A stretch of DNA of 64,000 nt, from the NCBI RefSeq assembly GCF_003012935.1, contig NZ_PUDR01000003.1:310001-374000 (forward strand), in the 5' to 3' direction. This stretch comes from Pannonibacter carbonis (GTDB taxonomy: Bacteria > Pseudomonadota > Alphaproteobacteria > Rhizobiales > Stappiaceae). This document shows, piece by piece, positions 1 to 64,000 of the stretch. Below the pieces are notes generated by a model. That model searched no databases and had not been told where the DNA came from. It saw only the letters and a list, made by a program, of their open reading frames with translations. How positions within the stretch are numbered: the stretch's first letter is position 1; each line of letters begins with the position of its first letter. The position numbers and the translations under genes are program-made.

Positions 1-369
1 GTCGCGCACCACCATGACGCTGCCATCGCCCTGGCTGACGGCCATGCCGGGGGCGAGAGCCCCCAGAACCCGGTAGCCGACGCCGGCCAGCTCAAAGCGG
101 TAGGTGTAGCCGGCCACCAGAACCAGGCCGAGCGTGCCCCAGGTGGCGACAGCCGTGAGAACCTCGCGAAGGCGCGGGGGGCCGAACACGAGGCTGGCCA
201 GCATGACAAAGGCAATCGCCGACAGGGCGACGATGCGTGGCCCCTCATCATCGGCGGTGAAGGTCTCGTCGATGGGGCCGATATCGAAAAAGTAGGCCAG
301 CAGACCGCCTGCCATGGCGACCAGCAGCGCGCCGACGACAAGGCCGCGCAGAATCGCCTTGGCATTCAT
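1..369 (-). CDS. Membrane-anchored clan AA aspartic protease, N-terminal part (runs off left edge)
   Basis: The gene starts at 369 (ATG) and stays open to the window edge, so only about 123 N-terminal residues are visible. Three hydrophobic stretches are seen (about residues 8-28, 45-64 and 70-90), followed by a short extracytoplasmic run ending in MVVRD. This layout, and the 4-bp overlap with an upstream DUF1289 gene, fit the TIGR02281-type single-domain retropepsin-like proteases common in Rhizobiales. The catalytic DTGA motif would lie beyond the edge and cannot be checked, so the family call is an inference from the N terminus and the neighbour. Confidence 0.55.
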   Translation of the reverse strand, partial: MNAKAILRGLVVGALLVAMAGGLLAYFFDIGPIDETFTADDEGPRIVALSAIAFVMLASLVFGPPRLREVLTAVATWGTLGLVLVAGYTYRFELAGVGYRVLGALAPGMAVSQGDGSVMVVRD

Positions 370-557
370 TGGCTGGTCTCCACGGCTGCGCCCCGCGCCA
401 TCCGCTGGTCAAGCTCGCGCATGATTGTGCGGCGGTTGTCCGGCGTCATGGTGCTCCATGCGACGATCTCGTCGAGCGTACGGGCACAGCCCCGGCAGAG
501 GCCGGAGACAGGATCCATGACACAGATGTGGACACAGGGACTTTCCATGCTTGCCAT
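366..557 (-). CDS. DUF1289 small Cys-rich protein
   Basis: A 63-residue protein with the DUF1289 pattern: CVHIC near residue 8, then CRGCARTLDEI and a Trp a few residues on. The four spaced cysteines suggest a metal or Fe-S site, but no function is established for the family. The stop overlaps the start of the downstream protease gene (ATGA), so the two are probably translated together. A second Met at residue 4 could be the true start; neither has a strong ribosome-binding site. Confidence 0.8.
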   Translation of the reverse strand: MASMESPCVHICVMDPVSGLCRGCARTLDEIVAWSTMTPDNRRTIMRELDQRMARGAAVETSQ

Positions 558-605
558 GTAAGGGGATCCGGACGGAACACAAGGGGATGGTGAGCAGGGA
601 GCCGT

Positions 606-1790
606 TCAGCGGCCTCCGGTCACCAGCAGGATGGGAGCGGTGACAAGAGTCACGGGCAGGGTTACGGCAACTTGCACGGTGCTGCTGACAAAGGAGCCGA
701 GGTCCTTGCCGGCGGCTCCCAGGCTGCCGGCCGCGTCATTGCCGGAGACGGTCAGCTTGTCCTTTTGCAAGACCTCCGTCAGCCGCGGAGCGATGGAGGC
801 GAAGGCGGCAAACTTGGAATGACGGGCAGAATCCGGGCCTTCCAGATTGGTCAGGTCGATCACAACTGCGCCAAGTGCGGCGAGTTCCGCGTCGTCGCCA
901 TAGCGGCCGACCCGGTCCTTGCCACCAGCGATGATGCTGGACACGTTGAGCGCCCGGTCATCCTTGGACAGCAAAAGGATGATTGGCGGGTCGAGACGGC
1001 CGATGCGGCGCATCTGGTCCTTGAACACATCGACATCAATATCTGGTGCGGCCAGAACGATGCGCTTCAGTTTCTGTGACAGCTTCTTGCGCCGCTCCGG
1101 TGGCATCTGGCGCAGGGTCTCCATCATCAGCCAGGTGCCCATCGAATGGGCGAGTACGTTGACCTCGCGGGCGCCGCTGTTGGCCAGGTCCTCCAGCGTC
1201 TGCTCCAGCTCGTCGCGGGCAACGGCAGCGCTGTTGAGGTCATAGACATAGTCGGTGAGGTCACCGCGCGAGGCCCAGGTGAACAGCACTGGCACGCCGG
1301 GCGCATCGGAATCGTGCATCACCTGGGCAAAGCGGTAGACGCCCTCGGCAAACAGGGTGTTGTAGCCGTGGATGAACAGGAACACCTGCCGATCCTTGGG
1401 CTGGCGGGCGGCCAGTTCGCGGCGGACGGCGGCACGGAAGCCGTTATCGCCGTTCAGATAGCTGGCCTTGCGCGTGACCATGTGGCGAGCCGGGTCGCCA
1501 GGCATGCTGTCTGGCCATTCGATCTGGCCGGACGCGTGGTTCGGAGGGATGGAAATGGCAATTTCCGCAAAGTCGCGCTGGTTGGCCCGCTCGCCGGAAA
1601 ACAGGGTGCCCGGCACGTCAGAACGGCTGCGGGTTGTTACCACGAGCAGGTTTTCGACCGAGGCTCCTTCTGCGGCGACGGTGTTGGGCTCTAGCGCACC
1701 AGTCACAGGGCGGCTGCCGCACCCTGCGAGCAGTGCTGCCGTGATGGCAAGGGCAGCAAACCGGACGAGATACTTACCCAGCTGTGTCAT
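606..1790 (-). CDS. DUF900 alpha/beta-hydrolase lipoprotein
   Basis: A 394-residue predicted lipoprotein. The N terminus has a signal peptide ending in the lipobox LLAGC, so the protein should be lipid-anchored in the envelope. The middle has an alpha/beta-hydrolase core of the DUF900 type: a strand with FIHGYNT (oxyanion region, about residue 142) and the nucleophile elbow AHSMG (about residue 215), followed by an Asp-containing APDIDVDVF segment. The substrate is unknown. It overlaps the upstream cobS by 4 bp, so it is probably cotranscribed with it, although no link to cobalamin is evident. Confidence 0.8.
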   Translation of the reverse strand: MTQLGKYLVRFAALAITAALLAGCGSRPVTGALEPNTVAAEGASVENLLVVTTRSRSDVPGTLFSGERANQRDFAEIAISIPPNHASGQIEWPDSMPGDPARHMVTRKASYLNGDNGFRAAVRRELAARQPKDRQVFLFIHGYNTLFAEGVYRFAQVMHDSDAPGVPVLFTWASRGDLTDYVYDLNSAAVARDELEQTLEDLANSGAREVNVLAHSMGTWLMMETLRQMPPERRKKLSQKLKRIVLAAPDIDVDVFKDQMRRIGRLDPPIILLLSKDDRALNVSSIIAGGKDRVGRYGDDAELAALGAVVIDLTNLEGPDSARHSKFAAFASIAPRLTEVLQKDKLTVSGNDAAGSLGAAGKDLGSFVSSTVQVAVTLPVTLVTAPILLVTGGR

Positions 1791-2614
1791 GCCAGCACCA
1801 GAACTCCCAACAGGAACGCCAGCGCTGACAGCTGCTGCACGGCGCCGATCACGTCGCCGGTGAAGCCGCCAATCTTAGCCCACGCCAACCGGCCTGCAGC
1901 ATGCGCTGCCAGTGCGCCGGCGGCAAGCCCGCAGACGAGTGACAAAAACGGAAGCACAAAGACGAGCGGAAGCAGCACGAGCGCTGTGAGGCCCAAGCCG
2001 TTCAGAACTGCGTCCATGCCCGGAATTCCGAAGCGCGCGGCAAGCCCGTCGGGACGGGCAGACGGAAGCTGGGCCCATTGCCACAGGCACAGCAGTCGCG
2101 ACACCGCTTCCATCCCGATCAGCAGCAGCAGGCTGCCCACAACGCCGAAGCGCTCCGGCAGGGCAGCCAGCAGCGCCACCTTCAGGATCAGCGACAGCGC
2201 CAGCGCAATGGCGGCGAAGGCCCCGATGCGGCTGTCCTTCATGATCTCCAGCCGCCGCTCGCGCGTCGCGCCGCCGAAGAACCCATCGGCGATATCGCCA
2301 AGGCCGTCCTCGTGCAGCGCCCCAGTTAGTGCAATCAGGCTGGCCAGAACCAGCGCTGCACTGGCCATCGGCGGCAGGGCGGTCATTTGCAGCACCAGCC
2401 AGAGCAGGGCCGGACCGGTTGCCAGCACGGCGCCAGCCAGCGGCATGGCGCGTGCGATCACCCGGAAGTCCGGCGCAGCGGCCGGATCATCCAGCGGTCC
2501 CACGCTTGGCACCGGCAACCTCGTAAAGAAGCGCAGGCAGGCGGCCGTGTCGGCGGCCAGCCGAGCCAGAGCCGGGGGGACGGGCAAGCCGCCGCCCGTG
2601 TCGTTCTGCTGCAT
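1787..2614 (-). CDS. cobS: Adenosylcobinamide-GDP ribazoletransferase CobS
   Basis: CobS joins adenosylcobinamide-GDP to alpha-ribazole(-phosphate) at the inner membrane, the last assembly step of cobalamin. The 275-residue product has several membrane helices and the conserved acidic signature DGLGDIADGFFGG followed by RLEIMKDSRIGAFA. I start it at the ATG at 2614 (MQQNDTGG); the frame is open to 2959 but that extension is low-complexity Arg/Ser-rich and would overlap cobT. It diverges from cobT across 115 bp. No cobalamin riboswitch is visible in that short gap. Confidence 0.93.
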   Translation of the reverse strand: MQQNDTGGGLPVPPALARLAADTAACLRFFTRLPVPSVGPLDDPAAAPDFRVIARAMPLAGAVLATGPALLWLVLQMTALPPMASAALVLASLIALTGALHEDGLGDIADGFFGGATRERRLEIMKDSRIGAFAAIALALSLILKVALLAALPERFGVVGSLLLLIGMEAVSRLLCLWQWAQLPSARPDGLAARFGIPGMDAVLNGLGLTALVLLPLVFVLPFLSLVCGLAAGALAAHAAGRLAWAKIGGFTGDVIGAVQQLSALAFLLGVLVLA

Positions 2615-2729
2615 GGAACTGTCGCCTGTCCTGGTTGTCTTTTGTCTGTCGAGGGTTATAGAACGGCTGACCCCGCGCCGCCAATCGGGTGAGCGCCCAT
2701 GATCCCAGCCCGTCCGGAGCCTAGCCGCG

Positions 2730-3761
2730 ATGTCCCTTTCCGAATCTGCCCTGCCGTTTGACGACATCCGCAATCTGGTCGCCCAGATGCCCGGACCGGA
2801 TGAGGCAGCTGTTGCTGCCGTGCGCGCCCGCGATGCCGAACTGACCAAGCCGGCCGGCTCGCTCGGCAAGCTGGAAGAGATCGCCGAGTGGCTCGCTGCC
2901 TGGTCGGGCAAGGCGCCGCCGAAGATCACCCGGCCGCTGGTCGCGATCTTTGCCACCAATCACGGCATCGCCGACAAGGGCGTCTCCGCCTTCCCGCAGA
3001 GCGTGACCCGGCAGATGCTGGAGAACTTCGCGGCTGGCGGGGCAGCGATCAACCAGATCTGCATCGCCAATGACCTCGGCCTCAAGGTCTTCGATCTCGC
3101 CATCGACATGCCGACGCCGTCCATCGACGACGAGGACGCGCTGGACGAGCCCAACTGCGCCGCCACCATGGCCTATGGCATGGAAGCGGTGGCCGGCGGC
3201 ACGGACCTGCTCTGCCTTGGCGAGATGGGCATCGGCAACACCACCATCGCGGCGGCCGTGTTCAACGGTCTCTTCGGCGGCACGGCGGCTGACTGGGTCG
3301 GACCGGGTACCGGCGTGGACACCGCGGGCCTGGAGCGCAAGCGCGTCGCCGTTGAAAAGGCCGTCGCCCGGCTCGGCAGCGCCGCGAATGATCCGCTGGA
3401 AGTGCTGCGCAAGGTCGGCGGGCGCGAGATTGCCGCCATGGCCGGAGCCATCCTCGCCGCGCGTCTGCAGCGCACGCCGGTCATTGTCGACGGTTTCGTC
3501 ACCACGGCGGCAGCGGCCGTGCTCTACAAGATGGACCCGGGCGCGCTCGACCACTGCCTGTTCGGCCATGTCTCGGCCGAGCCGGCGCACCGCCGGGCCC
3601 TGGCGGCCATGAACAAGACCGCGCTGTTCGATTTCGGCATGCGTCTCGGCGAGGGCACCGGTGCGGCACTTGCCGCCGGCATCGTCAAGGCTGCTGCCAG
3701 CGTGCACGCCGGCATGGCGACCTTCGCCTCGGCCGGCGTGTCGGGCAAGGACGCCGGCTGA
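2730..3761 (+). CDS. cobT: Nicotinate-nucleotide-dimethylbenzimidazole phosphoribosyltransferase CobT
   Basis: CobT moves phosphoribose from nicotinate mononucleotide to 5,6-dimethylbenzimidazole, making the alpha-ribazole phosphate that CobS uses. The 343-residue protein shows the family pattern: LTKPAGSLGKLE near the N terminus, FATNHGIADKGVSAFP, LGEMGIGNTTIAAA, the GPGTGVD loop, and a C-terminal GMRLGEGTGAALA with the catalytic Glu. It diverges from cobS, so the lower-ligand attachment steps sit together. A GGAG at 2715-2718 lies upstream of the ATG, somewhat far at 11 bases. Confidence 0.95.
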   Translation: MSLSESALPFDDIRNLVAQMPGPDEAAVAAVRARDAELTKPAGSLGKLEEIAEWLAAWSGKAPPKITRPLVAIFATNHGIADKGVSAFPQSVTRQMLENFAAGGAAINQICIANDLGLKVFDLAIDMPTPSIDDEDALDEPNCAATMAYGMEAVAGGTDLLCLGEMGIGNTTIAAAVFNGLFGGTAADWVGPGTGVDTAGLERKRVAVEKAVARLGSAANDPLEVLRKVGGREIAAMAGAILAARLQRTPVIVDGFVTTAAAAVLYKMDPGALDHCLFGHVSAEPAHRRALAAMNKTALFDFGMRLGEGTGAALAAGIVKAAASVHAGMATFASAGVSGKDAG

Positions 3762-3790
3762 GCGGAGACGGCATCGGCCCCGTCTCGGAG

Positions 3791-3892
3791 GTCATCCCCG
3801 CCTTGTGCGGGGATCGCGCCCCGCACGCAGGACAACGTAAGCCAGCCGCCAGGGTCTCTGACATTTGGATCCCCGCACGAGGCGGGGATGAC
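3791..3892. repeat. Intergenic palindromic element (24-bp arms)
   Basis: A 24-base arm at 3791-3814 (gtcatccccgcc...) is repeated inverted at 3869-3892 with one mismatch, enclosing 54 bases. It lies between the converging ends of cobT and the peptidase gene. It resembles the dispersed gtcatcccgg-type palindromic repeats of alphaproteobacterial genomes, and two further relatives with longer arms occur in this window. It could form a transcript end for either flanking gene. Confidence 0.7.
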
Positions 3893-3930
3893 CGTTGCGG
3901 GGAGGAGAGGTTCGCGGCGACCCCGCTGCC

Positions 3931-5976
3931 TCACGCGGCCTTGAGGCCGCGCTTTTCCAGAAGGGCGTTGATGTCCGGGCCGCGGCCACGGAAGGCCTTG
4001 TAGGCGGCGTCCGGGTCCTGGCGGCCGCCGGCGGAATAGATGTGGCGGTAGAGTTTTTCCGCCGTCGCCGGATCGAACACGTTGCCGGTTTCCTCGAAGG
4101 CGCTGAAGGCGTCCGCGTCCATCACCTCCGACCACATGTAGCTGTAGTAGCCGGAGGAATAGCCCTCGCCGGCAAAGGCATGGGCGAAATGCGGCAGCCG
4201 GTGGCGCATGGTGATCTCCGACGGCATGCCGAGATCCTTGAGGACTGACGCCTCATAGGCGGTCACGTCGATGCCGGACGGATCCGGCATCTCGTGCAGG
4301 GCGAGGTCGATCAGCGCGCAGGCCGTGTATTCGACCGTTGCGAAACCCTGGTTGAAATTGCGCGCGCCGAGCACCTTGTCGAGCAGGGCCTTCGGCATCG
4401 GCTCGCCGGTCTTGTAATGCACGGCAAAGCGCGACAGCACCTCCGGCTGGCTCAGCCAGTGCTCGTAGAGCTGCGAGGGCAGTTCGACGAAGTCCCGCGC
4501 CACGCTGGTGCCGGAGATCATCGGATAGGTGACATCGGACAGGAGCCCGTGCAGGCCGTGACCGAATTCGTGGAACAGGGTGCGGGCGTCATCGAAGGTG
4601 AGGAGCGCCGGTTCCCCGTCCGCGCCCTTCGAGAAGTTCATCACGTTGACGATGATCGGGCGAACCTCGCCGTCCAGCTTGTGCTGCGCGCGGAAGGCGC
4701 TCATCCAGGCGCCGGAGCGCTTGGAGGAGCGGGCAAAATAGTCGCCGAGGAACAGGCCGACGTGATTGCCCTGGGCATCGCTCACCTCGAAGACGCGCAC
4801 GTCCGGATGATAGACGGGCAGACCGTGCTTTTCCTCAAAGCGCAGGCCGAACAGGCGGGTCGCGGTGTCGAAGGCGGCTTCGATGATCTTGTCCAGCCGC
4901 AGATAGGGCTTCAGCTCGGTTTCATCGAGGTCATGATCGCGCTTGCGCACCTTCTCGGCATAATGACGCCAGTCCCAGGGGGCGATGGCGGCGTTGTTGC
5001 CTTCCGCCCGAGCGACCTCGGCGAGCTTGTCGGCTTCCTCGCGCGCGCGTTCCACGGCCGGACCCCAGACACGGGTCAGCAGGCCGCGCACCGCATCCGG
5101 CGTCTTGGCCATGGCATCATCAAGCTTGTAGGCGGCGTAGCTCGGGTAGCCGAGCAGGTGGGCGCGTTCGGCCCTGAGGGCCAGCGTCTCGGCAATGATA
5201 CCGCGGTTGTCTGTCGGACCCTCAGCCTCGCCGCGCGCGGACCATGCCTTGAACGCCTCCTCGCGCAAGGCGCGGTTGGTGGAGAACTGCAGGAACGGCT
5301 CGATCGAGGAGCGCGACAGGGTGATGACATGCTTGCCTTCCAGCCCGCGCTCCTTCGCGGCGGCTGCGGCGGCCGCGAGCAGGAAATCCGGCAGGCCGGC
5401 CCGGTCTTCCTCGGTCTCGAGCACGAGCTGATAGTCGGATTCGTCCTTGAGCACGTTCTGCGCAAACTGGGTGCCAAGGGTCGCCAGCCGCTGGCTGATC
5501 CCGGCCATGCGGGCCTTGGCCGCATCGTCGAGCCTTGCTCCGGCGCGGGTGAACATCAGCTGGTAGCGCTCCAGCACCCGGGCCTGTTCCGGGGTGAGGT
5601 CAAGCCCGGCGCGCTGGTCCCAAAGCGCAAACACGCGCGCGGCGAGCCTCGGGTTGAGCAACGTCTCTGACCCATGCAACGAGAGCTTCGGCGCCATCTC
5701 GCGCTCGATTGCCTGCAGATCCGGGTTCGTGTGTGCGCCGGTGAGATTGTAGAACGTCCGCGAGACCCTGGTCAGCGCCTCGCCGCTCGTCTCCATGGCG
5801 CGGATCGTGTTGTCGAAGGTCGGCGCGTCGGCCTGTCCGGCAATGGCGTCGATGTCAGCCCGGGCCTCGGCCATGGCGATGTCGAAGGCTGCGACATAGT
5901 CCTGCGGCCGGATGTCAGCGAACGGGGGCAGGCCGAACGGCGTGGACCAGGCAGAAAGCAGCGGGTTGTCGGACAT
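3931..5976 (-). CDS. dcp: M3-family peptidyl-dipeptidase (Dcp-like)
   Basis: A 681-residue zinc metallopeptidase of family M3 with no signal peptide, so cytoplasmic. The zinc motif HEFGHGLHGL is followed by SGTSVARDFVELPSQ and EHW, which match Dcp-type rather than OpdA-type members. Such enzymes degrade oligopeptides by removing C-terminal dipeptides. Length is normal for the family. It is a single gene with about 190 bp upstream to the divergent sdpR-like gene. Assignment to Dcp rather than a generic oligopeptidase rests on motif memory, so substrate preference is inferred. Confidence 0.88.
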   Translation of the reverse strand: MSDNPLLSAWSTPFGLPPFADIRPQDYVAAFDIAMAEARADIDAIAGQADAPTFDNTIRAMETSGEALTRVSRTFYNLTGAHTNPDLQAIEREMAPKLSLHGSETLLNPRLAARVFALWDQRAGLDLTPEQARVLERYQLMFTRAGARLDDAAKARMAGISQRLATLGTQFAQNVLKDESDYQLVLETEEDRAGLPDFLLAAAAAAAKERGLEGKHVITLSRSSIEPFLQFSTNRALREEAFKAWSARGEAEGPTDNRGIIAETLALRAERAHLLGYPSYAAYKLDDAMAKTPDAVRGLLTRVWGPAVERAREEADKLAEVARAEGNNAAIAPWDWRHYAEKVRKRDHDLDETELKPYLRLDKIIEAAFDTATRLFGLRFEEKHGLPVYHPDVRVFEVSDAQGNHVGLFLGDYFARSSKRSGAWMSAFRAQHKLDGEVRPIIVNVMNFSKGADGEPALLTFDDARTLFHEFGHGLHGLLSDVTYPMISGTSVARDFVELPSQLYEHWLSQPEVLSRFAVHYKTGEPMPKALLDKVLGARNFNQGFATVEYTACALIDLALHEMPDPSGIDVTAYEASVLKDLGMPSEITMRHRLPHFAHAFAGEGYSSGYYSYMWSEVMDADAFSAFEETGNVFDPATAEKLYRHIYSAGGRQDPDAAYKAFRGRGPDINALLEKRGLKAA

Positions 5977-6113
5977 GGGTCAAAACACCTTGGATGGCGA
6001 AAAGGCAGGGCGGGAGATGGCTGCTGTCAGCCATCCGTTTCCTATCCTGTCATATGGGCAAGCCGTTGCCACTTTCCAAATGCTCTGACCGGGTGTCGAT
6101 CCAGAGTTTAGAC

Positions 6114-6144
6114 TTGTCTTTAATTAGAAGATTGTCTAATTAGA
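6114..6144. promoter_or_regulatory. AT-rich repeated operator upstream of the sdpR-like gene
   Basis: Two related half-sites, 6114-6128 (ttgtctttaattaga) and 6132-6144 (ttgtctaattaga), lie 19-49 bases before the sdpR-like ATG in otherwise GC-rich DNA. The second contains the perfect palindrome TCTAATTAGA (6135-6144). Position and symmetry suit autoregulation by the ArsR/SdpR-type repressor encoded just downstream; this role is inferred. The ribosome-binding site aagaggag (6150-6157) follows immediately. Confidence 0.55.
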
Positions 6145-6162
6145 GATCCAAGAGGAGCCCGC

Positions 6163-6471
6163 ATGGCATTCAACCAGGTGTTCGAGGCGCTTGCCCATCC
6201 GGTGAGACGCGAGATTCTGGCCCGGCTCAGATCCGGACCCTTGTCGGCGGGAGACCTTGCCGACGGGTTCGATCTGACGAAGCCTTCGATGTCCGTCCAT
6301 TTCAAGAAGCTGCGCGAGGCGGATCTGGTGTCTGTCGAACGGCAGGGAACGAGCCTGATCTATCAGCTCAACATGTCGTTGCTGGAAGAGGCGCTGGCGG
6401 GTGTCCTGACGTTGACGGATGGCAGAGGTGCGGCCGACGGCGGCACCTCAACAAAAGGAAAGCACGAATGA
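6163..6471 (+). CDS. SdpR-like ArsR-family repressor
   Basis: A 102-residue winged-helix regulator. It matches the SdpR/ArsR pattern: FEALAHPVRREILARL, then GDLADGF, the recognition helix KPSMSVHFKKLREADLV, and a wing ending in IYQLN. No metal-binding Cys pairs are seen, as in the SdpR autorepressor subgroup. A strong ribosome-binding site (aagaggag) precedes the ATG. It overlaps the sdpI-like gene by 4 bp. In Bacillus, SdpR represses its own operon until membrane SdpI captures it; whether that holds here is inference. Confidence 0.85.
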   Translation: MAFNQVFEALAHPVRREILARLRSGPLSAGDLADGFDLTKPSMSVHFKKLREADLVSVERQGTSLIYQLNMSLLEEALAGVLTLTDGRGAADGGTSTKGKHE

Positions 6472-7145
6472 GCGAGCATCCGAGCCTGATGGCTGACACA
6501 TCCCGCCCCGAAGCGCTTGGGGCGGCCGGATTTGTGGGGCTGGGCCTGATTGCTGGCCTGACCCTGGCAGGGTTCCTGTTGCTGCCGGCCGAAACATCCC
6601 TGCCGGTGCATTTCGATCTGAGCGGTGAGGCGGATTCGTTTCTCGGTCGGGACATCGCCTTGCTGCTGCTGCCTGCAATCAGCCTGATCCTGACGATTGG
6701 TGCCATGGCGCTGACGCGGCTTGCCCCAGTTGCAGCGGTGAAGGCAGGGCGGGCGACCATGGCGGTGGCCGTCGTCGGCGTGATCTGGCTGTTTGCCCTG
6801 TGTCAGGCCATCATCCTCTCCGCCGGCTCAGGGCTTGAAGTGAATGTGCCGCGCCTGATCTGCGTCGCGCTGGGCCTGTTCCTGATGCTGCTTGGCAATG
6901 TCCTGCCGAAAACCCGGCCCAATCCTTATGCCGGGCTGAGAACGCCGGCCACGCTGCGTGACCCGGCCATCTGGCGCAAGGCAAACCGCTTTGCCGGGAT
7001 CGCCTTTGCGCTCAGCGGCGCTGTGTTGATTGTCATCGCTGCCATGACCTGGGAAGGCCGTCTGCTTGGCCCTGCCTTGCTCGGCGCAGCAATCTTGCCG
7101 GCAGTCGTCAGCCTTGTTTTTGTCTTCGGGCTGTCGAAGCGCTGA
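6468..7145 (+). CDS. SdpI/DUF1648-like membrane protein
   Basis: A 225-residue polytopic membrane protein with about six hydrophobic segments. The N-terminal half carries the DUF1648 hallmark (LPVHFDLSGEADSF) and the C-terminal half the SdpI-type motif (PNPYAGLRTPATL, then WRKANRFAG). In Bacillus, SdpI confers immunity to the SdpC toxin and sequesters SdpR. The 4-bp overlap with an SdpR-like gene reproduces that pairing, but no SdpC-like toxin gene is present here. Confidence 0.85.
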   Translation: MSEHPSLMADTSRPEALGAAGFVGLGLIAGLTLAGFLLLPAETSLPVHFDLSGEADSFLGRDIALLLLPAISLILTIGAMALTRLAPVAAVKAGRATMAVAVVGVIWLFALCQAIILSAGSGLEVNVPRLICVALGLFLMLLGNVLPKTRPNPYAGLRTPATLRDPAIWRKANRFAGIAFALSGAVLIVIAAMTWEGRLLGPALLGAAILPAVVSLVFVFGLSKR

Positions 7146-7165
7146 AGCCAAACGGATTGTCAGTT

Positions 7166-7570
7166 TCAGTCCGAGGGACCGAACACGACCTGATACATCA
7201 ACCGGCCGGGGTAGAACGTGAAGATCCCGGCCACCAGCAGCGCCCAGAGCATGTATCCCTTCATGGCCTTGGCGTGGCTTGTGATCCGCCCTTTGCGCGC
7301 GGCCCACACGGCCATCGGCACACCGATCAGGGTGACCACCGAGAGGATATGGATCGGGCTGAAGGGGCCGATCATGCGGATGCCGTGGATGAACAGGCTG
7401 GAGCCGGCGACCCACAGCATCAGGAACGCCCAGAGATAGCCGAGCGAGCGGTGGGGCAGGGTGCCCTTGGGAGCTGCGAACTGAACAACGCCCAGAACGG
7501 CAGCAGCTATGGCGGCAAAGGCGTGGGTGTAGACCACAGGTCCGGCGGCAAGCAGAGGCTCAAGCGACAT
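7166..7570 (-). CDS. DUF2306-like membrane protein
   Basis: A 134-residue protein with four membrane helices, resembling the DUF2306 family of uncharacterised membrane proteins (histidines in THAFAA, LPHRSLGYLW, FIHGIR and SHAKAMKG at membrane edges, perhaps metal or haem ligands). I start it at the ATG at 7570, eight bases after the stop of the upstream flavoprotein gene; a longer start at 7612 would overlap that gene by 34 bp. The pair is probably an operon. Function unknown. Confidence 0.7.
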   Translation of the reverse strand: MSLEPLLAAGPVVYTHAFAAIAAAVLGVVQFAAPKGTLPHRSLGYLWAFLMLWVAGSSLFIHGIRMIGPFSPIHILSVVTLIGVPMAVWAARKGRITSHAKAMKGYMLWALLVAGIFTFYPGRLMYQVVFGPSD

Positions 7571-7578
7571 GGTCGGCC

Positions 7579-8190
7579 TCACCACATGGAAGCGGCTGCG
7601 CGGACGGGCCATTCCTCGTCATAAGGCTTGCCGCCAATCGTGCCATTCGACAGGTCGGCGAGGATGTCGCCAGGCGTCGGAAGTGTCTTCGGGTCAACCT
7701 TCGCAGCCTCGTCCCACAGGCCGGCGCGGATGATGGCGCGGGCACACTGGAAGTAGATGGTCTCGATGGTGATGATGATGGCCGAGCGCGGTTCCTTGCC
7801 CTCCATCGCAAGGCGGGCCAGCAGGGCCGGATCGACACTGACGACGGCCTTGCCGTTGACGCGCAGCGCGTTGCCGGAGCCGGGGATCAGGAACATCAGC
7901 GCCACGCGCGGGTCACGCACGATGTTGCGCAGCGAATCGATGCGGTTGTTGCCGCGCCGGTCGGGCATGATCAGCGTCGTGTCGTTCTCGATGACGACGC
8001 ACATGCCCTTGTCGCCCCGCGGAGAACAGTCGAGCCCTTCGGGACCGCTGGTGGCCAGCGCGCAGAAGGGCGCTGCCTCCATCATCCGGCGATACATTGG
8101 CGTCAGGCGCGGGCTTTCCTTGACGGTGGAGGTGGGGCCGGTCGTGCCATAGATGGCTTCGAGCTGATCAACGCTGTTCAGGATGGTCAT
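7579..8190 (-). CDS. PPOX-type FMN-binding flavoprotein
   Basis: A 203-residue cytoplasmic protein of the pyridoxamine-5'-phosphate-oxidase-like split-barrel superfamily. Visible signatures are CALATSGPEGLDCSPRGDKG in the first half, then LIMPDRRGNNRIDSLRNI and VALMFLIPG, and the C-terminal IYFQCARAIIRAGLW. This pattern is typical of the MSMEG_1061-type group, which uses FMN or F420; substrate unknown. It leads a probable two-gene operon with the DUF2306-like gene. Confidence 0.82.
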   Translation of the reverse strand: MTILNSVDQLEAIYGTTGPTSTVKESPRLTPMYRRMMEAAPFCALATSGPEGLDCSPRGDKGMCVVIENDTTLIMPDRRGNNRIDSLRNIVRDPRVALMFLIPGSGNALRVNGKAVVSVDPALLARLAMEGKEPRSAIIITIETIYFQCARAIIRAGLWDEAAKVDPKTLPTPGDILADLSNGTIGGKPYDEEWPVRAAASMW

Positions 8191-8345
8191 GGCGAGGGGG
8201 CAATCCGGAAGGAGGGCAATGCCAAAAAACCGTAGTCCCGGGATAGGTTCAGTACCAGTAGAAACTGCAGGGGCTGGCCTTGAAATCGGTTCCGTCCTGT
8301 CTAGTCTGGCCAGACCTTAGACGACAGTTGGGCGGGAGCCAGGCC

Positions 8346-9290
8346 ATGCGGGTAATGAACGACATCGAGACGGCGGCTGCGCTGCCCTACAAGGCGCTTG
8401 TCGAGGCGCTCAGGGCGATGTTCAAGGCTGGCTGCGAGATGCCGGTGCGCCATCATCACACGATGGGTGTGCCGGATGAGGCGGACGCGACGCTGCTGCT
8501 GATGCCGGCCTGGACGCCGGGGCAGTATCTCGGGGTCAAGCTGGTGACGGTCGTGCCGGGCAACGCGGCGCGCGGGCTGCCCTCCATTTCCGGTCAGTAC
8601 ATTCTCTCGGATGCGCGCACCGGGGCTGGTCTTGCGCTCATCGATGGCGCCATGCTGACGGGACGCCGGACAGCGGCGGCCTCGGCGCTGGCCGCCGACT
8701 ATCTGGCCCGCAAGGATGCTGGCCATCTCGTGATCGCGGGAACGGGCAGCCTGTCGCGGCCGCTCGCGGAAGCCCATTGCGCGATGCGGCCGATCCGGAA
8801 GGTGACGATCTGGGGCCGCCGTCTTGCCGCTGCCGAGGACGTGGCGGCTGACCTGCGCGCCTGCCTCGATGTCGAGGTGGTTGCTGCCGCTGATCTGGAA
8901 GCGGCCGTGCGCACGGCGGATATCGTCAGCGCAGCGACCATGTCGCAGACCCCGATCATCCTGGGCGACTGGTTGCCCGAGGGCTGCCACGTCGATCTGG
9001 TTGGCGCCTACAAGCCGACCATGCGGGAAAGCGACGACAACGCCATTCGCCGGGCACGGGTTTATGTCGATACGCGGGCGGGGGCCATGAAGGAGGGCGG
9101 TGACATCGTCATTCCGCTGCAGTCGGGGGTCCTGACTGCGGAGGCCATTGCCGGTGATCTTCATGACCTGACGCGAGGCACCGCGCCGGGCCGCACGTCG
9201 GACACCGAGATCACCTTGTTCAAGTCGGTTGGTGCTGCGCTTGAGGACCTTGCGGGCGCGATCCTCGCCTATGAGGGGCAAGCAGGTTGA
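8346..9290 (+). CDS. Ornithine cyclodeaminase/mu-crystallin family protein
   Basis: A 314-residue NAD(P)-binding enzyme of the OCD/mu-crystallin family. It has the family N-terminal fold, the substrate Lys in QYLGVKLVTVVPGN, the loop DGAMLTGRRTAAASALAADY, and a Rossmann motif GTGSLSRPLAEA. Relatives act as ornithine cyclodeaminases, ketimine reductases or amino-acid dehydrogenases, so the substrate cannot be named. I start at ATG 8346, preceded by gggag; the frame is open 22 codons further but that extension looks non-coding. Confidence 0.85.
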   Translation: MRVMNDIETAAALPYKALVEALRAMFKAGCEMPVRHHHTMGVPDEADATLLLMPAWTPGQYLGVKLVTVVPGNAARGLPSISGQYILSDARTGAGLALIDGAMLTGRRTAAASALAADYLARKDAGHLVIAGTGSLSRPLAEAHCAMRPIRKVTIWGRRLAAAEDVAADLRACLDVEVVAAADLEAAVRTADIVSAATMSQTPIILGDWLPEGCHVDLVGAYKPTMRESDDNAIRRARVYVDTRAGAMKEGGDIVIPLQSGVLTAEAIAGDLHDLTRGTAPGRTSDTEITLFKSVGAALEDLAGAILAYEGQAG

Positions 9291-9452
9291 GCGGCGGGGC
9301 TGCGACACAATAACGCCCAATTGCCTTTCTAGCTTGCGTGAAACAGACGTGAAGCAGAGGCAAGCCTTCTGTCGTCTTGTTTTCTTTGGCGCGTGGCGTC
9401 ATGGATTGTGAAGTATTTTTTATCCCTCACCCCGTTCGAGCAAGGTGGTGAA

Positions 9453-9992
9453 ATGCGCAAGATTTTATTCAATGCAGTTCTTCTTGGAGGGCTTCTGTCT
9501 TCCGGCGCTGCTTTCGCTTGGACCGCCCAATCCTCGGCAGATCTCAACATGCGGACCGGGCCGGGAACGAATTATGCGCCGATTTTGGTCATCCCGCGCG
9601 GCGCTCTGGTCGAGGTCGGCGCCTGCAATGCCTGGTGCACTGTGTTTTATGCCGGATATCGCGGATTTGTCAGCGGCCGCTATCTGATACCGGTCAGCGG
9701 CGGTTACGTGCCCCCGCCGCCGGTCGTAATGCCGCCGCCGGTGATCGTGGTTCCGCCCCCGGTCTATCGCCCACCTGTCTACCGGCCTCCGGTCTATCGT
9801 CCGCCGCATCACCGGCCGCCCCAGTACAGGCCGCCGGATTACCGCCCGCCCGTCTACCGGCCGGAACCGTACCGTCCCGAGCCCTATCGGCCGCAAGGCG
9901 GCGGACGCTCCCTGCAGCCGTCAATCCCGGGGCCGGAGTTCCAGGGATCGAATCCTGGCCAGCCGTTGCCGCAGGAATCCTATCGTAACTGA
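9453..9992 (+). CDS. Secreted SH3-domain protein with proline-rich YRPP tail
   Basis: A 179-residue exported protein. A signal peptide ending near AAFAWTA is followed by a bacterial SH3 (SH3b) domain with LNMRTGPGTNYAPI, two Cys (CNAWC) and GFVSGRYL, about residues 25-85. The rest is a low-complexity tail with repeated YRPP/YRPE units. SH3b domains often bind cell-wall peptides; the tail may span peptidoglycan. I chose ATG 9453 because the signal peptide starts there; the frame is open 20 codons upstream. Confidence 0.75.
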   Translation: MRKILFNAVLLGGLLSSGAAFAWTAQSSADLNMRTGPGTNYAPILVIPRGALVEVGACNAWCTVFYAGYRGFVSGRYLIPVSGGYVPPPPVVMPPPVIVVPPPVYRPPVYRPPVYRPPHHRPPQYRPPDYRPPVYRPEPYRPEPYRPQGGGRSLQPSIPGPEFQGSNPGQPLPQESYRN

Positions 9993-10018
9993 CGCTGGTC
10001 AGAGGCGCGCTGAGTTTG

Positions 10019-10043
10019 GAGAGCCCGGCTTGTTCGGGCTCTC
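10019..10043 (+). terminator. Hairpin after the SH3-domain gene
   Basis: GAGAGCCCG (10019-10027) pairs perfectly with CGGGCTCTC (10035-10043) around a seven-base loop, 26 bases after the stop at 9992. A weak T-run follows. It is probably the transcript end of the SH3-domain gene. Confidence 0.6.
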
Positions 10044-10258
10044 GTCGTTTCGCCGGCGGGGCTGCAGGTCCGGCCGGTAAGCTGGATCAGGTTGCCGCCT
10101 TGCTTGTCGATCTGGGCAAGCGTGGCACCGAAAAACCCAGATATCATGTGATTGTCGCCACAGTTCGGAACGGATTTGCCGCTAGCTTGGCACATGACAA
10201 CGAGATTCGACCCTGTGCCTGGCGCCTGGGGCTGACTGAAACACTTAAGGAGCATGAG

Positions 10259-10966
10259 ATGGCCCGTCACACCTTGAGTATCCCTGACCTTGCAGGCCGC
10301 GGAGCTGCCGCAGCCCGGCGCCTTGTGCTGCTGACCGCCCTGGTGAGCGTAACGGCGACGACGGCGCTGGCTGCCGACCCGGTGGCGATGGTGCTGGACC
10401 GGTCCGAGGGCGTCAATGCTACAGCCTTCGCCGAACTGGTTCCGGGCGACGAGATTGCCCTCGGCACCGGTGGTTACGTCGACCTTCTTGACTATACCGC
10501 CTGCCGCGAGGTCCGGATCACTGGTGGCAGCGTCACGGCCACGTCGTCCGGCCTGGTCATCGCTGAAGGCGAGGAAAAGGAACTGCGTCCGGGCAATTGT
10601 CTGAAGCAGGAAGTCGGCAATGCCGGCACGGATGGCGGCAAGGGCCTTGCGGTCACCATGCGCGGACTGGTGCCCGAGAACAAGGTGGCGGCGTCCCTGA
10701 TGCTGCGGTTCGGCGAGGATTTGCAGGAACGCTATGACAGCGTCTTTGTCTCCGTCGACGGCGGCACCCCCCAGGAATACAAGCTGGACGACAAGGTTCT
10801 CGCTGATATGCCGGGTCTCATGTCCCCTGCCGATGGCAAGGGAAGCGGCGTGCCGATCGAGTTGACCTTCAAGCCGCGTGCCGGTACGGGGGAATCCGAA
10901 ATCCGCCAGTTCACGCTGGATCCGCTTGAAGTGGGCCGGGAAACGGCGGTTGTCGTTGTGAAATGA
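10259..10966 (+). CDS. Exported FecR-like domain protein
   Basis: A 235-residue exported protein. The N terminus carries a long signal peptide ending near TTALAAD, followed by a FecR-like beta-rich region (about residues 40-110: ELVPGDEIALGTGG, then LLDYTACREVRITGG) with Cys pairs, and a C-terminal beta-rich half of unknown fold. The start at 10259 has a clear taaggag ribosome-binding site. Its stop overlaps the start of the CHASE2 cyclase gene, so it may feed a periplasmic signal to that sensor. That role is inferred from position only. Confidence 0.65.
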   Translation: MARHTLSIPDLAGRGAAAARRLVLLTALVSVTATTALAADPVAMVLDRSEGVNATAFAELVPGDEIALGTGGYVDLLDYTACREVRITGGSVTATSSGLVIAEGEEKELRPGNCLKQEVGNAGTDGGKGLAVTMRGLVPENKVAASLMLRFGEDLQERYDSVFVSVDGGTPQEYKLDDKVLADMPGLMSPADGKGSGVPIELTFKPRAGTGESEIRQFTLDPLEVGRETAVVVVK

Positions 10967-12924
10967 GCGAAGCCGCGCGGGCAGCGTCTGCTGCCAGGGA
11001 GCGCAGGCGACTGAAGGCCGCGGTGATTGTCATCGCGGTCATCGCTGGCGTTCTGGCTGGCATTGGCGCAACGCGCGCCCTCTGGGAAGGCTGGATCAAT
11101 GACCGGTTGCTGCAGGTGCGCGCGCTGGTCACAGACCTGCCGCAGGACCGGTTTCCCGTCGCCGTCGTTGGTCTTGACCAGGCGTCCCTGACGTCGAAAC
11201 GGCTTGAAGCAATCCCGCGTGTGTTCATGTCGCAGGCCTTCGCCAAGGCCGGAACCGCGTTGTTTGATGCCGGGGCGAAGGCCATCGGGCTCGATTTCGT
11301 TTTCGCCTTTTCCGCTGATGCCTTTGCCGATCCGCAGACGGGCGAAGCCCGCCTCAAGGGCTATGACCGGCAGTTCCTGCGTTTTCTTTATGAGAACCGG
11401 GGCAGGGTGGTCGTCGCCCGGACGTCGACCGGCATTCCGCACCGCTCGATTTCAGCTGCTGCCGGCAGCGACGGCGTGCGCTCGACCGAGATCCTGACCG
11501 ACAATGACGGCGTCGTCCGCCGGCACCGACCGCAGCTGCCGCTGGAGACCTCCCCGGCCTTTGTCGATGCAATGCTGGGCCATGCAGAGGCATCAGTCGA
11601 CAGGCCCTACATCGCGGTGCCCGGCGCCCGGCTGGCGACGTCAGTGCCCTATCTGTCGCTGCTCGATGTCCTTGACCTGATGGACGCGGCGGACGGCACG
11701 GAGAAGTTGAAGCAGTTTGCCGAAGGTCGTGTCATCCTGTTCGGTTCGACCCTGCCGAACGAGGATGAGCATCTTTATCTCGACCGGTTCCTGCCACGCG
11801 AGACGCCACTGGGCGAGGGGGCCGGGCCGGCCGGGCGTCCGCCCGTGCGCACGGCAACAAGTGGCGTCTTCATCCTGGCAGATCTGATCGGCTCGCCCCT
11901 GGTTGGCCGCGTGGTGCATGAAGCGCCCTTTGCTCTGGTCGGGTTGTCGATTGTCGCCTTTGCCCTGGTTGGCGCACTTGCCGGGCTGAATCTGCCATTG
12001 CCAAGCCTGCCGTTGGTTGTCGTCGGTCTTGTGCTGGCCGGGATCGGGCTTGCCTATGTCGTGTTGATGTCCGGCTGGATGCTGCCGGCCGGTGCGCCGC
12101 CAACGGCCGGTTTCATTGCACTGATGGTGGCCGGCGTTGCCCAGGTGGCCGTCTTGAAACGGCGCGAACGCGAACTGGTTCGGCTGTTCGGCCATTACCT
12201 GTCGCCGCAGGTGATCCGGGCCATGGCGGAAGAAGAGCGTCTGTCGGATCTCGGCGGAGAGACGCGCAAGGTCGTGATCGCCTTCATCGATATCGTCGGC
12301 TTCACCCGCATGTCGGAGCGCCTGCCTGACCGCGAGGTGGTCAAGGTGGTCAACACTGTCTTCGATGCCATCGGCGCCGAGATCACACGGTCGGAAGGCT
12401 ATATCGACAAATACATCGGCGATGCCGTCATGGCGGTCTGGAACGCGCCGAATGACGTGGAGGACCCGGAAGCACGGGCCGTGGCCTGTGCACTGGCGGT
12501 CATCGATCTCTTGCCAAGGCTGCGCCAGCGGACAGGCCAGCCCGAGCTTGACCTGCGCATCGCGCTGAACGCCGGACCGGCGCTGGTGGGCGACATCGGC
12601 GGTGAGACGCGGCGCTCCTTCACCGTGATGGGCACGACAGTCAACGCGGCGAGCCGCATCGAATCCATTGCCAAGGACGCGGCAGTGCGCCTTGCCTTCA
12701 CCGGCCCGGTGGGAGAAGCCTTGCCGGCCAGCGTGCCGCAGCGTCTGTTGTGGCGCGGACAACTGCGCGGTCTCACGACTGAAACCGTCGTCCTGACGCT
12801 TGATGACGCCCGGCTGTGGATGGATGGGCAGGGACCGGCTCTCTCGCTGGTCCCGGAAAATGTCGAGCCTGCCGCTGCCGCAGACGCTGCCCAGTCCCGC
12901 CAGACGGCGAGTTCGCGCCCTTGA
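10963..12924 (+). CDS. CHASE2-domain class III adenylate/guanylate cyclase
   Basis: A 653-residue membrane sensor. It has one N-terminal membrane helix (about 20-42), an extracytoplasmic CHASE2 domain (about 45-320, with VAVVGLDQASL and AIGLDFVF), three closely spaced membrane helices (about 330-400), and a class III nucleotide cyclase domain (about 435-600). The metal-binding aspartates are present in FIDIVGFT and YIGDAVMAVW, and the NAASRIE motif follows, so the domain looks active. cAMP is the likelier product but cGMP cannot be excluded. It overlaps the exported FecR-like gene by 4 bp and ends 7 bp from the opposing caspase-like gene. Confidence 0.92.
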   Translation: MSEAARAASAARERRRLKAAVIVIAVIAGVLAGIGATRALWEGWINDRLLQVRALVTDLPQDRFPVAVVGLDQASLTSKRLEAIPRVFMSQAFAKAGTALFDAGAKAIGLDFVFAFSADAFADPQTGEARLKGYDRQFLRFLYENRGRVVVARTSTGIPHRSISAAAGSDGVRSTEILTDNDGVVRRHRPQLPLETSPAFVDAMLGHAEASVDRPYIAVPGARLATSVPYLSLLDVLDLMDAADGTEKLKQFAEGRVILFGSTLPNEDEHLYLDRFLPRETPLGEGAGPAGRPPVRTATSGVFILADLIGSPLVGRVVHEAPFALVGLSIVAFALVGALAGLNLPLPSLPLVVVGLVLAGIGLAYVVLMSGWMLPAGAPPTAGFIALMVAGVAQVAVLKRRERELVRLFGHYLSPQVIRAMAEEERLSDLGGETRKVVIAFIDIVGFTRMSERLPDREVVKVVNTVFDAIGAEITRSEGYIDKYIGDAVMAVWNAPNDVEDPEARAVACALAVIDLLPRLRQRTGQPELDLRIALNAGPALVGDIGGETRRSFTVMGTTVNAASRIESIAKDAAVRLAFTGPVGEALPASVPQRLLWRGQLRGLTTETVVLTLDDARLWMDGQGPALSLVPENVEPAAAADAAQSRQTASSRP

Positions 12925-12931
12925 TGGGCCT

Positions 12932-14521
12932 TTACCGTCCCAGCGCCCCGCCAAGAACACCGCCGAGCACGCCACCGATGAAGGCGGCACCGGCAGCGCC
13001 GTCGATCCCGCTCTGATCAGCCGGCGGCAGACGCTCGGGGCCAGGGGTTCCGGGAGCATCCGGCAGCGGCTGCAGCCTTTGGGCGCTGCGGGCATCGCGC
13101 CGCTGCGCCTGCTGCTGCTTCAGCTTCTCGGCAACCACCACATAGGCTGCCTGGGTCTGGGCCACGAGCATCTGATACTGCGGTTCGCTCAGGCTGCCAG
13201 TGACGGGCTGGCCGGCGGCGGCCTGCCAGGCGCGAATGCCGCTGCGGGTGCGTGCGCCGAAAGCACCGTCCGGCATGCCGACATCGAAGCCTGCAATATT
13301 CAGCCGAAGCTGGACCTCCCGCTTGCGCATCTGGCTCCAGCCTTGCTCCGCTGCCGTGATGCTGTCCGCCGCTGCAATTGCCTCTCCCGGCGCCGTCCGC
13401 GAGGCGCTGTTGCCTTCCGTCAATGCGGCGACCTGTTGTCCGGCTGCTGCCGGCTCGGGCGCAACTGGGGCGGCGGCGGTGGCCTGGATCTGCGCCTGGG
13501 CCGGCGCCGTGGTGCCGCCGGACAGGCGGGTGACCTGGTTGCGGGCAACTTCAGCGAAAGTCCCGTTCGGGTAGGCCGCGAGATAGGCGGAGTAGTCGCC
13601 GACGGTGCCGGCGGCCTGGGCTGCATCCCAGAGCGCCTTTTCGCGTTCCCAGGCAATCTGGCTGGCTGCGGCCGGAACAGTGCCGGAGACTGCAGTCGGC
13701 GCCGGTTCGGACGCATTGGTCGCGCTGGAGGCTGTCGCGGCCTGGCCCGTCGACCGATTCAGGAACACTTCGCCAATCAGCGAGGCATTGACCCAGGGCC
13801 GCTGGCGTTCACCGGTTTCGCGGTAAACGTCGCCGGTGACGCGGGTCATGACGTTCTGGATCGGCGTGTCCGGCGCATCGATGTGGCGCAGCAGCGCCGT
13901 GGTGAAGGGGGAATTGGAGCCCGAGCCGTCCAGCGCCACATCGCCAGGCGAGGTGGCGAAGGCGATCACCGAGCCTTCAGCGCCAGCATCTTCCATCTTG
14001 ATCTCGGCAAGGCCAAGGCCCACCGCAGCCGACCGGCTGGGGCTCATGCTGCGGGCGAGGGTGCGTGCCAGCGGATTGTCGCGGCAGGCGTCGAGGAACA
14101 CCATGCGCACCTTCACATCATTCGACATCTGGCGCAGCACGAAATCCGCCGAGATGGTTTCGAAGTCGAGCGCAGTCTCATCGGCAAACTTGGCGTCGAT
14201 CGGGATCAGGTAATTGACGCCGCCGACCTGCATGCCATGCCCGGCATAGAACAGGAGCGCGATGTCCGCACCGCGTGCCGTCCTGGCGAAATCGGCGACC
14301 GTGCGGCGCATGCCCTGGTAATCGAGGTCATAGCCCGAGACGACTTCAAAGCCGAGCTGCTGCAGCTTCGCCGTCATGGCGCGTGCATCATTAGCGGGGT
14401 TGGGCAAGGTGACCGCATGGGCATAGTCGCCATTGCCCATGACGAGAGCAACGCGTTTGGCAAGCGCCGGCGAGATTCCGGCGATCAGGACGACCAGAAC
14501 GGCAAGGGCGCGCGCAAGCAT
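12932..14521 (-). CDS. Exported caspase-like protease (peptidase C14) with peptidoglycan-binding-like domain
   Basis: A 529-residue metacaspase-type protein. A signal peptide (residues 1-22) precedes a caspase p20-like domain starting KRVALVMGNGDY; the catalytic His is in YAGHGMQ and the Cys in LDACRDNP. A linker rich in Ala/Thr follows, then a peptidoglycan-binding-like helical region (VQLRLNIAGFDVG, about 420-480) and a Gly-rich tail with GGVLGG repeats that could insert in a membrane. The start at 14521 has a strong ggagga ribosome-binding site; the open frame upstream to 14647 lacks one. It converges on the CHASE2 cyclase gene with 7 bp between stops. Confidence 0.85.
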   Translation of the reverse strand: MLARALAVLVVLIAGISPALAKRVALVMGNGDYAHAVTLPNPANDARAMTAKLQQLGFEVVSGYDLDYQGMRRTVADFARTARGADIALLFYAGHGMQVGGVNYLIPIDAKFADETALDFETISADFVLRQMSNDVKVRMVFLDACRDNPLARTLARSMSPSRSAAVGLGLAEIKMEDAGAEGSVIAFATSPGDVALDGSGSNSPFTTALLRHIDAPDTPIQNVMTRVTGDVYRETGERQRPWVNASLIGEVFLNRSTGQAATASSATNASEPAPTAVSGTVPAAASQIAWEREKALWDAAQAAGTVGDYSAYLAAYPNGTFAEVARNQVTRLSGGTTAPAQAQIQATAAAPVAPEPAAAGQQVAALTEGNSASRTAPGEAIAAADSITAAEQGWSQMRKREVQLRLNIAGFDVGMPDGAFGARTRSGIRAWQAAAGQPVTGSLSEPQYQMLVAQTQAAYVVVAEKLKQQQAQRRDARSAQRLQPLPDAPGTPGPERLPPADQSGIDGAAGAAFIGGVLGGVLGGALGR

Positions 14522-14660
14522 CTTCGTGTTCCTCCGGCGGACAATGAGCGACGCAACGTTAGACAAATCTCTGCCACGGGTCGCGTCCTCATACAAGAAG
14601 GCCGCATCATTGGTTAGATGACGCGGCCTGTCCGTCGTGCATATCACAAAGCGGGGCTTT

Positions 14661-15464
14661 TCAGCGGAAATGGCAACTTACGCTGCCAAAGGGCCCGAAA
14701 TCTGCGTGGATCGACGAGCCGTGCGGGGCTTCGACCGGACGGATGAAGGATCCGGCCAGCACCACCTCTCCCGCTGACAGGCCCATGCCATACTGGGCCA
14801 GACGGTTGGCGAGCCATGCGATTCCGCGGGCCGGGTTATTGAGAACGCCGGCGCCAAGGCCGGTTTCCTCGACCTCGCCATTCTTCGAGACGATCGCCCC
14901 CATCCAGCGCATGTCGACCGCATCGGGCCGCATCGGCCGGCCACCCAGCACGTAGCCTGCGTTGGCGGCGTTGTCGGAAATCGTGTCGACGATGGTGCGG
15001 GTCTGCTTCGTCTCAGGATCAACCCGGACGATGCGCGTGTCGAGGATTTCCAGCGAGGGGGTGATGTAGTCGGTCGCGTTCAGCACGTCGAAGACGGTGA
15101 CATCCGGTCCCTTCAGCGGGGCCTTCAGGATGAAGGCGATCTCCGCCTCGACGCGCGGCTGGATGAAACGGTCCTCGGGGATGACCGAGCCGTCCTCGAA
15201 GGCCATGTCGTCGAACAGCACGCCCGAATCCGGGATGTTGATGTTGAGCGCATACTGCATCGCCTTGGAGGTGAGCCCGATCTTCCAGCCGGTCACCTTG
15301 CGCCCGGCCGCCAGCTTGCGCTTCACCCAGGCGGCCTGGACCGCATAGGCGTCATCCATGGTCATGCCGGGATGCTTCAGGGACAGGAGCCCGGTCTGCA
15401 CCCGACTGCGCTCGGCCTCATCGAGGGCGGCGGCGGCGGCGTCGATTTCGGCGGCACTCAGCAT
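14661..15464 (-). CDS. hpaH: 2-oxo-hept-4-ene-1,7-dioate hydratase HpaH
   Basis: HpaH hydrates 2-oxohept-4-ene-1,7-dioate to the 4-hydroxy acid in homoprotocatechuate meta-cleavage. The 267-residue protein shows the hydratase-family pattern: GWKIGLTSKAMQ, then RVEAEIAFIL with metal-binding acids, and SLEILDTRI. It is the last gene of the hpaFEDGH transcript, starting one base inside the stop of the preceding gene. The following hpaI aldolase that would complete the route to pyruvate and succinate semialdehyde is not in this window. Confidence 0.92.
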   Translation of the reverse strand: MLSAAEIDAAAAALDEAERSRVQTGLLSLKHPGMTMDDAYAVQAAWVKRKLAAGRKVTGWKIGLTSKAMQYALNINIPDSGVLFDDMAFEDGSVIPEDRFIQPRVEAEIAFILKAPLKGPDVTVFDVLNATDYITPSLEILDTRIVRVDPETKQTRTIVDTISDNAANAGYVLGGRPMRPDAVDMRWMGAIVSKNGEVEETGLGAGVLNNPARGIAWLANRLAQYGMGLSAGEVVLAGSFIRPVEAPHGSSIHADFGPFGSVSCHFR

Positions 15465-16348
15465 CAGATCACCTCGTCGGCAACAGGGTTGGTCAGGGTG
15501 CCGAGCCCGTCGGCGCTGACCTCGATCACATCGCCCGGCTTCAGCCAGATCGGCGGATCGAAGCGCGCACCGGCGCCTGTCGGCGTTCCGGTCAGGATGA
15601 CATCGCCCGGCAGCAGCGTGGCGAAAGTCGAGATGTAGGCAATGATTTTGCGGAAGGAAAAGATCATGCGGCTGGTGCGGTCGGACTGGCGCAGCTCGCC
15701 GTTCACCCGGGTTTCCAGCGCGATGTCGGCAATCTGCGCCTCGCCGGTGAAGGGCACGAACCAGGGGCCAAGCGACCCGGAGCGGTCGAAGTTCTTGCCC
15801 TGCGTCACGTTGAACTTGGCGTGGCGAACCCAGTCGCGCAGCGTGCCTTCGTTGGCAAGGCTGAGGCCGGCGATGTGGGACAGGGCATCCTTCTCGGCGA
15901 TCCGGCGGCCCGGCTTGCCAATGACGATGACGATCTCGCCCTCGTAGTCGAGCTGATGCGATTCCGGAGGGCGGACCAGCGGCGCGGTGTGGCCGGTGAA
16001 GGACGAGGCGAAGCGGACGAACAGGGACGGGTTTGACGGCGCGGCCTGGCCGTCCTTGTACTCTTCGTTGCGGTCGGGGAAGTTGACGCCGACGCAGATG
16101 TACTTGTCTGCGTCGGTGACGGGGAGGTCGAAGCTGAGACCGTCGAGAGCCAGGTCGGCTGGCAGGCCTGAGGCCTCTTCAACCAGTCGGGACAGTGCGC
16201 CGTCGGCGAGCACGCTGCACAGGGTCGGCCACCGGGCTCCGAACCGGGCGCTGAGGTCGACGACACCATCGCCGTTGACCAGACCATAGCGGCGTTGGCC
16301 ATTCTTGTGAAAGCCGACGAGTCGGGATGAGGGCAGGGCGATGGTCAT
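15464..16348 (-). CDS. Fumarylacetoacetate-hydrolase family decarboxylase/isomerase (HpaG-like)
   Basis: A 294-residue FAH-family enzyme. Visible signatures are YICVGVNFPDRNEEY, the metal-binding LDYEGEIVIVIGK, LSLANEGTLRDWV, and the C-terminal ILTGTPTGAGARFDPP. In this operon it most likely decarboxylates 5-oxopent-3-ene-1,2,5-tricarboxylate and isomerises the product (HpaG/HpcE role). The enteric enzyme is a duplicated two-domain protein whereas this is single-length, so the exact step is inferred from context. It lies 12 bp from hpaD. Confidence 0.8.
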   Translation of the reverse strand: MTIALPSSRLVGFHKNGQRRYGLVNGDGVVDLSARFGARWPTLCSVLADGALSRLVEEASGLPADLALDGLSFDLPVTDADKYICVGVNFPDRNEEYKDGQAAPSNPSLFVRFASSFTGHTAPLVRPPESHQLDYEGEIVIVIGKPGRRIAEKDALSHIAGLSLANEGTLRDWVRHAKFNVTQGKNFDRSGSLGPWFVPFTGEAQIADIALETRVNGELRQSDRTSRMIFSFRKIIAYISTFATLLPGDVILTGTPTGAGARFDPPIWLKPGDVIEVSADGLGTLTNPVADEVI

Positions 16349-16360
16349 GTCGTCATCTCC

Positions 16361-17341
16361 TCACGGGGCCACGATCGGCTGGGCGTCCAGCTTGGCGGCA
16401 ACGGGCTCGACGCCGGCAAAGAGGCTGCCTTCCTCGAACCAGGACTTCGGCGCGGGCGCACCCCAGAGCGTCTGGCGCTGCGGGTCCTTCAGGTCCCACT
16501 TGATCGGCTCCAGGTCCGGATCGACCGTCTGGTAGTCGGAGCAATAGATCTCGATGCGGTGGCCATCCGGGTCGCGGATGTAGAGGAAGAAGGCGTTGGA
16601 AATGCCATGCCGGCCCGGGCCGCGCTCGATGTTGGCGAGATAGCCGGAGGTGGCCATCAGGTCGAGCAGGTCGATGATGTTGAGCGGCGTCGGCACCCAG
16701 AAGGCGGTGTGGTGCAGGCGCGGACCCCGGCCGTTGGTGAAGGCGATGTCATGCACGCCGCCCTTGCGGTGCGTCCAGGCGGCCCACAGCTTCTTCGACA
16801 CCTCGTCCTCGGTGTATTCCGTCACCCGGAAGCCGATCTCGTTGTAGAAGGCGACGCTCTCGTCCACGCTCGGGGTGAAGCAGTTGAAGTGGTCGATGCG
16901 CAGCGGCTTCACGCCCTTGTAGAGGGCGTATTTCTGATGGATCGGCGGCAGCCGGTCCATGCGGGTGTAGAATTCCAGCGGAATGCCGTGCGGATCCTGC
17001 GTGCGCAGCGTGCGCGACTGGTAGGGCCGCTCGACCCACTCCACCGGCAGACCCTTGGCCTTGAAGAACCGCTCGGCCTTGGCAAGGTCATCCTCGTCAA
17101 AGAGCTTGAAACCAAGCAGGTTGGCGGTCGCCGTCTCGCCCTTCTTCAGGATGATGCAGTGGTGCCCGCGCTCTTCCATGGCACGCAGGTAGATCTCGCT
17201 GTCGGTCTCGTCGGTGACCTGAAGGCCGAGGATGTCGACGTAGAAGGCGCGGGATGCAGCCAGATCGCGCACGGTGAATTCCACGTGGCTCAGCCGCACG
17301 ATGTTGAAGGGCGGATAGAGATTGGGGGCAGGAATGGGCAT
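16361..17341 (-). CDS. hpaD: 3,4-dihydroxyphenylacetate 2,3-dioxygenase HpaD
   Basis: The extradiol ring-cleavage enzyme that opens homoprotocatechuate to 5-carboxymethyl-2-hydroxymuconate semialdehyde. The 326-residue protein is of the two-domain vicinal-oxygen-chelate (type I) class, like the Brevibacterium and Arthrobacter enzymes, not the unrelated LigB-type HpaD of E. coli. Likely metal ligands are the His in LRIDHFNCF, the His pair in RLHHTAFW and the Glu in GHRIEIY; IERGPGRHGISNAF is the active-site loop. It sits third in the hpa operon. Confidence 0.92.
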   Translation of the reverse strand: MPIPAPNLYPPFNIVRLSHVEFTVRDLAASRAFYVDILGLQVTDETDSEIYLRAMEERGHHCIILKKGETATANLLGFKLFDEDDLAKAERFFKAKGLPVEWVERPYQSRTLRTQDPHGIPLEFYTRMDRLPPIHQKYALYKGVKPLRIDHFNCFTPSVDESVAFYNEIGFRVTEYTEDEVSKKLWAAWTHRKGGVHDIAFTNGRGPRLHHTAFWVPTPLNIIDLLDLMATSGYLANIERGPGRHGISNAFFLYIRDPDGHRIEIYCSDYQTVDPDLEPIKWDLKDPQRQTLWGAPAPKSWFEEGSLFAGVEPVAAKLDAQPIVAP

Positions 17342-17393
17342 CGGGTCCTCCCGGAGACTTGGCCGGATTGTTCTGGTCTGGGTTTAGCGGGGA

Positions 17394-18914
17394 TCAGCCG
17401 CCGAGCTTGGGGATGGAGTGGGCGTGCGTCGCAAACGCGATGTTCTTGGTTTCCATGTAGAAATCGAAGGACCAGTCACCGCCGTCGCGGCCAATGCCGG
17501 AGTTCTTGACGCCGCCGAAGGGGGTCGGAAGATGGCGGACGTTCTCAGAGTTCACCCAGATCATCCCCGCCTCGAGGCTTTCGGAGAAACGGAAGGCGCG
17601 GGTGACGTCATTGGTCCAGATGTAGCCCGTGAGGCCGTATTCGACGTCATTGGCAATCGTGAGGGCTTCCTCTTCCGTCTTGAACGGGATCGCCGTCAGG
17701 ACCGGGCCGAAGATTTCCTCCTGCGCGATGCGCATGGACTGGGTGGCACCGGTGAACAGCGTCGGGCTGACATAATGCCCGCTGGCGAACTCACCGCCGA
17801 GCTTCTGGCCGCCGACGGCAATGGTGGCCCCGTCTTCACGGGCGATGTCGAAGTAGGAGAGAACCTTCTTCTCGTGCACCTCGTGGATCAGCGGGCCGAT
17901 GACGGTGTCCGGATCGAGCGGATGGCCGACCTTGATGCGGGCGGCCTTCTCGGCAACCTTGGCGACGAAAGCGTCATGGATGCTCTCTTCCACCAAGAGG
18001 CGGGAGGAGGAGGTGCAGCGCTCGCCGTTCAGCGAATAGATCATGAAGACGGCGGCATCAGCAGCCCGCTCCAGATCGGCATCAGCGAAGACCACGACGG
18101 GGTTCTTTCCGCCGAGTTCAAAGTGAACGCGCTTCAGCGTGTCGGAGCCTTGACGCATGATCATCGAGCCGGTGCGGCTTTCGCCGACAAACGCAATGGC
18201 CTTGATGTCCGGGTGCATGGTGAGTGCCTTGCCGGCGTCCTCGCCGAAGCCGTTGACGAGGTTCCAGACGCCCCTCGGCAGGCCTGCCTCCTCGGCGATC
18301 TCGACCAGCAGACGGGCGGTCAGCGGCGAGAATTCGGCCGGCTTGTGGACGACGGTGCAGCCGGCAGCGAGCGCCGGCGCGATCTTCCATGTCGACAGCA
18401 TGAAGGGCGTGTTCCACGGCGTGATGACGCCGACCGGTCCGATTGGATGGCGGGTGGTGATGTTCACCTGTCCCGGCGCCTGGATCGACTGGCCGTCGCG
18501 GGCTTCCGGCGCCTTGTCGGCATAGAAGCGGAAGTTTTCCGCTCCGCGCAGCGCTGCCTTGGACATGAAACGCAGCGCCTGGCCGGTGTCCATGCATTCG
18601 GTGAAGGCAATCTCGTCTGCGCGGGCAACGATGCCGTCAGCGATCTTGTGCAGGATCTTGCGCCGGTCTGCGCCGGAGAGGGCGGCCCAGCTCTTGAACG
18701 CCGCCTTGGCCGCCTTGGCCGCCTTGTCGATGTCGGAGGCGCCGCCCTTGGCGACCTTGGCCAGCAGCCGGCCATCGGCCGGAGAACGGGTCTCGAAGGT
18801 CTTGCCGCTGTCGGCCGGAACCGAAACGCCGCCGATATGGTTCAGCACGCCATCGCGGGCAAAGCGGGCGAGATAGTCTTCGGCACGGGCCAGGTTCTTT
18901 TGCAGGTCGCTCAT
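17394..18914 (-). CDS. hpaE: 5-carboxymethyl-2-hydroxymuconate semialdehyde dehydrogenase HpaE
   Basis: An NAD-dependent aldehyde dehydrogenase of 506 residues that oxidises the ring-cleavage semialdehyde to 5-carboxymethyl-2-hydroxymuconate. It has the family landmarks: TPWNTPFMLSTWK, the catalytic Glu in HFELGGKNPVVV, the catalytic Cys in NGERCTSSSR, and QEEIFGPVL. The assignment to this substrate comes from the flanking hpaF and hpaD genes. It overlaps hpaF by 4 bp. Confidence 0.93.
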   Translation of the reverse strand: MSDLQKNLARAEDYLARFARDGVLNHIGGVSVPADSGKTFETRSPADGRLLAKVAKGGASDIDKAAKAAKAAFKSWAALSGADRRKILHKIADGIVARADEIAFTECMDTGQALRFMSKAALRGAENFRFYADKAPEARDGQSIQAPGQVNITTRHPIGPVGVITPWNTPFMLSTWKIAPALAAGCTVVHKPAEFSPLTARLLVEIAEEAGLPRGVWNLVNGFGEDAGKALTMHPDIKAIAFVGESRTGSMIMRQGSDTLKRVHFELGGKNPVVVFADADLERAADAAVFMIYSLNGERCTSSSRLLVEESIHDAFVAKVAEKAARIKVGHPLDPDTVIGPLIHEVHEKKVLSYFDIAREDGATIAVGGQKLGGEFASGHYVSPTLFTGATQSMRIAQEEIFGPVLTAIPFKTEEEALTIANDVEYGLTGYIWTNDVTRAFRFSESLEAGMIWVNSENVRHLPTPFGGVKNSGIGRDGGDWSFDFYMETKNIAFATHAHSIPKLGG

Positions 18915-19312
18915 GGACGGTCCTTCTCGGCGTTCCGCAGACGCGGGTGCATGGTGTTGCGCTTCCAGCTCAGGGCCGGATCGATTTCGATGATTTCGAG
19001 GGACAGGGCGAAATGCGGCTCGGCAAGCAGCGGGGCGAAGATTGCGCCGGCCGCGGCAAAGATCGCGTCGCCGCCGATCTTCTTCTCGTCAGCACTGCGA
19101 CCCACGCCGATGCGCAGGATCAGATCGACAAAGCCGTTCTGGGGCAGAAGGTCGCCAATGGCGGCATGGTCCGCCTTCAGGGCCCGCACCCTCACTGCGC
19201 CGAGTTCAAACAAGCCGGTTGAAAGCATGGCCGCATGCAGCTCTCGGCAGGCTGCCGTCATGTCAACGGCGGCCTCGACCGGGCCGGCATACTGGATTGT
19301 CAAATGTGGCAT
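18911..19312 (-). CDS. hpaF: 5-carboxymethyl-2-hydroxymuconate delta-isomerase HpaF
   Basis: A 133-residue member of the CHMI/tautomerase group, starting MPHLTIQYAG, where Pro-2 becomes the catalytic N terminus after Met removal. It isomerises 5-carboxymethyl-2-hydroxymuconate to the 2-oxo form. It is the first gene of the operon, reading away from hpaR across a 122-bp gap that contains a palindrome. The C terminus is slightly longer than in the enteric enzyme. Confidence 0.9.
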   Translation of the reverse strand: MPHLTIQYAGPVEAAVDMTAACRELHAAMLSTGLFELGAVRVRALKADHAAIGDLLPQNGFVDLILRIGVGRSADEKKIGGDAIFAAAGAIFAPLLAEPHFALSLEIIEIDPALSWKRNTMHPRLRNAEKDRP

Positions 19313-19333
19313 GGCCGTTATCCCTGTTGGTAA

Positions 19334-19345
19334 TTAACATGTTAA
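19334..19345. promoter_or_regulatory. Palindromic operator between hpaF and hpaR (probable HpaR site)
   Basis: The perfect 12-bp palindrome TTAACATGTTAA lies 22 bases before the hpaF start, in an AT-rich patch between the divergent hpaF and hpaR genes. Symmetry and placement fit binding of the MarR-type regulator HpaR, which in E. coli represses the hpa meta operon. The binding is inferred. Confidence 0.65.
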
Positions 19346-19434
19346 ATATAAATCCGCGTGGCCGTCAAATGTTTTATAGGCAACACTGAAGGCGTCGAGG
19401 GGCGCTCCTCACGTGCCGCAACAGCGAGGATTGC

Positions 19435-19938
19435 ATGGGATCGGACGGAATCGGGGATCAGGAGCCGGAGAACAAGGTTGCCTCAGGGCACTTGCGGACA
19501 ACACGCCGTTCACTCCCAATCGCCCTGTTGCGGGCGCGGGAAAGCGTGATGGCGCATTTTCGTCCCATGTTGTCGCGGTATGACCTGACCGAGCAGCAAT
19601 GGCGCGTCATGCGTGTGCTGGCCGAGGAAGGCGAGATGGACGCGACCCAGCTGGCAGCCAAGGCCCTGATCCTTGCGCCAAGCCTGACCCGGATGATTCG
19701 CCTTCTGGAGAAGCGGCTGCTGATTTTAATCCGCAAGGACGCCGATGATGGCCGGCGGACCCTGGTGCGTATTGCCCCTGAAGGTCTGGCTCTGATCGAG
19801 AGGATCCGGCCCGAGAGCGCAGCGGTCTATCAGATGCTGGAAACGCGTTGCGGCGGGGCGGAACTCGAAAGCCTGATGGATCAGTTGGACCGCCTGGTGA
19901 ACTGCCTGGGACCGGCAGAGGCGCAGGGTGACGACTGA
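19435..19938 (+). CDS. hpaR: MarR-family regulator HpaR
   Basis: A 167-residue winged-helix regulator closely matching the HpaR pattern: SLPIALLRARESVMAHFRP, then LTEQQWRVMRVLAE, the recognition helix around LILAPSLTRMIRLLEKRL, and the wing RKDADDGRRTLV. In E. coli HpaR represses the meta-cleavage operon and is released by pathway aromatics. It diverges from hpaF across the TTAACATGTTAA palindrome. The first 25 residues are not conserved, so the true start may be further in. Confidence 0.9.
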   Translation: MGSDGIGDQEPENKVASGHLRTTRRSLPIALLRARESVMAHFRPMLSRYDLTEQQWRVMRVLAEEGEMDATQLAAKALILAPSLTRMIRLLEKRLLILIRKDADDGRRTLVRIAPEGLALIERIRPESAAVYQMLETRCGGAELESLMDQLDRLVNCLGPAEAQGDD

Positions 19939-20016
19939 CCCTGACCCGTTCCAACCCATATCGCCTGGCACCCTGCATTCAGGTGCGGTGCCGGGTCCGC
20001 AGCTATGAAAGACGCC

Positions 20017-20041
20017 AAAAAATCCCGGCTCAACTACCGGG
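20017..20041 (-). terminator. Rho-independent terminator of tRNA-Glu
   Basis: Read on the minus strand, CCCGG (20041-20037) pairs with CCGGG (20028-20024) around an eight-base loop and is followed by A and six T. It lies about 48 bases past the 3' end of tRNA-Glu. Confidence 0.7.
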
Positions 20042-20088
20042 TATGCGCAAACTGGTTTTCAGGGAAGAAACCACGACCACTTGTGGAG

Positions 20089-20163
20089 TGGTACGCCCAA
20101 GGGGAATCGAACCCCTGTTTTCGCCGTGAAAGGGCGACGTCCTAACCGCTAGACGATGGGCGC
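20089..20163 (-). tRNA. tRNA-Glu (anticodon TTC)
   Basis: The minus strand folds as a cloverleaf of 75 nt including an encoded CCA. The acceptor stem GCGCCCA pairs with TGGGCGT (one G-T), the anticodon loop is CTTTCAC with TTC at its centre, and the T arm is AGGGG-TTCGATT-CCCCT. Discriminator base is A. Confidence 0.95.
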
Positions 20164-20363
20164 TTACTCGGTGCGGTCCGTGTGGGCCGCGTCGTGTGAG
20201 GAGGCTTATAGGCAGAATGATTGGAGGCTGCAAGAGGGTATTTGCATGGTTTTCCACAGGCTCGAAAATTTTCATCGGCCGGATCGGGTGCTTTGGCGGA
20301 AAACCTTGGGAGCCCGGCCGTGGCCGAACTCCTCTTATGGTTAGAAGGGCTTATAAGGTGATC

Positions 20364-20804
20364 TTACCAGCTGCCCGTGTTGGCCATCGAGTTCCACGGT
20401 TCAGCCGGGGCCTTGGCTTCGCCCTTTTGCAGCAGTTCGATCGAGATGCCGTCCGGCGACTTGACGAAGGCCATGCGGCCATCGCGCGGCGGGCGGTTGA
20501 TCGTGACGCCCTTGGCCATCAGGTCGGCGCAGAAGGCGTAGATGTCGTCGACTTCATAGGCGAGGTGACCGAAGTTGCGGCCGCCGGAATAGGTCTCCGG
20601 ATCCCAGTTGTAGGTGAGTTCGAGGAGGGGAGCGGCGTTGGCGCGACCGTTTTCCACGTCGTCACGCGCGGCCAGAAAAATCAGCGTGAAGCGGCCGGCC
20701 TCGTGCTCCATCCGGCGCACTTCGGTCATGCCCATCTTGTTGCAGTAAAAATCGAGCGAAGCTTCGACATCGGTCACGCGGACCATCGTGTGCAGGTAGC
20801 GCAT
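20364..20804 (-). CDS. gloA: Lactoylglutathione lyase GloA
   Basis: Glyoxalase I converts the methylglyoxal-glutathione hemithioacetal to S-lactoylglutathione. The 146-residue protein has the short bacterial form with the four expected metal ligands: His5 ([10 protein letters not shown]), the Glu in LLELTYNWD, the His in [11 protein letters not shown] and the Glu in [10 protein letters not shown]. It stands alone between tRNA-Glu and the divergent sirtuin gene. Confidence 0.94.
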
Positions 20805-20952
20805 AGTGTCCTTTCGGAAAGCTTGAATCAGCGGGCTTCAATCAACGTGGCGGCACCGGCGGGCTTGCATGGACCTCGATGTGCGACAGAAACTGTTCGG
20901 ACAGGCCCGGAGTCAGGGCAGCTGACGAGATCTCAGACAGGACGGTGGCACC

Positions 20953-21750
20953 ATGACACGCCAATCGGACGCGCGGCAGATAGGGGATGTGGACCAGGCC
21001 AGCGCCATGCTGGCCGAGGTGTTTGCCCGGGAAGGGCGGGTGGTTGTGCTGACCGGTGCCGGGATCTCGACCGAATCGGGCATTCCCGACTACCGCTCAC
21101 CGGGAGGCATATGGGCCAGCACGACCCCTATTCAATACCAGGCCTTCGTCTCAGACAAGGCGTCCCGGCTCGAGGACTGGCGCCGCCGGTTTCATTTTCT
21201 GGCTGAGTTCACGTCTGCCATTCCCAACGCAGCGCATCAGGCGCTGGCCCGACTGGCTGGCCCCCGACTGGCTGACCGGGGACAGGTCGATCTCGTCATC
21301 ACCCAGAACATCGACGGGCTGCACCAGCGGGCGGGACTTTCTGCCGACCGGCTGGTCGAACTGCATGGCAACGGTACCTATGCCCATTGCCTCGATTGCA
21401 GGGCCAAAGCCCGGATCGAGGATCAGGAGGCGGTCGTCGCGGCAGGCAGAAGCCCGCGCTGCCAGGCTTGCAATGGCCTTTTGAAGGCCGCCGTCATCAG
21501 CTTCGGCGAGGCCATGCCACAGGAGAAGATGGCTCGCGCGGTCACTGCCGCCCGTCGCTGTGATGTGTTTCTGGTGCTTGGATCCTCGCTCGTGGTCCAT
21601 CCTGCTGCCGCCTTGCCAGAGATCGCGGTTGATGCCGGCGCACAGTTGATCATCGTTAACAGGGATCCAACGCCCCTGGATGACCTCGCTGAGTGTCGCA
21701 TCCTGACGCCGCTTTCGCAGACCTTCGGACGGTTTTCATCCGACTGCTGA
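20953..21750 (+). CDS. SIR2-family NAD-dependent protein deacylase
   Basis: A 265-residue sirtuin. It has the NAD-binding motif VVLTGAGISTESGIPDYRSP, the TQNIDGLHQRAG motif, the catalytic His in ELHGNGTYA, a four-Cys zinc site (CLDC and CQAC), and VLGSSLVVHPAA in the second Rossmann half. It should remove acyl groups from lysines using NAD. It lacks the Tyr/Arg pair typical of CobB-type desuccinylases near the substrate pocket as far as I can judge, so plain deacetylation is likelier. Single gene, divergent from gloA. Confidence 0.9.
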   Translation: MTRQSDARQIGDVDQASAMLAEVFAREGRVVVLTGAGISTESGIPDYRSPGGIWASTTPIQYQAFVSDKASRLEDWRRRFHFLAEFTSAIPNAAHQALARLAGPRLADRGQVDLVITQNIDGLHQRAGLSADRLVELHGNGTYAHCLDCRAKARIEDQEAVVAAGRSPRCQACNGLLKAAVISFGEAMPQEKMARAVTAARRCDVFLVLGSSLVVHPAAALPEIAVDAGAQLIIVNRDPTPLDDLAECRILTPLSQTFGRFSSDC

Positions 21751-21886
21751 TGCATTGCAGCAGATGCAGCTGTGGTTAGTTAACAAAATCCTCTGGTGGA
21801 GGGGCAAGCTGGTGTTATCCTTTTGTTAGGAATCAGGGGGTGCGTGAGTCGGACAAGACTTTTGCCCGCTGGCTGATGCGGCGTAG

Positions 21887-22486
21887 ATGATGGGGCGTTG
21901 GACGATGGGGGGAAAAGCGGCACAGGATCCCCGACTGATCGAGGCGATGGCCGACGATGTCGGCGTCGACGTGATCGAGGTTGCGGGAACCATCAAGTGG
22001 TTCGACATCGCCAAGGGGTACGGCTTCATTGTGCCGGACAATGGCATGCCGGACATTCTTCTTCACGTCACGTGCCTGCGCCGCGACGGGTTCCAGACCG
22101 CCTACGAAGGCGCGCGGGTCATCTGCGAAGTGCTCGACAAGGCACGGGGGCTACAGGCCTTCCGCATCCTGTCGATGGACGAATCCACCGCCGTGCATCC
22201 TTCGCAGCTGCCGCCCTCCCGCACTCACGTCCAGGTGGTGCCGGAGACCGGGTTTGAGCGCGCAAGCGTGAAATGGTTCAACCGGGTCAAGGGCTTCGGC
22301 TTCCTGACACAGGGCGAGGGATCGGAGGACATCTTCATTCACATGGAGACACTCCGCCGCTTTGGTATCACCGAGCTTCGTCCGGGCCAGGACGTTCTGG
22401 TCCGGTTCGGTATGGGCCCGAAAGGCCGCATGGCTGCGGAAATCAGGCCGGTAGGCTCTGGCACACATATTCCGTCCTCGCACTGA
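21887..22486 (+). CDS. Double cold-shock-domain protein
   Basis: A 199-residue protein with two cold-shock domains. The first (about 30-95) has GTIKWFDIAKGYGFIVPD but a diverged RNP2 (DILLHVTCL); the second (about 125-190) has ASVKWFNRVKGFGFLTQG and DIFIHMETLRRFGI. Such tandem proteins are usual in Rhizobiales and bind single-stranded RNA or DNA. The start could be ATG 21887, 21890 or 21905; none has a good ribosome-binding site. It lies upstream of the DUF192 gene, an arrangement common in this group. Confidence 0.88.
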   Translation: MMGRWTMGGKAAQDPRLIEAMADDVGVDVIEVAGTIKWFDIAKGYGFIVPDNGMPDILLHVTCLRRDGFQTAYEGARVICEVLDKARGLQAFRILSMDESTAVHPSQLPPSRTHVQVVPETGFERASVKWFNRVKGFGFLTQGEGSEDIFIHMETLRRFGITELRPGQDVLVRFGMGPKGRMAAEIRPVGSGTHIPSSH

Positions 22487-22767
22487 GTTGTCGAGTTAGA
22501 CGGGACGTTTGATCAGTCAGGAGATGAGCCGCCGGGACAGTTTTCCGGCGAAGTTGAAGGTTTGCGGTTCGCCGCAAGCCAATGACCTGTTGCGTTCGCT
22601 GTCTGGCGTGTTTGGCCAGGCGGCCAGACAGGTTGGCCCTGACGGGAGCGGTCGCAGAAGCGGCAGTCGCTGGAAGGGGCAGGGGGCTTCTGTAAGCAGG
22701 CCCCGATGCAGGTTCAGTCCGGCATCATCTGTAAAGTTGAGTTTGCGTTGTCCAGGGGGACTTTGTC

Positions 22768-23334
22768 ATGCGTATCACCCATTTCACGGCGCCGTCGCGC
22801 GCTCTTCCCGTCCGTGGCCGCCCGGCTCCGGCGGCGTCTTGGCGTGAAGCGGCGGCGATACTTGCCCGTGCCGCCCTGATCGGCGTTATTGTCCTGTTCG
22901 GCGTTCTTGCTACCCGTGCCGCCCGCGCCGACACTGTGTCAGCGGCCGGCCTTCCGGTCGAAACCGTGGCGATTGCAACAGCGACGGGCCCCGTGTCCTT
23001 TGTTGCCGAAGTCGTATCCACCGAGGCGCAGCGTGCCATCGGGCTGATGAACCGCAAGGAACTGGCGGCCGACGCCGGCATGCTTTTTGTCTTCGAGCGC
23101 GAAGGCGAGCGGCATTTCTGGATGCAGAACACCTATGTTGCCCTCGACATGATCTTCATCGCCGCGGATGGAAAGATCGTGTCCATCGCGCCGGACACCA
23201 CGCCGCTGTCGCAGAAGATCATCTCTTCCGGGGCTCCGGCGCTTTATGTGCTGGAGGTGGTTGCCGGAACCTCGGCCCGGCTCGGCATCGAACCTGGCCA
23301 GAGTGTCACTGCCCCCAGCATCCTGCGCCGCTGA
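22768..23334 (+). CDS. Exported DUF192 protein
   Basis: A 188-residue protein with a long N-terminal hydrophobic segment (about 30-50, ending AARAD) acting as signal or anchor, then a DUF192 domain: STEAQRAIGLMNRKEL, MLFVFEREGERHFWMQNTYVALDMIFI and the C-terminal ALYVLEVVAGTSARLGI. The family is widespread and secreted, with no agreed function. The 281-bp gap before it holds no convincing gene. Confidence 0.85.
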   Translation: MRITHFTAPSRALPVRGRPAPAASWREAAAILARAALIGVIVLFGVLATRAARADTVSAAGLPVETVAIATATGPVSFVAEVVSTEAQRAIGLMNRKELAADAGMLFVFEREGERHFWMQNTYVALDMIFIAADGKIVSIAPDTTPLSQKIISSGAPALYVLEVVAGTSARLGIEPGQSVTAPSILRR

Positions 23335-23401
23335 GGCTTGCGCCGCCGCAGCAATAGATGTATCGAACACTTCGCCGCCGCATCGCTCGGGCCGGCAACA
23401 T

Positions 23402-23478
23402 CGGGGTATAGCGCAGCCTGGTAGCGCATCTGCTTTGGGAGCAGAGGGTCGCAAGTTCGAATCTTGCTGCCCCGACCA
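23402..23478 (+). tRNA. tRNA-Pro (anticodon TGG)
   Basis: A 77-nt cloverleaf including encoded CCA. The acceptor CGGGGTA pairs with TGCCCCG, the anticodon loop is TTTGGGA with TGG, and the T arm GCAAG-TTCGAAT-CTTGC is intact. Confidence 0.95.
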
Positions 23479-23733
23479 TCTTTTCAAGCACTTGGCGGCG
23501 TCTGGTGCCGCAAAAAAAGCCGACCTGTGGGAGCGCTGTGGGAGCATGCCCGCCCGGCAGCTTCTGGTCGTTGGCCGCCGCCTTATCCCCTTGCTTCCCT
23601 TTGCCTTGCCAGGTCGACCCGGCCTCGGCACAACGCTGCATTGCCCTGCGGCTTTGGGTTTCCACCACCCCGCGTCCGTTCCACTGTTGCCGCGCCGCGT
23701 AACTTCACGCGGCTTAACATGTTGGGGACGTAG

Positions 23734-24438
23734 ATGGTTCTGGACAGTTTCGACACATCCACCCTTGTTGCCGCCGAGGCCCTGGGCCGCCTGACGGGCG
23801 AGATCCGGGCCGCTGGCCTGACGCTTGAGGAAAGCGCTGACTTTGTCGCCTTTGAACAGGCGGCTGAGGCCAGCGAGGACCGGTATCTCATGGAGGATTT
23901 CTCCTCCCGGTTTTTCGACCTGCACGCCAGCAATGCCTTCTGGATCGGCGTACGGGACGGGGACGGCAAGATCGCCTCGCTGCAGGCTGCAAAGGTGGAG
24001 GATCTGCGCGATCGCCCGCTGGCCGCGTTCTGGCAGCAGCAGCAACGCCGGATATTCGCCGATCCCGCAGACGGCACCGCCCGGCTCGGCAGCGCCCACG
24101 CCGCCGACGCTTTTGAACTCCGCGGCCGTATTGTCTACCATGGCAATCTCTGGCTGCGCCGGGACCTGCGTGGCCGCGGTCTCGCCGAGAAACTGACCCA
24201 GACCGGGTTTCTTGTTGCCCTGCTGAAGTGGCGGCCCGACTGGCTTTACGGCCTGATGGCCGAGACAAACGCCCTGAAGGGATTTGGCCTGCGGGTTGGT
24301 TACCGACGGTTCGCTCCGCGCGGCACCCACTGGATCCTGCCGCCGGCGCATATCCGGCCGGATGACTGGCTGGTCTGGTCGAGCCGCGCCGATCTTGTCA
24401 CGCTGGCGCGTGCGATCAGCGCTCGATCGACTGAATGA
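23734..24438 (+). CDS. GNAT-like protein of unknown function
   Basis: A 234-residue cytoplasmic protein. The C-terminal half resembles a GNAT acyltransferase: GNLWLRRDLRGRGLAEKL matches the acetyl-CoA pyrophosphate-loop pattern (R-G-x-G-L-A), followed by LYGLMAETNALKGFGLRVGYRRF. The N-terminal 60 residues are acidic and helical. Substrate unknown. Its last 23 bases overlap the end of the convergent hypothetical gene. Confidence 0.6.
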   Translation: MVLDSFDTSTLVAAEALGRLTGEIRAAGLTLEESADFVAFEQAAEASEDRYLMEDFSSRFFDLHASNAFWIGVRDGDGKIASLQAAKVEDLRDRPLAAFWQQQQRRIFADPADGTARLGSAHAADAFELRGRIVYHGNLWLRRDLRGRGLAEKLTQTGFLVALLKWRPDWLYGLMAETNALKGFGLRVGYRRFAPRGTHWILPPAHIRPDDWLVWSSRADLVTLARAISARSTE

Positions 24439-24925
24439 GGCCGTAATAGGCGCAGAACCGGGTCGGCGCGCCGGCCCGGGGACGCAGGGCAACAATCAGC
24501 CGCTCGAAGGCGACTTCCACCGGGGCACCGTTCAGATGCAGCCGGGTGCGCGCGTAGCCATAATAGGCGCCCCGTTCCAGGGCGATTCGATAGCCGTCAG
24601 CCGCAGCCGCCTCAAGCTCCGCATCCGGTGTCCGCAGGCCGGAGTCAGGCGATCGCGTCCAGTCGTCGCCAAACAGCTGGCGCTGCGAACAATCTTGGCC
24701 GACGTAGAAAATCGGTGGCGGCACGCCTTCGGCAACCTTGTCGGAGCACAGGCTCAGATAGGGCATGTGTAGCCGCAGCCGGTTGTCGGCAATGCCGCCC
24801 GACGCGCGCGCATCCTCAAGGAACCGCGCGAGACGCGGATCGGCAAGACCCCGGTCGATGGCATCAAGTCCCAGGTCAGCAAACATGTAGTTCGGACGCG
24901 CCAGCATGATGTCGAGTGCAGTCAT
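24416..24925 (-). CDS. Hypothetical protein, possibly PAS-like
   Basis: A 169-residue cytoplasmic protein I do not recognise with certainty. The N terminus is helical; the rest is mixed alpha/beta with PPIFYVGQDC near the middle and YARTRLHLNGAPVEVAFERLIVAL towards the end, which could be the sheet of a PAS-like sensor domain. It converges on the GNAT-like gene with a 23-bp overlap. Function unknown. Confidence 0.5.
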   Translation of the reverse strand: MTALDIMLARPNYMFADLGLDAIDRGLADPRLARFLEDARASGGIADNRLRLHMPYLSLCSDKVAEGVPPPIFYVGQDCSQRQLFGDDWTRSPDSGLRTPDAELEAAAADGYRIALERGAYYGYARTRLHLNGAPVEVAFERLIVALRPRAGAPTRFCAYYGLIQSIER

Positions 24926-25125
24926 TTGGAATCGGATAGCCCGGCTTCAGACATAGCGAGCTAGATCCCAAAGTGCCGCATTCTTTTTTCAAGGCGATTG
25001 CGATTAGTTGACAGGACACGCCTATCTCCAGACCGCGCTCATCTTTTGATGAGACCCGATCACAGCGCGGCAGCCTCAACACGAGCCCCATGGCCATCCG
25101 TATGGCCATCCGCATGGTCCACCGC

Positions 25126-25314
25126 TCAGGTTTCTCGCGCAAATGCGCGCACGAGTAGATCGATCACGTCAAGAAACTGCTCCCGCATCTCGGGCAGCAG
25201 GTCGCCGACATGCGAGACCTGGTAATCGATGCTGAGGATCATGTCCCACATGTCGGACAGGCCCTTTTCCTCGACAGCTTGTCTCAGGCGGATGAGCCGG
25301 GCATTCGTAGGCAT
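25126..25314 (-). CDS. Small helical hypothetical protein
   Basis: A possible 62-residue acidic, helical protein starting MPTNARLIRLRQ. Residues 5-60 could form three helices. The frame is open upstream to 25488, with further in-frame ATGs at 25341 and beyond, but the upstream part has unusual composition. Ribosome-binding sites are weak for all starts. I do not recognise a family; reality of the gene is uncertain. Confidence 0.4.
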   Translation of the reverse strand: MPTNARLIRLRQAVEEKGLSDMWDMILSIDYQVSHVGDLLPEMREQFLDVIDLLVRAFARET

Positions 25315-25768
25315 GCTGTGCTCATGCTGGTACTGGCTCATGCGCAGCGGTATCATCTTGGGCGTCGGTCCTGGAAGGCCGGTTTTGCTGGCGTCAGGGC
25401 AATGGGGCGGACGCCAGATGTCCGACCGAATAATTGTCTGATGAACGTAAATCCAATTTCGCCAATGCGAAAGCAATCGTCGGTGCAAGGCCGATTGTAT
25501 TTGGCAGACTTTGGCCGGTTTTTCCAGAGGGCAGGCTGATCAGACTGCGGCTCTCTCCTGCTTCTTCAGTCTCGCAATACGCCGGCTTGCCGTGATTGTG
25601 GTCATCTGGGGGAGTGCGTGTCGCGATCTGCAGCATCATGTTGACATTGATGTCAAACACGCGGAAAACGGGGCATGTTTCGGGGCTGGCGCGCTGGCGC
25701 TGCCAGGCTTTGGCTGGCAAAGGCTTCCGGGACGCGCGAGACACACAGTCAACATCAGGACACGCGAC
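25315..25768. other. Intergenic stretch with one strong palindrome
   Basis: No convincing gene is seen between the small hypothetical gene and the NDUFS4-like gene. The only notable element is the palindrome at 25641-25656. The open frame that runs into the NDUFS4-like gene from 25511 has atypical composition and lacks a ribosome-binding site. Confidence 0.5.
25641..25656. promoter_or_regulatory. Palindrome TTGACAT-TG-ATGTCAA
   Basis: A perfect 7-bp inverted repeat with a 2-base centre, about 110 bases before the NDUFS4-like ATG. Size and spacing are typical of a dimeric regulator site; the regulator is unknown, and it may equally be chance. Confidence 0.35.
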
Positions 25769-26074
25769 ATGGTTGCGCGCATCTATCGTCCGGCCAAGAC
25801 GGCCATGCAGTCGGGCAAGGGCAAGACCCAGCGCTGGGTGCTCGAATATGAACCGGAAGTGGCCCGGACCGTCGAGCCCTTGATGGGCTATACCTCGTCA
25901 TCGGACATGAAGCAGCAGGTCCGGTTGTATTTCGAGACCGTCGAGGAGGCTGTGGCCTGCGCGTCGCGCCTCGGGGTTGCCTACCGCGTCGAGAAGCCGA
26001 AGGACCGCATCGTTCGTGGTGCCTCCTACTCGGACAATTTCCGCTTTGACCGGTCTGCGCCCTGGACCCATTGA
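25769..26074 (+). CDS. NADH dehydrogenase (complex I) accessory subunit, NDUFS4-like
   Basis: A 101-residue homologue of the mitochondrial 18-kDa subunit NDUFS4, found as an accessory complex I subunit in alphaproteobacteria. Landmarks are the N-terminal ARIYRPAKTAMQSG, then WVLEYEP, the central MGYTSSSD, and the C-terminal YSDNFRFDR. It acts on the matrix-equivalent (cytoplasmic) arm of complex I. It is followed by tRNA-Arg, an arrangement I know from other Rhizobiales. Confidence 0.92.
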   Translation: MVARIYRPAKTAMQSGKGKTQRWVLEYEPEVARTVEPLMGYTSSSDMKQQVRLYFETVEEAVACASRLGVAYRVEKPKDRIVRGASYSDNFRFDRSAPWTH

Positions 26075-26190
26075 ACCGCGTTGACCGGTCGGGGCCAGGT
26101 TGGTCCCGTTCTCTGTCTGCGGTCGAAGGTTCGCGCATTCTGGCTCCGGTACAGTCCGGAGCCATGTCCGTTTCTTAACGGGCGACAATC

Positions 26191-26267
26191 GGCCCCGTAG
26201 CTCAGCTGGATAGAGCACTCGCCTTCTAAGCGAATGGTCGCAGGTTCGAATCCTGCCGGGGTCGCCA
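26191..26267 (+). tRNA. tRNA-Arg (anticodon TCT)
   Basis: A 77-nt cloverleaf including encoded CCA. The acceptor GGCCCCG pairs with CGGGGTC (one G-T), the anticodon is TCT in loop CTTCTAA, and the T arm GCAGG-TTCGAAT-CCTGC is intact. Confidence 0.95.
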
Positions 26268-26391
26268 GTCCTCTTTTTCGGACAAGTCTCTACCAGTCTC
26301 CAGCAGTCCGTACTGGTCCAATAAATTATTGAGCTTGTTCGTAAATTTTAATTCCCGATGCAGCCCAGTTCACCACCGGAACCTGCCCGTC

Positions 26392-27111
26392 ATGACCGCG
26401 CTGTCCTTCATCGAGCCTGTCGAACTCGTCATCTTCGACTGTGACGGGGTTCTTATCGACAGCGAACTGATCAGCGCCGAGATCCTGCTCGGGGCGCTGG
26501 AGCGGCTGGGCATCAAGGTCGACTTCGCGCATTTCACCCGCCATTTTCTGGGCCGAAGCTTTCCTCGCGTCGCCCAGTCGATCCGGGAGGCCTTCGGTGT
26601 CGCCCTTCCGGACGACTTCGAGATGTCCTACCGCCGCGATCTTCTTGCCGCCTTCGAGACGCGGCTGTCGCGGGTTCCCGGGATAGGCGACGTGCTTGAT
26701 CGCCTTGCCGTCCGCCGCTGCGTCGCGACCTCCAGCAGTCCGGAACGCGCGGCCCGTTCGCTGGCCATAACGGATCTTGCTCCGCGCTTTCCCGGCGCGG
26801 TCTTCACCGCGTCCGAAGTGGCGAACGGCAAGCCGGCGCCAGACCTGTTCCTGCACGCTGCGTCCCGCATGGGCGTTGATCCGGCGCGCTGCCTCGTGAT
26901 CGAGGACAGCTTGCCGGGCCTTACCGCTGCCCGCGCTGCCGGCATGCCCGTGCTGCATTTTACCGGTGGCAGCCACTACCGCGATGGATCCGACCCACTG
27001 CCGGTCGAACTTGCGGGTATTCCGCAATTGACCGAATGGCGGCTATTCTTCCACCTCTGTCCGGCGCTGGCCGGCAGCAGCATCGGGGCGCACATCGGGG
27101 AGACCGACTGA
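26392..27111 (+). CDS. HAD-superfamily sugar-phosphate phosphatase of the polyol operon
   Basis: A 239-residue HAD hydrolase of the beta-phosphoglucomutase/GPP subgroup. Motif I is [11 protein letters not shown], motif II ATSSSPE, motif III the Lys in NGKPAPDLF, and motif [11 protein letters not shown]. It probably dephosphorylates a sugar phosphate. It is the first gene of the polyol cluster, two bases before smoC, so it may clear phosphorylated polyols or generate the inducer; that is inference. Confidence 0.85.
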
Positions 27112-27112
27112 C

Positions 27113-28069
27113 ATGGCCGGAAAAGGCGACACAGAATCCACGCGCCTTGACGATGCCGCCCGCGCGGGCTGGCTCTACTACGTCGCCGGCAACACCCAGG
27201 ACGAGATCGCCCGCAAGCTAGGCGTCTCGCGGCAGTCAGCGCAGCGGCTTGTCTCTCTGGCCGTCAGCGAGAAGCTGGTGAAGGTCCGGCTCGATCACCC
27301 GATCGCCCATTGCATGGAATTGAGCCACCGGCTCATTGACCGCTTCGGCTTGCGGACCTGCGAGGTCGTTCCGAGTGATCCGGACCAGCCATCGTCCACA
27401 GTCGGCCTTGCCCAGGCGGGGGCCGCGGAGATGGAGCGGCATTTCAAGTCGAACCATCCCAAGATCATCACCATCGGCACGGGCCGGTCGCTGCGCGCCT
27501 GTGTCGAACAATTGCCGCAGATGGATTGTCCGCAGCATCGCATCGTCTCGCGTCTTGGCAACATGAACTCGGACGGTTCGGCCTCGGCCTACAACGTCAT
27601 CATCCGCCTCGCCGACCGGGTCAACGCCCGGCACTATCCGATGCCGCTGCCAGTGTTCTCCCGTTCCGTTGAGGAACGGGGCTTGCTGCACAATCTCGAG
27701 CCGGTCCGCAACATTCTGGAGCTGGCGCGGCAGGCCGATGTCACCTTCGTCGGCGTCGGCAACATTGGCGAGACGGCACCTCTGTTCGTGGACGGTTTCG
27801 TCACGCGGGACGAGATTCGCGCCTTGCAGCGGGCCGGTGGCGTCGGCGAAATCACCAGCTGGGTCTATGACCGCCATGGCGCCCTTATCGACGGGCTGAC
27901 CAACGACCGTGTCGCCAGCGCGCCGCTCGGCCCTGCGACCACGGCCAGCGTGGTTGGCATCGCCGCAGGCGAGGCAAAAGTTGCGGCCATTCGCGGGGCG
28001 ATGACAGGTCGGCTGATCAACAGTCTGATTACCAACGAACACACCGCAGAGCTATTGCTCAACGACTGA
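27113..28069 (+). CDS. smoC: SorC/DeoR-type sugar-binding regulator SmoC
   Basis: A 318-residue regulator of the SorC family. An N-terminal helix-turn-helix (DEIARKLGVSRQSAQRLVS, about residues 29-47) is followed by a sugar-isomerase-like effector domain (IGTGRSLRACVEQLP, then GVGNIGETAPLFVDGF). It most likely controls the downstream smoEFGK-smoS-mtlK genes in response to polyols. Palindromes sharing TTGCTCA occur at its stop codon and in front of smoE. Confidence 0.88.
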   Translation: MAGKGDTESTRLDDAARAGWLYYVAGNTQDEIARKLGVSRQSAQRLVSLAVSEKLVKVRLDHPIAHCMELSHRLIDRFGLRTCEVVPSDPDQPSSTVGLAQAGAAEMERHFKSNHPKIITIGTGRSLRACVEQLPQMDCPQHRIVSRLGNMNSDGSASAYNVIIRLADRVNARHYPMPLPVFSRSVEERGLLHNLEPVRNILELARQADVTFVGVGNIGETAPLFVDGFVTRDEIRALQRAGGVGEITSWVYDRHGALIDGLTNDRVASAPLGPATTASVVGIAAGEAKVAAIRGAMTGRLINSLITNEHTAELLLND

Positions 28070-28219
28070 GCAAAATATCACAGTAAGTTTTCCTTCTTTG
28101 GCAGGGCGTTACCGCTATGCAGCAACGAATTGCTGCGTTCCGGAAAGGGACTGCCATTGACTCCCGTATGTCGCTGTGTGAGTTTTTGCCCGCTAACATA
28201 GCATTTGCTCATTAGAGCA
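28055..28219. promoter_or_regulatory. smoC-smoE control region with three inverted repeats
   Basis: TTGCTCA-N5-TGAGCAA (28055-28073) spans the smoC stop, GCAGCAA-N4-TTGCTGC sits at 28119-28136, and TGCTC-N4-GAGCA (28206-28219) lies 14 bases before smoE. The first and third share the half-site TTGCTCA and could be SmoC operators; the middle one may be a site or an RNA hairpin. Regulator assignment is inferred from context. Confidence 0.5.
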
Positions 28220-28233
28220 TCGGGAGGAGCCCA

Positions 28234-29544
28234 ATGAACCGTTTCGTTCGCGCCTTGCTTGGCGCGTCTGCGATGTCCCTCGTCGCCATGCCCGCGCTGG
28301 CGGAGAAGCTGACCATCGCCACCGTGAACAACGGTGACATGATCCGCATGCAGAAGCTGACCGAGGACTTCACGAAGAAGAACCCCGGCATCGAGCTGGA
28401 GTGGGTCACGCTGGAAGAAAACGTCCTGCGCCAGAAGGTGACGACCGACATCGCCACCAAGGGTGGCCAGTTCGACGTCATGACCATCGGAACCTATGAA
28501 GTGCCGATCTGGGGCAAGCAGGGCTGGCTGGTGTCGCTGAATGACCTGCCCGCATCCTACGACGTCGATGACCTGCTGCCGGCCATCCGCGGTGGCCTGA
28601 CCGTCGACGGCACTCTCTACGCCGCGCCGTTCTACGGCGAGAGCTCCATGGTGATGTACCGCAAGGACCTGATGGAGAAGGCCGGTCTCTCCATGCCGGA
28701 CGCCCCGACCTGGGAGTTCATCGGTAAGGCCGCCCGCGCCATGACCGACAAGGAAAAGGAAGTCTACGGTATCTGCCTGCGCGGCAAGGCAGGCTGGGGC
28801 GAAAACATGGCCTTCCTGTCGGCCACGGCCAATTCCTTCGGCGCCAAATGGTTCGACATGGACTGGAAGCCCCAGTTCAACGGCGAAGCCTGGAAGAACG
28901 CGCTCACCTTCTATCTCGACCTGATGAAGGACGCCGGCCCTCCGGGAGCCTCGTCGAACGGCTTTAACGAGAATCTCGCGCTGTTCCAGTCCGGCAAGTG
29001 CGGCATGTGGATCGATGCCACGGTCGCAGCCTCCTTCGTCACCAACCCGAAGGACTCCAGCGTAGCCGACAAGGTCGGTTTCGCGCTGGCGCCGGATACA
29101 GGTCTCGGCAAGCGTGGCAACTGGCTGTGGGCCTGGAGCCTCGCCATCCCGGCCGGGTCGCAGAAGGTGGAAGCGGCCAAGAAGTTCGTCGACTGGGCAA
29201 CCTCGAAGGACTACCTCGCACTCGTTGCCGAGAAGGAAGGCTGGGCCAACGTTCCCCCCGGCACCCGCAAGTCCCTCTATGCAAATCCGGAATATGCCAA
29301 GGTTCCGTTCGCCAAGATGACGCTGGACAGCATCAACTCGGCTGACCCGAACAACCCGGCGGTGGACAAGGTCCCGTACGTCGGTGTCCAGTTCGTGGCC
29401 ATTCCTGAGTTCCAGGGCATCGCTACCGCGGTCGGCCAGCAGTTTTCTGCAGCCCTCGCCGGTACGGCAACAGCCGAACAGGCGCTTGCCAATGCCCAGC
29501 AGCTGACTGAACGTGCCATGCAGAAGGCTGGCTACATCAAGTAA
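28234..29544 (+). CDS. smoE: Polyol (sorbitol/mannitol) ABC transporter substrate-binding protein SmoE
   Basis: A 436-residue periplasmic solute-binding protein with a signal peptide cleaved near MPALAEK. It is of the carbohydrate family 1 type and matches SmoE/MtlE-type polyol binders (LEENVLRQKVTTDIATKGGQ, YGESSMVMYRKDLM, GKRGNWLWAWSLAIP). It delivers sorbitol or mannitol to SmoF/SmoG. A ggaggag ribosome-binding site precedes the ATG. It should be the most abundant product, with a hairpin between it and smoF. Confidence 0.93.
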   Translation: MNRFVRALLGASAMSLVAMPALAEKLTIATVNNGDMIRMQKLTEDFTKKNPGIELEWVTLEENVLRQKVTTDIATKGGQFDVMTIGTYEVPIWGKQGWLVSLNDLPASYDVDDLLPAIRGGLTVDGTLYAAPFYGESSMVMYRKDLMEKAGLSMPDAPTWEFIGKAARAMTDKEKEVYGICLRGKAGWGENMAFLSATANSFGAKWFDMDWKPQFNGEAWKNALTFYLDLMKDAGPPGASSNGFNENLALFQSGKCGMWIDATVAASFVTNPKDSSVADKVGFALAPDTGLGKRGNWLWAWSLAIPAGSQKVEAAKKFVDWATSKDYLALVAEKEGWANVPPGTRKSLYANPEYAKVPFAKMTLDSINSADPNNPAVDKVPYVGVQFVAIPEFQGIATAVGQQFSAALAGTATAEQALANAQQLTERAMQKAGYIK

Positions 29545-29552
29545 GCCCTGCA

Positions 29553-29583
29553 GTCCCGGGGTCGGCCAGGCCGGCTCCGGGAC
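29553..29583 (+). promoter_or_regulatory. Hairpin between smoE and smoF
   Basis: GTCCCGG (29553-29559) pairs with CCGGGAC (29577-29583), with further GC pairing inside. There is no T-run. Such hairpins after a binding-protein gene usually stabilise its mRNA or reduce read-through into the permease genes. Confidence 0.6.
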
Positions 29584-29639
29584 ATGCTGCCCGCAAGAGT
29601 GGCGTCAGCCCCAATCTGTCCAGACCGATCCGGTGTCCC

Positions 29640-30512
29640 ATGTCGACCGCCCATTCACGCGCCGCCGCCAAGGCGATGATTTCGCCGGCCGTCCTCCTGC
29701 TCCTGTGCTGGATGATCGTGCCTCTGTCGATGACGGTCTATTTCTCGTTCCTCAGCTACAACCTGCTGATGCCGGGCATGGAAGACTGGATCGGTCTGAC
29801 CAACTATGAGTACTTCCTGACGGATCCGGCCTTCTTCGCGGCGTTGAGCAACACGTTGCTGCTCGTCTGTGGGGTACTTCTGATCACCGTCGTTGGCGGC
29901 ATCCTGCTGGCGCTTCTGCTGGATCAGCCGTTTTTTGGCCAGGGCATCGTCCGCATCCTCGTGATCGCGCCGTTCTTCGTCATGCCGACGGTATCGGCAC
30001 TGGTTTGGAAGAACATGTTCATGAACCCGGTGAACGGCCTTTTCGCCTATCTCGCCAAGTTTCTCGGCTTGGCACCCTTCGACTTCCTCGCCCATGCCCC
30101 GCTTCTGTCGATCATTCTGATCGTGGCCTGGGGCTGGCTGCCGTTCGCGACGCTGATCCTTCTGACCGCGCTGCAGTCTCTCAATCCTGAAGAGCTGGAA
30201 GCCGCCGAGATGGACGGTGCCGGCAGTCTCAGCCGCTTCTTCTATATCGTCCTGCCGCATCTCGCCCGCGCCGTCACGGTTGTGGTGCTGATCCAGACGA
30301 TCTTCCTGCTGTCCGTCTTCGCCGAGATCCTTGTTACCACCAACGGCGGACCCGGCACAGCGTCTACCAACATCACCTACCTCGTCTACGCCCAGTCGCT
30401 CTTGCAGTTTGATGTGGGCGGTGGTTCCGCCGGCGGCATTGTCGCCGTCGTCCTTGCCAACATCGTTGCCTTCTTCCTGATGCGGATGATCGGCAAGAAC
30501 CTGGAGGCATGA
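29640..30512 (+). CDS. smoF: Polyol ABC transporter permease SmoF
   Basis: A 290-residue inner-membrane permease (MalF type) with about six helices. The cytoplasmic EAA loop is visible as LEAAEMDGAGSLSRFFYIVLP. It pairs with SmoG to form the channel. It lies 95 bp after smoE behind a hairpin and one base from smoG. Confidence 0.93.
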   Translation: MSTAHSRAAAKAMISPAVLLLLCWMIVPLSMTVYFSFLSYNLLMPGMEDWIGLTNYEYFLTDPAFFAALSNTLLLVCGVLLITVVGGILLALLLDQPFFGQGIVRILVIAPFFVMPTVSALVWKNMFMNPVNGLFAYLAKFLGLAPFDFLAHAPLLSIILIVAWGWLPFATLILLTALQSLNPEELEAAEMDGAGSLSRFFYIVLPHLARAVTVVVLIQTIFLLSVFAEILVTTNGGPGTASTNITYLVYAQSLLQFDVGGGSAGGIVAVVLANIVAFFLMRMIGKNLEA

Positions 30513-30513
30513 C

Positions 30514-31344
30514 ATGGCCCGCGCCGTATCCACTCGCCGCAAGCTTGCCGTGACCCTCATCGCCTGGGGCATCGGCATCGCCATCTTCTTCCCGATCCTC
30601 TGGACCATCCTGACCAGCTTCAAGACCGAGGCCGAGGCCGTGGCAATGCCGCCCTCGTTCCTGTTCTTCGACTGGACCCTGGAGAACTACCATGAGGTTC
30701 AGGAGCGCTCGAACTACTTCCGGCACTTTCTGAATTCAGTGATCATCTCCGTCGGCTCGACGCTGGTTGGACTGGTGATCGCGATCCCGGCCGCCTGGTC
30801 CATGGCTTTCGTGCCGGGCAAGCGGACGAAGGACGTGCTGATGTGGATGCTGTCGACCAAGATGCTTCCACCGGTCGGCGTGCTGATCCCGATCTATCTG
30901 CTGTTCCGGGACTTCGGTCTGCTGGACACCCGCATTGGTCTGGTGATCGTCCTGACCCTGATCAACCTGCCGATCATCGTCTGGATGCTCTACACCTACT
31001 TCAAGGAGATCCCGTCCGAGATCCTCGAGGCAGCCCGCATGGATGGGGCCGGACTCCGGCAAGAGATCCTGTATGTCCTGACGCCGATGGCCGTGCCGGG
31101 CATCGCCTCGACCCTGCTGCTGAACATCATCCTCGCCTGGAACGAGGCGTTCTGGACGCTGAACCTGACGGCCGCCAAAGCTGCGCCGCTCACCGCCTTC
31201 ATCGCCAGCTATTCCAGCCCGGAAGGTCTCTTCTACGCCAAGCTGTCGGCGGCCTCGACCCTCGCCATCGCTCCGATCCTCATCCTTGGCTGGTTCAGCC
31301 AGAAGCAACTCGTCCGCGGCCTGACGTTCGGCGCCGTGAAATAG
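30514..31344 (+). CDS. smoG: Polyol ABC transporter permease SmoG
   Basis: A 276-residue MalG-type permease with six helices and an EAA loop (ILEAARMDGAGLRQEILYVLTP). It is the second channel subunit for sorbitol/mannitol uptake. It lies directly after smoF and 9 bp before smoK, so the transporter genes are tightly coupled. Confidence 0.93.
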   Translation: MARAVSTRRKLAVTLIAWGIGIAIFFPILWTILTSFKTEAEAVAMPPSFLFFDWTLENYHEVQERSNYFRHFLNSVIISVGSTLVGLVIAIPAAWSMAFVPGKRTKDVLMWMLSTKMLPPVGVLIPIYLLFRDFGLLDTRIGLVIVLTLINLPIIVWMLYTYFKEIPSEILEAARMDGAGLRQEILYVLTPMAVPGIASTLLLNIILAWNEAFWTLNLTAAKAAPLTAFIASYSSPEGLFYAKLSAASTLAIAPILILGWFSQKQLVRGLTFGAVK

Positions 31345-31353
31345 GACAGATCC

Positions 31354-32355
<1,002 letters not shown>

Positions 32356-32358
32356 GAC

Positions 32359-33138
32359 ATGGAAATGGGACGCTTGAAGGGAAAATCCGCCCTCATCACC
32401 GGAGCCGCGCGCGGCATCGGACGGGCCTTTGCCGAGGCTTATCTTGGCGAAGGCGCGCGGGTTGCCATTGCAGACATTGATATCGCCCGTGCCAGACAGA
32501 CGGCCGCGGAACTGGGCGAAGGGGCGATCGCGGTCGCACTCGACGTCACCTCGCAGGACTCGATCGAGACCTGCGTCGCGGAGGTAGATGCGGCCTTCGG
32601 GGGCATCGACATCCTCGTCAACAACGCGGCCCTGTTCGATCTTGCCCCGCTCACCGAGATTTCGCGCCAGAGCTATGACCTGCTGTTTTCGATCAATGTC
32701 GGCGGTACGCTGTTCATGATGCAGGCCGTCGCCCGCGTCATGATCAAGCGTGAGCGTGGCGGCAAGATCATCAACATGGCGAGCCAGGCAGGGCGCCGCG
32801 GAGAAGCGCTGGTCGCGGTTTATTGCGCAACCAAGGCCGCCGTGATCAGCCTGACCCAGTCGGCCGGGCTCAACCTGATTTCCCATGGCATCAACGTCAA
32901 CGCCATCGCCCCCGGCGTGGTCGACGGCGAGCACTGGGATGGCGTGGATGCCCTCTTCGCCAAATATGAAAACCGCCCCATCGGTGAAAAGAAGAAGCTG
33001 GTTGGCGAGGCCGTGCCCTTCGGGCGCATGGGCACCGCCGCAGACCTCACCGGCATGGCAATCTTTCTCGCCTCCCGCGAGAGCGACTACGTCGTGGCGC
33101 AGACTTACAACGTCGACGGCGGCAACTGGATGAGCTGA
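32359..33138 (+). CDS. smoS: Sorbitol (L-iditol) 2-dehydrogenase SmoS
   Basis: A 259-residue short-chain dehydrogenase that oxidises D-sorbitol to fructose (and related polyols) with NAD. It closely follows the Rhodobacter SmoS pattern: ALITGAARGIGRAFAEAY, the NNAALFDLAP motif, the catalytic Ser in NMASQAGRRGEAL, YCATK, and GVVDGEHWDGVD. The start may be Met-3 at 32365. It is two bases before mtlK. Confidence 0.94.
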   Translation: MEMGRLKGKSALITGAARGIGRAFAEAYLGEGARVAIADIDIARARQTAAELGEGAIAVALDVTSQDSIETCVAEVDAAFGGIDILVNNAALFDLAPLTEISRQSYDLLFSINVGGTLFMMQAVARVMIKRERGGKIINMASQAGRRGEALVAVYCATKAAVISLTQSAGLNLISHGINVNAIAPGVVDGEHWDGVDALFAKYENRPIGEKKKLVGEAVPFGRMGTAADLTGMAIFLASRESDYVVAQTYNVDGGNWMS

Positions 33139-33140
33139 GC

Positions 33141-34622
33141 ATGTCCATCAGACTGAGTGACAGCGCGCTGGCCGCCCTCCCGGCCGGCGTGAACGGCCCC
33201 GGCTATGCCCGGGCATCCCTTTCGGCAGGCATCCTGCACATCGGTGTCGGCAACTTTCACCGCGCCCATCAGGCGGTCTATCTGGATCGTCTGTTTGCGA
33301 TGGGCCTCGACCATGACTGGGCCATCATCGGCGCCGGGGTGAAGCCCTATGATGCGGCCATGCGCGAGAAGCTGGTGGCCCAGGACTGCCTGACCACTGT
33401 TGTCGAACTGGATCCGAAGGGCCTGAATGCCCGCGTCACCGGCGCGATGATCGACTTTCTTGCCGTTGACCCTGCAGCCCTCATCGAGGCGCTGGCACGG
33501 CCGGAAATCCGCATCGTCTCGCTGACCGTCACCGAGGGTGGCTATTTCGTCGATGCCCGGACGGGTGGCTTTGACCGGAGCCATCCGGAGATCCTTGCCG
33601 ACATCGCCAATCCGGACGCCCCCCGAACCGTCTTCGGCCTCCTGATTGCCGGCCTCCGCCGCCGCCGGGCGGCAGGTGTTGCTCCGTTCACCGTCATGTC
33701 CTGCGACAACCTGCCGGAGAACGGGGCCGTGACCCGTCGCACGGTCCTGGGTCTTGCCGAGGCGTTGGATCCCGACCTCGCCAGCTGGATCGCCACGACG
33801 GTTGCCTTCCCGAATGGCATGGTCGATTGCATCACGCCCGCGACGTCTGACCGGGAGCGTGCCCTGGTGAAGGAGCAGTTCGGCCTGGACGATCCGGTGC
33901 CGGTGGCATGCGAGCCGTTCCGCCAGTGGGTGCTGGAAGACCACTTCCCCGCAGGCCGCCCGGCGCTTGAGAAGGTCGGCGTCGAATTTGTCGAGGACGT
34001 TGCCCTCTATGAATTGATGAAGCTGCGCATTCTCAACGGCGGTCACGCGGCGATTGCCTATCCTGCCGGACTGCTTGGCATCCACTACGTGCATGACGCG
34101 ATGGCCCATCCACTCATCCGCGCGTATCTGCACAAGCTGGAGACCGAGGAAATCATTCCCACGCTCGCGCCGATCCGAGGCGTGAACTTTGCCGACTATC
34201 TGACCCTGATCGAGGACCGGTTCTCCAACGCTGCCGTTGGCGACACGATCCCGCGGCTTTGCCTGGACGGATCCAACCGGCAACCGAAGTTCATCCTGCC
34301 GACCCTTGCGGATCGTCTCGCGGCAGGCAAAGGCATCACAGGCCTGGCGCTGGAGCTGGCTCTCTGGTGCCGCTACTGCGCCGCGACAACGGACGCAGGC
34401 GAGGCGATCCGGATTGCGGACGAACGGGCTGACAGCCTGACTGCCGCAGCAATGGCCGCCCGAGAAAAGCCAACTGCTTTCCTGGCGCAGCATGACATTT
34501 TCGGACGCCTCGGCGAGGACACGCGACTGCAGGGCGCGTTTGCCGCCGCCTTGTCCTCGCTCTGGCACAAAGGCACCGAAGCAACCCTCGAAGCCTACAT
34601 CGCGGGCACTCTCGGGGCCTGA
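33141..34622 (+). CDS. mtlK: Mannitol 2-dehydrogenase MtlK
   Basis: A 493-residue polyol-specific long-chain dehydrogenase that oxidises mannitol (and arabitol) to fructose (xylulose). Landmarks are the N-terminal nucleotide-binding GVGNFHRAHQAVYLD and the catalytic Lys/Asn/His segment LMKLRILNGGHAA. It is the last gene of the polyol operon; no fructokinase or xylulokinase gene follows, unlike the Rhodobacter cluster. No clear terminator is seen after it. Confidence 0.93.
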   Translation: MSIRLSDSALAALPAGVNGPGYARASLSAGILHIGVGNFHRAHQAVYLDRLFAMGLDHDWAIIGAGVKPYDAAMREKLVAQDCLTTVVELDPKGLNARVTGAMIDFLAVDPAALIEALARPEIRIVSLTVTEGGYFVDARTGGFDRSHPEILADIANPDAPRTVFGLLIAGLRRRRAAGVAPFTVMSCDNLPENGAVTRRTVLGLAEALDPDLASWIATTVAFPNGMVDCITPATSDRERALVKEQFGLDDPVPVACEPFRQWVLEDHFPAGRPALEKVGVEFVEDVALYELMKLRILNGGHAAIAYPAGLLGIHYVHDAMAHPLIRAYLHKLETEEIIPTLAPIRGVNFADYLTLIEDRFSNAAVGDTIPRLCLDGSNRQPKFILPTLADRLAAGKGITGLALELALWCRYCAATTDAGEAIRIADERADSLTAAAMAAREKPTAFLAQHDIFGRLGEDTRLQGAFAAALSSLWHKGTEATLEAYIAGTLGA

Positions 34623-35398
34623 GTGATCTGGCATCTGATTGTTGGTGTGGCCGGTCCGCGCGTTGTGCGGGCGGCACTCTGGTCATTCCGCCGCTGGGGG
34701 CATCGGCTACAACCGGCCGATGCCCGGGGCAGACCTATGGCGAACGCAGGCTTCGGGGAAAGCCTCAGTTGCCTCAGGGCCTTACAACCGACAGCGCGCA
34801 AAGTGCTCAAGCCACAGAAACTGGAGATTGTTCTCGACTGTTTCTGCGAACTGCGCGCGTAAGGCCGAAACCGCTTCAGTTGCGGTTGCGCCCGCCTCGA
34901 TCAAGTGCATGGTCCCCAGTGTTGGGACGCGCTGAACCTCCACATCCATTGATCGTTCAGTGCGTTGTTATCCACAGCTGAATTTCCAAATTAGCCGCCT
35001 CATTCAAAAGATGACCTTGCGACAGATCTGGTCTGGTCAGGCTCGATTGGTGTCCGGTTTGATTCGTCTGAAGCGAAGCTCTGGCCCGCTTGATTGCGTC
35101 CATCCGCCAACTTTTCGCAGAGCAGCGGCAGGAACTAGGGCACCATTTCGGGTGATGTGTCTGGTTGTCAGGGATGTGTGGCGGTTCGCGTCCAGGACAA
35201 GCGTAGCGGATCAGGGCAGGTGGGGACTGAGACCTGTCGCGTCAACCGCAGCCGTAAACCACCCAGGAAGAGGGATCAATAAACAGGGAGCGTGACGTGC
35301 CGCTGTGGTCAGCTCGGAGACACCTGGAGACCGGGGCGATGGCGGGCGCGGCAAGTCATGTCAGCAGGACACTGCGGCTGGTGGCCGCATTCCATCGC
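34623..35398. other. Long intergenic stretch without a recognisable gene
   Basis: About 775 bases between mtlK and the terminator at 35399. Short frames occur on both strands but none has a good ribosome-binding site or recognisable product. One perfect DnaA box (TTATCCACA, 34968-34976) is present, alone. The region may hold remnants of a lost gene or untranslated RNA. Confidence 0.5.
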
Positions 35399-35443
35399 AA
35401 AAAGCCTGCCATCGCGGCGGGGACGCGCGAAATGGCAGGCTTT
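35399..35443 (-). terminator. Rho-independent terminator of the 83-residue gene
   Basis: AAAGCCTGCCAT (35401-35412) and ATGGCAGGCTTT (35432-35443) are perfect 12-bp arms with a 19-base loop. On the minus strand the stem ends in five T, so it ends the transcript of the small minus-strand gene whose stop is at 35457. Confidence 0.8.
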
Positions 35444-35456
35444 CAGCTGGTGTTGA

Positions 35457-35708
35457 TCAGTTCGCGGTCATGTCCTGCACCCGGTCGACGGGCGTGAATT
35501 TCGACTTGATGGCCGCGTTGATTTCCTCGGATTCCTCGTCGAGGGCCTTCAGGGCCAGGCTGAGCAGATAGGCGCAGAAGGCGCGGCCATCCTTTTCCGC
35601 CTCCCGGCGCGTGAAATAGATCATGCGCTTCAGCGACTCATTCGTCAGGTCGCTGTCATGGCCCGCCATTGCGCTCGGGCTGTGGGTGATATCGGCAGCT
35701 TTCGACAT
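35457..35708 (-). CDS. Small hypothetical protein (83 aa)
   Basis: An 83-residue acidic helical protein (AFCAYLLSLALKALDEE in the middle) with no signal peptide. I do not recognise a family. A strong terminator right after the stop supports that it is a real transcribed gene. It is divergent from the BTAD regulator gene; whether it belongs to the RiPP-like locus is open. Confidence 0.6.
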   Translation of the reverse strand: MSKAADITHSPSAMAGHDSDLTNESLKRMIYFTRREAEKDGRAFCAYLLSLALKALDEESEEINAAIKSKFTPVDRVQDMTAN

Positions 35709-35918
35709 CTGGATCCTACCGTTCTACTACTGGGCCTCACTGGACCGCTTGGCGCGCCCCGATAGGGCTACCATCTGCATCCTGCGGCGCGATCATCCGT
35801 TCGCAGCGTGAAACTTGCGTGATACGGTGACAGGACGCGGGCGCGAGTCAAGCTGTCACCGCGCGATCCGGAGGCTGAAGTTCATCCGGGGATTCGGGGC
35901 CTCAGCAACACTGTGACA

Positions 35919-37997
35919 ATGCCTGGACGACTTTTCCTGCAAAGCCTTGGCCCGGTGCGCATGTTCGCGCCGGGGGGCGAGCCGTTGTCGTTCAAGACGC
36001 GCAAGTCGCTGGCGTTGATCGGGTTTCTCCTGCGTCGTCCGGGTCTTTCTGCCACCCGGTCCGAAATCGCCGCGCTGTTGTGGAGCGAGGGCGACCGCAA
36101 TCGGGCTACAGTGTCTTTGCGCCAGGCCGTCTCGCATGTCCGCCAGGCTGAGGCGGCCTGCGGTATCCCGTTGATCGAGGCAACCCCTACCGGGATCAGC
36201 CTGCTCGGTGATTCCCTGACGACGGACCTCGACCTCTTGCAGCAACTGCTCGCCGGCCAGGTTCCCTTCGACGGCGATCGGCTTGCCCGTCTCTGGGGCG
36301 GTGACTTTCTCAGCGGCTTTGACGTGATCGACCCCGCCTTTGCCGAATGGCTCGGGCTGGAGCAGGAGCGGGTTCGCTCAAGCGTCATCGAAAAGGCCGT
36401 GAGTGCGCTCGAGGGGCTGCGCCGGTTGACGGACACTGGCGCGGCAACTCAGCGCGAGGTCATAGCCGGATTTCTTCTTGGGCTCGATCCGGCCAATGAA
36501 TTCGCCCACCAGACCTTGATCCGGCATTTTCTCGATCAGGGCCGGCGGGAACGGGCAATGCAGCAGTTGCGCGACTGCACGAGAGAACTGCGCAATCTCC
36601 TGGACGAGGAACCGGATCCGGCGACGCTGCAACTGTTGGAGCAGTCGACCGGGGAGGGCAAAGTCGTGGCGGATCCGGGGCGTTTGCCGCCGCCGGTCGA
36701 TCTTCCGGCCGACGCAGCGTCCCTGACTGCGTCTGCCGCAACGATCACCTCCGGGCAATCCATGGCGGACTCCATGGTTGATTTTCCGGCGCTGCGCCGG
36801 GACATCACCCTGCCGGTCTTGTCCATCGCCAGCCTGTCCTTCGAGCGCGAGGCCGATCATGTTGCCCTGTCGCTGCGTGACGACATTGTCGCCGGCCTTT
36901 CGGCCTACCGCTGTTTCGAATTGTTCGAGGCGGCCTACTGGATGGGCGAGGACGGAACGGCGCCGATGCGGGTGGATGGCGGCGAACTGGGCAGTTTTCT
37001 GCTGCGCTTTCGCCGCGACCGTATGCTGAACCGGATCTACGTCCAGCTTGAGAACCGCAGCAGCGGCCAGATCGCCTTCAACGAAGTCCTCGACCTGACT
37101 CTCACACAGTCGCGCTCCGAGCGGATCGAGGCCGTCTACCGCACGGTGAGCCGGGTTTATGGTCATATCATCGGCCGGCTGCGCCAGCGTCCCGGTCGCT
37201 CTGCGTTTTCGCGCTGGTGTCAGGCGGAGGCGCTGATCTGGGAGTTCAATCTCGCCTCGGACAGGAAAGCCCTGCAGATCCTCAGTGAACTCGAGCAGTC
37301 GCATGGCAATTTCAGCCTGATCTATGCCGGCCGCTGTTCGATCCTGATGAAACAGGCGCTCTGCTATCCCTATCCCGGCATCGGAAGCCTCGATCAGGAA
37401 GCGGTATTGACGCTTGCAGAAAAGGCCGTTGCCCTGGACCCCTGGCAGGTGGTCAACCACCGCATGAACGGCTGGACCCTGATCCAGTCTGGCCGCGCTG
37501 ATGACGCTGCACGGGCGTTCAAGCAGGCTCTGGCGCTCAACCCGCTCGATCCGATGAACACCATTTCCGCCGCCGAGGCTCTGGCGCATATTGGCGACAT
37601 CGGCAAGGCGACCGATCTGGCCATGCGCGCCTTCGAGGGCCTGACCACGACACCGCGCATCGTCTACGGCTATCTGGCCAACATCTTCTTTGCCTCGGGC
37701 GACTTTGACCAGGCGGCCGAGTATTCCCGCCGTGGGCCGATTGACAACATCCATGTCCTTGCTACCCGTCTTGCCGCCCAGCATGGCGCCGGTCTGACGG
37801 AGGAGGCGGCGGCGACACGGGCCATGCTTATCCAGCGGATCGGAACCCAGTTCGGCCGGCTTGATCCGTCGGCCCATTCAGCCGAACTGACGGCCTGGCT
37901 CGAGCAGGTCAACATGTTCCAGGCACCGGCAAACCGGGCGACATTCAACGCGGCGCTCGACACCTTGCGCGAGACACTCGGTTTGCGCCGGATGTAA
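35919..37997 (+). CDS. SARP-like (BTAD) transcriptional regulator with TolB-like and TPR regions
   Basis: A 692-residue regulator. An N-terminal winged helix of OmpR/SARP type (FKTRKSLALIGFLL, then RSEIAALLWSEGDRNRATVSLRQAV; about 25-95) is followed by a bacterial transcriptional activator domain (about 105-230), a linker, a TolB-like region as in some cyclase proteins (LPVLSIASLSFE, about 300-420), and TPR repeats (KAVALDPWQVVNHRMNGWTL and following). No receiver or cyclase domain is seen. It ends 20 bp from the convergent precursor-like gene, so it may activate the RiPP-like genes. GTG at 35913 is an alternative start. Confidence 0.85.
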   Translation: MPGRLFLQSLGPVRMFAPGGEPLSFKTRKSLALIGFLLRRPGLSATRSEIAALLWSEGDRNRATVSLRQAVSHVRQAEAACGIPLIEATPTGISLLGDSLTTDLDLLQQLLAGQVPFDGDRLARLWGGDFLSGFDVIDPAFAEWLGLEQERVRSSVIEKAVSALEGLRRLTDTGAATQREVIAGFLLGLDPANEFAHQTLIRHFLDQGRRERAMQQLRDCTRELRNLLDEEPDPATLQLLEQSTGEGKVVADPGRLPPPVDLPADAASLTASAATITSGQSMADSMVDFPALRRDITLPVLSIASLSFEREADHVALSLRDDIVAGLSAYRCFELFEAAYWMGEDGTAPMRVDGGELGSFLLRFRRDRMLNRIYVQLENRSSGQIAFNEVLDLTLTQSRSERIEAVYRTVSRVYGHIIGRLRQRPGRSAFSRWCQAEALIWEFNLASDRKALQILSELEQSHGNFSLIYAGRCSILMKQALCYPYPGIGSLDQEAVLTLAEKAVALDPWQVVNHRMNGWTLIQSGRADDAARAFKQALALNPLDPMNTISAAEALAHIGDIGKATDLAMRAFEGLTTTPRIVYGYLANIFFASGDFDQAAEYSRRGPIDNIHVLATRLAAQHGAGLTEEAAATRAMLIQRIGTQFGRLDPSAHSAELTAWLEQVNMFQAPANRATFNAALDTLRETLGLRRM

Positions 37998-38017
37998 CCG
38001 CCGCCAGACGGGCAGCA

Positions 38018-38338
38018 TCAGTTGCGCCCGCAAGCTGAAGCCGGCGGGGTTGCCGTTCCAAGGGTGCTGTTTGCGATGCCGTTGAGATAGTCTTCGTCGA
38101 CCCGGTCGAGCTTGGCCGGGTTGTAGCGATAGGGCAGCACCACGTGCCGTTTCGCGGACGTGTCGCAGACGACGGTGAAGTCGAACAGTGCGATGACTTC
38201 TGCCGGAACCCCGGCCTTGGCCAGTACGGCCTTCGGGTTGTCGATGAGGGCCTGGCGCCTGGACGGATCCGTACCGGCCTCGGCAAGGACACGTCCGAGC
38301 GCCGCGACTTTGCTGGCAGGCATCGGGAAGCGCGCCAT
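38018..38338 (-). CDS. NHLP-type RiPP precursor peptide (candidate)
   Basis: A 106-residue peptide with a strong ggagg ribosome-binding site before ATG 38338. Residues 20-70 match the nitrile-hydratase-like leader pattern: DPSRRQALIDNPKAVLAKAG, then VVCDTSAKRHVVLPYRY. The leader ends around DEDYLNGIA, leaving a small-residue tail NSTLGTATPPASACGRN with one Cys, two Ser and three Thr, the residues a YcaO enzyme could convert to azolines. There is no Gly-Gly cleavage site. It converges on the BTAD regulator gene; a YcaO gene lies 0.7 kb away. Family membership is from pattern recognition. Confidence 0.75.
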   Translation of the reverse strand: MARFPMPASKVAALGRVLAEAGTDPSRRQALIDNPKAVLAKAGVPAEVIALFDFTVVCDTSAKRHVVLPYRYNPAKLDRVDEDYLNGIANSTLGTATPPASACGRN

Positions 38339-38349
38339 CGCTTTTCCTC

Positions 38350-38397
38350 CTTGAGTTCGGGCTTGAGGTCGGGCACGAGGCCTGGCATGAGGTCTGG
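38350..38397 (-). repeat. Four tandem 12-bp repeats upstream of the precursor gene
   Basis: Four head-to-tail 12-base units at 38350-38361, 38362-38373, 38374-38385 and 38386-38397, with plus-strand forms cttgagttcggg, cttgaggtcggg, cacgaggcctgg and catgaggtctgg. They end 12 bases before the precursor start codon, just outside its ribosome-binding site. They could be regulator half-sites, a translational control element, or slippage-generated sequence. Confidence 0.75.
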
Positions 38398-38404
38398 CCA
38401 TCAG

Positions 38405-38424
38405 CCCCGCTTGGGAAAGCGGGG
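38405..38424 (-). terminator. Hairpin between the two small peptide genes
   Basis: CCCCGCTT (38405-38412) pairs with AAGCGGGG (38417-38424) around a 4-base loop, in the 106-bp gap between the 89-residue and the 106-residue genes. Without a T-run it is more likely a partial terminator or mRNA-processing hairpin that sets different levels of the two products. Confidence 0.5.
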
Positions 38425-38444
38425 CGTCCTGGCGCGGCCTTCGG

Positions 38445-38714
38445 TTACTCGGGCAGGATTTCGTAGAAGCAGATGCCCAGAGCCTTGCGGCCGAGTTCGG
38501 CGAAATAGGCCGCGTCGCCAGCTTCCACGCGGGCTGCGTCCAGATCGGCTGGGACGACGAGATGCACGCTGTCGACACCGTCAGCCAGCACGGTGGTGCC
38601 GGAGGTTGCGGCTTCAACGAGCGCGGCGGCTTCGCTGGCCTCACCGGTGTTGACCAGCTGACCGATGCGGGCGCCAAAGCTGACGAGCGAGTCACGGGTG
38701 ATTTCCTGACGCAT
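38445..38714 (-). CDS. Small protein, possible second NHLP-like peptide
   Basis: An 89-residue peptide starting at ATG 38714 behind an agagg ribosome-binding site. Its middle, SVHLVVPADLDAARVEAGD, resembles the H-x-V-x-P core of NHLP-type leaders, and DAAYFAELGRKALG parallels the leader end of the other precursor. The tail ends in GICFYEILPE, with a single Cys. It is first in the minus-strand pair. It may be a second precursor or a partner protein such as a recognition element; the homology is weak and by eye. Confidence 0.55.
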   Translation of the reverse strand: MRQEITRDSLVSFGARIGQLVNTGEASEAAALVEAATSGTTVLADGVDSVHLVVPADLDAARVEAGDAAYFAELGRKALGICFYEILPE

Positions 38715-39024
38715 GTCGAACCTCTGTCAGTCGCAAAGACCAGGCGGCGGGCATATCTGTCCCTTTGCCGCTGGCGCATAGGGTGCGCCGCGGTTTGCCG
38801 TGAGGTCTTTGGGCCCGTTGCGGGCCGGTGTTGGAACGGATGTCTGGTTGTTGAGCCCTGGCCAATGCCGGTGGACCAGTCCATGGCGGCAGTTCAGGGC
38901 CTTGCTGCCGGGCTGGCACCACTTGGTCCCCGTCCTAGCCCCTTTACCTTCATCGCCGCGATTGCGTTCAGCAAGGGGGGCTGTCAGGCTCCCCGCCAAC
39001 GCAACTGGCGGATGGTCCCGGGCT
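38715..39024. promoter_or_regulatory. Divergent control region between peptide and YcaO genes
   Basis: 310 bases separate the start of the 89-residue gene from the likely start of the YcaO gene and must hold both promoters. No consensus promoter stands out. The frame of the YcaO gene is open back to ATG 38800, but that stretch is Arg/Pro/Trp-rich and unlike the family. Confidence 0.4.
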
Positions 39025-40476
39025 GTGGAAAAAATTAACACTGTCTTAAGCGGAGGGGGTGGGCCGCTTGCGCCGGACAGCACAGCCTCGTCTTGCCTCC
39101 GGAAAAATCTTGCTCAGATCGGCGAGGTTCTGGGTCTGCGGGACACGGAGCCAAGCGTCTTCGGGTCAGTCTCCCGCACCGCGCAGCTGCCGCCGGATCT
39201 CGTGTCCTTCCTGCCGCTTCTGGCGGCCTGGCCGCTGGTAATCCGGGCACTTCCTGAAGACGGCAGCGGTCTGCATCTGGTGACTGCGATGTTGGATGCG
39301 CCGGCCAACAGTGCCACGGCCGCACCGGAAAATGGCTGGCGGGCCAATGCCTTGAACACCCTTCAGGCACTTGTCAGCGGCGGGCAGGGGGAAAGCCGGC
39401 TGGAAGCGCTGCAATCCTGTCTCGGGGAGATGGCCGAACGCCTCAGTCTCGTGTCCCGTGGCCTGACGGATCCGCTCGTTCATGTTCATGATCAGGGGCT
39501 TGCCGAAATTGCGGCCGGCGCCTTGCTGCGCTTCAGCCCAGGGCAGGAGCAGGCTCTGGTGCGCACTTACCCGGTTCTTGCCCGGCACTGGACCGGCACG
39601 GCGATTGACTGGAACGCCCTGTCGCCCCGCCGTCTGGCTGCGGTGCCGCTTGACGGAGGCAAGTCCGTTCAGCTTCCGGCCCTGGGGCAACTGATCGGGG
39701 AAGGGGCCTGGTCGGGTCTGCCCGGTCTGCCTCTGGCGTCCTCGGTCGGGACAGCGGTCTGGGGGGACCGGGAGGGGGCCTGCCGCAGAGCCCTTGCCGA
39801 AGCCGGCGAGCGCGACGCCGTGGGCCTGTGGTGGTACAACCGGCTGGGGATAACTCCGCTTGCCATGGGGGTGGCAGAGGAGGTCTTGCCTGAAATTTGT
39901 GCAAACTGGATATCTGCCCGTCAGCGCGCCACCCGGTTTTTCCTGCTTCCGAGCGATCTGGCGCAGCATGTTGTGATGGCCCTGTCCTGGACAGGGGAGG
40001 GGCGGATGGGTGTCGGCGGCTTTGCAGCCGCACCCGACGCGGCCGCAGCCTTGCGCTCGGCCTTTGCCGAACTGGTCCAGGGCGAGCGGATGCTCGATCT
40101 CCGGCTTGCAGCCCTTTCCGGCCAGATGCCCGGCGCCGAAGGCCTGCCGCCTGCGCTGGATCTGGCGCTCAACCGGGACATACGAACCGGGTTCCGGCTT
40201 GACCGTGACGGTTCTGCGGCGGCGACGAGCCTTCCGAAGGCCTTCACAGCGGATGCGTTGGCCACCAGTCTGCTGGACCGGGGCATGAAGGTTTATGTCC
40301 TGGACCTGACCCGCCCGGACATTGGCCTTGCCTGTTCCAAAGTTGTCAGTCCCGACCTGATCGACTGGCAGCCGCGCTTCGGAAGCTGCCGCCTCAAGGG
40401 CTCGATTGGGGCTGAAAGCAGGTTGCAAGGCATTGAAAGAGAGAAGGATTTCTCCAGCCGGCCGTTTCCGTTCTGA
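39025..40476 (+). CDS. YcaO-domain protein (TOMM-type cyclodehydratase-like)
   Basis: A YcaO-superfamily protein, 483 residues from the GTG at 39025; the frame is open to an ATG at 38800, so the start is uncertain. ATP-binding landmarks are LVSGGQGESRLEALQSCLGE (about residue 117) and SSVGTAVWGDREG with ALAEAGERDAVGLWW (about 260); DLTRPDIGLA (about 427) matches the C-terminal YcaO strand. It ends in PFPF, short of the PxPxP tail of azoline-forming members. YcaO enzymes use ATP to activate peptide-backbone amides. No E1-like/ThiF partner, TfuA or SagB-type oxidase gene is adjacent. It diverges from the peptide genes, its likely substrates. Confidence 0.85.
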   Translation: MEKINTVLSGGGGPLAPDSTASSCLRKNLAQIGEVLGLRDTEPSVFGSVSRTAQLPPDLVSFLPLLAAWPLVIRALPEDGSGLHLVTAMLDAPANSATAAPENGWRANALNTLQALVSGGQGESRLEALQSCLGEMAERLSLVSRGLTDPLVHVHDQGLAEIAAGALLRFSPGQEQALVRTYPVLARHWTGTAIDWNALSPRRLAAVPLDGGKSVQLPALGQLIGEGAWSGLPGLPLASSVGTAVWGDREGACRRALAEAGERDAVGLWWYNRLGITPLAMGVAEEVLPEICANWISARQRATRFFLLPSDLAQHVVMALSWTGEGRMGVGGFAAAPDAAAALRSAFAELVQGERMLDLRLAALSGQMPGAEGLPPALDLALNRDIRTGFRLDRDGSAAATSLPKAFTADALATSLLDRGMKVYVLDLTRPDIGLACSKVVSPDLIDWQPRFGSCRLKGSIGAESRLQGIEREKDFSSRPFPF

Positions 40477-40503
40477 TGGCGCCGCCCTCGCGACGTTGTG
40501 CGC

Positions 40504-40532
40504 TTGACACGCTGCCTCGGCCGGCCTAGAAA
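40504..40532 (+). promoter_or_regulatory. Sigma-70 promoter of the small RNA
   Basis: TTGACA (40504-40509), a 17-base spacer, and TAGAAA (40527-40532). This is close to the housekeeping consensus and predicts a start near 40539-40541. It lies 27 bases past the YcaO stop codon. Confidence 0.75.
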
Positions 40533-40539
40533 AAAGATG

Positions 40540-40650
40540 AGATTGAAACTCCACTTTTGGAGCGGCGTTCTCACCGGCTCTCGCCGGTTCCCCTCTTGGG
40601 GTCTCTGGAAACCAGACTTTACGGCGGGCCTTCGGGTCCGCCTCTTTTTT
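40540..40650 (+). ncRNA. Candidate small RNA with five consecutive hairpins
   Basis: A predicted transcript of about 110 nt. Hairpins are CTCCA-cttt-TGGAG (40549-40562), ACCGGC-tctc-GCCGGT (40573-40588), CCCC-tctt-GGGG (40590-40601), TCTGG-aaa-CCAGA (40604-40616), and the terminator GGCGGGCC-ttcg-GGTCCGCC (40623-40642) followed by TCTTTTTT. Loops 1-3 are pyrimidine-rich, so they could pair with purine-rich ribosome-binding sites. No open frame is seen. I cannot assign it to a known RNA family from memory; it could also be a leader of the Tim44-like gene, though the terminator argues for a free RNA. Confidence 0.75.
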
Positions 40651-40816
40651 GCCGCCTGGGCGCCCGTCGGGAAATGTCCGGAAATATTTCTCCCAATCCT
40701 TCGCCACGCGTCTTTTAATCTCCTACGGGAAACTCCATATCCACTCCAAAGGGCCGTTTGTAAAAGCCCGTGATCAACCGGAGCCCGTCAACCGGAGCCC
40801 GTCACCGGAGAAGGAA

Positions 40817-41902
40817 ATGCCATCCGTGTCCCGCCGTTTTACCCGTACGACGACTGCTGCCATTCTCGGGTTTGCTGCCCTGCTCATTGCCGCTGACTAT
40901 GCCGAAGCGCGCCGCGCGGGTGGTGGCGGCGGCTTCGGCAGCCGGGGCACACGCACCTACCAGTCGACCCCCGCAACCCCGACCGCGCCCGGCACCGCCG
41001 CGCCGATCCAGCGCTCCATGACTCCCAACCCCGGCCCGACCAATCCGGGTGTCAACCAGGCGGCCCGCCCGGGCGCACAGGCTCCGGCGGCACAGCAGCC
41101 GGGCCTCTTCGGCAGCTTCGGTCGCTCGATGCTGGGCGGCCTGATGGTCGGCGGTCTCATCGGCATGTTGATGGGGCAGGGGCTTGGCGGCATGGCCGGC
41201 TTCTTCGGCCTGCTGCTGCAGATCGGTATCATCGCCCTGATCGCGATGCTCGTGATGCGCTTTCTGGCCAGCCGGCGTCAGCCGACCCCGGCGCCGGCCT
41301 ATGCATCTGCCGGCGGTGCAAGGCCGCGTCCGGGCGCGGACCAGTTCAATGGCCAGTCTAATGAAATGAACGCCCGCTCCGACATCGGCGCAAACACTGC
41401 CGCAACGGCAGGCGGTGGCCTTGCCGGCCTGGCTGGTGGTCTGTTTTCCGGCGGGTCGTCCGGCGCAGCTGCTGCCCAGCCCACCGGGACACCAATCGAG
41501 ATCGACGGGGCGGATTTCGACCACTTCGAGCAGATGCTGACGCAAGTGCAGGAAGCCTACGGCCGCGAGGATTTTGCTGCGCTGCGCCGTCTCGCGACCC
41601 CGGAAGCCATGTCCTACCTCGCAGAGGAGTTGGGCGAACTGGCAACCGAAGGCCGCCGTAACCAGGTCACCGAGGTGAAGTTGCTGCAGGGCGATCTTGC
41701 CGAAGCCTGGCATGAGGATGGCACCGACTATGCCACCGTTGCCATGCGTTACGAGAGCATCGACGTGATGCTCGACCGTGAGACCGGCGCGGTTGTGGAT
41801 GGTCATCCGGACGAGCCGACGGAAAGCACCGAGATCTGGACCTTCGCCCGCAAGCGCGGCGGCGACTGGAAACTCTCCGCGATCCAGGGCGTGTCTGCCT
41901 GA
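40817..41902 (+). CDS. Tim44-like domain membrane protein
   Basis: A 361-residue protein. An N-terminal signal or anchor (AAILGFAALLIAADYAEA) is followed by a Gly/Pro/Ala-rich stretch, a glycine-rich membrane region (about 112-155, GGLMVGGLIGMLMGQGLGGM), a low-complexity linker, and a C-terminal Tim44-like domain (about 240-361: FDHFEQMLTQVQEAYGREDFAALRRLATPEA, split here for clarity by position). Bacterial members are inner-membrane proteins of unclear role. The start has an aagga ribosome-binding site. It is preceded by the small-RNA gene. Confidence 0.85.
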   Translation: MPSVSRRFTRTTTAAILGFAALLIAADYAEARRAGGGGGFGSRGTRTYQSTPATPTAPGTAAPIQRSMTPNPGPTNPGVNQAARPGAQAPAAQQPGLFGSFGRSMLGGLMVGGLIGMLMGQGLGGMAGFFGLLLQIGIIALIAMLVMRFLASRRQPTPAPAYASAGGARPRPGADQFNGQSNEMNARSDIGANTAATAGGGLAGLAGGLFSGGSSGAAAAQPTGTPIEIDGADFDHFEQMLTQVQEAYGREDFAALRRLATPEAMSYLAEELGELATEGRRNQVTEVKLLQGDLAEAWHEDGTDYATVAMRYESIDVMLDRETGAVVDGHPDEPTESTEIWTFARKRGGDWKLSAIQGVSA

Positions 41903-41925
41903 TCCAGCGTGCGTGCAATGAAGCG

Positions 41926-41948
41926 GAGCCCGGCCAGGTGCCGGGCTC
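41926..41948 (+). terminator. Hairpin after the Tim44-like gene
   Basis: GAGCCCGGC (41926-41934) and GCCGGGCTC (41940-41948) pair perfectly around CAGGT, 24 bases past the stop. There is no T-run. The same loop sequence CCAGGT occurs in the hairpin at 42195-42226. Confidence 0.55.
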
Positions 41949-41970
41949 AGGCTGTTGGCAGACCAACTCA

Positions 41971-42165
41971 CCGTCATCCCGGCCCAGCTGAGCGTGAGCG
42001 AAGCGCCGAGCCGGGATCCAGACATCAGCCGCGCGAAGCGCGACATGACCGATCATACTCGAGCTGTATCGCTTTGATTTGTCTTTGGGCTCGCTTGCGC
42101 TCGCACAGACGTGCTGGATTCCGGATCTGCGGTTCGCTGAACGCTCACCTTGTCTGGAATGACGG
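41971..42165. repeat. Long intergenic palindromic element
   Basis: A 195-base imperfect palindrome. The left end (ccgtcatcccggcc..., then gagccgggatccag) is complementary to the right end (ctggattccggatctgcg..., then tgtctggaatgacgg). Ends and size fit the dispersed palindromic elements of alphaproteobacterial genomes. It lies between the converging Tim44-like and CAP genes. Confidence 0.75.
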
Positions 42166-42194
42166 CAGACTGTCGAATCCCGAGGTTCATGTTG

Positions 42195-42226
42195 AACCCC
42201 AGCCCGGCCAGGTACCGGGGTTTTTT
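42195..42226 (+). terminator. Terminator-like hairpin with T-run
   Basis: AACCCC (42195-42200) pairs with GGGGTT (42217-42222), with partial pairing inside, and is followed by a T-run. It reads as a plus-strand terminator, 8 bases before the stop of the convergent CAP gene. Confidence 0.55.
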
Positions 42227-42233
42227 GTGCCCG

Positions 42234-42767
42234 TCAGCGGTTCACCAGCACCGGCCTGCCATCAGCCTCCGGCCGCGACAGGGTCATCACCCAGAAATGC
42301 CGCCAGGTTCCGTCCGAGCGCCGGACCCGGGCAAGGCCCATCCGCGTGACATAGGGATTGAGCAGGTTGCGGTCGTGCCCGGCCGATCCCTGCCAGCCGG
42401 CGAAAGCCGCCTCCTGCGAGGCATAGCCCGCGCCGAGGTTTTCCGCTCCGGCATAATTGCGGTAGCCGGCCGCATCGAGCCGCCCGGACAGTCCTTCGGC
42501 GCTGTGCTGCCGCGTCTTCATGCTGTCGCGCTCGGCAATGTAGCGGGCCATGTCGGCCGATACCTGCGTCAGCCGAGGGTCCAGCGAGACAGGGGCCACG
42601 CCCTTGCTGGCCCGATAGGCATTCAGTTGTGCCAGCATGGCCGGTTCATTCACCGGCACGGGCTCGATGACCGTCGCAGGGCCAAGCTTCGTTGGTTCCA
42701 GCCCGGCGCAGCCGGCAAGGGCAAGGCCAAGGGCAAGGCTGGCAAGGAACAGGCGACGGGTCTGCAT
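42234..42767 (-). CDS. CAP-domain (SCP-like) lipoprotein
   Basis: A 177-residue predicted lipoprotein. The signal peptide ends in the lipobox LALAGC. The CAP domain spans about residues 45-175, with AQLNAYRASKGVAPVSLDP, RQHSAEGL, ENLGAGY and WQGSAGHDRNLL carrying the usual His/Glu/His positions. Bacterial CAP proteins are extracytoplasmic and mostly uncharacterised. Start chosen at 42767; Met at 42779 is an alternative. Confidence 0.85.
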   Translation of the reverse strand: MQTRRLFLASLALGLALAGCAGLEPTKLGPATVIEPVPVNEPAMLAQLNAYRASKGVAPVSLDPRLTQVSADMARYIAERDSMKTRQHSAEGLSGRLDAAGYRNYAGAENLGAGYASQEAAFAGWQGSAGHDRNLLNPYVTRMGLARVRRSDGTWRHFWVMTLSRPEADGRPVLVNR

Positions 42768-43022
42768 CGGCGGTCTCATCTGGCGGTCCGGATCGGATCG
42801 TTTCGCAGTAGGACAGTTTAGCGGCAAGGCCAAGCGGTGTCGGGCGGCTTTTACCGGTCTTTTGTGCTCTTGCGCCCGGCATTGCATCCGCCACATGGCC
42901 CTTCAAGCGGAAGTCTTCCGTTTCCCTTTTCGCTGCACTCCTGTAGGAAGCGCGATTGAATGAGCAGACGCGTCCGGGCCTGGGGAGCCCGCCCGCGTTC
43001 ATCCCGATGCGTCAGGCAAACC

Positions 43023-44768
43023 ATGAGCAGCATGAGCGACCAGCACAGCCCGGCCGATGGCCCGTCTCCCGTTTCCGCAGCCCCTGCGCCTGTGAAGCGT
43101 CCTGTCTGGTTGCGGCTTCTGGGCCACGATCTGATTGCGCCGGCTGTTCTCGTGCTTCTTGCGCTCATCCTGTTCGTGCCCGGACAATGGACGGTGCCGC
43201 CGCTCGACAGGGATGAACCCCGTTTCACCCAGGCGTCCAAGCAGATGCTGGAGACCGGCAATTACCTCGACATCCGCCTGCAGGAAGAGCCGCGCTACAA
43301 GAAACCCATTGGCATCTATTGGCTCCAGGTGGTTTCGGCCAAGGCGACCGGCTACGGCGCAGAAGCGCCGCTGTGGGTTTACCGTTTGCCGTCCCTGATT
43401 GCCGGCCTTGCGGTGGTTCTCCTGACCTACTGGACCGCCCGCGCCTTCGCCGGCCCGCCGGTTGCCTTTGTCGCCGGTCTTCTTGTGGCCCTCGCCCTGA
43501 TTCTCGGCGTCGAGGCGCGGCTCGGCAAGACGGATGCAACCCTGTTTGCAACGATCGTTCTGGCGCAAGGCGCACTTGCTCGCCTGTTTCTGGCGAACAG
43601 TCCCGCACCACGCTGGGGCCTTGCCCTCGTCTTCTGGACCGCGATGGCCGGCGGCGTGCTGGTCAAGGGCCCGGTGATCCTGATGGTGGTCGGCTTGACC
43701 GTTGCCGCCCTGATGCTGATGACACGCAGCGCCGCATGGTTTCGTGCCGCCGCGCCGCTGTTTGGCGTGCCCTGGATGCTGCTCTTGATCCTGCCCTGGT
43801 TTGTGGCGATCTGGATTGCCACCGAAGGCAGTTTCTTTCAGGAGGCCATCGGCCGCGATCTGCTCGGCAAGGTATCCGAAGGCCAGGAAAGCCACGGCGC
43901 GCCGCCGCTGACCCATTTGACGGCAATGCTGGCCGTGTTCTGGCCTCTGCCGGGTTTTCTGCTGCTGGCTGCCCCGCGCATCTGGGCCGAGCGACACAGC
44001 CGGCTGACACGTTTCGCCATCGCCTGGTTCCTGCCGTCCTGGATCGTCTTCGAATTGGTGGCGACCAAGCTGCCGCACTACACCATGCCGTTGCTGCCGG
44101 CCCTGGCGCTGGTCACCGCAGCGGCGCTGGTGGATGGCGCCGGGGCCACCGCTGGTCGCGCCCTGCGCTGGATATCAGCCGCGCTGGTTGCGCTGTTGCC
44201 CGTGGCGGTTCTTGGCGCTGTGATCGCCGGTCCGTTTGCCCTCGGCCTGTGGCCGTCGCCTCCGGGCGTTGTGCTCTGTGCCTTTGCCGCGCTGCTTGGC
44301 CTGTGGGCCGCCATCCGTCTTGCGCATGGCGAAGCGCTGGCGGCGTTGCCGCGTGCCGTGGCCGCAATGGTGTTGATGACCGGTGGCGTCTGGGGCTTTT
44401 CCGGCCCGGCCCTTGAAACGATATGGGTCAGCCCTCGCCTGGCAGCTGCCATTGCGGAAGTCTCCTCTTGCGAGACGCCGGACGTGGCGTCCAGCGGTTT
44501 CAGCGAGCCGAGTTTTGTCTTCCTGCAAGGCACGCAAACCCGGCTCATCCCCGGAGATGCGGCAGCGGGGTTCCTCGCCGAGACGGCTCAGATGCCCAAT
44601 CCTTGCCGTATTGCCGTGATCGAGAAGCGACAGGAGGAGAGCTTTCTTGCCGCCGCTGCTGCAACCGGACTTGTGCCGGAACTGCGGGGCAGGGTAGAGG
44701 GCGTCAACATCAACGGCGGTCGCACCCTCGACCTCGGGCTCTATGTGGCAGGACCAGCAGCACAATGA
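43023..44768 (+). CDS. ArnT-like GT39-family polyprenyl-phosphate sugar transferase
   Basis: A 581-residue inner-membrane glycosyltransferase with about 12 helices. The first periplasmic loop carries the catalytic acid pair (PPLDRDEPRFTQASKQM) and YKKPIGIYWLQ, as in ArnT-type enzymes. It should transfer a sugar from undecaprenyl phosphate to an envelope lipid, possibly lipid A. It leads a four-gene operon with PAP2, GT2 and LpxB-N-like genes; the GT2 enzyme would make its donor. The start could be 43023 or 43032. Confidence 0.85.
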   Translation: MSSMSDQHSPADGPSPVSAAPAPVKRPVWLRLLGHDLIAPAVLVLLALILFVPGQWTVPPLDRDEPRFTQASKQMLETGNYLDIRLQEEPRYKKPIGIYWLQVVSAKATGYGAEAPLWVYRLPSLIAGLAVVLLTYWTARAFAGPPVAFVAGLLVALALILGVEARLGKTDATLFATIVLAQGALARLFLANSPAPRWGLALVFWTAMAGGVLVKGPVILMVVGLTVAALMLMTRSAAWFRAAAPLFGVPWMLLLILPWFVAIWIATEGSFFQEAIGRDLLGKVSEGQESHGAPPLTHLTAMLAVFWPLPGFLLLAAPRIWAERHSRLTRFAIAWFLPSWIVFELVATKLPHYTMPLLPALALVTAAALVDGAGATAGRALRWISAALVALLPVAVLGAVIAGPFALGLWPSPPGVVLCAFAALLGLWAAIRLAHGEALAALPRAVAAMVLMTGGVWGFSGPALETIWVSPRLAAAIAEVSSCETPDVASSGFSEPSFVFLQGTQTRLIPGDAAAGFLAETAQMPNPCRIAVIEKRQEESFLAAAAATGLVPELRGRVEGVNINGGRTLDLGLYVAGPAAQ

Positions 44769-45682
44769 CGGACAAGGATGAGACGGACAGCTCCGGCTGG
44801 AAATCCCGGCTTGCGGCGGTCAAGGCGCGGTTTCTCGGCAACTGGCGGCAGGTGCGCTCGATTGTCGCCAACCGCCGCCACCGGGCCGAGCGGCTGCATG
44901 ATCCGCTGCCGGCCGGCCAGAGGCCGCAGGACATCCTGGCAATCCTGTTGCTGACAGTCGGCATTGCGTTGATTCTGGCTGATATTCCAACCTATCCCTG
45001 GCTGCGCTCGCTGCCGCCGGGCTACCGTGATCTCTTCGCCAGCATCACCGATTTCGGCAAGTCGCACTGGATATTGTGGTCGACGGGCCTGTTCTGCCTC
45101 GGCTATCTGGCCTTTGCCGACTTTGACCGGCTTTGCGGTCGGGTCCGGCTGACCCTTGCGATGATCTGGACCTATGCAGCCTTTGTTTTCTACAGCGTTG
45201 CGCTGACGGGCATTCTGGCACTTGTGTTCAAGTGGATCCTCGGCCGCGCCCGGCCAAAACTCTATGAGGAAGTCGGCCCCGTCGCCTTCGATCCCTTCAT
45301 CCTGCATGGGGCCTACACCAGCTTTCCCTCCGGCCATTCGACGACCGTGGCGGCTCTGGCGACGGCGCTTGCCCTGATTTTTCCGACCTGGCGCTGGCTG
45401 ATCATCGTCCTGGCCTTCTGGACCGCCTTCAGCCGCATCATGGTCGGCGCACACTATCCTTCAGACGTCGTCGCCGGCACCTTGCTCGGCATGACGGTGA
45501 CCCTGTTCTGCGCCCGCTGGATGGCCCGGCGCCGGCTGGGCTTCACCCTGTCCGCCAATGGCAGCATTGTGCCGATCATCAGCCAGCGCTCGGCTCAGAC
45601 CGGCCTGCGGGCATTGTGGCAGGTCGTGACAGGCCGCCGCTCGGCCCTGCGCCCGGCAGCAGATGCGGAGACCGCCAAATGA
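44765..45682 (+). CDS. PAP2-family membrane phosphatase
   Basis: A 305-residue membrane protein with six helices and the three acid-phosphatase motifs: KWILGRARP, the catalytic PSGHST, and SRIMVGAHYPSDV. Substrates could be lipid A phosphate groups (as in LpxE/LpxF) or undecaprenyl diphosphate. It overlaps the GT39 gene and the GT2 gene by 4 bp each, so it acts with them. Confidence 0.88.
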   Translation: MTDKDETDSSGWKSRLAAVKARFLGNWRQVRSIVANRRHRAERLHDPLPAGQRPQDILAILLLTVGIALILADIPTYPWLRSLPPGYRDLFASITDFGKSHWILWSTGLFCLGYLAFADFDRLCGRVRLTLAMIWTYAAFVFYSVALTGILALVFKWILGRARPKLYEEVGPVAFDPFILHGAYTSFPSGHSTTVAALATALALIFPTWRWLIIVLAFWTAFSRIMVGAHYPSDVVAGTLLGMTVTLFCARWMARRRLGFTLSANGSIVPIISQRSAQTGLRALWQVVTGRRSALRPAADAETAK

Positions 45683-46428
45683 CCGACACGCCAGATGTCA
45701 CTGTCGTCGTTCCCGCCAAGGACGAGCGGGACAATCTCCCGATCCTGCTGGACGAGATCGCGGCCGCGCTTGAGGGGCGCCCCTTCGAGGTTCTGGTCAT
45801 TGACGATGGCTCAAGTGATGGCACAGACCAGGTCCTGGCGGCCTATGCTGCCGCCCATACCTGGCTCCGGCCGCTCCGCCATGCCCGCGCCTGCGGCCAG
45901 AGCGCGGCCGTGCGCACCGGCGTTCTCAATGCGCGCGGACGTGTCGTCGCGACGATTGATGGCGACGGGGAGAACAACCCGGCCTACATTCCCGAACTGC
46001 TGAAAGCGCTCGAGGACGGCGGACCGGCGGTCGCGCTCGCGGCCGGCCAGCGCATCGGTCGCAAGGCCAGCCGTGCGAAGCGCCTTGCCTCCAGGCTTGC
46101 CAATCGCCTGCGCGGCGCGCTGCTTCAGGACAACACCCGTGACAGCGGCTGCGGCCTCAAGGCCCTGCGCCGCGATGTCTTCCTGCAACTGCCCTATTTT
46201 GACAGCTGGCACCGGTTCCTGCCGGCGCTGGTCATCCGCGAGGGCTATGGCGTGGTGCATGTCGATGTGCTCGACCGGCAGCGTCGGCATGGCACCTCGA
46301 AGTATGGCATCTTCGACCGGGCGCTGATCGGCGCCCTTGATCTCTTTGGTGTCTGGTGGCTGCGCCGCCGGCGCAAGGCCATTCCGGCGGTGTCCGAGAT
46401 CGCGCCCGCGCCGGACCACAACGCCTGA
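45679..46428 (+). CDS. GT2-family polyprenyl-phosphate glycosyltransferase
   Basis: A 249-residue family 2 glycosyltransferase of the dolichyl-phosphate-mannose-synthase type: VTVVVPAKDERDNL, LVIDDGSSDGT, TIDGDGENNP with the metal-binding acids, and DSGCGLKALRRDVF. It lacks long C-terminal membrane helices. It probably loads a sugar onto undecaprenyl phosphate for the GT39 transferase of the same operon. The sugar is unknown. Confidence 0.88.
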   Translation: MTDTPDVTVVVPAKDERDNLPILLDEIAAALEGRPFEVLVIDDGSSDGTDQVLAAYAAAHTWLRPLRHARACGQSAAVRTGVLNARGRVVATIDGDGENNPAYIPELLKALEDGGPAVALAAGQRIGRKASRAKRLASRLANRLRGALLQDNTRDSGCGLKALRRDVFLQLPYFDSWHRFLPALVIREGYGVVHVDVLDRQRRHGTSKYGIFDRALIGALDLFGVWWLRRRRKAIPAVSEIAPAPDHNA

Positions 46429-46465
46429 CCGCGTCCTTCAGACGGCTCTTGCCGGGAAACCTGAT

Positions 46466-46780
46466 ATGACTGACTTGCTTCAGTGGCTGCACGACGTCTT
46501 CGTCAAGCAGATCGATTTATGGGTCATCCTGGGCTTCATCGCCCAGTTCATGTTCTCCATGCGCTTCATCGTGCAGTGGATCGCCTCGGAACGCGTTGGC
46601 CGGTCGATCGTGCCGGTTGCCTTCTGGTTCTTTTCCATTGGCGGCGGCTCGTTGCTGCTGGTCTATGCCATCCAGCGCGAGGATCCTGTCTTCATCGCCG
46701 GCCAGGCGCTCGGCCTGATCATCTATTTCCGCAATCTCTGGCTGATCTTTAAGGAGAAGCGTCAGGATCCAACGATCTGA
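46466..46780 (+). CDS. Lipid-A-disaccharide-synthase N-terminal-like membrane protein
   Basis: A 104-residue protein with three membrane helices and the LAB_N pattern: WVILGFIAQFMFSMRFIVQW, then SIVPVAFWFFSIGGG and YFRNLWLIFKEK. Such proteins occur beside polyprenyl-phosphate sugar genes and may flip or hold the lipid-linked sugar. Fourth gene of the envelope operon. Confidence 0.85.
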   Translation: MTDLLQWLHDVFVKQIDLWVILGFIAQFMFSMRFIVQWIASERVGRSIVPVAFWFFSIGGGSLLLVYAIQREDPVFIAGQALGLIIYFRNLWLIFKEKRQDPTI

Positions 46781-46864
46781 CAGGCTTTTCCGACATACCC
46801 GACCGAGTTTGGGACGGTGTGTTTCAGCCCGCCCAGAGGTTCATGACAAGCCTCGACCTCACCG

Positions 46865-47000
46865 CGGTCATCCCGGCCAAGCGCAGCGCCGAGCCGGGAC
46901 CGGAGAGCCGAGGCCTCTATATTTCAATCAGCTAACCCGGGAGAGACCTTGGCTCTCCGGTCCCGAATCTCCGCTTCGCTGCGTCCGCGAGGACTATGAA
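46865..47000. repeat. Intergenic palindromic element
   Basis: The left half (cggtcatcccggccaagcgc, then gagccgggaccggagagcc) is matched inverted by the right half (ggctctccggtcccgaatct, then cttcgctgcgtccgcgagg). Same class as 41971-42165 but shorter and more diverged. It lies between the envelope operon and the convergent metC gene. Confidence 0.7.
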
Positions 47001-47019
47001 GGGTTTGTCAGTCGTCTGA

Positions 47020-47042
47020 GGGCGGGCTGCAGCAGCCCGCCC
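47020..47042 (-). terminator. Hairpin after metC
   Basis: GGGCGGGCTG and CAGCCCGCCC pair perfectly with a 3-base loop, 11 bases past the metC stop on the minus strand. There is no T-run, so it may be a processing or Rho-assisted end. Confidence 0.5.
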
Positions 47043-47052
47043 ATACTGCTGC

Positions 47053-48231
47053 CTATCCTGCCATTGCCGCAAACCCGCGCGACAGATCCGCAATCAGGTC
47101 CTCCGGGTCTTCCAGCCCGATGTTGAGGCGAATGCTCTCGCCGCCCGGCAGCGGTGTACCGGCACTGCGAATGCCCGCCAGCTTGACCGGGATCGCAAGG
47201 CTCTCGAAACCGCCCCAGGAATAGCCGAGGCCAAACAGACTGAGGCCGTCCAGGAAGGCGCTGGCCTGGGCCCGGGTGACGTCCGGCGCGAAATCAAAGG
47301 CGAACAACCCGCTGGCTCCGGAAAAATCCCGGGCCCAGAGCGCATGGCCGGGGTCCTGTCGCAACGCCGGATACCGGATCGCCGCCACCTGCGGCTGGGC
47401 CATGAGCCAGTCGATCACCGCCAGTGTCGAGCGGTAGTGCCGTTCCAGCCGCACCGACATGGTCCGCAGGCCGCGCAGCGCCAGATAGACATCGTCGGGG
47501 GCGATATGCACGCCCATCGTGCCGTGCAACTCGGTCAGGCCGGGCAGGGCGCGCTCGCTGGCCGCGATGGTGCCGATGGTCACGTCGGAATGGCCGACGA
47601 TGTATTTCGTTCCTGCCTGGATGGAGAGATCCACCCCATGCGCGATCGGTTTGAAAAAAAGCGGCGTGGCCCATGTGTTGTCCATCAGCACGAAGGCACC
47701 AATTTCTTTCGCCGCCGCCGTGATTGCCGGAATATCCTGCATCTCGAACGTCAGCGAGCCAGGCGCCTCGGTATAGATGGCGGCCGTGTTGGGCCGGAAC
47801 AGCGACCTGATTCCGCCGGCAAGGTCCGGCAAATAGTATTCCACTTCAACGCCATAGCGTGGCAGAACGGTGTCGCAGAAATGCCGCGTCGGGCCATAGA
47901 CCGTGTCGGCGACCAGAAAATGATCCCCGGCCTTCAAACAGGACAGGCAGGCTATCGCCACTGCATTGAGCCCTGACGTGGCAAGCTTTGCCCCCGAGGC
48001 GCCCTCCAGTGCTGTCAGAGCTTCCTCAAGGGCATCTGTTGTCGGATTGCCGCGTCTGGCGTAATTATACTTCTGGGCACCCGGCGCCATATGTGCGGTA
48101 TCGGGAAACAATACCGTCGAGGCATGCACGACCGGCGGATTGACGAAACCATGAAATGCGTCCGGATGCCGTCCGGCGTGGACAATAATTGTGTCTGGTT
48201 TCTGATCAGTTGGTGCCGTTTTCTTGCTCAT
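47053..48231 (-). CDS. metC: Cystathionine beta-lyase MetC
   Basis: A 392-residue PLP enzyme of the Cys/Met-metabolism family that splits cystathionine to homocysteine, pyruvate and ammonia. The PLP lysine is in QAGTKYIVGHSD; NYARRGNPT and LMDNTWATP are further landmarks. The variant fits the alphaproteobacterial MetC placed beside the aap operon. I start at ATG 48231; the open frame to 48363 lacks family sequence. No SAM-II riboswitch is visible upstream. Confidence 0.9.
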   Translation of the reverse strand: MSKKTAPTDQKPDTIIVHAGRHPDAFHGFVNPPVVHASTVLFPDTAHMAPGAQKYNYARRGNPTTDALEEALTALEGASGAKLATSGLNAVAIACLSCLKAGDHFLVADTVYGPTRHFCDTVLPRYGVEVEYYLPDLAGGIRSLFRPNTAAIYTEAPGSLTFEMQDIPAITAAAKEIGAFVLMDNTWATPLFFKPIAHGVDLSIQAGTKYIVGHSDVTIGTIAASERALPGLTELHGTMGVHIAPDDVYLALRGLRTMSVRLERHYRSTLAVIDWLMAQPQVAAIRYPALRQDPGHALWARDFSGASGLFAFDFAPDVTRAQASAFLDGLSLFGLGYSWGGFESLAIPVKLAGIRSAGTPLPGGESIRLNIGLEDPEDLIADLSRGFAAMAG

Positions 48232-48513
48232 GTTCACCGTCACAGTTGCGTTTCTGTCCGAAACAGGGGAATCGCCAATGGAAATTTTCCTCAGACCAAA
48301 CTGCAACCCCTTGACCCGCCCCGTCAAATGCCATCGAATGGCCTTCATTGGATTGGCGTTCAATCATGTCCCCCGCAAGGCAGCCGGAAGTGCTGTCGGG
48401 AGGACCGGGACCCGGTTACGGCCGGGGAGGGGGTCCGGAGGCGGGCGTGACGTGGTTGCGGCGGCAAGACCGATGAAAAAATACAGATGGGTAACAATAA
48501 AGGCTGCAAATCC

Positions 48514-49530
48514 ATGAAAGCTAATCTCGTTCCGCTTCTGCTCGGCGCCGCGATGGGCGTTGCCGCGACCTCCGCGTCCGCCGGCACCCTTGACGACGTC
48601 AAGGCCAAGGGCTTCATCCAGTGTGGTGTGAGCCAGGGCCTGCCGGGCTTCTCCAATCCGGACGCGCAGGGCAACTGGACCGGCCTCGATGTCGACGTCT
48701 GCCGTGCCGTTGCAGCTGCCGTGTTTGGCGATGCCAGCAAGGTCAAGTACTCGCCGCTGAACGCCAAGGAGCGCTTCACTGCCCTCCAGTCCGGCGAAAT
48801 CGACATGCTGTCGCGCAACACCACCTGGACCGCGTCGCGCGACAGCTCGCTCGGCCTGAACTTTGCCGGCGTCACCTACTATGACGGCCAGGGCTTCATG
48901 GTTCGCAAGTCGCTCGGCGTTGCCGGCGCTCTCGAACTGTCGGGCGCTTCCGTCTGCACCCAGACCGGCACCACCACCGAGCTGAACGTCGCCGACTACT
49001 TCCGCAGCAACAACATGCCGTATGAAATCGTCGCCTTCGAAAAGGCCGATGAAGTGGTCAAGGCCTATGACGCCGGCCGTTGCGACGTGTTCACCACTGA
49101 CGCTTCGGGCCTCTATGCCGAGCGTCTGAAGCTCACCAACCCGGGTGACCACATCGTCCTGCCGGAAATCATCTCGAAGGAGCCGCTTGGCCCGGTCGTC
49201 CGTCATGGCGATGACCAGTGGTTCGACGTCGTCAAGTGGTCGCTGTTTGCGATGGTCAACGCTGAAGAACTGGGCATCACCCAGGCCAATGTCGAAGAGA
49301 TGAAGGGCTCTGACAACCCGGAAATCAAGCGTCTGCTCGGCGTTGACGGTGCTTTTGGTGAAGGTCTCGGCCTGTCCAACGACTGGGTCGTGAACATCGT
49401 CAAGGGCGTTGGCAACTATGGCGAAGCCTTCGACCGTAACGTCGGCCCGGACACTCCGCTGGGCATCGCCCGTGGCCTGAACGCGCTGTGGTCCAAGGGT
49501 GGCATCCAGTACGCTCCGCCGGTCCGCTAA
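48514..49530 (+). CDS. aapJ: General L-amino acid ABC transporter binding protein AapJ
   Basis: A 338-residue periplasmic protein with a signal peptide ending near ATSASAG. It matches AapJ: FIQCGVSQGLPGFSNPDAQG, LDVDVCRAVAAAVFGD, and a conserved Cys pair. In Rhizobium the Aap system takes up many amino acids and can also release them. It diverges from metC, as in other Rhizobiales, and is followed by a long stable hairpin. The ribosome-binding site is weak for both 48514 and the alternative 48487. Confidence 0.94.
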   Translation: MKANLVPLLLGAAMGVAATSASAGTLDDVKAKGFIQCGVSQGLPGFSNPDAQGNWTGLDVDVCRAVAAAVFGDASKVKYSPLNAKERFTALQSGEIDMLSRNTTWTASRDSSLGLNFAGVTYYDGQGFMVRKSLGVAGALELSGASVCTQTGTTTELNVADYFRSNNMPYEIVAFEKADEVVKAYDAGRCDVFTTDASGLYAERLKLTNPGDHIVLPEIISKEPLGPVVRHGDDQWFDVVKWSLFAMVNAEELGITQANVEEMKGSDNPEIKRLLGVDGAFGEGLGLSNDWVVNIVKGVGNYGEAFDRNVGPDTPLGIARGLNALWSKGGIQYAPPVR

Positions 49531-49580
49531 GGGCTGCTGACTGGTGAACCGGGCCCATCCGGGTCCGGGTTCCGTCTCGC

Positions 49581-49613
49581 CGTCCCGGCCGGTCGATAAA
49601 ACCGGCCGGGACG
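49581..49613 (+). promoter_or_regulatory. 13-bp hairpin between aapJ and aapQ
   Basis: CGTCCCGGCCGGT (49581-49593) pairs perfectly with ACCGGCCGGGACG (49601-49613) around CGATAAA. No T-run follows. It probably protects aapJ mRNA and limits read-through into the permease genes. Confidence 0.7.
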
Positions 49614-49765
49614 AGCGTCATAAGGCAGGCCACTAAAACAACAACGGGGCTTGCTTTCAGGGGACAAAGGCCGTTTCCGCGTCGACGGGGAAATGAAACG
49701 GCCGGCGGCATGACGGGTGCGGACATCAATCACGCGCCGATGCCGCTTGTGTTTGGCGAGGGTAC

Positions 49766-50980
49766 ATGACAATTCGGGATAACGACGGAGCGGCGCCCGA
49801 AGCAAGGGTATCGCTGGTCAACGACCCGCGTGCGCGAGGCATTTTCTTCCAGGTGCTGTTGCTGGCGATTATCATTTTCGTCGGCTGGACGATCGTGAAC
49901 AACACGATCGGCAACCTGCAGCGCCAGAATATTGCTTCCGGCTACGGGTTCCTTGACAGGACTGCCGGCTTTGGCACATCCCAAAGCCTGATCGAATACA
50001 CGGAATCCTCGACTTACGGCGATGCGCTTGTGGTCGGCTTTCTCAATACGCTGCTTGTCGCCGTCATCGGCATCAGCCTGGCGACACTGCTTGGCTTCGT
50101 CATCGGCGTCGCTCGCCTGTCGAAGAACTGGGTGATCGGCAAGCTGGCCTACTGGTATGTGGAGATCCTGCGCAATATTCCGCTGCTGCTGCAGATCTTC
50201 TTCTGGTACTTCGCTGTTCTGCGCGCCGTTCCGGACAAGCGCAGCAAGTGGTCGTTGTTCGACACATTCCATCTCAATGTTGCTGGCCTGTGGATGCCGG
50301 AACCGATCTATGCCCCGGGCGCCGGCATCGTGGGCTTCGCGCTCATTGGCGCCATCGTCGCGTCGCTGGGGATCGGGCGCTGGTCGCGTCGGCGCCAGGA
50401 AGCCACGGGTCAGCAGTTCCCTGTTTTCCTGACCGCGATCGGGCTGATCATCGGCTTGCCCGTGATCGCATTCCTGGCCGCTGGTATGCCCATCACGCTT
50501 GAGCATCCAGTCTTTGTCGAGACGGGACCGCTGCTGCGTCAGGGCTTCACGCTTGGCACCGGCATGACGCTGATCCCGGAATTCCTGGCCCTGACCCTAG
50601 CGCTGACGATCTACACCTCGGCCTTCATCGCCGAAATCGTCCGCGCCGGAATCCAGGCCGTCAGCCACGGCCAGACCGAGGCAGCGAGTGCGCTGGGGCT
50701 TCGTTCATCTCCGACACTGCGTCTCGTCATCGTGCCGCAGGCGATGCGTGTGATCATCCCGCCGCTGACCAGCCAGTATCTCAACCTGACCAAGAACTCC
50801 TCGCTGGCTGTTGCCGTCGGGTTCCCTGATCTGGTGTCCATGGGCGGAACGGTGCTGAACCAGACCGGCCAGGCCATTGAGGTCATAGCGGTCTGGATGG
50901 CAATCTATCTCTCGCTGAGCCTGATCACGTCGGCTTTCATGAACTGGTACAACCAGAAAATGGCGCTGGTGGAGCGGTAA
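49766..50980 (+). CDS. aapQ: General L-amino acid ABC permease AapQ
   Basis: A 404-residue HisQM-type permease with about eight helices, longer than simple amino-acid permeases because of an inserted periplasmic segment, as in known AapQ. The EAA loop reads QTEAASALGLRSSPTLRLVIVP. It pairs with AapM, whose gene follows after two bases. Confidence 0.93.
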   Translation: MTIRDNDGAAPEARVSLVNDPRARGIFFQVLLLAIIIFVGWTIVNNTIGNLQRQNIASGYGFLDRTAGFGTSQSLIEYTESSTYGDALVVGFLNTLLVAVIGISLATLLGFVIGVARLSKNWVIGKLAYWYVEILRNIPLLLQIFFWYFAVLRAVPDKRSKWSLFDTFHLNVAGLWMPEPIYAPGAGIVGFALIGAIVASLGIGRWSRRRQEATGQQFPVFLTAIGLIIGLPVIAFLAAGMPITLEHPVFVETGPLLRQGFTLGTGMTLIPEFLALTLALTIYTSAFIAEIVRAGIQAVSHGQTEAASALGLRSSPTLRLVIVPQAMRVIIPPLTSQYLNLTKNSSLAVAVGFPDLVSMGGTVLNQTGQAIEVIAVWMAIYLSLSLITSAFMNWYNQKMALVER

Positions 50981-50982
50981 GG

Positions 50983-52149
50983 ATGATTACAATGGCTCAA
51001 AGCTCTGTCTTTCAGATCCGCACCGAGGACGCACCCAAACTGCCGGCTCCGGTTTCCACCTCCGGTGCCGTCGGCTGGATGCGGCAGAACCTGTTCTCCT
51101 CGATCGGCAACACGGTCCTCACCCTCATCGGTCTCTATCTGGCCTGGCTGCTGCTGGCGCCGCTGGTGCAGTTCGCGCTCATCGACGCGGTCTGGACCGG
51201 TGAAGACCGTCAGGCCTGCCTCGCCCCGGAAGGCTCCGGCGAACATGTGGGCGCCTGCTGGGCGTTCGTGCGGGCCTATTTCCCGCAGTTCATCTATGGC
51301 CGCTATCCGGCGGAGGAAGTCTGGCGGGTCAACATCGTCTATGCGCTCTTCGCCTTGCTGCTGATCCCGCTGGCGATACCGAAGGTTCCGTTCAAGCGGT
51401 TGAATGCAGCCCTGTTCCTGGTTGTTTTCCCGATTGTCGCCTATTTCCTGCTGACCGGTCTGGTGGTTGGCGGCGAAGTGGTGTTGCCGATCGTAGAAAC
51501 GCGCATCTGGGGCGGTCTGCTGGTCACCCTGGTGATTGCGGTCACTGGCATCACGGCGTCCCTGCCGCTCGGCATCCTTTTGGCGCTTGGCCGCCGCTCG
51601 CAGTTGCCGATCGTCAAGATGTTCTCGGTGATCTTCATCGAGTTCTGGCGCGGCGTGCCGCTGATCACCGTGCTGTTCATGTCCTCGGTGATGCTGCCGC
51701 TGTTCCTGCCTGACGGCATGACCTTCGACCGGCTGTTGCGCGTACTGATCGGCGTGACCTTGTTCTCCGCCGCCTACATGGCAGAAGTGGTGCGCGGCGG
51801 CCTGCAGGCGATCCCGAAGGGTCAATATGAAGGGGCAATGGCGCTTGGCCTTGGCTTCTGGCAGATGATGCGTCTCATCATCCTGCCACAGGCTCTCAAG
51901 ATGGTCATTCCGGGCATCGTCAACACCTTCATCGGCCTGTTCAAGGACACGACCCTGGTGCTGATCGTCGGCATGTTCGACCTGCTCGGCCAGATCCAGT
52001 CGGCTTTCTCGGATCCAACCTGGGCGACGCCTGTCACCGGACATACAGGCTATCTCTTCGCCTCGATGATCTTCTTCACCTTCTGCTTCGGCATGTCACG
52101 CTACTCCATCTACATGGAGAACCTGCTGCATACCGGGCACAAACGTTAG
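50983..52149 (+). CDS. aapM: General L-amino acid ABC permease AapM
   Basis: A 388-residue permease with an N-terminal anchor, a Cys-containing periplasmic insert (RQACLAPEGSGEHVGACW) and the C-terminal HisQM core with EAA loop QYEGAMALGLGFWQMMRLIILP. It forms the channel with AapQ. ATG 50992 is an alternative start. Two tandem hairpins separate it from aapP. Confidence 0.93.
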   Translation: MITMAQSSVFQIRTEDAPKLPAPVSTSGAVGWMRQNLFSSIGNTVLTLIGLYLAWLLLAPLVQFALIDAVWTGEDRQACLAPEGSGEHVGACWAFVRAYFPQFIYGRYPAEEVWRVNIVYALFALLLIPLAIPKVPFKRLNAALFLVVFPIVAYFLLTGLVVGGEVVLPIVETRIWGGLLVTLVIAVTGITASLPLGILLALGRRSQLPIVKMFSVIFIEFWRGVPLITVLFMSSVMLPLFLPDGMTFDRLLRVLIGVTLFSAAYMAEVVRGGLQAIPKGQYEGAMALGLGFWQMMRLIILPQALKMVIPGIVNTFIGLFKDTTLVLIVGMFDLLGQIQSAFSDPTWATPVTGHTGYLFASMIFFTFCFGMSRYSIYMENLLHTGHKR

Positions 52150-52165
52150 CTTCAGCCAAATGGCC

Positions 52166-52218
52166 GGCGCGGCCGATCCGCGCCGCCTTTCGCACAGCAG
52201 GCGCGGTCTGTCCGCGCC
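52166..52218 (+). promoter_or_regulatory. Twin tandem hairpins between aapM and aapP
   Basis: GGCGCGG-N5-CCGCGCC occurs twice, at 52166-52184 and 52200-52218, with related flanks (a duplicated block of about 22 bases). No T-run follows either. They probably tune aapP expression relative to the permeases. Confidence 0.65.
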
Positions 52219-52251
52219 GCCTCTTGAAAAGACGTATTCTGGAGTAAACCC

Positions 52252-53055
52252 ATGACTGAGAACGCAGTCTCCGACACTGAAATCGCGGTCGACCGCAGCA
52301 AGATGACCGTTTCCGACACGGATGTGGCGGTCGAGATTGTCGGCATGAACAAGTGGTACGGCGACTTCCACGTCCTGCGTGACATCAATCTGAAGGTGAT
52401 GCGCGGCGAGCGCATCGTGATCTGCGGCCCCTCGGGCTCCGGCAAGTCGACCATGATCCGCTGCATCAACCGCCTGGAAGAGCACCAGAAGGGCAAGATC
52501 GCAGTCGATGGCATCGAACTGACCAACGATCTCAAGAAGATCGACGAGATCCGCCGCGAGGTTGGCATGTGCTTCCAGCACTTCAACCTGTTCCCGCACC
52601 TGACGATCCTGGAAAACTGCACGCTGGCCCCGATCTGGGTGCGCAAGATGCCGAAGAAGCAGGCGGAAGAGATCGCCATGCACTATCTGAAGCGCGTGAA
52701 GATCCCGGAGCAGGCGCACAAATACCCGGGCCAGTTGTCCGGTGGCCAGCAGCAGCGCGTGGCCATTGCCCGCGCACTTTGCATGAGCCCGAAGATCATG
52801 CTGTTCGACGAGCCGACCTCGGCGCTCGACCCGGAAATGATCAAGGAAGTGCTCGACGTGATGGTCAACCTTGCTGAAGAAGGCATGACCATGCTCTGCG
52901 TGACCCACGAGATGGGCTTTGCCCGCAAGGTCGCCAACCGCGTCATCTTCATGGATGCCGGCCAGATCGTGGAGCAGAACGAGCCGGAACCGTTCTTCCT
53001 CAATCCGCAGCACGAGCGCACCAAGCTGTTCCTCAGCCAGATCCTGCATCACTGA
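52252..53055 (+). CDS. aapP: General L-amino acid ABC ATP-binding protein AapP
   Basis: A 267-residue amino-acid-type ABC ATPase. Walker A is [18 protein letters not shown], the signature [15 protein letters not shown], Walker [15 protein letters not shown], and the switch His is in [12 protein letters not shown]. It drives AapQM. A strong terminator follows at 53081. Confidence 0.95.
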
Positions 53056-53080
53056 CAGGGCGGCCAGCCAAGCATCTTCG

Positions 53081-53109
53081 AGGCGCGGGAGGAAACTCCC
53101 GCGCCTTTT
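53081..53109 (+). terminator. Terminator of the aap operon
   Basis: AGGCGCGGGAG (53081-53091) and CTCCCGCGCCT (53096-53106) pair perfectly around GAAA and end in a T-run. It is 26 bases past the aapP stop. Confidence 0.88.
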
Positions 53110-53245
53110 GATGTGTCACAGGCATCGCGTTTTTTTGTCGGCACGAGACGTGGCGGTCTTTCTTTGACCCTATTCACGTAACGTTATCGGCTCCTCTGCT
53201 AAGCGTTGCTTCCGTCTGGCGAAGCGAAAGCCCAGGAGGCCCGAT

Positions 53246-53788
53246 TTGAGATCCGCCCACGAAATGAATTTGAGTTCCGTCACCATTTCCGACCCGGCGC
53301 TGCCCGCAACTCCTGCGCCCGTCACATGTGCCCGAAGCGTTGCGCGCGACACAGCCCCCGGCGCGCTGGCCCGTTTCGTCGCCATGAGCCTGCCGCTGGC
53401 GCTGGCCGTGTTCCTGTTGCTCGGCTTTGCGGCCCGTGCCCAGGATGCCAGCCTGCCAGCGGATCTCGTTGGCAAGTGGCTGGCCGAGGACATCGGTGGC
53501 AAGGGCGTCATTGACTATGCCCAGAGCGTTCTGGAAATCGAGGAAGCGGGCACAGTTGCCGGCTCGACCGGCTGCAACACCATGTTCGGCCAGATCCGGC
53601 AGGGCGCTGGTGTCCTGAAGATCGGTCCTCTCGCGGTCACCCGCAAGGCTTGCCCGCCGGCCGTGATGGACCAGGAGCGCAAGTTCGTCGATGCCCTCAA
53701 CGCGGCCACCGACTATCGCAGTGAACGCGGCAAACTGATCCTCCTGGACGCTAAGTCCGAACCGGTCGTTACCCTGACATTGATGTGA
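53246..53788 (+). CDS. Exported META-domain (DUF306) protein
   Basis: A 180-residue protein beginning at TTG 53246, chosen because aggagg sits six bases upstream. A hydrophobic segment (SLPLALAVFLLLGFAARAQ, about residues 48-66) acts as signal or anchor. The META domain follows: STGCNTMFGQI, then LKIGPLAVTRKACPP and MDQERKFVDALN. Relatives include heat-shock lipoprotein HslJ; function here is unknown. Confidence 0.82.
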   Translation: MRSAHEMNLSSVTISDPALPATPAPVTCARSVARDTAPGALARFVAMSLPLALAVFLLLGFAARAQDASLPADLVGKWLAEDIGGKGVIDYAQSVLEIEEAGTVAGSTGCNTMFGQIRQGAGVLKIGPLAVTRKACPPAVMDQERKFVDALNAATDYRSERGKLILLDAKSEPVVTLTLM

Positions 53789-53797
53789 GATGCAGCT

Positions 53798-53820
53798 CCC
53801 GGCGGCGAAGTCCCGCCGGG
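53798..53820. terminator. Shared hairpin between convergent genes
   Basis: CCCGGCGG (53798-53805) pairs with CCGCCGGG (53813-53820). It lies exactly between the stops of the META-domain gene and sseA and may end both transcripts. Confidence 0.6.
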
Positions 53821-53827
53821 TCCCTGC

Positions 53828-54667
53828 TCAATCCGTCACGACCTGGGCGTCAGCGAGGGCGCCCCATTCGGACCAGGACCCGTCATAAAGGCTGAGGTCC
53901 TTGTGGCCGAGGAGTGTCAACGCCAGCGTCACTGCGGCGGCCGTCACACCGGAGCCGCAAGAGGTTGTCACCGGCTTGTCGAGATCGACACCGGCCTCAG
54001 CGAAGACGGTCCGAAGTTCTGCCTCATGCTTCACCGTTCCGTCGCTGTTCAGAAGGCGGCTGATGGGCGTGTTGAAGGCACCCGGCATATGGCCGGAGCG
54101 CAGGCCTGCACGCGGCTCGGGAGCCGTTCCGGCAAATCGTTCGGCCGAGCGCGCGTCGACCACCTGGCGCGCGCCGCTGTCGACGATCTGCCGCATGTCC
54201 GCAAGGTCGACGACGGCACCGTTGTTCATCCGGGCGGTGAAGTGCCGCTCCGGCCGCCGCACGGCGCCATCCTCGACGGGCCGCCCTTCCGCCTTCCATT
54301 TCGGCAATCCGCCATCAAGCACAAAGACCCGCGTGGCGCCCATGGTCTTCAGCATCCACCATCCGCGCGCGGCCGAGAACAGGCCGGCACTGTCATAGAC
54401 CACCAAGGTCATGCCATCGCCCACGCCAAGCTTGCGCATCATCGACGAAAACACATGCGGTGCCGGCATCATGTGCGGCAACGGATTGGCTGTGTCGCTG
54501 ATTGCCTCAATGTCGAAGCGTACGGCGCCGGGAATATGCTCGGCGAGATACTCGGCGTTTGCATCGCGGCCCGAGCCTGGCAGATGCAGGCTGGCATCCA
54601 GAACCAGCACATCCGGCGCGGACATGTGGGCGGCAAGCCATTCGGTGGAAACGAGCGGGGAGGTCAT
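53828..54667 (-). CDS. sseA: 3-mercaptopyruvate sulfurtransferase SseA
   Basis: A 279-residue two-rhodanese-domain protein. The active-site loop TTSCGSGVTA has the CGSGV(T) form of mercaptopyruvate rather than thiosulfate sulfurtransferases. It transfers sulfur from 3-mercaptopyruvate to thiols. It is 42 bp downstream of the AlaX-type gene and may share its transcript. Confidence 0.92.
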   Translation of the reverse strand: MTSPLVSTEWLAAHMSAPDVLVLDASLHLPGSGRDANAEYLAEHIPGAVRFDIEAISDTANPLPHMMPAPHVFSSMMRKLGVGDGMTLVVYDSAGLFSAARGWWMLKTMGATRVFVLDGGLPKWKAEGRPVEDGAVRRPERHFTARMNNGAVVDLADMRQIVDSGARQVVDARSAERFAGTAPEPRAGLRSGHMPGAFNTPISRLLNSDGTVKHEAELRTVFAEAGVDLDKPVTTSCGSGVTAAAVTLALTLLGHKDLSLYDGSWSEWGALADAQVVTD

Positions 54668-54709
54668 CGGGAAACTCCAGAGTGGGAAAGGGGCTGATGG
54701 GGATGAGGA

Positions 54710-55423
54710 TCAATCGGCGAGATGGATCCGGATCCGCCGGTTCAGCTTCCCCTTCTTTTCCATCTTGGTGATGTCGATGCGGCCAACTTCGCTGGTGCGG
54801 CTGACATGGGTGCCGCCGCAGGGCTGCAGGTCGAAGTCCTCGCCGATGCGCACAAGCCGCACCTGACCCGTCCCGCGCGGCGGCGACACGCTCATCGACT
54901 TGATGAGGCCAGGATTGGCGTCGAGCTCGGCGTCAGTGATCCACGACGTCGAGATCTCCATGTCACGCGCAACGGCGGCGCGGATCTCCGCCTCGATGGC
55001 CTCGCGCTCCGGTGGTTCCGGCATGTCGAGGTCGATCCGGCTTTCCTCTTCGCCGATCTGGCAGCCGGTGATCTTGGTTTTCAGGACAGCGCAGATGATG
55101 TGCAGCGCCGTGTGCATGCGCATCAGCCTGTAGCGCCGGGCCCAATCCACATGGGCAACAACCAGCTCACCGGGTTCGGGCATGGGCGAGCCGGGGGCGG
55201 GCAGGTGCCTGTGTCCGGTCTTGCCGTCCGCATAGACGGTCGCGGCGATCTCAATGCGGCTGCCGTCAGCGCGCTCCAGATGGCCGGTATCACCAGGCTG
55301 GCCGCCGCTGGTGGCGTAGAAGACGCTGCGGTCCAGGACGATGGCGCCGTCGCCGGTGATCTCGATCACGCGGGCCTCGCAACTGCGCAAATAGGCGTCA
55401 TCGCGGAACAGGGGTTCCGTCAT
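54710..55423 (-). CDS. Alanyl-tRNA editing protein (AlaX-type)
   Basis: A 237-residue free-standing editing domain related to the C-terminal half of AlaRS. The zinc/active-site motifs are HTALH (HxxxH) and CGGTHV (CxxxH). It hydrolyses Ser or Gly mischarged onto tRNA-Ala. A beta-barrel start (FYATSGGQPGDTG) shows the longer AlaX form. Cotranscription with sseA is likely. Confidence 0.9.
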   Translation of the reverse strand: MTEPLFRDDAYLRSCEARVIEITGDGAIVLDRSVFYATSGGQPGDTGHLERADGSRIEIAATVYADGKTGHRHLPAPGSPMPEPGELVVAHVDWARRYRLMRMHTALHIICAVLKTKITGCQIGEEESRIDLDMPEPPEREAIEAEIRAAVARDMEISTSWITDAELDANPGLIKSMSVSPPRGTGQVRLVRIGEDFDLQPCGGTHVSRTSEVGRIDITKMEKKGKLNRRIRIHLAD

Positions 55424-55507
55424 GCTGTGCTCCTCAACTCATGAACCGAAGCGGCGGGGGAGTGACGTTAGCATGGCCAGCCCGAAGCGCAACCGGCCGG
55501 GCACGCC

Positions 55508-56152
55508 TCAGACTGCGGCGCGAGCGGCAAGCAGCTTGACTGCAAAGGTGCCCATGACGCCGGCGAACAGCCAGTCAAAGGCGCGCACCGCGCGGGGAGA
55601 TCGCTTCAGCGCCCGGGAGATCGCTCCGGCGCTCGCCACCATGCCGATCCCGAACGGCAGCGACAGGATCACGAAATAGAGCCCGAGGAAGAACAGCTTG
55701 CCGGTTGCGGCCGGATCGCTCGCGCTGACGAACTGCGGCAAGAACGTTACGAAAAACAGCACGACCTTCGGATTGAGAAGGTTGGTGAGGACTGCCTGGG
55801 CAAACAGCTTGCGCAAGGGCACGTGCGGTGCTGTGCCTTCCTCCAGCGACAGGGCCGAACCGTTGCGGATCGCGTCGAACGCGAGCCAGACCAGATAACC
55901 TGCACCCAGAACCTTGAGCACCAGGAAGGCGGACGGAGAAGTTGCCAGCAGCACCGAGACGCCAATGGCAGCCAGAACGGTATGAACCACAATGCCGGCG
56001 ACGGCACCGGCAAAGCACACCCAACCGGCAACGCGGCCATGCACCAGCGTTTTCGACAACTGCAAGGTCATGTCGGGGCCTGGAGTGATGATCAGAACGA
56101 TGGCGGCCAGCGTGAAACTGGCAAGAACGGCAAAATCGGGCACAAACAACAT
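55508..56152 (-). CDS. LysE/RhtB-family amino-acid exporter
   Basis: A 214-residue inner-membrane protein with six helices. Family landmarks are IITPGPDMTLQLSKTLVHG near the N terminus and NLLNPKVVLFFVTFLPQFV in the middle. It probably exports an amino acid or homoserine-like compound. I start at 56152, which gives the usual length; the frame is open to 56185. Confidence 0.9.
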   Translation of the reverse strand: MLFVPDFAVLASFTLAAIVLIITPGPDMTLQLSKTLVHGRVAGWVCFAGAVAGIVVHTVLAAIGVSVLLATSPSAFLVLKVLGAGYLVWLAFDAIRNGSALSLEEGTAPHVPLRKLFAQAVLTNLLNPKVVLFFVTFLPQFVSASDPAATGKLFFLGLYFVILSLPFGIGMVASAGAISRALKRSPRAVRAFDWLFAGVMGTFAVKLLAARAAV

Positions 56153-56241
56153 CGCACGGCGCTCCGGCTGCGACAGGATGGACACAGATATATCGCGCCG
56201 CGAGGACCGGCGCCACTACGCCAGCTCACCGAAATCACCGC

Positions 56242-57774
56242 TTAGAGGATGGGCGACAGCAGCCGGGCGCTTTGTGCCAGCACACGGAACAGATAGGGCC
56301 GCTGGTCAAGATCATCGGGCGCGGTACGCCGCGCCAGCCGGAAATCCGCCTCCAGCATCGCCGCAATCTTGGCGATGAACGGCTTGTGGGTGAACCACAG
56401 CGTGATCTCGAAGTTAATGTGGAACGAGCGATTGTCGAAGTTCACCGTGCCGACAGAGGCGAGGTCCTCGTCCACCAGCACGACCTTCTGGTGCAGGAAC
56501 CCGTCCAGGTAGCGATAAACCTTGATGCCGCGATTGACGAGATCATCTGCATGGGCGTGGCTGGCCAGCCAGACGAGGCGATGGTCGGCCTTCTCCGGCA
56601 GCAGCACCCGCACGTCGACCCCGCGCATCGCTGCGGCATAAAGCGCGGTCTGGACTTCCGGTCCCGGCACGAAATAGGGGCTGACGACCCACAAGCGCTG
56701 GCGGGCGCGGGAGATCACCTCGGTAAAGGCGATGGAACAATCCTCCTGCGGATCCGCCGGCCCGGTCGGCATCACCAGTACAGGCTCGTCGCCCTGCGGC
56801 TCAAACGGGCCGGGCGAGACGATGTCCAGCGCCTGGCCGCTGCCCCAGTGCCAGTCTTCCGCAAAGGAGAGCGTGCAGGCGAGGGCTGCCGGGCCGGACA
56901 CCTTCACATGCGTGTCGCGCCAGTGTCCGAACGCCGGGTCCCTGCCGAGATACTCATCGCCAACATTGTGTCCGCCAACCCAGGCATGGCGGTTGTCGAC
57001 CACGACCACCTTGCGGTGGTTGCGGTAGTTGATCCGCATCGGGCCAAGCAGCCGAAGGTAGTGGTGGGTCTCGTTGAAACCCGAAACCGCGATGCCGCCG
57101 CGCCGCAGCCGCCGAATATAGGATTTCGGCAGGCCCTTGGAGCCGATCTCGTCATAGAGCAGATAGACGCGCACGCCTTGCCGCGCCTTTTCGATCAGGA
57201 GATCGGCCAGCGTCCGGCCCAGAACGTCATCGCGGATGATGAAGAACTGCACCAGCACCACATCCTGCGCGTCCGAAATGCCCTTCAGGATCGAGGAAAA
57301 CGTCGCCTCACCGTCAATCAGCAGCTCGCAGGCATTTCCGGACAGGAACGGCAGGTTGGCAATCTTCGACAGCACCGGCCAGTCGTCGGTGGCGTCCCGG
57401 TCACCCAGCCCGAGTTCGGCTGCGCGCAGGCGTCGCTCGAACCGGCCCATTTTGCGCTGCACGTCGGCATAGTCGTCAAACTGCTTCCAGCCGAACACCA
57501 GATAGAGAAACGCAGTCGGGAACGGCAGGAAGAACAGCGACAGCAGCCAGGCAATCGAGCCTTGAGCCGAGCGGCTGTTCATGACCTCCCGCACGGCGCA
57601 GATTCCGGCGATGAGATACAGCAGCGCCGTGATGCCGGCGATGATGCCGAGGTTGTTGAGGATCACGTCGACCAGCGTCGCATCGCGGACGAGGGAACCG
57701 GCAAAGGTGGTGGCGCTTTGCGTGCCACCGGGCAGTGCGGCCTGAGCGACGTCCGCGAGCGGCGCAGTCATCAC
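56242..57774 (-). CDS. cls: Cardiolipin synthase
   Basis: A 510-residue phospholipase-D-type cardiolipin synthase. Two N-terminal helices (about 38-58 and 70-90) are followed by two HKD motifs, HRKVVVVDNRHAWVGGHN and HQKVVLVDEDLASVGTVNFD. It joins two phosphatidylglycerols at the inner membrane. It overlaps cysK by 4 bp, so it is translationally coupled to an unrelated enzyme. Confidence 0.93.
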   Translation of the reverse strand: MMTAPLADVAQAALPGGTQSATTFAGSLVRDATLVDVILNNLGIIAGITALLYLIAGICAVREVMNSRSAQGSIAWLLSLFFLPFPTAFLYLVFGWKQFDDYADVQRKMGRFERRLRAAELGLGDRDATDDWPVLSKIANLPFLSGNACELLIDGEATFSSILKGISDAQDVVLVQFFIIRDDVLGRTLADLLIEKARQGVRVYLLYDEIGSKGLPKSYIRRLRRGGIAVSGFNETHHYLRLLGPMRINYRNHRKVVVVDNRHAWVGGHNVGDEYLGRDPAFGHWRDTHVKVSGPAALACTLSFAEDWHWGSGQALDIVSPGPFEPQGDEPVLVMPTGPADPQEDCSIAFTEVISRARQRLWVVSPYFVPGPEVQTALYAAAMRGVDVRVLLPEKADHRLVWLASHAHADDLVNRGIKVYRYLDGFLHQKVVLVDEDLASVGTVNFDNRSFHINFEITLWFTHKPFIAKIAAMLEADFRLARRTAPDDLDQRPYLFRVLAQSARLLSPIL

Positions 57775-58805
57775 GCGAAGGGCGCTGCGATAGCGGCCCT
57801 CGGCTCGAGCCAGGACGGAACCGGCAGCGACTTGCCGCGCAGGAAGTCCGGGTTATACAGCTTCGACTGGTAGCGCGAGCCGTGGTCACACAGGATCGTC
57901 ACGATGGTGTGGCCACGCCCCAGGTCCCGTGCCAGCCGCCGCGCGCCAGCGATGTTGATTGCGCTGGATCCCCCCAGCAGCAGGCCTTCATGCTCGGCAA
58001 GGTCAAACAGCAGCGGCAGCGCTTCTTCGTCCGGGATCATATAGGCCTTGTCGACCTTGGCGGTCTCGATGATCGGCGTCACGCGGCCAAGGCCGATGCC
58101 TTCCGAAACGGACCCGCCCGGCGACATTTCGGCCTTGCCGGTGGTGAAGAGCGAATACATGCCGGCGCCGTGAGGATCGGCGCAGCCGATAACGATGTTT
58201 GCCTTCTGCTCCCGGAGATAGCCGGACGTGCCAGCCAGCGTGCCGCCGGTGCCGACCGCACAGATGAACGCGTCGACGTTGCCTTCCGTGTCGCGCCAGA
58301 TTTCCGGTCCGGTGCCGACGTAATGGGCCTTGCGGTTGTCGAGGTTGTTCCACTGGTCGGCAAACAGCACGCCATTGGGCTCCTGCGCAGCCAACTGTTC
58401 GGCAAGGCGCCGGGCGACGTGCTGGTAGTTGTTCGGGTCGGAGAAGGGCTTCACCGGCACCTCGACGAGTTGCGCACCGGCCAGCCGCAGCATGTCCTTC
58501 TTTTCCTGGCTCTGGCTGTCCGGCATGACGATGACGGTGCGATAGCCTCGGGCACTGGCAACAAGGGCAAGGCCGATGCCGGTGTTGCCGGCGGTGCCTT
58601 CGACAATGAGCCCCCCAGGCTTCAGGTCGCCGCGGGCTTCAGCTTCGAGAATCATCTGCTTGCCGGCGCGGTCCTTGACCGACTGGCCCGGGTTCATGAA
58701 CTCGGCCTTGCCCAGGATTTCGCAGCCTGTCTCGTCCGACAGGCGGTTCAGGCGGATCAGCGGCGTGTTGCCGATGCACTCAACGACAGAAGCGGTGCGG
58801 GTCAT
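57771..58805 (-). CDS. cysK: Cysteine synthase A (O-acetylserine sulfhydrylase)
   Basis: A 344-residue PLP enzyme making cysteine from O-acetylserine and sulfide. The PLP lysine is in NPGQSVKDRAGKQM; EGTAGNTGIGLA and GTGGTLAG bind substrate and phosphate. It is about 25 residues longer than enteric CysK, as in other Rhizobiales enzymes of this type. It leads the cysK-cls pair. Confidence 0.92.
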   Translation of the reverse strand: MTRTASVVECIGNTPLIRLNRLSDETGCEILGKAEFMNPGQSVKDRAGKQMILEAEARGDLKPGGLIVEGTAGNTGIGLALVASARGYRTVIVMPDSQSQEKKDMLRLAGAQLVEVPVKPFSDPNNYQHVARRLAEQLAAQEPNGVLFADQWNNLDNRKAHYVGTGPEIWRDTEGNVDAFICAVGTGGTLAGTSGYLREQKANIVIGCADPHGAGMYSLFTTGKAEMSPGGSVSEGIGLGRVTPIIETAKVDKAYMIPDEEALPLLFDLAEHEGLLLGGSSAINIAGARRLARDLGRGHTIVTILCDHGSRYQSKLYNPDFLRGKSLPVPSWLEPRAAIAAPFA

Positions 58806-59016
58806 GAAAAAAGTCCGATCTTGCAGAAAAGCGGGGGAGGCGTCCTTGTGCGGACGCTAAACGCCCTTGGCAGAAGGATCAAGCCGAAGCCATGGTGCCT
58901 TGTCCGCTCGGCGATGATCTTTGCCAAATCAGAAACAGAAACCGCCCTTATCTGTCTGGGCGAACTCTTGCCGGAAGCGGTCTGCTTGTCTAATTTTCGC
59001 GGAATACACATGGGCG

Positions 59017-59045
59017 TGATCCGGTTTGTGTTGATCGCCGTAAGA
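59017..59045 (+). promoter_or_regulatory. RpoE/ECF11-type promoter upstream of the chrR-like gene
   Basis: TGATCC (59017-59022), 18 bases, TAAGA (59041-59045). This matches the promoter of the singlet-oxygen sigma factor RpoE known from Rhodobacter (TGATCC and TAAGA boxes). It predicts a transcript start near 59052, about 54 bases before the chrR-like ATG. The rest of the 300-bp gap back to cysK shows nothing else. Confidence 0.7.
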
Positions 59046-59105
59046 CCGTTCAAACGACAGCGCGACAAAGAGCGCGCTCCATAAAAATGACTGTCGGGCA
59101 CACAC

Positions 59106-59753
59106 ATGGAACACACCACTGGACTGGATGAATTGCTTGCGGGCTATGTCGCCGGAACGCTGGCCGAGCCGGCCCGCGTCCTTGTCAGCGCGCATCTGGA
59201 ACTGACCGATCGCAACCGGCCCTATGTGCGTCAGCTCGAAACCCTTGGCGGTCTGGAACTGGAACAGACAAAGCCGGTCGCCCTGACTAATCGGGACGCC
59301 CGCCTCGCTGCCATTTTCGGACTGGGCGTAACGCCGGTTCGCGCGCCGCAGCCGGAAGAATCCTTCGATCCGCGCCTTCCCGCCAGCCTTCGGCGCATGA
59401 TGGGCCGCTCCTCGCTCGAGGGGCTTGCCTGGCGCGGCCTGATGCCGGGGGTGAAGGAATACCGCATGGGCGAGATCGATGGCTGTTCCGCCAGCCTCCT
59501 GTGGATCCGCGCAGGCCGGGCTGTTCCCTCGCACACTCACGATGGCACCGAACTGACCTTGGTGCTGCAGGGTGGCTTTGCCGATGCGGATGGCCATTAC
59601 GTGCGCGGTGACATCGCCATTGCCGATGATCACATCGACCACAAGCCGATTGCCGACCGCGACGAGGATTGCATCTGCTTTGCCGTCACCGAAGGGCATC
59701 TGCGCCTGACGGGCCCCGTCGGGCGCCTGTTCCAGCCCTTCATGCGCATGTGA
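59106..59753 (+). CDS. ChrR-like anti-sigma/cupin protein with an altered zinc site
   Basis: A 215-residue protein with the layout of ChrR, the anti-sigma factor of RpoE: an N-terminal anti-sigma domain (1-85) and a C-terminal cupin (about 105-205). The cupin metal residues remain (PSHTHDGTELTLVLQGG). In the anti-sigma domain His3 and His30 are kept but the two following zinc cysteines are replaced by Thr34 and Asn37 (HLELTDRNR). No ECF sigma gene is adjacent. It may be a regulon member that no longer binds sigma in the usual way. Confidence 0.82.
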   Translation: MEHTTGLDELLAGYVAGTLAEPARVLVSAHLELTDRNRPYVRQLETLGGLELEQTKPVALTNRDARLAAIFGLGVTPVRAPQPEESFDPRLPASLRRMMGRSSLEGLAWRGLMPGVKEYRMGEIDGCSASLLWIRAGRAVPSHTHDGTELTLVLQGGFADADGHYVRGDIAIADDHIDHKPIADRDEDCICFAVTEGHLRLTGPVGRLFQPFMRM

Positions 59754-59769
59754 CGAAATCCGTCGATGG

Positions 59770-59803
59770 CTCTCCTGCGTAAACGTATGAAACCGCAGGA
59801 GAG
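59770..59803 (+). promoter_or_regulatory. Hairpin covering the ribosome-binding site of the SDR gene
   Basis: CTCTCCTGCG (59770-59779) pairs perfectly with CGCAGGAGAG (59794-59803); the 3' arm contains the AGGAG ribosome-binding site and ends five bases before the TTG start. It may restrict translation or, alternatively, be a weak end for the chrR-like transcript. Confidence 0.65.
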
Positions 59804-59808
59804 TTGCC

Positions 59809-60603
59809 TTGACCGTTTATGTCGCCACCCCCGCCGATGGAGCTGCCTGGATCACCGGAGCCAGTTCCGGCATCGGACGCGCCCTGGCGCTTGAACTGGC
59901 CGGCGCCGGCTGGACGGTTGTTGCAACCGCCCGCTCCGCTGGAGCGCTCGAAACGCTTGCCTCTGGCGCCAGGGATCTTGCCGGACGCATCGTGCCGATG
60001 CCTGGCGACGTCACTGACGCCCCCGCCATGGCGGCGATGGCCGCGCGCATTGAGGCCGAACTTGCGCCCGTTGCGCTTTGTGTTGCCAATGCCGGCATCT
60101 ACCTGCCACAGGACGGCCTTGCAGGGTCTGCTGAAGCTTTTTCCCAGACCATCGACGTCAACCTCAAGGGCACCATCAACGTGCTGCTGCCGGTCATCGC
60201 GGCGATGACGCCACGGCGCAAGGGCCAGATCGCCGTCGTGGCCTCGGTGGCCGGCTACAGCGGCCTGCCAACCTCTGCTGCCTATGGTGCGACCAAGGCC
60301 GGCCTGATCAACATGACCGAAAGCCTGAAATTCGACCTGGACCGTGCCGGGATCCGCGTCCAGCTGGTCTCGCCCGGTTTTGTCGACACACCGGCCACCG
60401 CCGACAATCCGTTTCCGATGCCGCATTTGATGTCGGTCGAGGCGGCCGCAAAGGCCATCGCCGAGGGCCTGAAAGGCAAGGCCTTTGAGATTGCCTTTCC
60501 GCGCGCCTTTGTCCGTCAGCTGAAGTTCCTGCGTCTGTTGCCTTACAGCCTGTATTTCCCGCTCGTCGCCCGGGCCACCGGATGGGCAAAAAAGCCGCTG
60601 TGA
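59809..60603 (+). CDS. Short-chain dehydrogenase/reductase
   Basis: A 264-residue classical SDR: nucleotide motif ITGASSGIGRALALEL, ANAGIY, catalytic Ser in ASVAGYSG and YGATK. The C terminus is extended and hydrophobic (LRLLPYSLYFPLV), suggesting membrane contact. It starts at TTG 59809 with aggag upstream. RpoE regulons of relatives include an SDR next to photo-oxidative stress genes, which fits the upstream chrR-like gene and promoter; its substrate is unknown. Confidence 0.85.
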   Translation: MTVYVATPADGAAWITGASSGIGRALALELAGAGWTVVATARSAGALETLASGARDLAGRIVPMPGDVTDAPAMAAMAARIEAELAPVALCVANAGIYLPQDGLAGSAEAFSQTIDVNLKGTINVLLPVIAAMTPRRKGQIAVVASVAGYSGLPTSAAYGATKAGLINMTESLKFDLDRAGIRVQLVSPGFVDTPATADNPFPMPHLMSVEAAAKAIAEGLKGKAFEIAFPRAFVRQLKFLRLLPYSLYFPLVARATGWAKKPL

Positions 60604-60619
60604 ACCCGGCCGCGGGCCT

Positions 60620-61924
60620 TCACCCTGAGCCGTCCGCTGCCGGAAAGCGCAGGAGAGCTGTGTTCTGGTCTGCAGTCCCCCGCATGGCCGCAGTACGATA
60701 GTCGGACGGCGTCTGGCCCATTTCCTTGCGGAACGCGGCATTGAAGGTCGAGCGGGCGTTGAAGCCGACATCCTCGCCGATGTCGATGATCCGGTTCGTC
60801 GTGTTGGTCAGCAACTCGCAAGCCTCGCGCACGCGCCAGTGGTTGACGTATTCGTAGAAATTGCTGCCGATGTAGTCGTTCAGCACCTGTGACAGATAAT
60901 TCTCCGACACCTTCAGGTGGTCGGAGAGATTGCGCAGGTTGAGAGCGTGGTTGCGATAGAGCTTGTCCTCCGCCATGGCCCGCTCGATCTTGCCGGCGAT
61001 CCGCTTCATCCGTTCGCCGTCCAGCGCCGAGCGTTGATAGCGCGCTTCGCTCAATGCCACGGGCACAGCCTCCCCGCTCATCTGCAGAACCTCATGCGGC
61101 ACCTTCAGCACGACACCGGCGTCCATTTCAGCCTCGGCGGCCGGGCTGCGGCGGGCGGGGGCGTAGATCGGCTGCTGCCATAGCGCCATGAAGGTGAGGG
61201 GATAGATCCAGGCGGCAAAGATCAGCACGCTGACCATCGGGGAAGGATTGAGCTGGTTGAACAGCAGGTTGTCGCCAAGCAGCACCAGGTTGATGCCCCA
61301 GGACAGTCCCATCAGAGGAATGTTCCAGTGCAGCCAGCGCAGGCTGCTGCCTTCCAGGTTTGAGAAATAGTCGAGCTTCTGCCGTTCGTGCCGCCCCAGT
61401 TCGCGGATGCTCATGGCCACATAGAGCGTCATCACCGGCAGGTAGACCAGCATGGTGATGAGGCGTTCCGGCGGCAGGGGCGTCGACAGGGTCGTGCCAA
61501 TGTCGTGCAGGCTTGGGCCATGCAGGGGGGCTGGCTGCGATAGCGCGTAAAGCAGGATAGTCAGGAGTTGCATGGCCGCGTAGGGTGCTAGGTGCCAGAT
61601 GTCCTTGCGATTGAAGGTCAGCGGGTCCTTGCTGGCCAGCGCCCGCGCATAGAAGTAAAGCGCCGGGCCTTCCAGCAGCAGCAGCGGCGTCATCACCGCC
61701 ACGACATGGTTTGGGCCAGGCAATGTCCATTCGCCGATGCTGTACATCACCTCGGTCAGGTCACCCAGCGCCATCGCCAGCACCAGTCCGAGGAAGGCGG
61801 AGATCGCCAGAGAATGATCCTTGCGCGGCTCGCGCCGGGTCAGCAGGAGCCCGATGACAAAGACCAGATGCGTTGCCAGTCCAAGGGCAAGAATGAAGAG
61901 ATCGTTCGTATACAGGATCAGCAC
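60620..61924 (-). CDS. Membrane-bound AraC-family regulator
   Basis: A 434-residue protein with an N-terminal block of about seven membrane helices (residues 5-235) and a C-terminal AraC-type DNA-binding domain (about 325-420: LRNLSDHLKVSENYLSQVLND, then IGEDVGFNARSTFNAAFRKEMGQTPSDYR). It probably senses a membrane or external cue. I start at GTG 61924 just before the first helix; the frame is open to 62065 but that part is Pro/Arg/Cys-rich. Targets unknown. Confidence 0.8.
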   Translation of the reverse strand: MLILYTNDLFILALGLATHLVFVIGLLLTRREPRKDHSLAISAFLGLVLAMALGDLTEVMYSIGEWTLPGPNHVVAVMTPLLLLEGPALYFYARALASKDPLTFNRKDIWHLAPYAAMQLLTILLYALSQPAPLHGPSLHDIGTTLSTPLPPERLITMLVYLPVMTLYVAMSIRELGRHERQKLDYFSNLEGSSLRWLHWNIPLMGLSWGINLVLLGDNLLFNQLNPSPMVSVLIFAAWIYPLTFMALWQQPIYAPARRSPAAEAEMDAGVVLKVPHEVLQMSGEAVPVALSEARYQRSALDGERMKRIAGKIERAMAEDKLYRNHALNLRNLSDHLKVSENYLSQVLNDYIGSNFYEYVNHWRVREACELLTNTTNRIIDIGEDVGFNARSTFNAAFRKEMGQTPSDYRTAAMRGTADQNTALLRFPAADGSG

Positions 61925-62140
61925 TCCGCAGGGGCTCGCCCCGCAACAGCAAAATAGGCGCGCATGCGCAGGGTGATCTGCGCATGCGCGGTCTGGTCCC
62001 GTCAAGGCCGGGTGGGGCCGTGGCCTTGTGGCGCGTGCTGAGGAACACGGGACGGGAGCAGGCACCGATGTGCCATGTCCAGAGGCTTCTGGCGTCCGGA
62101 CGGGCCCGACCGGACACCTCTGGGGGCGGAAACGGCGAAG

Positions 62141-63049
62141 TCAGCCGCCGAAGCGATAGGTCACGAAAGCACCGACCGAGTACTGGTTCTTCGAGCCTCG
62201 GCCACCGGTCACGATCGGCGACTTGGCTGCCTCGCCCACCAGCCGGTCATAGGATCCGGTCAGGGTGAAGGCCGCCTTTTCGGTCAGGAGATAGGTCGCA
62301 TCCGCCGAGATACCGACACTGGCGATGCCGCCGGATGGCCTGAACGTCTTGAGGCCGCTGCGCCCGGACTGGGCGGCGCTGACCCCGAAGACCGAGCGCA
62401 TGTAGCTCTCGTCGAACCAGGTCGCCTTGGCGGCCGCGCCCAGCATCAGGCGGTGGTCCAGCAGCGGCGGGGCCTTGACGCCGAGGGTGAAGTCACCGGT
62501 CCAGCCTTCGGCCGCCTTGATCTTTTCGTTGAGGCCAAAGCGGTTGAGGCTCTTGTCCCGGCTGTCCTTAAGCTTCAGGACGCTGCGCCTCAGTTCCACT
62601 GCGGCCTCAAGCCAGGGCAGCGGCTCATAGGCGATGAACCCGCCGGCATCGAGCGTCGGCGCGAGGTCGCCAAGGCCGTTCAGCGTCTTGCGGTCATCCT
62701 TGGTGTCGCGGCCCATGCTGTAGCGCAGGACAGGTCCGGCCCGGAATCCATAGGTGTTGAGGGCATTGATGGTAAGGCCCTTCGGATCAAGCAGGAGTGT
62801 GTCGCGCCAATTGACCGCGACATAGGGGACTGGCACGACCTTCATCTTGCCGGAGCCGAGGAACGCCGGCGCATAAAGCGCGCCGCCGCCGACGGTGACC
62901 GTCCAGTCCGGCTTGGGCGCGTCGATGGTCAGCTCGGGAAAGCCCTGCTGCGCCGGCTCCTGAAGGTCGGCGGCAAAGGCGGGCAGGGCAAGGACGCTTA
63001 GTCCAAGGCCGAGCGCAAGGCCGGTGAGGACGGGGCGATGATGGATCAC
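62141..63049 (-). CDS. MipA/OmpV-family outer-membrane protein
   Basis: A 302-residue outer-membrane beta-barrel protein. It starts at GTG 63049 with cggagaa upstream, has a signal peptide cleaved near LPAFAAD, and ends in the barrel strand YSVGAFVTYRFGG. Landmarks are VTVGGGALYAPAFLGSG and VPVPYVAVNWRDTL. MipA in E. coli scaffolds murein enzymes; most members are uncharacterised. Confidence 0.85.
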   Translation of the reverse strand: MIHHRPVLTGLALGLGLSVLALPAFAADLQEPAQQGFPELTIDAPKPDWTVTVGGGALYAPAFLGSGKMKVVPVPYVAVNWRDTLLLDPKGLTINALNTYGFRAGPVLRYSMGRDTKDDRKTLNGLGDLAPTLDAGGFIAYEPLPWLEAAVELRRSVLKLKDSRDKSLNRFGLNEKIKAAEGWTGDFTLGVKAPPLLDHRLMLGAAAKATWFDESYMRSVFGVSAAQSGRSGLKTFRPSGGIASVGISADATYLLTEKAAFTLTGSYDRLVGEAAKSPIVTGGRGSKNQYSVGAFVTYRFGG

Positions 63050-63227
63050 GTCAATTTCTCCGCTTGAGGCGCAGGGAGGGAGCGCCGGTCGGGCCGCGGT
63101 GCCATGCACGGCGGTTGCTGCGGAGATGCCAGAACCCGGGTCGCCTTGCGCCCGATTGGGTTTGCCCGGACGCCCTGGTAGCCGGAGCCTGTCCGGGCGG
63201 GTGGAGCCGGACATGGTTTCCGGTGGT

Positions 63228-64000
63228 TCAGTCCTTGCTCTGGCGCAGGTGCCGTTCCAGCCGGCTCAGCCCCAGCGACAGGGTCACGGTCAGCGTCAGA
63301 TAGATCAGCGCCACCAGATTGTAGGTCTCGAAATAGCGGAAATTGCCAGCCGCCGTCACCTTGCCGAGCTGGGTCACGTCGGTGACGCCAAGCACCGACA
63401 CCAGCGACGAATCCTTCACCATGGCAATGAAGTCGTTGCCATAGGGCGGCAGGATGGTGCGGAAGGCCTGCGGTGCCACGATCAGCCGGAAGCGCAGCCA
63501 GCCATTCAGCCCCAGCGCCTTGGCCGCCTCGATCTGGCCCGGGTCGACGGCGACGATCCCGGCCCGGAACACTTCCGCCAGAAACGCCGAATAGGCCAGC
63601 ACCAGCGCGGTCACCGCCCGCCACAACAGCGAGATGTCCCGTGTCCTGACCGGATCCAGTCCGAGCGGCCCGGTCAGTGCGTTCCACGCCTCCACCATCA
63701 ACGGCACACCGGCAAAGGCGACGTAGAGCAGCAGGACGATGATCGGGATCCCGCGGATCACCTCGATGTAGAACTTCACCACCTGACGGACTACGAGGAA
63801 CCGCGACAGCCCGCCGACGGCGAGCAGCAGTCCAAGCGCGGAGGCTCCCGCAAACCCCGATACGGTGACGAGCAACGTGATGCCGATGCCCTGCGACAGC
63901 ACGCTGAGCACCTGCGCATGCACCTCACTGGTCAGCGCCTGGCCGAAGGCATAGGCACCGGCCAGGCCAAGCACCACCAGCCACCAGGGGAAATCGGTCG
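63228..64000 (-). CDS. Amino-acid ABC transporter permease (5' end beyond window)
   Basis: A HisM/GlnP-type permease, open to the right edge so its N terminus is missing; 257 residues are visible. The core has the GITLLVTVSGF start helix, a periplasmic insert, and the EAA loop IEAAKALGLNGWLRFRLIVAP followed by LPPYGNDFIAMVKDSSL. Substrate is probably a polar amino acid. Partner genes would lie outside the window. Confidence 0.88.
   Translation of the reverse strand, partial: TDFPWWLVVLGLAGAYAFGQALTSEVHAQVLSVLSQGIGITLLVTVSGFAGASALGLLLAVGGLSRFLVVRQVVKFYIEVIRGIPIIVLLLYVAFAGVPLMVEAWNALTGPLGLDPVRTRDISLLWRAVTALVLAYSAFLAEVFRAGIVAVDPGQIEAAKALGLNGWLRFRLIVAPQAFRTILPPYGNDFIAMVKDSSLVSVLGVTDVTQLGKVTAAGNFRYFETYNLVALIYLTLTVTLSLGLSRLERHLRQSKD

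Follow-up and report, generated by a model that had tools for sequence, protein, structure and literature searches.

The window analysed here, a stretch of 64,000 nt from Pannonibacter carbonis (Stappiaceae; GCF_003012935.1, NZ_PUDR01000003.1, positions 310,001-374,000 of the forward strand), contains a real, RiPP-like locus with the gene order S-R-P1-P2-YcaO (Table 1). On balance, its sequences suggest that this locus produces a protein-borne modification of a single Cys, in which the small protein P2 would be the YcaO substrate, a thiazoline the product and the related protein P1 a helper. A sequence-only reading of the same DNA had listed the regulator, P1, P2 and YcaO, all of which are found in the window; S also belongs to the block but was absent from that list. 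In 48 of the 87 Stappiaceae genomes, R, P1, P2 and YcaO lie together with the same order and orientation, and P1, P2 and YcaO strictly co-occur. Three genomes of one genus (g6) lack these three genes together, yet retain S (and one of them R as well). Both small proteins are under purifying selection between the window and one relative, L070 (dN/dS 0.12 for P1, with a dS of 1.96 that is near saturation, and 0.24 for P2), which, together with the shared arrangement in 48 genomes, places the locus beyond chance. The proposal that leader peptides and YcaO form a RiPP locus thus stands as regards the unit, but not as regards P1 as its main precursor. Among the titles and abstract openings listed from an open-access collection, which included work on YcaO/NHLP, BTAD/SARP and the Stappiaceae genera, none describes the locus, and the available parts of PMC13083261 and PMC8120280 hold nothing concerning it.

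Table 1. Features of the S-R-P1-P2-YcaO block (window positions)
Feature	Position	Strand	Remarks
S, 83-aa protein, family unassigned	35457..35708	-	Conserved regulator neighbour; invariant Cys
CGTGA-N6-CGTGA direct repeat, 11-bp period	35807..35822	+	S-R divergent promoter region; candidate regulator site
R, BTAD/TPR (SARP-like) regulator, 694 aa	35913..37997	+	GTG start; PF03704, TPR_19
P1, 106-aa NHLP-like protein	38018..38338	-	Without conserved Cys core; TIGR03793; 50 homologues aligned
P2, 89-aa NHLP-like protein, proposed YcaO substrate	38445..38714	-	48/87 family genomes; profile matches
P2 proposed core, residues 81-89 (ICFYEILPE), putative boundary	38448..38474	-	Cys82 codon 38469-38471
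P2 L74-(X)4-L79 motif	38478..38495	-	L74 47/50 (Ile in 3), L79 50/50
Y, lone YcaO	39025..40476	+	Probable GTG start at 39025; PF02624 at 39382-40359; C-terminal RPFPF at 40459-40473

The enzyme is the sole YcaO of the genome (PF02624, E 5.3e-33, 115 bits). Although its reading frame extends back to 38800, relatives mostly measure about 450-500 aa, so the gene probably starts near the GTG at 39025. Eight residues (E135, E138, E259, E262, R263, D264, E349 and Q352), which we take to be the ATP-site motifs, are invariant in 38 aligned rows; with the PF02624 score and the LynD alignment they fit a YcaO catalytic domain with conserved acidic ATP-site residues, in line with the intact ATP-site motifs of the earlier reading. 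Among solved structures, LynD and TruD are its nearest relatives. The profile match to LynD (7.8e-46) covers the catalytic part only, starting at LynD residue 358 and running through the last residue; the part before residue 358, where the RRE domain of LynD sits, has no counterpart in the match. A divergent RRE may lie in the first ~100 residues of the window enzyme. When examined for a PxPxP motif, the C-terminus reads RPFPF (PxP plus Phe) versus TPMPF in LynD; of the 47 Stappiaceae YcaOs checked, every one has P-F/Y at its end and 40 have RPFPF. Pfam scans of the block genes and six neighbours find no RRE, E1-like protein, oxidase, protease or RiPP exporter, and TfuA is absent from the four block proteins and the same neighbours, as the sequence-only reading had stated for partner enzymes and exporter. 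SagB-type dehydrogenases, which are required for azoles but not for azolines, have no match genome-wide. A role as S12 accessory factor was considered and rejected (NF040716, 10.6 bits versus a cut-off of 700). Because the YcaO matches the catalytic part of LynD and retains the -PF end, thiazoline formation is the favoured chemistry, and the question is less open than first claimed, even with no partner enzyme found adjacent. However, a LynD-like sequence is no proof of azoline chemistry, since DapY enzymes with a PxPxP motif make imidazoline (PMC12670281, available part).

The likely substrate is P2 rather than P1, because P2 carries an invariant Cys (Cys82, 50/50 homologues) within a conserved C-terminus, whereas the P1 tail is unconserved. 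The P2 tail reads L(X)4L-Gly-x-Cys-x-Tyr: G75, A78 and L79 are each found in 50/50 homologues, Tyr84 in 49/50 and Pro88 in 48/50, while Ser, Asn, Ala or Thr occupies position 81 in 45/50. P2 matches no family above cut-off (best DUF6950, 13.7 bits versus 27), gives no TIGR03793 match and has a weakly predicted fold (pLDDT 70.7, pTM 0.36). Its own profile matches the NHLP structure 8tb1 weakly (E 0.24), and its kinship to nitrile hydratase alpha and NHLP leaders is drawn through P1 (hhalign 98.2%) and through the single precursors described below (99.2%). P1 is the clearer relative, with a TIGR03793 match (E 2.8e-8, 33.5 bits) that lies under the curated cut-off of 50.9 bits, an NHase_alpha match below gathering (E 3.4e-5) and a profile match to the nitrile hydratase alpha chain 1v29 (7.1e-05); its N-terminus is M(A/P)RFP in 50/50 homologues. 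The HMM search against NHLP models that had been suggested as a check therefore recovers P1, below cut-off, but not P2.

Eight more distant blocks contain one NHLP-like precursor each, with a Cys within the last 12 residues in 8/8. Over residues 1-50 these single precursors are nearer P1 in 49/50 pairs, and over residues 51-101 nearer P2 in 50/50 pairs. Since they combine a P1-like N-terminal half with a P2-like, Cys-bearing C-terminal half, P1 and P2 look like a duplicated and subfunctionalised precursor. A class-wide search with the single-precursor alignment matches in 5 of 385 genomes, the window's own included; the other four matches are NHLPs of generic type, and the stretch fetched for each holds no YcaO.

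In the proposed mechanism, the conserved C-terminal half of P2 (the HLVVP strand and the L(X)4L motif) would present a tail of about nine residues to the YcaO, which, using ATP, would activate the amide preceding Cys82. The Cys82 thiol would then close a thiazoline, with a loss of 18.01 Da. The heterocycle would stay at the thiazoline stage, because no dedicated oxidase was found. For the tryptic peptide ALGICFYEILPE, the calculated [M+H]+ is 1367.69 unmodified and 1349.68 if it carries a thiazoline. P1 would be a paralogue in which the Cys tail was lost and the N-terminal part of the ancestral single precursor retained; it would help the YcaO to recognise P2, as a leader acting in trans. However, the NHLP-type helix motif is still present in at least 35/50 P2 proteins, which weakens the trans-leader idea. 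An invariant core, in a block without an exporter, suggests a conserved function inside the cell or in signalling and not a variable antibiotic.

That P1 is instead the precursor, or a co-equal one, with the YcaO modifying Ser, Thr or Cys in its tail, appears improbable. P1 is the better NHLP match, its tail holds Thr, Ser and Cys in the window strain, and the last 12 residues of P1 proteins contain 1.84 Ser/Thr on average. Yet residues 91-106 are not conserved among homologues, several of which stop short of the tail, and Cys occurs in the last 12 residues of only 4/50. In the one pair compared, this segment looks unconstrained (dN 1.13 across 14 codons with dS not calculable, compared with 0.16 in the body). 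The P1 tail varies, and P1 conserves no residue open to modification; of the leader-plus-tail description given to it earlier, the NHLP kinship holds, but the Ser/Thr/Cys tail of the window strain is not a conserved feature. A different reaction on P2, giving a thioamide or amidine with an outside nucleophile, and with Cys82 as a neighbouring or secondary requirement, is rather unlikely: the small set of residues at position 81 fits it, whereas the lack of TfuA among the four block genes and six neighbours, the relationship to LynD and TruD and the invariant Cys speak against it. The P2 Cys could also be functional while unmodified.

The YcaO might also act in trans on the genome's other NHLP precursors (contigs C1, C29 and C30), with P1 and P2 as unrelated accessory proteins, since the genome has 11 further NHLP-like matches and an NHLM exporter over cut-off. 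This is very improbable: the C1 precursors are adjoined by GNAT genes, and an NHLP over cut-off is present in just 5 of the 48 block carriers, while the other 43 keep the YcaO without one, for which reason service to the C1 precursors was rejected. Sub-cut-off NHLP matches do occur in most carriers; those with long frames are assumed to be nitrile hydratase alpha subunits. A consistent distant substrate, or small peptides that do not accompany the enzyme, would have counted against the original idea; as far as tested neither is seen, and the suggested comparison of neighbourhoods finds P1 and P2 with the YcaO in the same 48 family genomes. Just as improbable is a small non-RiPP complex of nitrile-hydratase-alpha-like fold, in which the Cys binds metal or haem and the YcaO modifies something else. 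The P1 profile match to the nitrile hydratase alpha chain would suit such a complex, but P2 has no nitrile-hydratase-type CxxCSC site, a site that NHLPs lack (PMC4603692, available part), and genomes contain YcaO and P2 both or not at all.

Among the nearest known systems, the MprC/MprE NHLP azoline system shares with the block an NHLP-type precursor, a YcaO and an L(X)4L motif just ahead of the core; MprC requires this motif and NHLP helix 1 (PMC12455567, available part, here and below). However, MprC contains an RRE domain and works with the oxidase MprD, and the system comprises ten precursors with two to six azolines, whereas the window block has no RRE found, one invariant Cys, an invariant core and two complementary paralogues. 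The cyanobactin heterocyclases LynD and TruD (PDB 4v1t, 4bs9) share the catalytic domain through to the C-terminal PF, but LynD has an RRE domain (PMC12455567). According to the available text of PMC4603692, NHLP-Burk TOMM clusters likewise combine tandem NHLP precursors with a YcaO, but NHLP cores are hypervariable, whereas the P2 core is conserved up to its final residues and the paralogues differ in the conserved half. Bottromycin YcaOs also stand alone, with no C protein partner, but their clusters have two YcaOs, methyltransferases and another precursor type (PMC4603692, same text). With one invariant candidate residue and a non-variable core, P2 is unlike typical NHLP RiPPs.

The regulator R adjoins in 48/48 blocks and contains a BTAD domain (PF03704, 29.6 bits, cut-off 22.1) and TPR_19 (31.7 bits), with Trans_reg_C, the OmpR-type DNA-binding domain, at 21.9 bits, below its cut-off of 26.2. 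S occurs in 55 of 66 screened loci (the window, 47 Stappiaceae relatives and 7/8 single-precursor loci; missing from L117-L125, L182 and L187), its Cys is invariant in 55/55, and it has no Pfam or NCBIfam match at E 0.5. The direct repeat between S and R is found in 47/48 Stappiaceae loci and 6/8 single-precursor loci; at the 48th Stappiaceae locus (L106), where the regulator is split, it lies just upstream of the first regulator piece. The idea that the P2-YcaO promoter has a regulator site in common with S-R was rejected, as the direct repeat was not found there and a half-site occurs in only 1/47 regions. Short words common to the two promoter regions do exceed shuffles (8-mers, 5.3 versus 2.7 in 46 loci). 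The conserved repeat thus lies in the S-R promoter region and not at P2-YcaO, and the suggestion that the regulator controls P1, P2 and YcaO is not borne out.

A related clade of YcaO/BTAD loci has a paired small protein ending in Cys-X in 20/20 cases, often near a haem peroxidase. Kinship between this carrier and the NHLP precursors is unsupported (hhalign 3.0% and 0.2%). Tentatively, both branches may belong to a broader class among the alphaproteobacteria: a BTAD-linked YcaO would mark the single near-C-terminal Cys of a dedicated carrier, and the resulting protein-bound heterocycle would act as a conserved cofactor, a redox switch or a signal and not as an exported antibiotic. In the Stappiaceae the carrier would be split into trans recognition and a modified tail, and in the related branch, usually near an animal-type haem peroxidase, it would be an unnamed family ending in Cys-X. 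RiPP mining searches for partner proteins and for leaders whose cores are variable and residue-rich, whereas the core here is one invariant Cys, with no partner enzyme or RiPP exporter found alongside and a precursor seemingly split in two. If P2 is modified, the locus would represent a minimal YcaO reaction and a test case both for a trans-acting leader and for recognition of a substrate by an enzyme with no recognised RRE; the related clade would then open the way to YcaO systems whose cellular function is apparently conserved.

All the genes proposed by the sequence-only reading are found where it placed them in the window, and with S they form the block considered here (see table). P2 and P1 are co-directional with 106 bp between them, while P2 and YcaO are divergent and P1 and R convergent. 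The earlier assignment of one or both small proteins to the NHLP type (nitrile-hydratase-leader peptides, a RiPP precursor class) holds for P1 as a likeness, but its match to the family model TIGR03793 stays under the curated cut-off; P2 matches no family above a cut-off.

Features of the block in the window
Feature	Position	Strand	Remarks
S, 83-aa protein	35457-35708	-	adjoins R; no family match (Pfam, NCBIfam); recurs beside R
CGTGA-N6-CGTGA direct repeat	35807-35822		upstream of R
R, regulator with BTAD domain and TPRs	35913-37997	+	domain matches
P1, NHLP-like	38018-38338	-	TIGR03793 33.5 bits, under curated cut-off 50.9
P2	38445-38714	-	no family above cut-off
YcaO ORF	38800-40476	+	genome's sole YcaO

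Block-type YcaO occurs in 48/87 Stappiaceae genomes (13 others have weaker YcaO matches only), and P1 and P2 are each present in the identical 48, with one additional weak P1 match (G084). R, P1, P2 and YcaO keep a single order and orientation in 48/48 blocks, in keeping with the proposal that YcaO and the small peptides form one locus. Given this constancy and the household genes that recur around the block (e.g., a CAP-domain protein, glycosyltransferases), inheritance looks vertical. S adjoins R in 48/48 blocks and in 7/8 single-precursor loci, more distant blocks with one NHLP-like precursor instead of P1 and P2. It is found in 51/87 family genomes overall, including three g6 (a genus) genomes that lack the block: G057, which retains R as well, and G039 and G028, where only S is seen. 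As P1, P2 and YcaO are missing together from all three genomes, these genes behave as a single unit; the roles of S and R may be broader. S contains an invariant Cys (55/55). In one locus (L106, about 3833-5766) the regulator is broken into two reading frames. Two others (L117, L118) are orphan P1-P2 pairs: the stretch retrieved around each contains no YcaO, and the same genome has a full block as well.

P1, noted for its Ser/Thr/Cys tail, had been put forward as a possible YcaO substrate, alone or with the second peptide. Alignment of 50 P1 and 50 P2 proteins, from the 48 blocks and both orphan pairs (the generic NHLP of L125 excluded), argues against this choice. The P1 body is conserved, with Arg3-Phe4-Pro5 invariant (n = 50), and the tail varies in both length and sequence (n = 50), with a Cys within the last 12 residues of 4/50 proteins. 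When the window is compared with L070, residues 1-90 have a dN of 0.16 and the 14 comparable tail codons one of 1.13. P2 is conserved through to its C-terminal end (n = 50): Asp45, Asp48, Val50, His51, Pro55, Tyr70, Gly75, Ala78, Leu79, and Cys82 are present in 50/50, Tyr84 in 49/50, and Pro88 in 48/50. Because the P1 tail varies while P2 is conserved to the end with Cys82 throughout, P1 is unlikely to be the substrate on the strength of its tail; P2 would be the better candidate and most probably the YcaO substrate, at one invariant Cys. Leu74-(X)4-Leu79 of P2, with Gly-x-Cys after it, is similar to the L(X)4L motif on which MprC depends just ahead of the core (PMC12455567).

P2-like proteins occur in 18/397 genomes of an order-wide draw, nine of them outside Stappiaceae. 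At eight of the nine loci (L179-L186, from families f18 and f25), R, one NHLP-like protein, and YcaO are arranged as in the block; the ninth, L187, has a longer YcaO and an NHLP with a Gly-Gly end and a Cys-rich tail. The single precursors begin with MARI (seven) or MPRL (one), the P1 counterpart being MARFP, and end in ..LGCx(R/K)P.. or ..RGCR, with the Cys placed as in P2. Their residues 1-50 are nearer P1 in 49/50 pairs, and residues 51-101 nearer P2 in 50/50. In a midpoint-rooted YcaO tree of 54 rows, including 19/48 Stappiaceae block YcaOs, the Stappiaceae with two precursors (100/100) join the single-precursor set of f18 (99/95), and L182 lies outside (100/98). From this placement among single-precursor loci, the P1/P2 pair looks to be derived through duplication. 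Our own reading is that P1 would be a recognition part acting in trans, a role weakened by the NHLP-type helix motif kept in at least 35/50 P2 proteins; part of the helix region is lost in only some, the window's among them. The single-precursor block of L182 (1-15000) is flanked by sulfite dehydrogenase/molybdopterin-like ORFs and a sulfoacetaldehyde-acetyltransferase-like gene, as judged by eye.

The YcaO profile matched 55/397 genomes of the order (E 1e-20). Twenty further loci, sampled roughly by score with some family members and three better- or equal-scoring places left out, contain R-like regulators (17/20), haem-peroxidase-like proteins (16/20; Pfam confirms the family in the single protein tested), and an unnamed small protein family, c66 (13/20). 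The YcaO/BTAD loci with c66 (L119-L124, L239, L241, L243, L245-L254) make up a related clade and mostly lie near an animal-type haem peroxidase. All 20 c66 proteins, in 19 loci including six earlier ones, end in Cys-X, an end that the search profile includes and thus favours. Three c66 proteins tested gave no Pfam/NCBIfam match above cut-off (best DUF3646, E 0.031), and profile comparison detected no kinship with NHLPs. In the YcaO tree, whose deeper splits are weak, the c66-type YcaOs fall within a set of 22 rows (99/97), distinct from the 27 rows of the NHLP-type set (100/98). Of the 20 loci, seven had no c66; among these, L244 holds a candidate, as yet unconfirmed, with the ending FGCR. A C-terminal Cys shared by two carriers with no detectable kinship supports this residue as the putative YcaO target.

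P1 is one of 12 TIGR03793 matches in the genome. Five of the 12 are above cut-off, and eight are located at 71-74 kb of contig C1, with GNAT genes next to them and an NHLM exporter at a distance of about 16 kb. Separate NHLP precursors, GNAT genes, and an NHLM-type exporter above cut-off are found on C1 (L264, L273), C29 (L275), and C30 (L274), loci that we take to resemble those of the lipopeptide 'selidamides'. NHLPs above cut-off occur in 7/87 family genomes; as just five of these (genus g1) carry the block, YcaO seems independent of classical NHLPs. Weaker TIGR03793 matches are found in most family genomes, many within frames >200 aa, presumably nitrile hydratase alpha subunits.

The best solved relatives of YcaO by profile are LynD (7.8e-46) and TruD (1e-45); the LynD alignment runs from residue 358 to the last and takes in the C-terminal PF as well as the ELVERD..WWYNRL segment. 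The C-terminus is P-F or P-Y in 47/47 Stappiaceae proteins checked (L073 left out) and RPFPF in 40. PxPxP is described as the motif of azoline-forming YcaOs, yet one PxPxP enzyme is shown to produce an imidazoline (PMC12670281), so this end is only suggestive of azoline chemistry. By sequence, no RRE was detected for YcaO, and SagB has no match in the genome. As previously noted, no E1-like protein, TfuA, or RiPP-type oxidase is adjacent, none being found among the six neighbours scanned; those upstream are an ATP-binding ABC subunit with TOBE domains and two dehydrogenases.

The CGTGA-N6-CGTGA direct repeat (11-bp period) lies within the 260 bases before R in 47/48 Stappiaceae loci and, in the 48th, immediately before the first part of the split regulator. 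It also occurs in 6/8 single-precursor loci and is conserved across families; 695,080 bases hold nine further matches, one being that of the 48th locus. The window has two copies of the pattern (0.25 expected), so one match would not be notable by itself. In the P2-YcaO region, a CGTGA half-site is found in just 1/47. This distribution suggests that R may autoregulate via the repeat. While its chemistry, its function, and the role of P1 are what we infer, the locus is a real, conserved, RiPP-like YcaO locus, a variant within the NHLP/YcaO kind that is new in form.
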